This document shows positions 1-5,404 of a DNA stretch of 5,404 nt, piece by piece. Each line of letters begins with the position of its first letter. The first letter of the stretch is position 1. The stretch covers positions 1-5,404 of the forward strand of contig JAKQEZ010000278.1 of the NCBI GenBank assembly GCA_029558435.1, given 5' to 3'. This DNA is from Bacteroidota bacterium (lineage in GTDB: Bacteria > Bacteroidota > Bacteroidia > Flavobacteriales > Crocinitomicaceae). The translations under genes and the position numbers were made by a program. The notes below the pieces were generated by a model. The model saw only the letters and a program-made list of their open reading frames with translations, did not search any database and had not been told where the DNA came from.

Positions 1-31
1 TTCCCACGCTCCTAATCAATTTCCTCATCTT

Positions 32-49
32 AAAGAAATTAATTTCTTT
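32..49. repeat. 18-bp perfect palindrome
   Basis: AAAGAAATTAATTTCTTT is its own reverse complement, with 9-nt half-sites and no central spacer. It lies about 100 nt upstream of the first small gene, in an otherwise gene-free AT-rich leader (1-151). Such a site could be an operator for a dimeric regulator or a weak hairpin. No promoter could be identified beside it, so its role is open. AT-rich sequence makes chance palindromes more likely, but 18 exact bases is notable. Confidence 0.5.
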
Positions 50-151
50 GTACGAAAAACAAAATAGTAATAAATAAAAAATAAAACATCATGGAGAACG
101 TAATAGAAAACAATACAATCATCTTCACTAACTATAGTAGATGAACGTAAT

Positions 152-298
152 ATGCCTGAAAAGAAAATTTCAGCCCATTTAAGAAAGTTTAAAAGGATAA
201 AGTATAACTTAGTCCCGAAGATACTTAAACCGAAGGAAAAAAAATACATACTATCAAAAGTAGATTTTAAAGTAGAAATAAAAGAAGCAGAAGAATAA
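152..298 (+). CDS. small basic hypothetical protein (48 aa)
   Basis: This is an open frame of 48 codons beginning MPEKKISAHLRKFK and ending KEAEE. The first half is strongly basic (lysine and arginine clusters) and the tail is acidic. I do not recognise a family. The case for a real gene is contextual: its TAA stop shares one base with the ATG of the next frame (TAATG at 296-300), a typical coupled junction in compact phage operons. No Shine-Dalgarno sequence is visible; the bases before the ATG are AT-rich. There is no signal peptide or membrane segment. The N-terminal basic region could bind nucleic acid, but that is only a guess from composition. Confidence 0.5.
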   Translation: MPEKKISAHLRKFKRIKYNLVPKILKPKEKKYILSKVDFKVEIKEAEE

Positions 299-474
299 TG
301 AAAAAACCACCCAACATTAAAATAAGCCATATACAGGAGGATTTAAACCTAATAAGTAAATATACTCCAATTAATGCTAAAAGAGTGCGTAATTTATACT
401 TTGCAAGGCTTCTCTCAAACGAAATGAATAATTTTATTAATCAAGTAAATCAAATACTAAATGGAACAAGATAA
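298..474 (+). CDS. small hypothetical protein (58 aa)
   Basis: This 58-codon frame starts MKKPPNIKISHIQEDL and ends NQILNGTR. It begins on the last base of the preceding stop codon, and its 3' end overlaps the next gene by 14 nt (461-474). Both junctions suggest translational coupling in a polycistronic unit. The protein is basic, polar and probably helical in its second half (FARLLSNEMNNFINQVNQIL). I see no catalytic motif, membrane helix or recognised domain. An AGGAGG at 335-340 lies inside the gene and encodes part of Gln-Glu-Asp; it is not followed by a start codon at a useful distance. The function is unknown. Confidence 0.5.
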   Translation: MKKPPNIKISHIQEDLNLISKYTPINAKRVRNLYFARLLSNEMNNFINQVNQILNGTR

Positions 475-823
475 ATTTAGGGATATTCCCGGCCCCGATG
501 CTAATGATTTGGAGGAAATAGAAAAATGTGCAAGAGATCCGCTTTATTACTACAACAAATATGTTAGACTACCTGGACACGTTGAGCTTACTCAAGAACA
601 ATACGATGAAAAGCTAAAACAATACAAAAAGGAAGTTACACGCACTAAGGGAGCGAAAAACCTACTCAATAAGGTTGAGAGATTAAAGATTGAAAAAACT
701 CTCGCAAAAGGTCACGTATTGGATGCAGCGCACGATTCAGTTAAAAGGGAACTAAAAGAACAGGAAGAAGCAAAATTAAGCTGGGGAGAAAAACTAAAAA
801 GAAAACTTAAAAACAAAAAATAA
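461..823 (+). CDS. hypothetical phage-type protein, lysine-rich coiled C-terminus (120 aa)
   Basis: The 120-aa product begins MEQDKFRDIPGPDAND. An aromatic segment near residues 24-40 (ARDPLYYYNKYVRLPG) is followed by a long, highly charged, probably helical stretch from about residue 43 to the end, finishing in a basic tail (KLKRKLKNKK). The phrase 'DPLYYYNKYVRLPG' recalls the aromatic 'DP-Y-(F/Y)--NYV' segments near the N-terminus of some terminase-associated phage proteins, but that resemblance is weak and I assign no function. The start at 461 overlaps the previous gene by 14 nt, and the next gene begins 2 nt after the stop, so it sits in the middle of a coupled cluster. No membrane segment or cysteine cluster is present. 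Confidence 0.7.
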   Translation: MEQDKFRDIPGPDANDLEEIEKCARDPLYYYNKYVRLPGHVELTQEQYDEKLKQYKKEVTRTKGAKNLLNKVERLKIEKTLAKGHVLDAAHDSVKRELKEQEEAKLSWGEKLKRKLKNKK

Positions 824-825
824 AG

Positions 826-966
826 ATGAAAGGTCAATCAAAACAAAAGAAAGGTACTCCAAAGGTTATGAAATCAGAAGTACAAAAGCATTTCCATAAA
901 TGCAATCAAGAGGCTTTATTATTAAAGCAATTCAAGCAACAACAAGCAATGCTTGGAAGAATTTAA
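826..966 (+). CDS. small basic, glutamine-rich hypothetical protein (46 aa)
   Basis: This 46-codon frame starts MKGQSKQKKGTPKVM and ends KQQQAMLGRI. It opens two nucleotides after the previous stop, with an A-rich leader (AAATAAAG) before the ATG. The product is strongly basic at the N-terminus and rich in Gln and Lys overall, with one cysteine and two histidines in the middle (HFHKCN), too few for a zinc finger. Its position in the tight cluster is the main support. A strong 8-bp hairpin follows 11 nt after the stop. The function is unknown. Confidence 0.5.
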   Translation: MKGQSKQKKGTPKVMKSEVQKHFHKCNQEALLLKQFKQQQAMLGRI

Positions 967-977
967 AACAAAAATTA

Positions 978-997
978 GTTTGGGGTAACTCCCAAAC
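978..997 (+). other. 8-bp hairpin between the 46-aa gene and the tRNA-like element
   Basis: Bases 978-985 (GTTTGGGG) pair with 990-997 (TCCCAAAC): seven Watson-Crick pairs plus one G-T closing pair around the tetraloop TAAC. The downstream sequence (ATATATCAGG) is not a T-run, so it does not look like a classic intrinsic terminator. It ends four nucleotides before the tRNA-like element and could be a processing or insulating hairpin between the mRNA and that element. Confidence 0.5.
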
Positions 998-1000
998 ATA

Positions 1001-1083
1001 TATCAGGTAGTTTATACAGGTTAAAACGCAGCGTTTTGTCATGATGTTAGCTGAAAAATTGGGTTCGATTCCCGGTACTGATA
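1001..1083 (+). tRNA. tRNA-like element with abnormal anticodon region
   Basis: The D arm is convincing: stem GTTT (1010-1013) with AAAC (1024-1027), loop ATACAGGTTA containing the GG that contacts the T loop, and TA at 1008-1009 in the place of bases 8-9. The T arm is also convincing: stem TTGGG/CCCGG around loop TTCGATT (1059-1075). The acceptor ends pair as TATCAG (1001-1006) with CTGATA (1078-1083), but the seventh pair fails. The middle is odd. One fold pairs CAGC (1029-1032) with GCTG (1050-1053), leaving a normal 5-nt variable loop (AAAAA) but a 17-nt anticodon loop. The other pairs 1031-1035 with 1043-1047, mostly by G-U wobbles, giving a normal loop TTGTCAT with anticodon GTC (Asp) but a 10-11 nt variable region. 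No CCA is encoded. It may be a degenerate or divergent phage tRNA. Confidence 0.45.
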
Positions 1084-1097
1084 CAATACAATACAAT

Positions 1098-1397
1098 ATG
1101 ACACAAGACGAGTTTATATTAAAAGCATACGAAGTTGTAGCTCAAAGTGGGAAAGCAGAAATAAGTATCTTTAGAACACTACGTAGAGTAACAGGTATTC
1201 CAGAAAGAGAATTGAAAAGAGTTGTTGCCGAAAGTAGATTGTTTTTAGATATATGGAACAGAAAAGAAATGGATGCAACAGAAGAAGAGTTATTAAATTT
1301 CCCCGACTATACGTGGGAAAATCTATCGGAAGCAGAAAAACAATGGTACAATGAAAACAATACAATACAAAATCAAAATCTTCGTAATGATGCTTAA
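1098..1397 (+). CDS. hypothetical small phage-like protein (99 aa)
   Basis: The product starts MTQDEFILKAYEVVAQSG. A longer frame reaches back to an ATG at 1041, but its first 19 codons would translate the T arm and acceptor of the tRNA-like element (the 'LGSIPGT' part). The ATG at 1098, preceded by an A-rich ACAAT repeat, is therefore the better start. Residues about 20-50 (ISIFRTLRRVTGIPERELKRVVAES) look like a helix-turn-helix or compact helical bundle. The second half is acidic (MDATEEELLNFPDYTWENLSE) and ends in an asparagine-rich tail. No family is recognised. The stop overlaps an ATGATG that opens a 14-codon mini-frame (1387-1431) leading to the next gene, which may help couple translation. 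Confidence 0.65.
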   Translation: MTQDEFILKAYEVVAQSGKAEISIFRTLRRVTGIPERELKRVVAESRLFLDIWNRKEMDATEEELLNFPDYTWENLSEAEKQWYNENNTIQNQNLRNDA

Positions 1398-1420
1398 AGA
1401 AAGAACAAAAGAAATAATTA

Positions 1421-1426
1421 AAGGAG
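1421..1426 (+). promoter_or_regulatory. Shine-Dalgarno-like ribosome binding site
   Basis: AAGGAG lies 7 nt upstream of the ATG at 1434. It is the only clear Shine-Dalgarno sequence before a gene here; the other starts have A-rich leaders. It supports the 1434 start and sets this gene apart from the cassette genes. Confidence 0.6.
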
Positions 1427-1433
1427 AATAATT

Positions 1434-1772
1434 ATGATACAAGGATTTGAAGAATACACTATTGATGTTACTCCCGAAGAAATTAGGATAGTTAATCTTA
1501 TTGCTAAAAGTATTTCCCTGCGCATAGGGGCGGGAAATGCAATAACAAATAGAGAAATCAGAAAGAAACTTTCTGAAAGAAATGTGGATACTTCTGATGC
1601 TAAAATACGAAAGTACATACAATACATTCGTGTACACAATATGGCTACTAAACTTTGTGCTTCAAAAAAAGGTTATTACATAGCTGAATCTGAAGAAGAT
1701 TGGGTAAAGTACCGTGAATCTTTTAGAGAACGAGTAAGATCAATGCAATTTACATTGGCTTGTATGGGGTAA
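1434..1772 (+). CDS. winged-helix-like phage protein (112 aa)
   Basis: The 112-aa product begins MIQGFEEYTIDVTPEEIRIV. Residues about 14-86 have the pattern of a small winged-helix domain: helix (EEIRIVNLIAKSI), then the segment ITNREIRKKLSE, then a recognition-like helix (DAKIRKYIQYIRVHN), then a wing-like strand ending ASKKGYYIAES. The layout 'EIRKKL...IRKYIQYIR...GYYIA' is familiar from small DNA-binding proteins in phage early regions. This is pattern recognition, not a database hit, and no partner or DNA site is known. A good Shine-Dalgarno sequence supports the start. The TAA stop at 1770-1772 lies inside the R'' box of the first attC-like site, so the gene ends directly on the cassette boundary. 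Confidence 0.75.
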   Translation: MIQGFEEYTIDVTPEEIRIVNLIAKSISLRIGAGNAITNREIRKKLSERNVDTSDAKIRKYIQYIRVHNMATKLCASKKGYYIAESEEDWVKYRESFRERVRSMQFTLACMG

Positions 1773-1900
1773 CGTTCCGATTATTGTCGTCAGGTGGCGA
1801 CAAACACAAAAAAACTATTGATTAATAACTAAACATAAAAGTAATGACAGAATGTTCAGAGAATACACAAAACGCCACTTGCGACAATAATGTGTTAGGC
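1767..1900 (+). other. attC-like site 1
   Basis: R''-like GGGTAAC lies at 1767-1773 and R' GTTAGGC at 1894-1900; the latter fits the GTTRRRY consensus exactly. The arms pair as ATTATTGTCG (1780-1789) with CGACAATAAT (1882-1891), and GTGGCG (1794-1799) with CGCCAC (1873-1878). The loop of about 73 nt (1800-1872) contains the ATG of the methyltransferase frame. The matching left end (GTTACCC) of the cassette that this R'' closes is not found on the + strand between 1 and 1766. The left genes are therefore either the tail of a large cassette starting outside the window, or flanking DNA. Confidence 0.8.
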
Positions 1901-2671
1901 GATGTTTTTTCTAATCCTTATTTGATGCCTTCTGAATATAAAGGAGAATACACAAAGAATGGAGGATTAACTAAATTTCAACCACGCAAATGGACTGAAA
2001 AAGAAATTGAATGGGTAAATATGCTTAAAGAAAAAGGATTTAATACAAAGCAGATTGCAGAATGTATTGATAGAGATGTGACTCAAGTTTCAATTAAAAT
2101 CAAAAGATTGGGGAAAAAATCAATGACTTATAATCAAGGTCATTTTGAAGAAAAGTTTGCTGTAAATTACGATTTTGTAAAGATGATTAAACCAAAAAGT
2201 GTTCTTGATGTTTACGCTGGATTTGCAAGTGTTTATAAAAAACTAAATTGTGATAATGTAATAAGCAACGATAAGAACGAAAAGTCAAATACTGAATATC
2301 ATTTAGAAGCATTAGACTTTGTTTGCAAAATGTATATTGATAAACGAAAATTTGACCTTATAGATTTAGACCCTTTTGGAAGTGCTTATGATTGCTTTGA
2401 TTTGGCTATAAAAATGGCAAAGAAAGGATTAGTAATTACACTTGGGGAATTTGGACACAAAAGATTTAAAAGGCTTGATTTTGTCCGCAGATATTATGGG
2501 ATTGAAACCCTTGAAGATTTTACAACTGATAATTTAGTAAAGCATATTATTAAAATTGGAGAAAGAAACAAAAAAACTCTGACACCTATTTATGTGAAAG
2601 ATTGGAGAAACATAGCAAGGGTTTATTTTAAAATTGAACAACTAAAAATAACAGAACAATGGGAAAAGTAA
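1844..2671 (+). CDS. SAM-dependent methyltransferase with N-terminal helix-turn-helix (Trm1-like DPFG motif)
   Basis: The 275-residue frame has an N-terminal Myb/SANT- or sigma-4-like HTH at residues about 48-91 (RKWTEKEIEW...NTKQIAECIDRDVTQVSIKIKRLG). A class I methyltransferase fold follows: SAM-binding VLDVYAGFAS (120-129) and catalytic-type DLIDLDPFGS (171-180). The DPFG form is characteristic of Trm1-like tRNA guanine methyltransferases, whereas DNA methylases usually carry DPPY. The attached DNA-binding-like HTH makes a nucleic-acid methyltransferase likely but leaves the substrate (DNA or RNA) undecided. The start is uncertain. The ATG at 1844 has an A-rich leader but lies in the attC loop, so residues 1-17 are encoded by the upstream cassette's site. 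An in-frame ATG at 1925 (codon 28) would lie wholly inside cassette A. The gene overlaps the next by 13 nt. Confidence 0.75.
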   Translation: MTECSENTQNATCDNNVLGDVFSNPYLMPSEYKGEYTKNGGLTKFQPRKWTEKEIEWVNMLKEKGFNTKQIAECIDRDVTQVSIKIKRLGKKSMTYNQGHFEEKFAVNYDFVKMIKPKSVLDVYAGFASVYKKLNCDNVISNDKNEKSNTEYHLEALDFVCKMYIDKRKFDLIDLDPFGSAYDCFDLAIKMAKKGLVITLGEFGHKRFKRLDFVRRYYGIETLEDFTTDNLVKHIIKIGERNKKTLTPIYVKDWRNIARVYFKIEQLKITEQWEK

Positions 2672-2820
2672 TTAAATGTAAATTTTGGTGCAACGCAGGA
2701 AACACCGAAGAAGAAGTAGAAATTGAAATTGACGAAACGGAAAATGAAGAAAAACAGATTGAGCAAGAATTTCATAAGTGGTTAGACAACAATGAAGATG
2801 TCGGTTATGAGGTTCTTTAA
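2659..2820 (+). CDS. small acidic protein (53 aa), second gene of cassette A
   Basis: This frame of 53 codons starts MGKVIKCKFWCNAGNTEEEVEIEI and ends NNEDVGYEVL. Its ATG lies inside the end of the methyltransferase gene (13-nt overlap), so the two are probably translated from one message. The product is very acidic after residue 16. Its layout is a short beta-like start with two cysteines (C7, C11), the phrase CNAGNTEEEVEI, then a helix with a conserved-looking WLDNNEDVGYEV end. It resembles small phage proteins of similar build, though I cannot name the family with certainty. It stops 6 nt before the R'' box that closes the cassette. Confidence 0.65.
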   Translation: MGKVIKCKFWCNAGNTEEEVEIEIDETENEEKQIEQEFHKWLDNNEDVGYEVL

Positions 2821-2826
2821 AATATC

Positions 2827-2959
2827 GCCTAACGTATCGGTGCTATACGATGTGGCGGACTTTCAGCACGAAAGTCTAATACAAAGCACCACAGTTTGAA
2901 TTAGTACAAATGTTTAACCGAAGCACGTCAGCCGCCATATTGTATAGCACTTGTTAGCG
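2827..2959 (+). other. attC-like site 2 (closes cassette A)
   Basis: R'' GCCTAAC (2827-2833) and R' GTTAGCG (2953-2959) flank a long imperfect hairpin. GTGCTATAC (2840-2848) through GTGGCGG (to 2858) pairs with 2932-2950 over 19 positions, 17 Watson-Crick and two G-T. The loop is about 73 nt. R'' matches the cassette's own left end (GTTAGGC at 1894-1900), not the R' beside it. The loop and 3' arm share a perfect 30-nt repeat with site 3 (2911-2940 and 3305-3334). Confidence 0.85.
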
Positions 2960-2987
2960 GCTGCCCTTCTTCACAAATCGAAATAAA

Positions 2988-3215
2988 ATGACAGAAGAAC
3001 AAATTAGAGAGCTTGGTTGGAAACTCGTTAAACAATACAACCACGACCAATATCATACTAACCGATACAAATTAGGATGTATGGAAATTGAATTTACTTA
3101 TGAGGGCAAAGAATTACTGACCCACGATGTAACTATTACAGAGTTGAATTGTATGCCAATTTCATTAAACCAAGCGAAACTGTTAACGGAACTTCTCGGA
3201 CACTGGTCTGAATAG
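2988..3215 (+). CDS. hypothetical cassette protein (75 aa), cassette B
   Basis: This is the only gene of the 394-nt cassette B. It begins MTEEQIRELGWKLVKQYNHDQ and ends TELLGHWSE. The pattern is an N-terminal helix, a central beta-like part (YKLGCMEIEFTY...THDVTITEL) and a C-terminal helix (SLNQAKLLTELLGHW). It is polar, with no signal peptide, membrane helix or catalytic motif, and I do not recognise the family. The start is supported by an A-rich leader (AAATCGAAATAAAATG) nearly identical to that of the next cassette. Small one-gene cassettes of unknown function are the usual cargo of integron arrays. Confidence 0.75.
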   Translation: MTEEQIRELGWKLVKQYNHDQYHTNRYKLGCMEIEFTYEGKELLTHDVTITELNCMPISLNQAKLLTELLGHWSE

Positions 3216-3221
3216 GGTTGC

Positions 3222-3353
3222 CGCTAACGGTTCGGGTATTAGCGATGTGGCGGATTTTTAGCACCACAGCCGATACGAAGAACCACAGTTGATTAAAGTA
3301 AAAATGTTTAACCGAAGCACGTCAGCCGCCATATAGCTAATACCTTGTTAGCG
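3222..3353 (+). other. attC-like site 3 (closes cassette B)
   Basis: R'' CGCTAAC (3222-3228) pairs with R' GTTAGCG (3347-3353). This is the only site where the two boxes match, because cassettes B and C share end sequences. The arms 3235-3253 and 3326-3344 pair over 19 positions with one mismatch and one G-T. The loop is about 72 nt and carries the CGAAGCACGT decamer (3313-3322) beside the 3' arm, as in site 2. Confidence 0.85.
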
Positions 3354-3382
3354 GATGCCCTTGCTTCACAAATCAAAATAAA

Positions 3383-3646
3383 ATGAAAATTGCAGGTTGC
3401 ATAATTCAAAAACGTCAGATACTTGACAACACATTAGCCCTTTTTAATGCCAATTACAAGGGTAAGCGAATTTACATATCAAAAGACCACGGGTTTGGCA
3501 AACCAATTTACCCACAGTTGTCAAGATTCTTGATTGATGTAGTTGACATAAAAACAGGAATGTACGATGTGCAAACCTATCAAGATTTTGAGCATATAGA
3601 CGAAGCAATAGAATATGCTTTAAAAGGGGCAATGCTGGTGTCATAG
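3383..3646 (+). CDS. hypothetical cassette protein (87 aa), cassette C
   Basis: This is the sole gene of the 384-nt cassette C. The product begins MKIAGCIIQKRQILDNTLAL and ends ALKGAMLVS. It looks like a small alpha/beta protein: a beta-like start, a basic segment (NYKGKRIYISKDHGFGKP), a strand (FLIDVVDIKTGMYDVQTYQDF) and a final helix (IDEAIEYALKGAML). I recognise no family. The cassette's ends are near-copies of cassette B's ends while the coding cores are unrelated in sequence, so the ends behave as a conserved frame around an exchangeable gene. The gene stops 6 nt before the R'' core, within the shared TAGGGTTGCCGC flank. Confidence 0.75.
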   Translation: MKIAGCIIQKRQILDNTLALFNANYKGKRIYISKDHGFGKPIYPQLSRFLIDVVDIKTGMYDVQTYQDFEHIDEAIEYALKGAMLVS

Positions 3647-3652
3647 GGTTGC

Positions 3653-3737
3653 CGCTAACGGTTTGCGGCTTTGTGTCAGGCTGCGAAGCGTTGGCATTGA
3701 GCGGTGTCGGGCAGCTTGCACAAAACCGCTGTTATGC
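3653..3737 (+). other. attC-like site 4, compact form (closes cassette C)
   Basis: R'' CGCTAAC (3653-3659) and R' GTTATGC (3731-3737) bound an 85-nt site with a 26-nt loop, much shorter and more GC-rich than the neighbouring sites of about 130 nt. The arms 3665-3684 and 3711-3729 pair around GCGG, TTTGTG and GCTGC, with a few mismatches. R'' matches cassette C's left end (GTTAGCGG at 3347), and R' opens cassette D. Confidence 0.8.
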
Positions 3738-3783
3738 TCTCGTTGCCTTCGGGTAGGATTAGAAACAATTTAAAAACAAAAAT

Positions 3784-4068
3784 ATGACTTTATCACCAGA
3801 GGCAGTAGCAGCCTACAAAAAGCTAATGACAGAGCCAAAAGAAAACGGCTTAGACATTCAACCACTTTCGGAAGTGTTTGAGATAACAGAAGATGCAACA
3901 GCTAAACACTTGCTTTATGAGCAGTATTTGACGAAGATAAACAAGACGAAAGACCAATTGCCAAAAGTTTTCTTTTATATCATTATGGATGAAACCTATC
4001 AACAAAAAAAGGCTGCGGATGGTAACTTAGGATATTGTGTCCGTGTGTCGGCAGGCAATGGAGCATAA
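3784..4068 (+). CDS. hypothetical cassette protein (94 aa), cassette D
   Basis: This is the sole gene of cassette D (459 nt). It starts MTLSPEAVAAYKKLMTEPKE and ends GYCVRVSAGNGA. The first two thirds look helical (AVAAYKKLM; TAKHLLYEQYLTKINKTKDQL). A beta-like stretch follows (KVFFYIIMDETYQQKKAADGNLGYCVRVS). I do not recognise the family and see no catalytic signature or membrane segment. The leader is A-rich (AATTTAAAAACAAAAATATG). The TAA stop (4066-4068) is part of the GCATAAC R'' box, so the last codons (Ala-Gly-Asn-Gly-Ala) are encoded by cassette-end sequence and could change if the boundary changed. Confidence 0.7.
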   Translation: MTLSPEAVAAYKKLMTEPKENGLDIQPLSEVFEITEDATAKHLLYEQYLTKINKTKDQLPKVFFYIIMDETYQQKKAADGNLGYCVRVSAGNGA

Positions 4069-4196
4069 CGTTTTCGGGCTTGGCGAAGAAGCGGATTTAA
4101 CAGCACAAAATTATCAAATATGCACTACACTAAATTAAAGGCACAACTGTTCGGATTACCACCGTAGCCCGCTTTTTTGCCAAACCCGTGTTATAT
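4063..4196 (+). other. attC-like site 5 (closes cassette D)
   Basis: R'' GCATAAC (4063-4069) and R' GTTATAT (4190-4196) flank arms 4075-4094 (from CGGGCTTGGC) and 4169-4188 (to CCAAACCCG), which pair with mainly G-T deviations. The loop is about 74 nt. R'' matches the GTTATGC at 3731 that opens cassette D, and R' opens the thyX cassette. Confidence 0.8.
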
Positions 4197-4238
4197 GAAG
4201 GTTGGATTTCACGCACGACACTTTCATCGAAGCACGTA

Positions 4239-4265
4239 AAAGAAAAAAGAAAAAATGAGCGTGGG
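4239..4265. repeat. purine-rich repeat and GAGCGTGGG motif at the left end of cassette E
   Basis: AAAGAAAAAAGAAAAAAT (4239-4256) is followed directly by GAGCGTGGG (4257-4265) and preceded by ATCGAAGCACGT (4226-4237). All three recur at the right end of the same cassette: the purine tract inverted at 5174-5191, GAGCGTGGG direct at 5162-5170, and ATCGAAGCACGT direct at 5206-5217. The 4191-4287 leader holds no gene. Confidence 0.7.
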
Positions 4266-4287
4266 AAACATTTAAATTTAAACAAAA

Positions 4288-4941
4288 ATGAACGTAAAAT
4301 TAGTATCAGTAACAAAATCTTTGATAGAAGAAAAACAACTATCACCTGAAGAATTGATTGTCTATGTTGCTCGTGTAAGCAACCCATCAAATCAACTAAA
4401 CTCCGAAACATCGGATAAACTTATTGCCTATATGGTAAAAAATAAACATTGGTCACCTTTTGAAATGTGCGATATGACTGTGGAAATTGTAACGAGTAGA
4501 GGAATTGCACAACAAATTTTAAGACATCGCTCTTTCTCTTTTCAAGAATTTTCACAGCGTTATGCAGAAGTCACATACTTTGAAGCTGTCCAATTGAGAA
4601 AATCAGGAACTACTAACAGACAAAGTAGTTCAGAGGTTTTTAACCCAATTATTGACGGTAATATTGAAGCATCACGAATTATTGAAAATCACTTAAAAGA
4701 AAGTGAAGATTTATATAAATCATTGCTAAATGCGGGTGTAGCAAAAGAGTGTGCAAGATTTGTTTTGCCAATAACAACTCAAACGAAAATATATATGAAA
4801 GGCAGTATCAGAAGTTGGATACACTATTTGCAGATTCGTTGTGATGGTCATACACAATTAGAACACCAACAAATAGCAATGCAAATTTTGGACTTGTTCA
4901 AGTCTAATTTTCCTAACATTTCAAAAGCTTTAGAACTATGA
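4288..4941 (+). CDS. thyX: FAD-dependent thymidylate synthase ThyX
   Basis: ThyX makes dTMP from dUMP using methylene-tetrahydrofolate, with FAD and NADPH for reduction, in the cytoplasm as a homotetramer. The 217-aa length is normal. The signature RHRX7S is present at residues 79-89 within RHRSFSFQEFSQR. Other family features are H54-SPFE (HWSPFEM), ARFVLP (156-161) and the SIRSWIHYLQIR segment (173-184), whose R175 aligns with the conserved dUMP-binding arginine. The RHRSFSFQEFSQR form is one I associate with phage and Bacteroidota ThyX; that is recall, not a search. The stop overlaps the next start (ATGA), so thyX and the DUF3310 gene form a two-gene operon within cassette E. The leader is A-rich (AAATTTAAACAAAAATG). 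Confidence 0.95.
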   Translation: MNVKLVSVTKSLIEEKQLSPEELIVYVARVSNPSNQLNSETSDKLIAYMVKNKHWSPFEMCDMTVEIVTSRGIAQQILRHRSFSFQEFSQRYAEVTYFEAVQLRKSGTTNRQSSSEVFNPIIDGNIEASRIIENHLKESEDLYKSLLNAGVAKECARFVLPITTQTKIYMKGSIRSWIHYLQIRCDGHTQLEHQQIAMQILDLFKSNFPNISKALEL

Positions 4942-5159
4942 GCGAACAAGTAAATCATCCGCAACACTATGGTGGTGCTGAAAATCCTTATGAAGCGATA
5001 AAAGTAATTGAGGCTTGGGATTTAGGGTTTTGCTTAGGTAATACGGTAAAGTATATTTCAAGAGCTGGTAAAAAGGAGACCGATAAAACAGTTCAAGATT
5101 TAGAAAAAGCAAAATGGTATTTAGAACGTGAAATTCAAAAGCTAAAAACCAAATCTTAA
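4938..5159 (+). CDS. DUF3310 family phage protein (73 aa)
   Basis: The 73-aa product shows the DUF3310 pattern almost throughout: VNHPQHYGG (5-13), then YEAIKVIEAWDLGFCLGN (18-35), then KYISRAGKKE (38-47), then DLEKAKWYLEREI (54-66). This family is found mainly in phages and prophages. Some members are labelled 'nucleotide kinase' in databases, but I see no P-loop and treat the activity as unproven. Its ATG overlaps the thyX stop (ATGA), so the two are co-translated. The pairing with thyX is consistent with a role in phage nucleotide metabolism. The length is full for the family. It ends 2 nt before the hairpin-rich right end of cassette E. Confidence 0.9.
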   Translation: MSEQVNHPQHYGGAENPYEAIKVIEAWDLGFCLGNTVKYISRAGKKETDKTVQDLEKAKWYLEREIQKLKTKS

Positions 5160-5165
5160 TTGAGC

Positions 5166-5225
5166 GTGGGCAGATTTTTTCTTTTTTCTTTCTCACAGAA
5201 CTTAAATCGAAGCACGTCTGCCCAC
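5166..5225 (+). other. extra hairpin at the end of cassette E (attC-like remnant)
   Basis: GTGGGCAGA (5166-5174) pairs perfectly with TCTGCCCAC (5217-5225), with a 42-nt loop that carries CGAAGCACGT (5208-5217) beside the 3' arm, as in sites 2 and 3. It lacks a good R' box, because TTTCATATAAC belonging to the next site follows at once. It looks like a decayed or partial attC stacked directly before site 6. It might also act as a transcription terminator, but no T-run follows. Confidence 0.6.
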
Positions 5226-5229
5226 TTTC

Positions 5230-5360
5230 ATATAACGGTCGGTGCTATGTACCGTTTGGGATTACGAAGCACAGATTTATCAATTTACAATAACTTTTAA
5301 AACGAGAACGAATGTTGAATTTACCACAAAAACCCAAATGGGATATAGCACGTGTTAGCC
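5230..5360 (+). other. attC-like site 6 (closes cassette E)
   Basis: R'' ATATAAC (5230-5236) and R' GTTAGCC (5354-5360) flank arms 5242-5260 (GTGCTATGTACCGTTTGGG) and 5333-5351, which pair over 19 positions with one mismatch and two G-T. The loop is about 72 nt and holds the ATG at 5312 that opens the frame running to the window end. R'' matches the GTTATAT at 4190 that opens cassette E. Confidence 0.85.
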
Positions 5361-5404
5361 ACAGTACGTTGGTTAATGCTGATTGCTTTGATGTTTTTCC
5401 TTTT
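5312..5404 (+). CDS. start of a probable DNA methyltransferase (partial, runs off the right edge)
   Basis: Only 31 codons are visible, beginning MLNLPQKPKWDIARV and reaching LVNADCFDVFPF at the edge. The phrase NADCFDVFP is like the N-terminal 'GDC-(F/L)-DV' segment before the first SAM-contact region of type II and orphan adenine or cytosine-N4 DNA methyltransferases. The catalytic DPPY motif would lie beyond the window, so the call is tentative. Residues 1-14 are encoded by the loop and 3' arm of attC-like site 6, and codon 15 spans the recombination point (5354/5355). A start inside the cassette would have to be a non-ATG codon such as TTG at 5369. Confidence 0.5.
   Translation, partial: MLNLPQKPKWDIARVSHSTLVNADCFDVFPF

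What the first reader, a model, noticed from the sequence alone, without database searches (positions are those of the whole stretch)
1895..5354. Five cassettes whose two ends match each other but not their neighbours
For cassettes A to E the right-end box is the exact reverse complement of the left-end box of the same cassette (GTTAGGC, GTTAGCGG twice, GTTATGCTC, GTTATATGAA). R'' and R' within one site agree exactly only once in six. This is the expected footprint of integron-integrase recombination at G/TT in R' and shows that each segment moved as a circle. The cargo includes thyX, DUF3310 and methyltransferases, typical phage accessory genes, next to a phage-like small-gene cluster. A phage or prophage carrying a cassette array would be unusual.
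Basis: partly seen in the sequence, partly recalled or inferred. Interest (0 to 1): 0.85.

Follow-up and report, generated by a model that had tools for sequence, protein, structure and literature searches.

The report
Phage gene cassettes with start-codon hairpins
This stretch of a bacterial virus carries a row of swappable single-gene units, in several of which the hairpin at which units recombine also holds the start codon of the next gene, and related systems look common in viruses and chromosomes of one large bacterial group.

Summary
Observation confirmed: all five cassettes have exactly matching end boxes, as do 91 of 145 cassettes compared; boxes of one site match in 5 and 8 of 145. 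The left flank matches a contig with terminase and portal genes at 88-95% in four blocks. Attachment-site clusters in phages are known (Qi 2023); three features go beyond what I found in print. (1) Here the gene follows the hairpin, and where homologous blocks end at a box it is mostly the box before the hairpin, not R'; near-identical cultured Flavobacterium phages differ by exact cassettes there. (2) Many hairpins hold an ATG and a leader open through R' into a gene; leader and body phases agree at 126 of 130 scorable sites, 62 body families. (3) Chromosomal Bacteroidia arrays show canonical gene order (53 of 61) and some lie beside an IntI/XerA-like recombinase scoring below the integron-integrase cut-off. 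No viral record searched has an integron integrase over the cut-off (0 of 49). That a host recombinase acts in trans, and that translation starts in the hairpin, are inferences from sequence.

The parts
1..1769 (+). Phage backbone: small genes, ending at the TAAC box, whose TAA is the stop of ORF 1434-1772
   Evidence: four blocks (1446 bp in all) of 92.6, 88.5, 95.4 and 91.8% identity to L001, a 40.5-kb contig with terminase and portal; homology stops at 1769
1770..1900 (+). attC-like site S0 with a start codon in its loop (ATG 1844)
   Evidence: 10 of 12 arm pairs; leader MTECSENTQNATCDNNV
1773..2832 (+). Unit A: S0 hairpin + ORF A + 53-aa ORF, ending at the next YAA
   Evidence: boxes match 4/4
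1844..2671 (+). ORF A, 275 aa, starts inside the S0 hairpin and crosses R' at 1894 in frame; PF02005, methyltransferase-like
2830..2960 (+). attC-like site S1
   Evidence: 11 of 12 arm pairs
2833..3227 (+). Unit B: S1 hairpin + 75-aa ORF with its own start (2988)
   Evidence: window 2831-3230 at 92% in L055, a 37.6-kb contig with a terminase match; homology ends at the next box
3225..3354 (+). attC-like site S2
   Evidence: 11 of 12 arm pairs
3228..3658 (+). Unit C: S2 hairpin + 87-aa ORF with its own start (3383)
   Evidence: window 3225-3670 at 80% in L052, a 38.6-kb contig with a terminase match
3656..3739 (+). attC-like site S3 (short loop)
   Evidence: 9 of 12 arm pairs
3659..4068 (+). 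Unit D: S3 hairpin + 94-aa ORF with its own start (3784)
   Evidence: boxes match 4/4
4066..4199 (+). attC-like site S4
   Evidence: 10 of 12 arm pairs
4069..5235 (+). Unit E: S4 hairpin + thyX (4288-4941) + DUF3310 gene (4938-5159)
   Evidence: PF02511 1.3e-49, PF11753 5.4e-16; both ends but not the payload shared with L071
5233..5360 (+). attC-like site S5 with a start codon in its loop (ATG 5312)
   Evidence: loose scan only, 9 of 12 arm pairs
5312..5404 (+). Start of the gene of unit F: leader MLNLPQKPKWDIAR joined at 5354 to a body that runs off the window; by eye its 17 residues fit the VSGSTFVNADCFDVFPF family, annotated as DNA methyltransferase in phage mumin6-1

Best explanation
The window is a piece of a tailed phage, probably of Bacteroidota, with an array of integron-like cassettes whose polarity is turned round with respect to the genes: each unit is an attC-like hairpin followed by its gene. 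Shown by sequence comparison: units are gained, lost and moved as [hairpin + gene], with exchange mainly at the YAAC box before each hairpin; in some units its TAA is the stop codon of the gene before it. Shown: many hairpins hold an ATG and a leader that stays open through R' in the phase of the following gene, which often has no ATG of its own near R'; some bodies occur with several leader types and one leader type with many bodies. Inferred: translation starts in the hairpin; leaders are exchanged by rarer events at R'; the enzyme is a host recombinase, perhaps the IntI/XerA-like tyrosine recombinase found beside some chromosomal arrays, acting in trans on phage DNA. Likely use: quick exchange of accessory genes, methyltransferases against host restriction among them.
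For: Phage identity; terminase PF03237 in 13 of 50 contigs (12 over the cut-off; one family only, and it misses G001, whose terminase a PHROG finds). Units. Isolates: sniff9-1/9-2, flanks 100% identical, one 439-bp unit apart; mumin6-1/6-3, flanks 99.9%, 506 bp; hemulen6-1/stinky9-1, two units; lillamy9-1/9-6, one unit replaced. Leaders: four patterns built only on leader C-terminus + R' gave leader ATG and at least 40 codons in frame at 81 of 96 sites, against 5 and 7 with at least 40 codons open in the other two frames; phases agree at 126 of 130; over 84 of the 120 listed homologs of ORF A leaders are 0.25 and bodies 0.92 identical. Recombinase. Gene order: viral contigs of the S1 pattern 24 to 2 and isolates 13 to 0 hairpin-first; chromosomal arrays 53 to 6 the other way, 2 undecided. 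The S0 and leader-pattern sets (15 to 0; 198 to 10, 1 undecided) are biased by their patterns.
Against: No transcript, protein or recombination assay. The crude test over all sites is not informative: 36 of 112 in-frame fusions against 26.5% at random same-strand positions; of 91 cassettes with matching ends 51 have their longest sense-strand gene with its own start, window units B, C, D and E among them. ORF A has an ATG 10 codons after R'. With GTG and TTG counted, 96 of 138 fused genes have a possible start in the first 20 codons. Sites share ancestry, so the 130 are not independent. Most block ends lie at no box (163 of 254 left, 236 of 279 right). A recombinase-like ORF was seen in 5 of 12 chromosomal regions. 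Of 20 recombinase windows 8 had no site; 9 of the 20 were picked knowing that sites lay on the contig, and in the other 11 sites occur in 3, no more often than in control windows (4 of 20). No recombinase is shown in the hosts LMO6 or LMO9.
Confidence: 0.65

Rival explanations
1. An ordinary CALIN: canonical cassettes moved by a canonical IntI at G/TT of R', with genes that happen to run through the hairpin.
For: attC-like architecture and matching ends; phage CALINs are known and 5 of 6 tested phage attC sites recombine with IntI1.
Against: IntI over the TIGR02249 cut-off: 0 of 49 viral records, 1 of 395 Bacteroidia; 0 of 199 Flavobacterium at E<=1e-45 (in which no control rang either; the same search found one at 1.9e-126). 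Block ends at R' are few: 11 of 254 left, 1 of 279 right.
Confidence: 0.17
2. Leaders are not translated: real starts lie inside the bodies, and the open frame through the hairpin is a by-product of hairpin sequence and coding bias.
For: An ATG 10 codons into ORF A; 39 of 138 fused genes have an ATG in the first 20 codons, 96 of 138 if GTG and TTG count; the crude test.
Against: Phase agreement 126 of 130; 99 of 138 fused genes have no ATG in the first 20 codons, and in 44 of 62 families no member has one; in the 12 listed members of the NADCFDVF family the DLPYG motif comes before the first ATG.
Confidence: 0.15
3. Exchange without a site-specific enzyme: template switching or homologous recombination between short repeats (TAACGTT) at hairpins, under phage recombination functions.
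For: A 7-base repeat at the mumin break points; no PF00589 match in 6 of 6 phage records.
Against: Matching ends in 91 of 145 cassettes, replacement by other units and the same units in different contigs point to a common site.
Confidence: 0.13

Closest known systems
CALINs in phages (Qi et al. 2023, PMC9892861)
   Same: attC clusters without integrase in virulent phages, methyltransferase cargo, a Bacteroidota phage (P12002L) among them; divergent attC directions are mentioned
   Different: In the abstract and parts 2-4 of 7 that I read, no hairpin-first unit, no start codon in the hairpin and no pair of isolates differing by one cassette is described
Integron (IntI + attI + attC)
   Same: R''/R' boxes, hairpin, complementary ends of one cassette
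   Different: Gene follows the hairpin in phages; the candidate recombinase scores below the integron-integrase cut-off and aligns in two pieces, skipping about positions 176-240 of TIGR02249
ORF-11, ORF-17, ORF-18 and short ORFs in attC (review PMC8876359, passages)
   Same: The recombination site helps translation of the next gene; the loops of window S1 and S2 hold a mini-ORF ending at the TAG of R'
   Different: There mostly coupling or reinitiation; here an in-frame fusion to genes that often lack a start
Fused cassettes (PMC4670013, passages)
   Same: Two genes joined in an array
   Different: There by loss of attC; here through a complete hairpin

Membership tests
Integron | intI gene (integron integrase with its specific stretch) | tested here: not met
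   0 of 49 viral records over the TIGR02249 cut-off; the 40.5-kb relative has no PF00589 match; the window is only 5.4 kb and many records are fragments
Integron | attI site and cassette promoter Pc | not tested
   no search made
Integron cassette array / CALIN | two or more attC sites: R''/R' boxes around an imperfect hairpin | tested here: met
   5 sites strict, 6 loose, with my own scan; IntegronFinder and HattCI were not available
Integron cassette array / CALIN | box at one end of a cassette complementary to the box at its other end | tested here: met
   5 of 5 in the window, 91 of 145 overall
Integron cassette array / CALIN | crossover at G/TT of R', gene upstream of its attC | tested here: not met
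   inferred from block ends, isolate pairs and gene order; not assayed
Integron cassette array / CALIN | recombination by IntI in an assay | not testable with these tools
   bench work
IntI (TIGR02249), for the candidate recombinase | score over the curated cut-off of 265 bits | tested here: not met
   206.7 and 188.2 bits in the two proteins scanned
NF040815, site-specific tyrosine recombinase/integron integrase | score over the curated cut-off of 220 bits | tested here: inconclusive
   217.5 and 232.1 bits
Tailed phage | terminase and portal genes | tested here: inconclusive
   both on the close relative G001, not in the window; ORF 461-823 resembles part of a terminase family, 2.5e-5

The most novel reading that the evidence does not exclude
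Bacteroidota have a widespread integron class of their own, missed because its recombinase lacks the stretch by which IntI is recognised; virulent phages have borrowed its sites in reversed polarity, so that the recombination hairpin is also the start-codon exon of the gene behind it, and recombination assembles proteins from interchangeable N-terminal leaders and start-less bodies in matching phase.
Probability: 0.5. Interest if true: 0.93.

Novelty: new variant of a known kind. Interest (0 to 1): 0.85.

Why it matters
It would give phages a ready exchange system for accessory genes, offer an explanation for a published link between methyltransferase content and plating in Baltic Flavobacterium phages, extend integron-like platforms in a phylum for which the tool paper I looked at names very few, and provide a natural case of site-specific recombination joining start codons to genes. 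Cultured phages and hosts make it directly testable.

Tried and rejected
No host genome is held, and the one match in viral contigs to ORF 461-823 is a relative at 89% protein identity, so the right flank stays unseen. Rfam gave nothing useful. Of the thyX relatives L002-L008 only L002, L007 and L008 show a strict site, one each. My first reading, that the cassette is [R' gene R'' hairpin] and that leaders come from the neighbouring cassette, was dropped after the mumin comparison and the block-end count. The two weak IntI-like hits in viral records G006 and G014 skip the IntI stretch. The one IntI over the cut-off in 395 Bacteroidia, in G199, has no site in the 16 kb fetched. A crude all-sites test for leaders hardly differs from random positions. 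Polaribacter phage P12002L as a control: two strict hits outside the methyltransferase region, several with looser settings, nothing clear. Symmetry of phases within a cassette was looked for and not found. The best explanation was lowered from 0.72 to 0.65 and the novel case from 0.55 to 0.50 on rechecking, because one gene-order set turned out to be biased by its pattern and the unselected recombinase windows are no richer in sites than controls; the rivals were raised to match.
Full report
What the window is. Positions 1-1769 match a 40.5-kb IMG/VR contig (L001/G001) in four blocks, 1446 bp in all, of 92.6, 88.5, 95.4 and 91.8% identity. That contig encodes proteins matching terminase large subunit and portal families and has no PF00589 match. 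Homology stops at 1769, where a TAAC box begins; its TAA is the stop codon of ORF 1434-1772. L001 has two strict sites of its own further on, beside other genes.

Mobility. Window 2831-3230, unit B with its upstream hairpin, lies at 92% in L055, and 3225-3670, unit C with its upstream hairpin, at 80% in L052; both contigs have a terminase match. L071, a contig of a Bacteroidia MAG, has both ends of unit E without thyX. Among 281 oriented sequences, 616 blocks of at least 88% identity and 180 bp gave 254 distinct left and 279 distinct right ends. Within 8 bases of the YAAC box lie 65 and 37, within 8 of R' 11 and 1; 15 and 5 lie 9-15 bases from a box; 163 and 236 lie elsewhere. Where ends fall at a box, hairpin and following gene go together, and exchange at R' is rarer.

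Cultured phages. A weak match led to Flavobacterium phages of the genera Muminvirus and Lillamyvirus. I compared 8 pairs among 14 isolates. The clearest: sniff9-1 and sniff9-2, 100% identical on both sides, differ by one 439-bp unit; mumin6-1 and 6-3 by 506 bp (one site of mumin6-1 seen by eye only); hemulen6-1 and stinky9-1 by two units; lillamy9-1 and 9-6 by a replacement. These ends lie within 12 bases of the box before a hairpin. snork6-1/6-2 and snusmum6-1/9-1 are less simple, and two pairs are more distant; mumin6-1 against snork6-1 shows moved blocks. The source paper (PMC7077304; passages seen) calls the phages virulent, has no occurrence of integron, attC or cassette in its main text, and reports that LMO9 phages plating poorly on LMO6 lack a specific methyltransferase. 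I did not identify that gene. PF00589 has no match in 6 of 6 records searched.

Start codons in hairpins. ORF A starts in S0 and the gene after S5 starts in S5. I scanned viral contigs with patterns for leader C-termini plus R', which say nothing about ATG or downstream frame. Four patterns: 101 distinct sites (partner arm found at 76), 96 with enough sequence behind them, 81 with leader ATG and at least 40 codons in the predicted frame, 5 and 7 with 40 open codons in the other frames. A fifth pattern, which allows two phases, gave 36 sites in phase 0 and 17 in phase 1 with leader and body in the same phase, of 92. Together, of 182 sites (partner arm at 144) 130 have one leader phase and one body phase, and 126 agree; 27 have neither leader nor body, 11 a leader without body, 2 a body without leader, 12 more than one phase. 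Sites share ancestry and are not independent; the 138 fused genes fall into 62 families, the largest of 34. In 44 families no member has an ATG in the first 20 codons; with GTG and TTG counted, 42 of 138 genes are free of a start there. ORF A has 849 homologs, of which 120 were listed and looked at; 84 hold the junction motif, in 27 leader clusters, pairwise identity 0.25 before and 0.92 after the junction. Some clusters are very short or may not be hairpin leaders; the hairpin itself was seen for the S0 leader and for FGNV leaders in viral contigs. A second body, without ATG for 60 codons, has 43 homologs with several kinds of N-terminus. Against this: the unselected count of 36 of 112 is hardly above random positions at 26.5%, and 51 of 91 cassettes have their longest sense-strand gene with its own start; so leaders are one of two modes. 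In three isolate genomes 4 of 17, 7 of 26 and 4 of 16 annotated array genes start inside a hairpin, some of them doubtful.

Chromosomes and recombinase. A covariance model of 28 sites matches 143 of 198 Bacteroidia genomes at E<=1e-4 and, as a control, 1 of 81 of an archaeal class, the one being the genome taken as centre because it had a site, with all 14 hits on one contig. Cassettes in the chromosomal stretches fetched have the gene before the hairpin (53 to 6, 2 undecided). In 12 regions taken from strong model hits, a tyrosine-recombinase ORF found by a motif lies just beyond the array in 5. Relatives of four of these five occur in 53 of 99 Bacteroidia and 53 of 101 Flavobacterium genomes at E<=1e-70; the weaker ones may be other recombinases. 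In windows round 20 of the listed matches, 37 sites lie in 12 windows: 35 downstream of the recombinase pointing one way, 2 upstream pointing the other way, so in 12 of 12 the array runs away from the recombinase; 20 control windows hold 4 sites. Nine of the 20 windows were chosen knowing that sites lay on the contig, and three of those repeat arrays; among the other 11, sites occur in 3, not above the controls, though 6 of the 8 without have under 2.7 kb of downstream sequence. Side and direction were not part of the choice and are the better evidence. The two proteins scanned score below the integron-integrase cut-off.

Prior work. Seen: Qi et al. 2023, abstract and parts 2-4 of 7; passages of PMC8876359, PMC4670013, PMC9024848, PMC8618304 and PMC7077304. 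[quoted passage not shown] PMC8618304 lists Bacteroidota among phyla with integrons. The listings of ten searches, judged by titles and starts of abstracts, show nothing on start codons in attC serving start-less cassettes or on this recombinase; the library lacks most subscription papers and all preprints. Canonical attC geometry and the IntI-specific stretch are recalled.

Noticed in passing
window 1002-1084: tRNA-Asp-like gene by ARAGORN; Rfam score 23, below the gathering score of 29; the stretch 967-1096 is 95% conserved in L001.
   Followed up: no
window 461-823: 120-aa ORF resembling part of a terminase family (phrog_5989) although a full terminase lies elsewhere in the relative.
   Followed up: partly
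window 4065-4276 and 5158-5237: Both ends of unit E, with an 18-base perfect inverted repeat (4239-4256 / 5174-5191), recur in L071 round another payload: a cassette frame refilled with phage genes?
   Followed up: partly
window 2830-2990, 3225-3385: S1 and S2 share about 38 bases after R' with many of the 27 viral contigs, and their loops hold a mini-ORF ending at the TAG of R', as ORF-11 does in attI1.
   Followed up: partly
L120, minus strand, oriented position 2321: A 442-aa class I tRNA-synthetase-like protein fused to a hairpin leader in a viral contig.
   Followed up: no
G055 contigs C4, C8, C14, C28, C30, C31, C51, C55: Short C-terminal fragments of a recombinase on eight contigs, several at contig ends (C14 and C30 not fetched).
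   Followed up: partly
G057 contig C129: All 14 sites of an archaeal MAG lie on one contig, perhaps misbinned phage DNA.
   Followed up: no
L312 992-1594: A 603-bp piece at the array end is at least 99.7% identical in 46 Flavobacterium phage records, of which 28 match nothing else of the 1.5-kb query.
   Followed up: no
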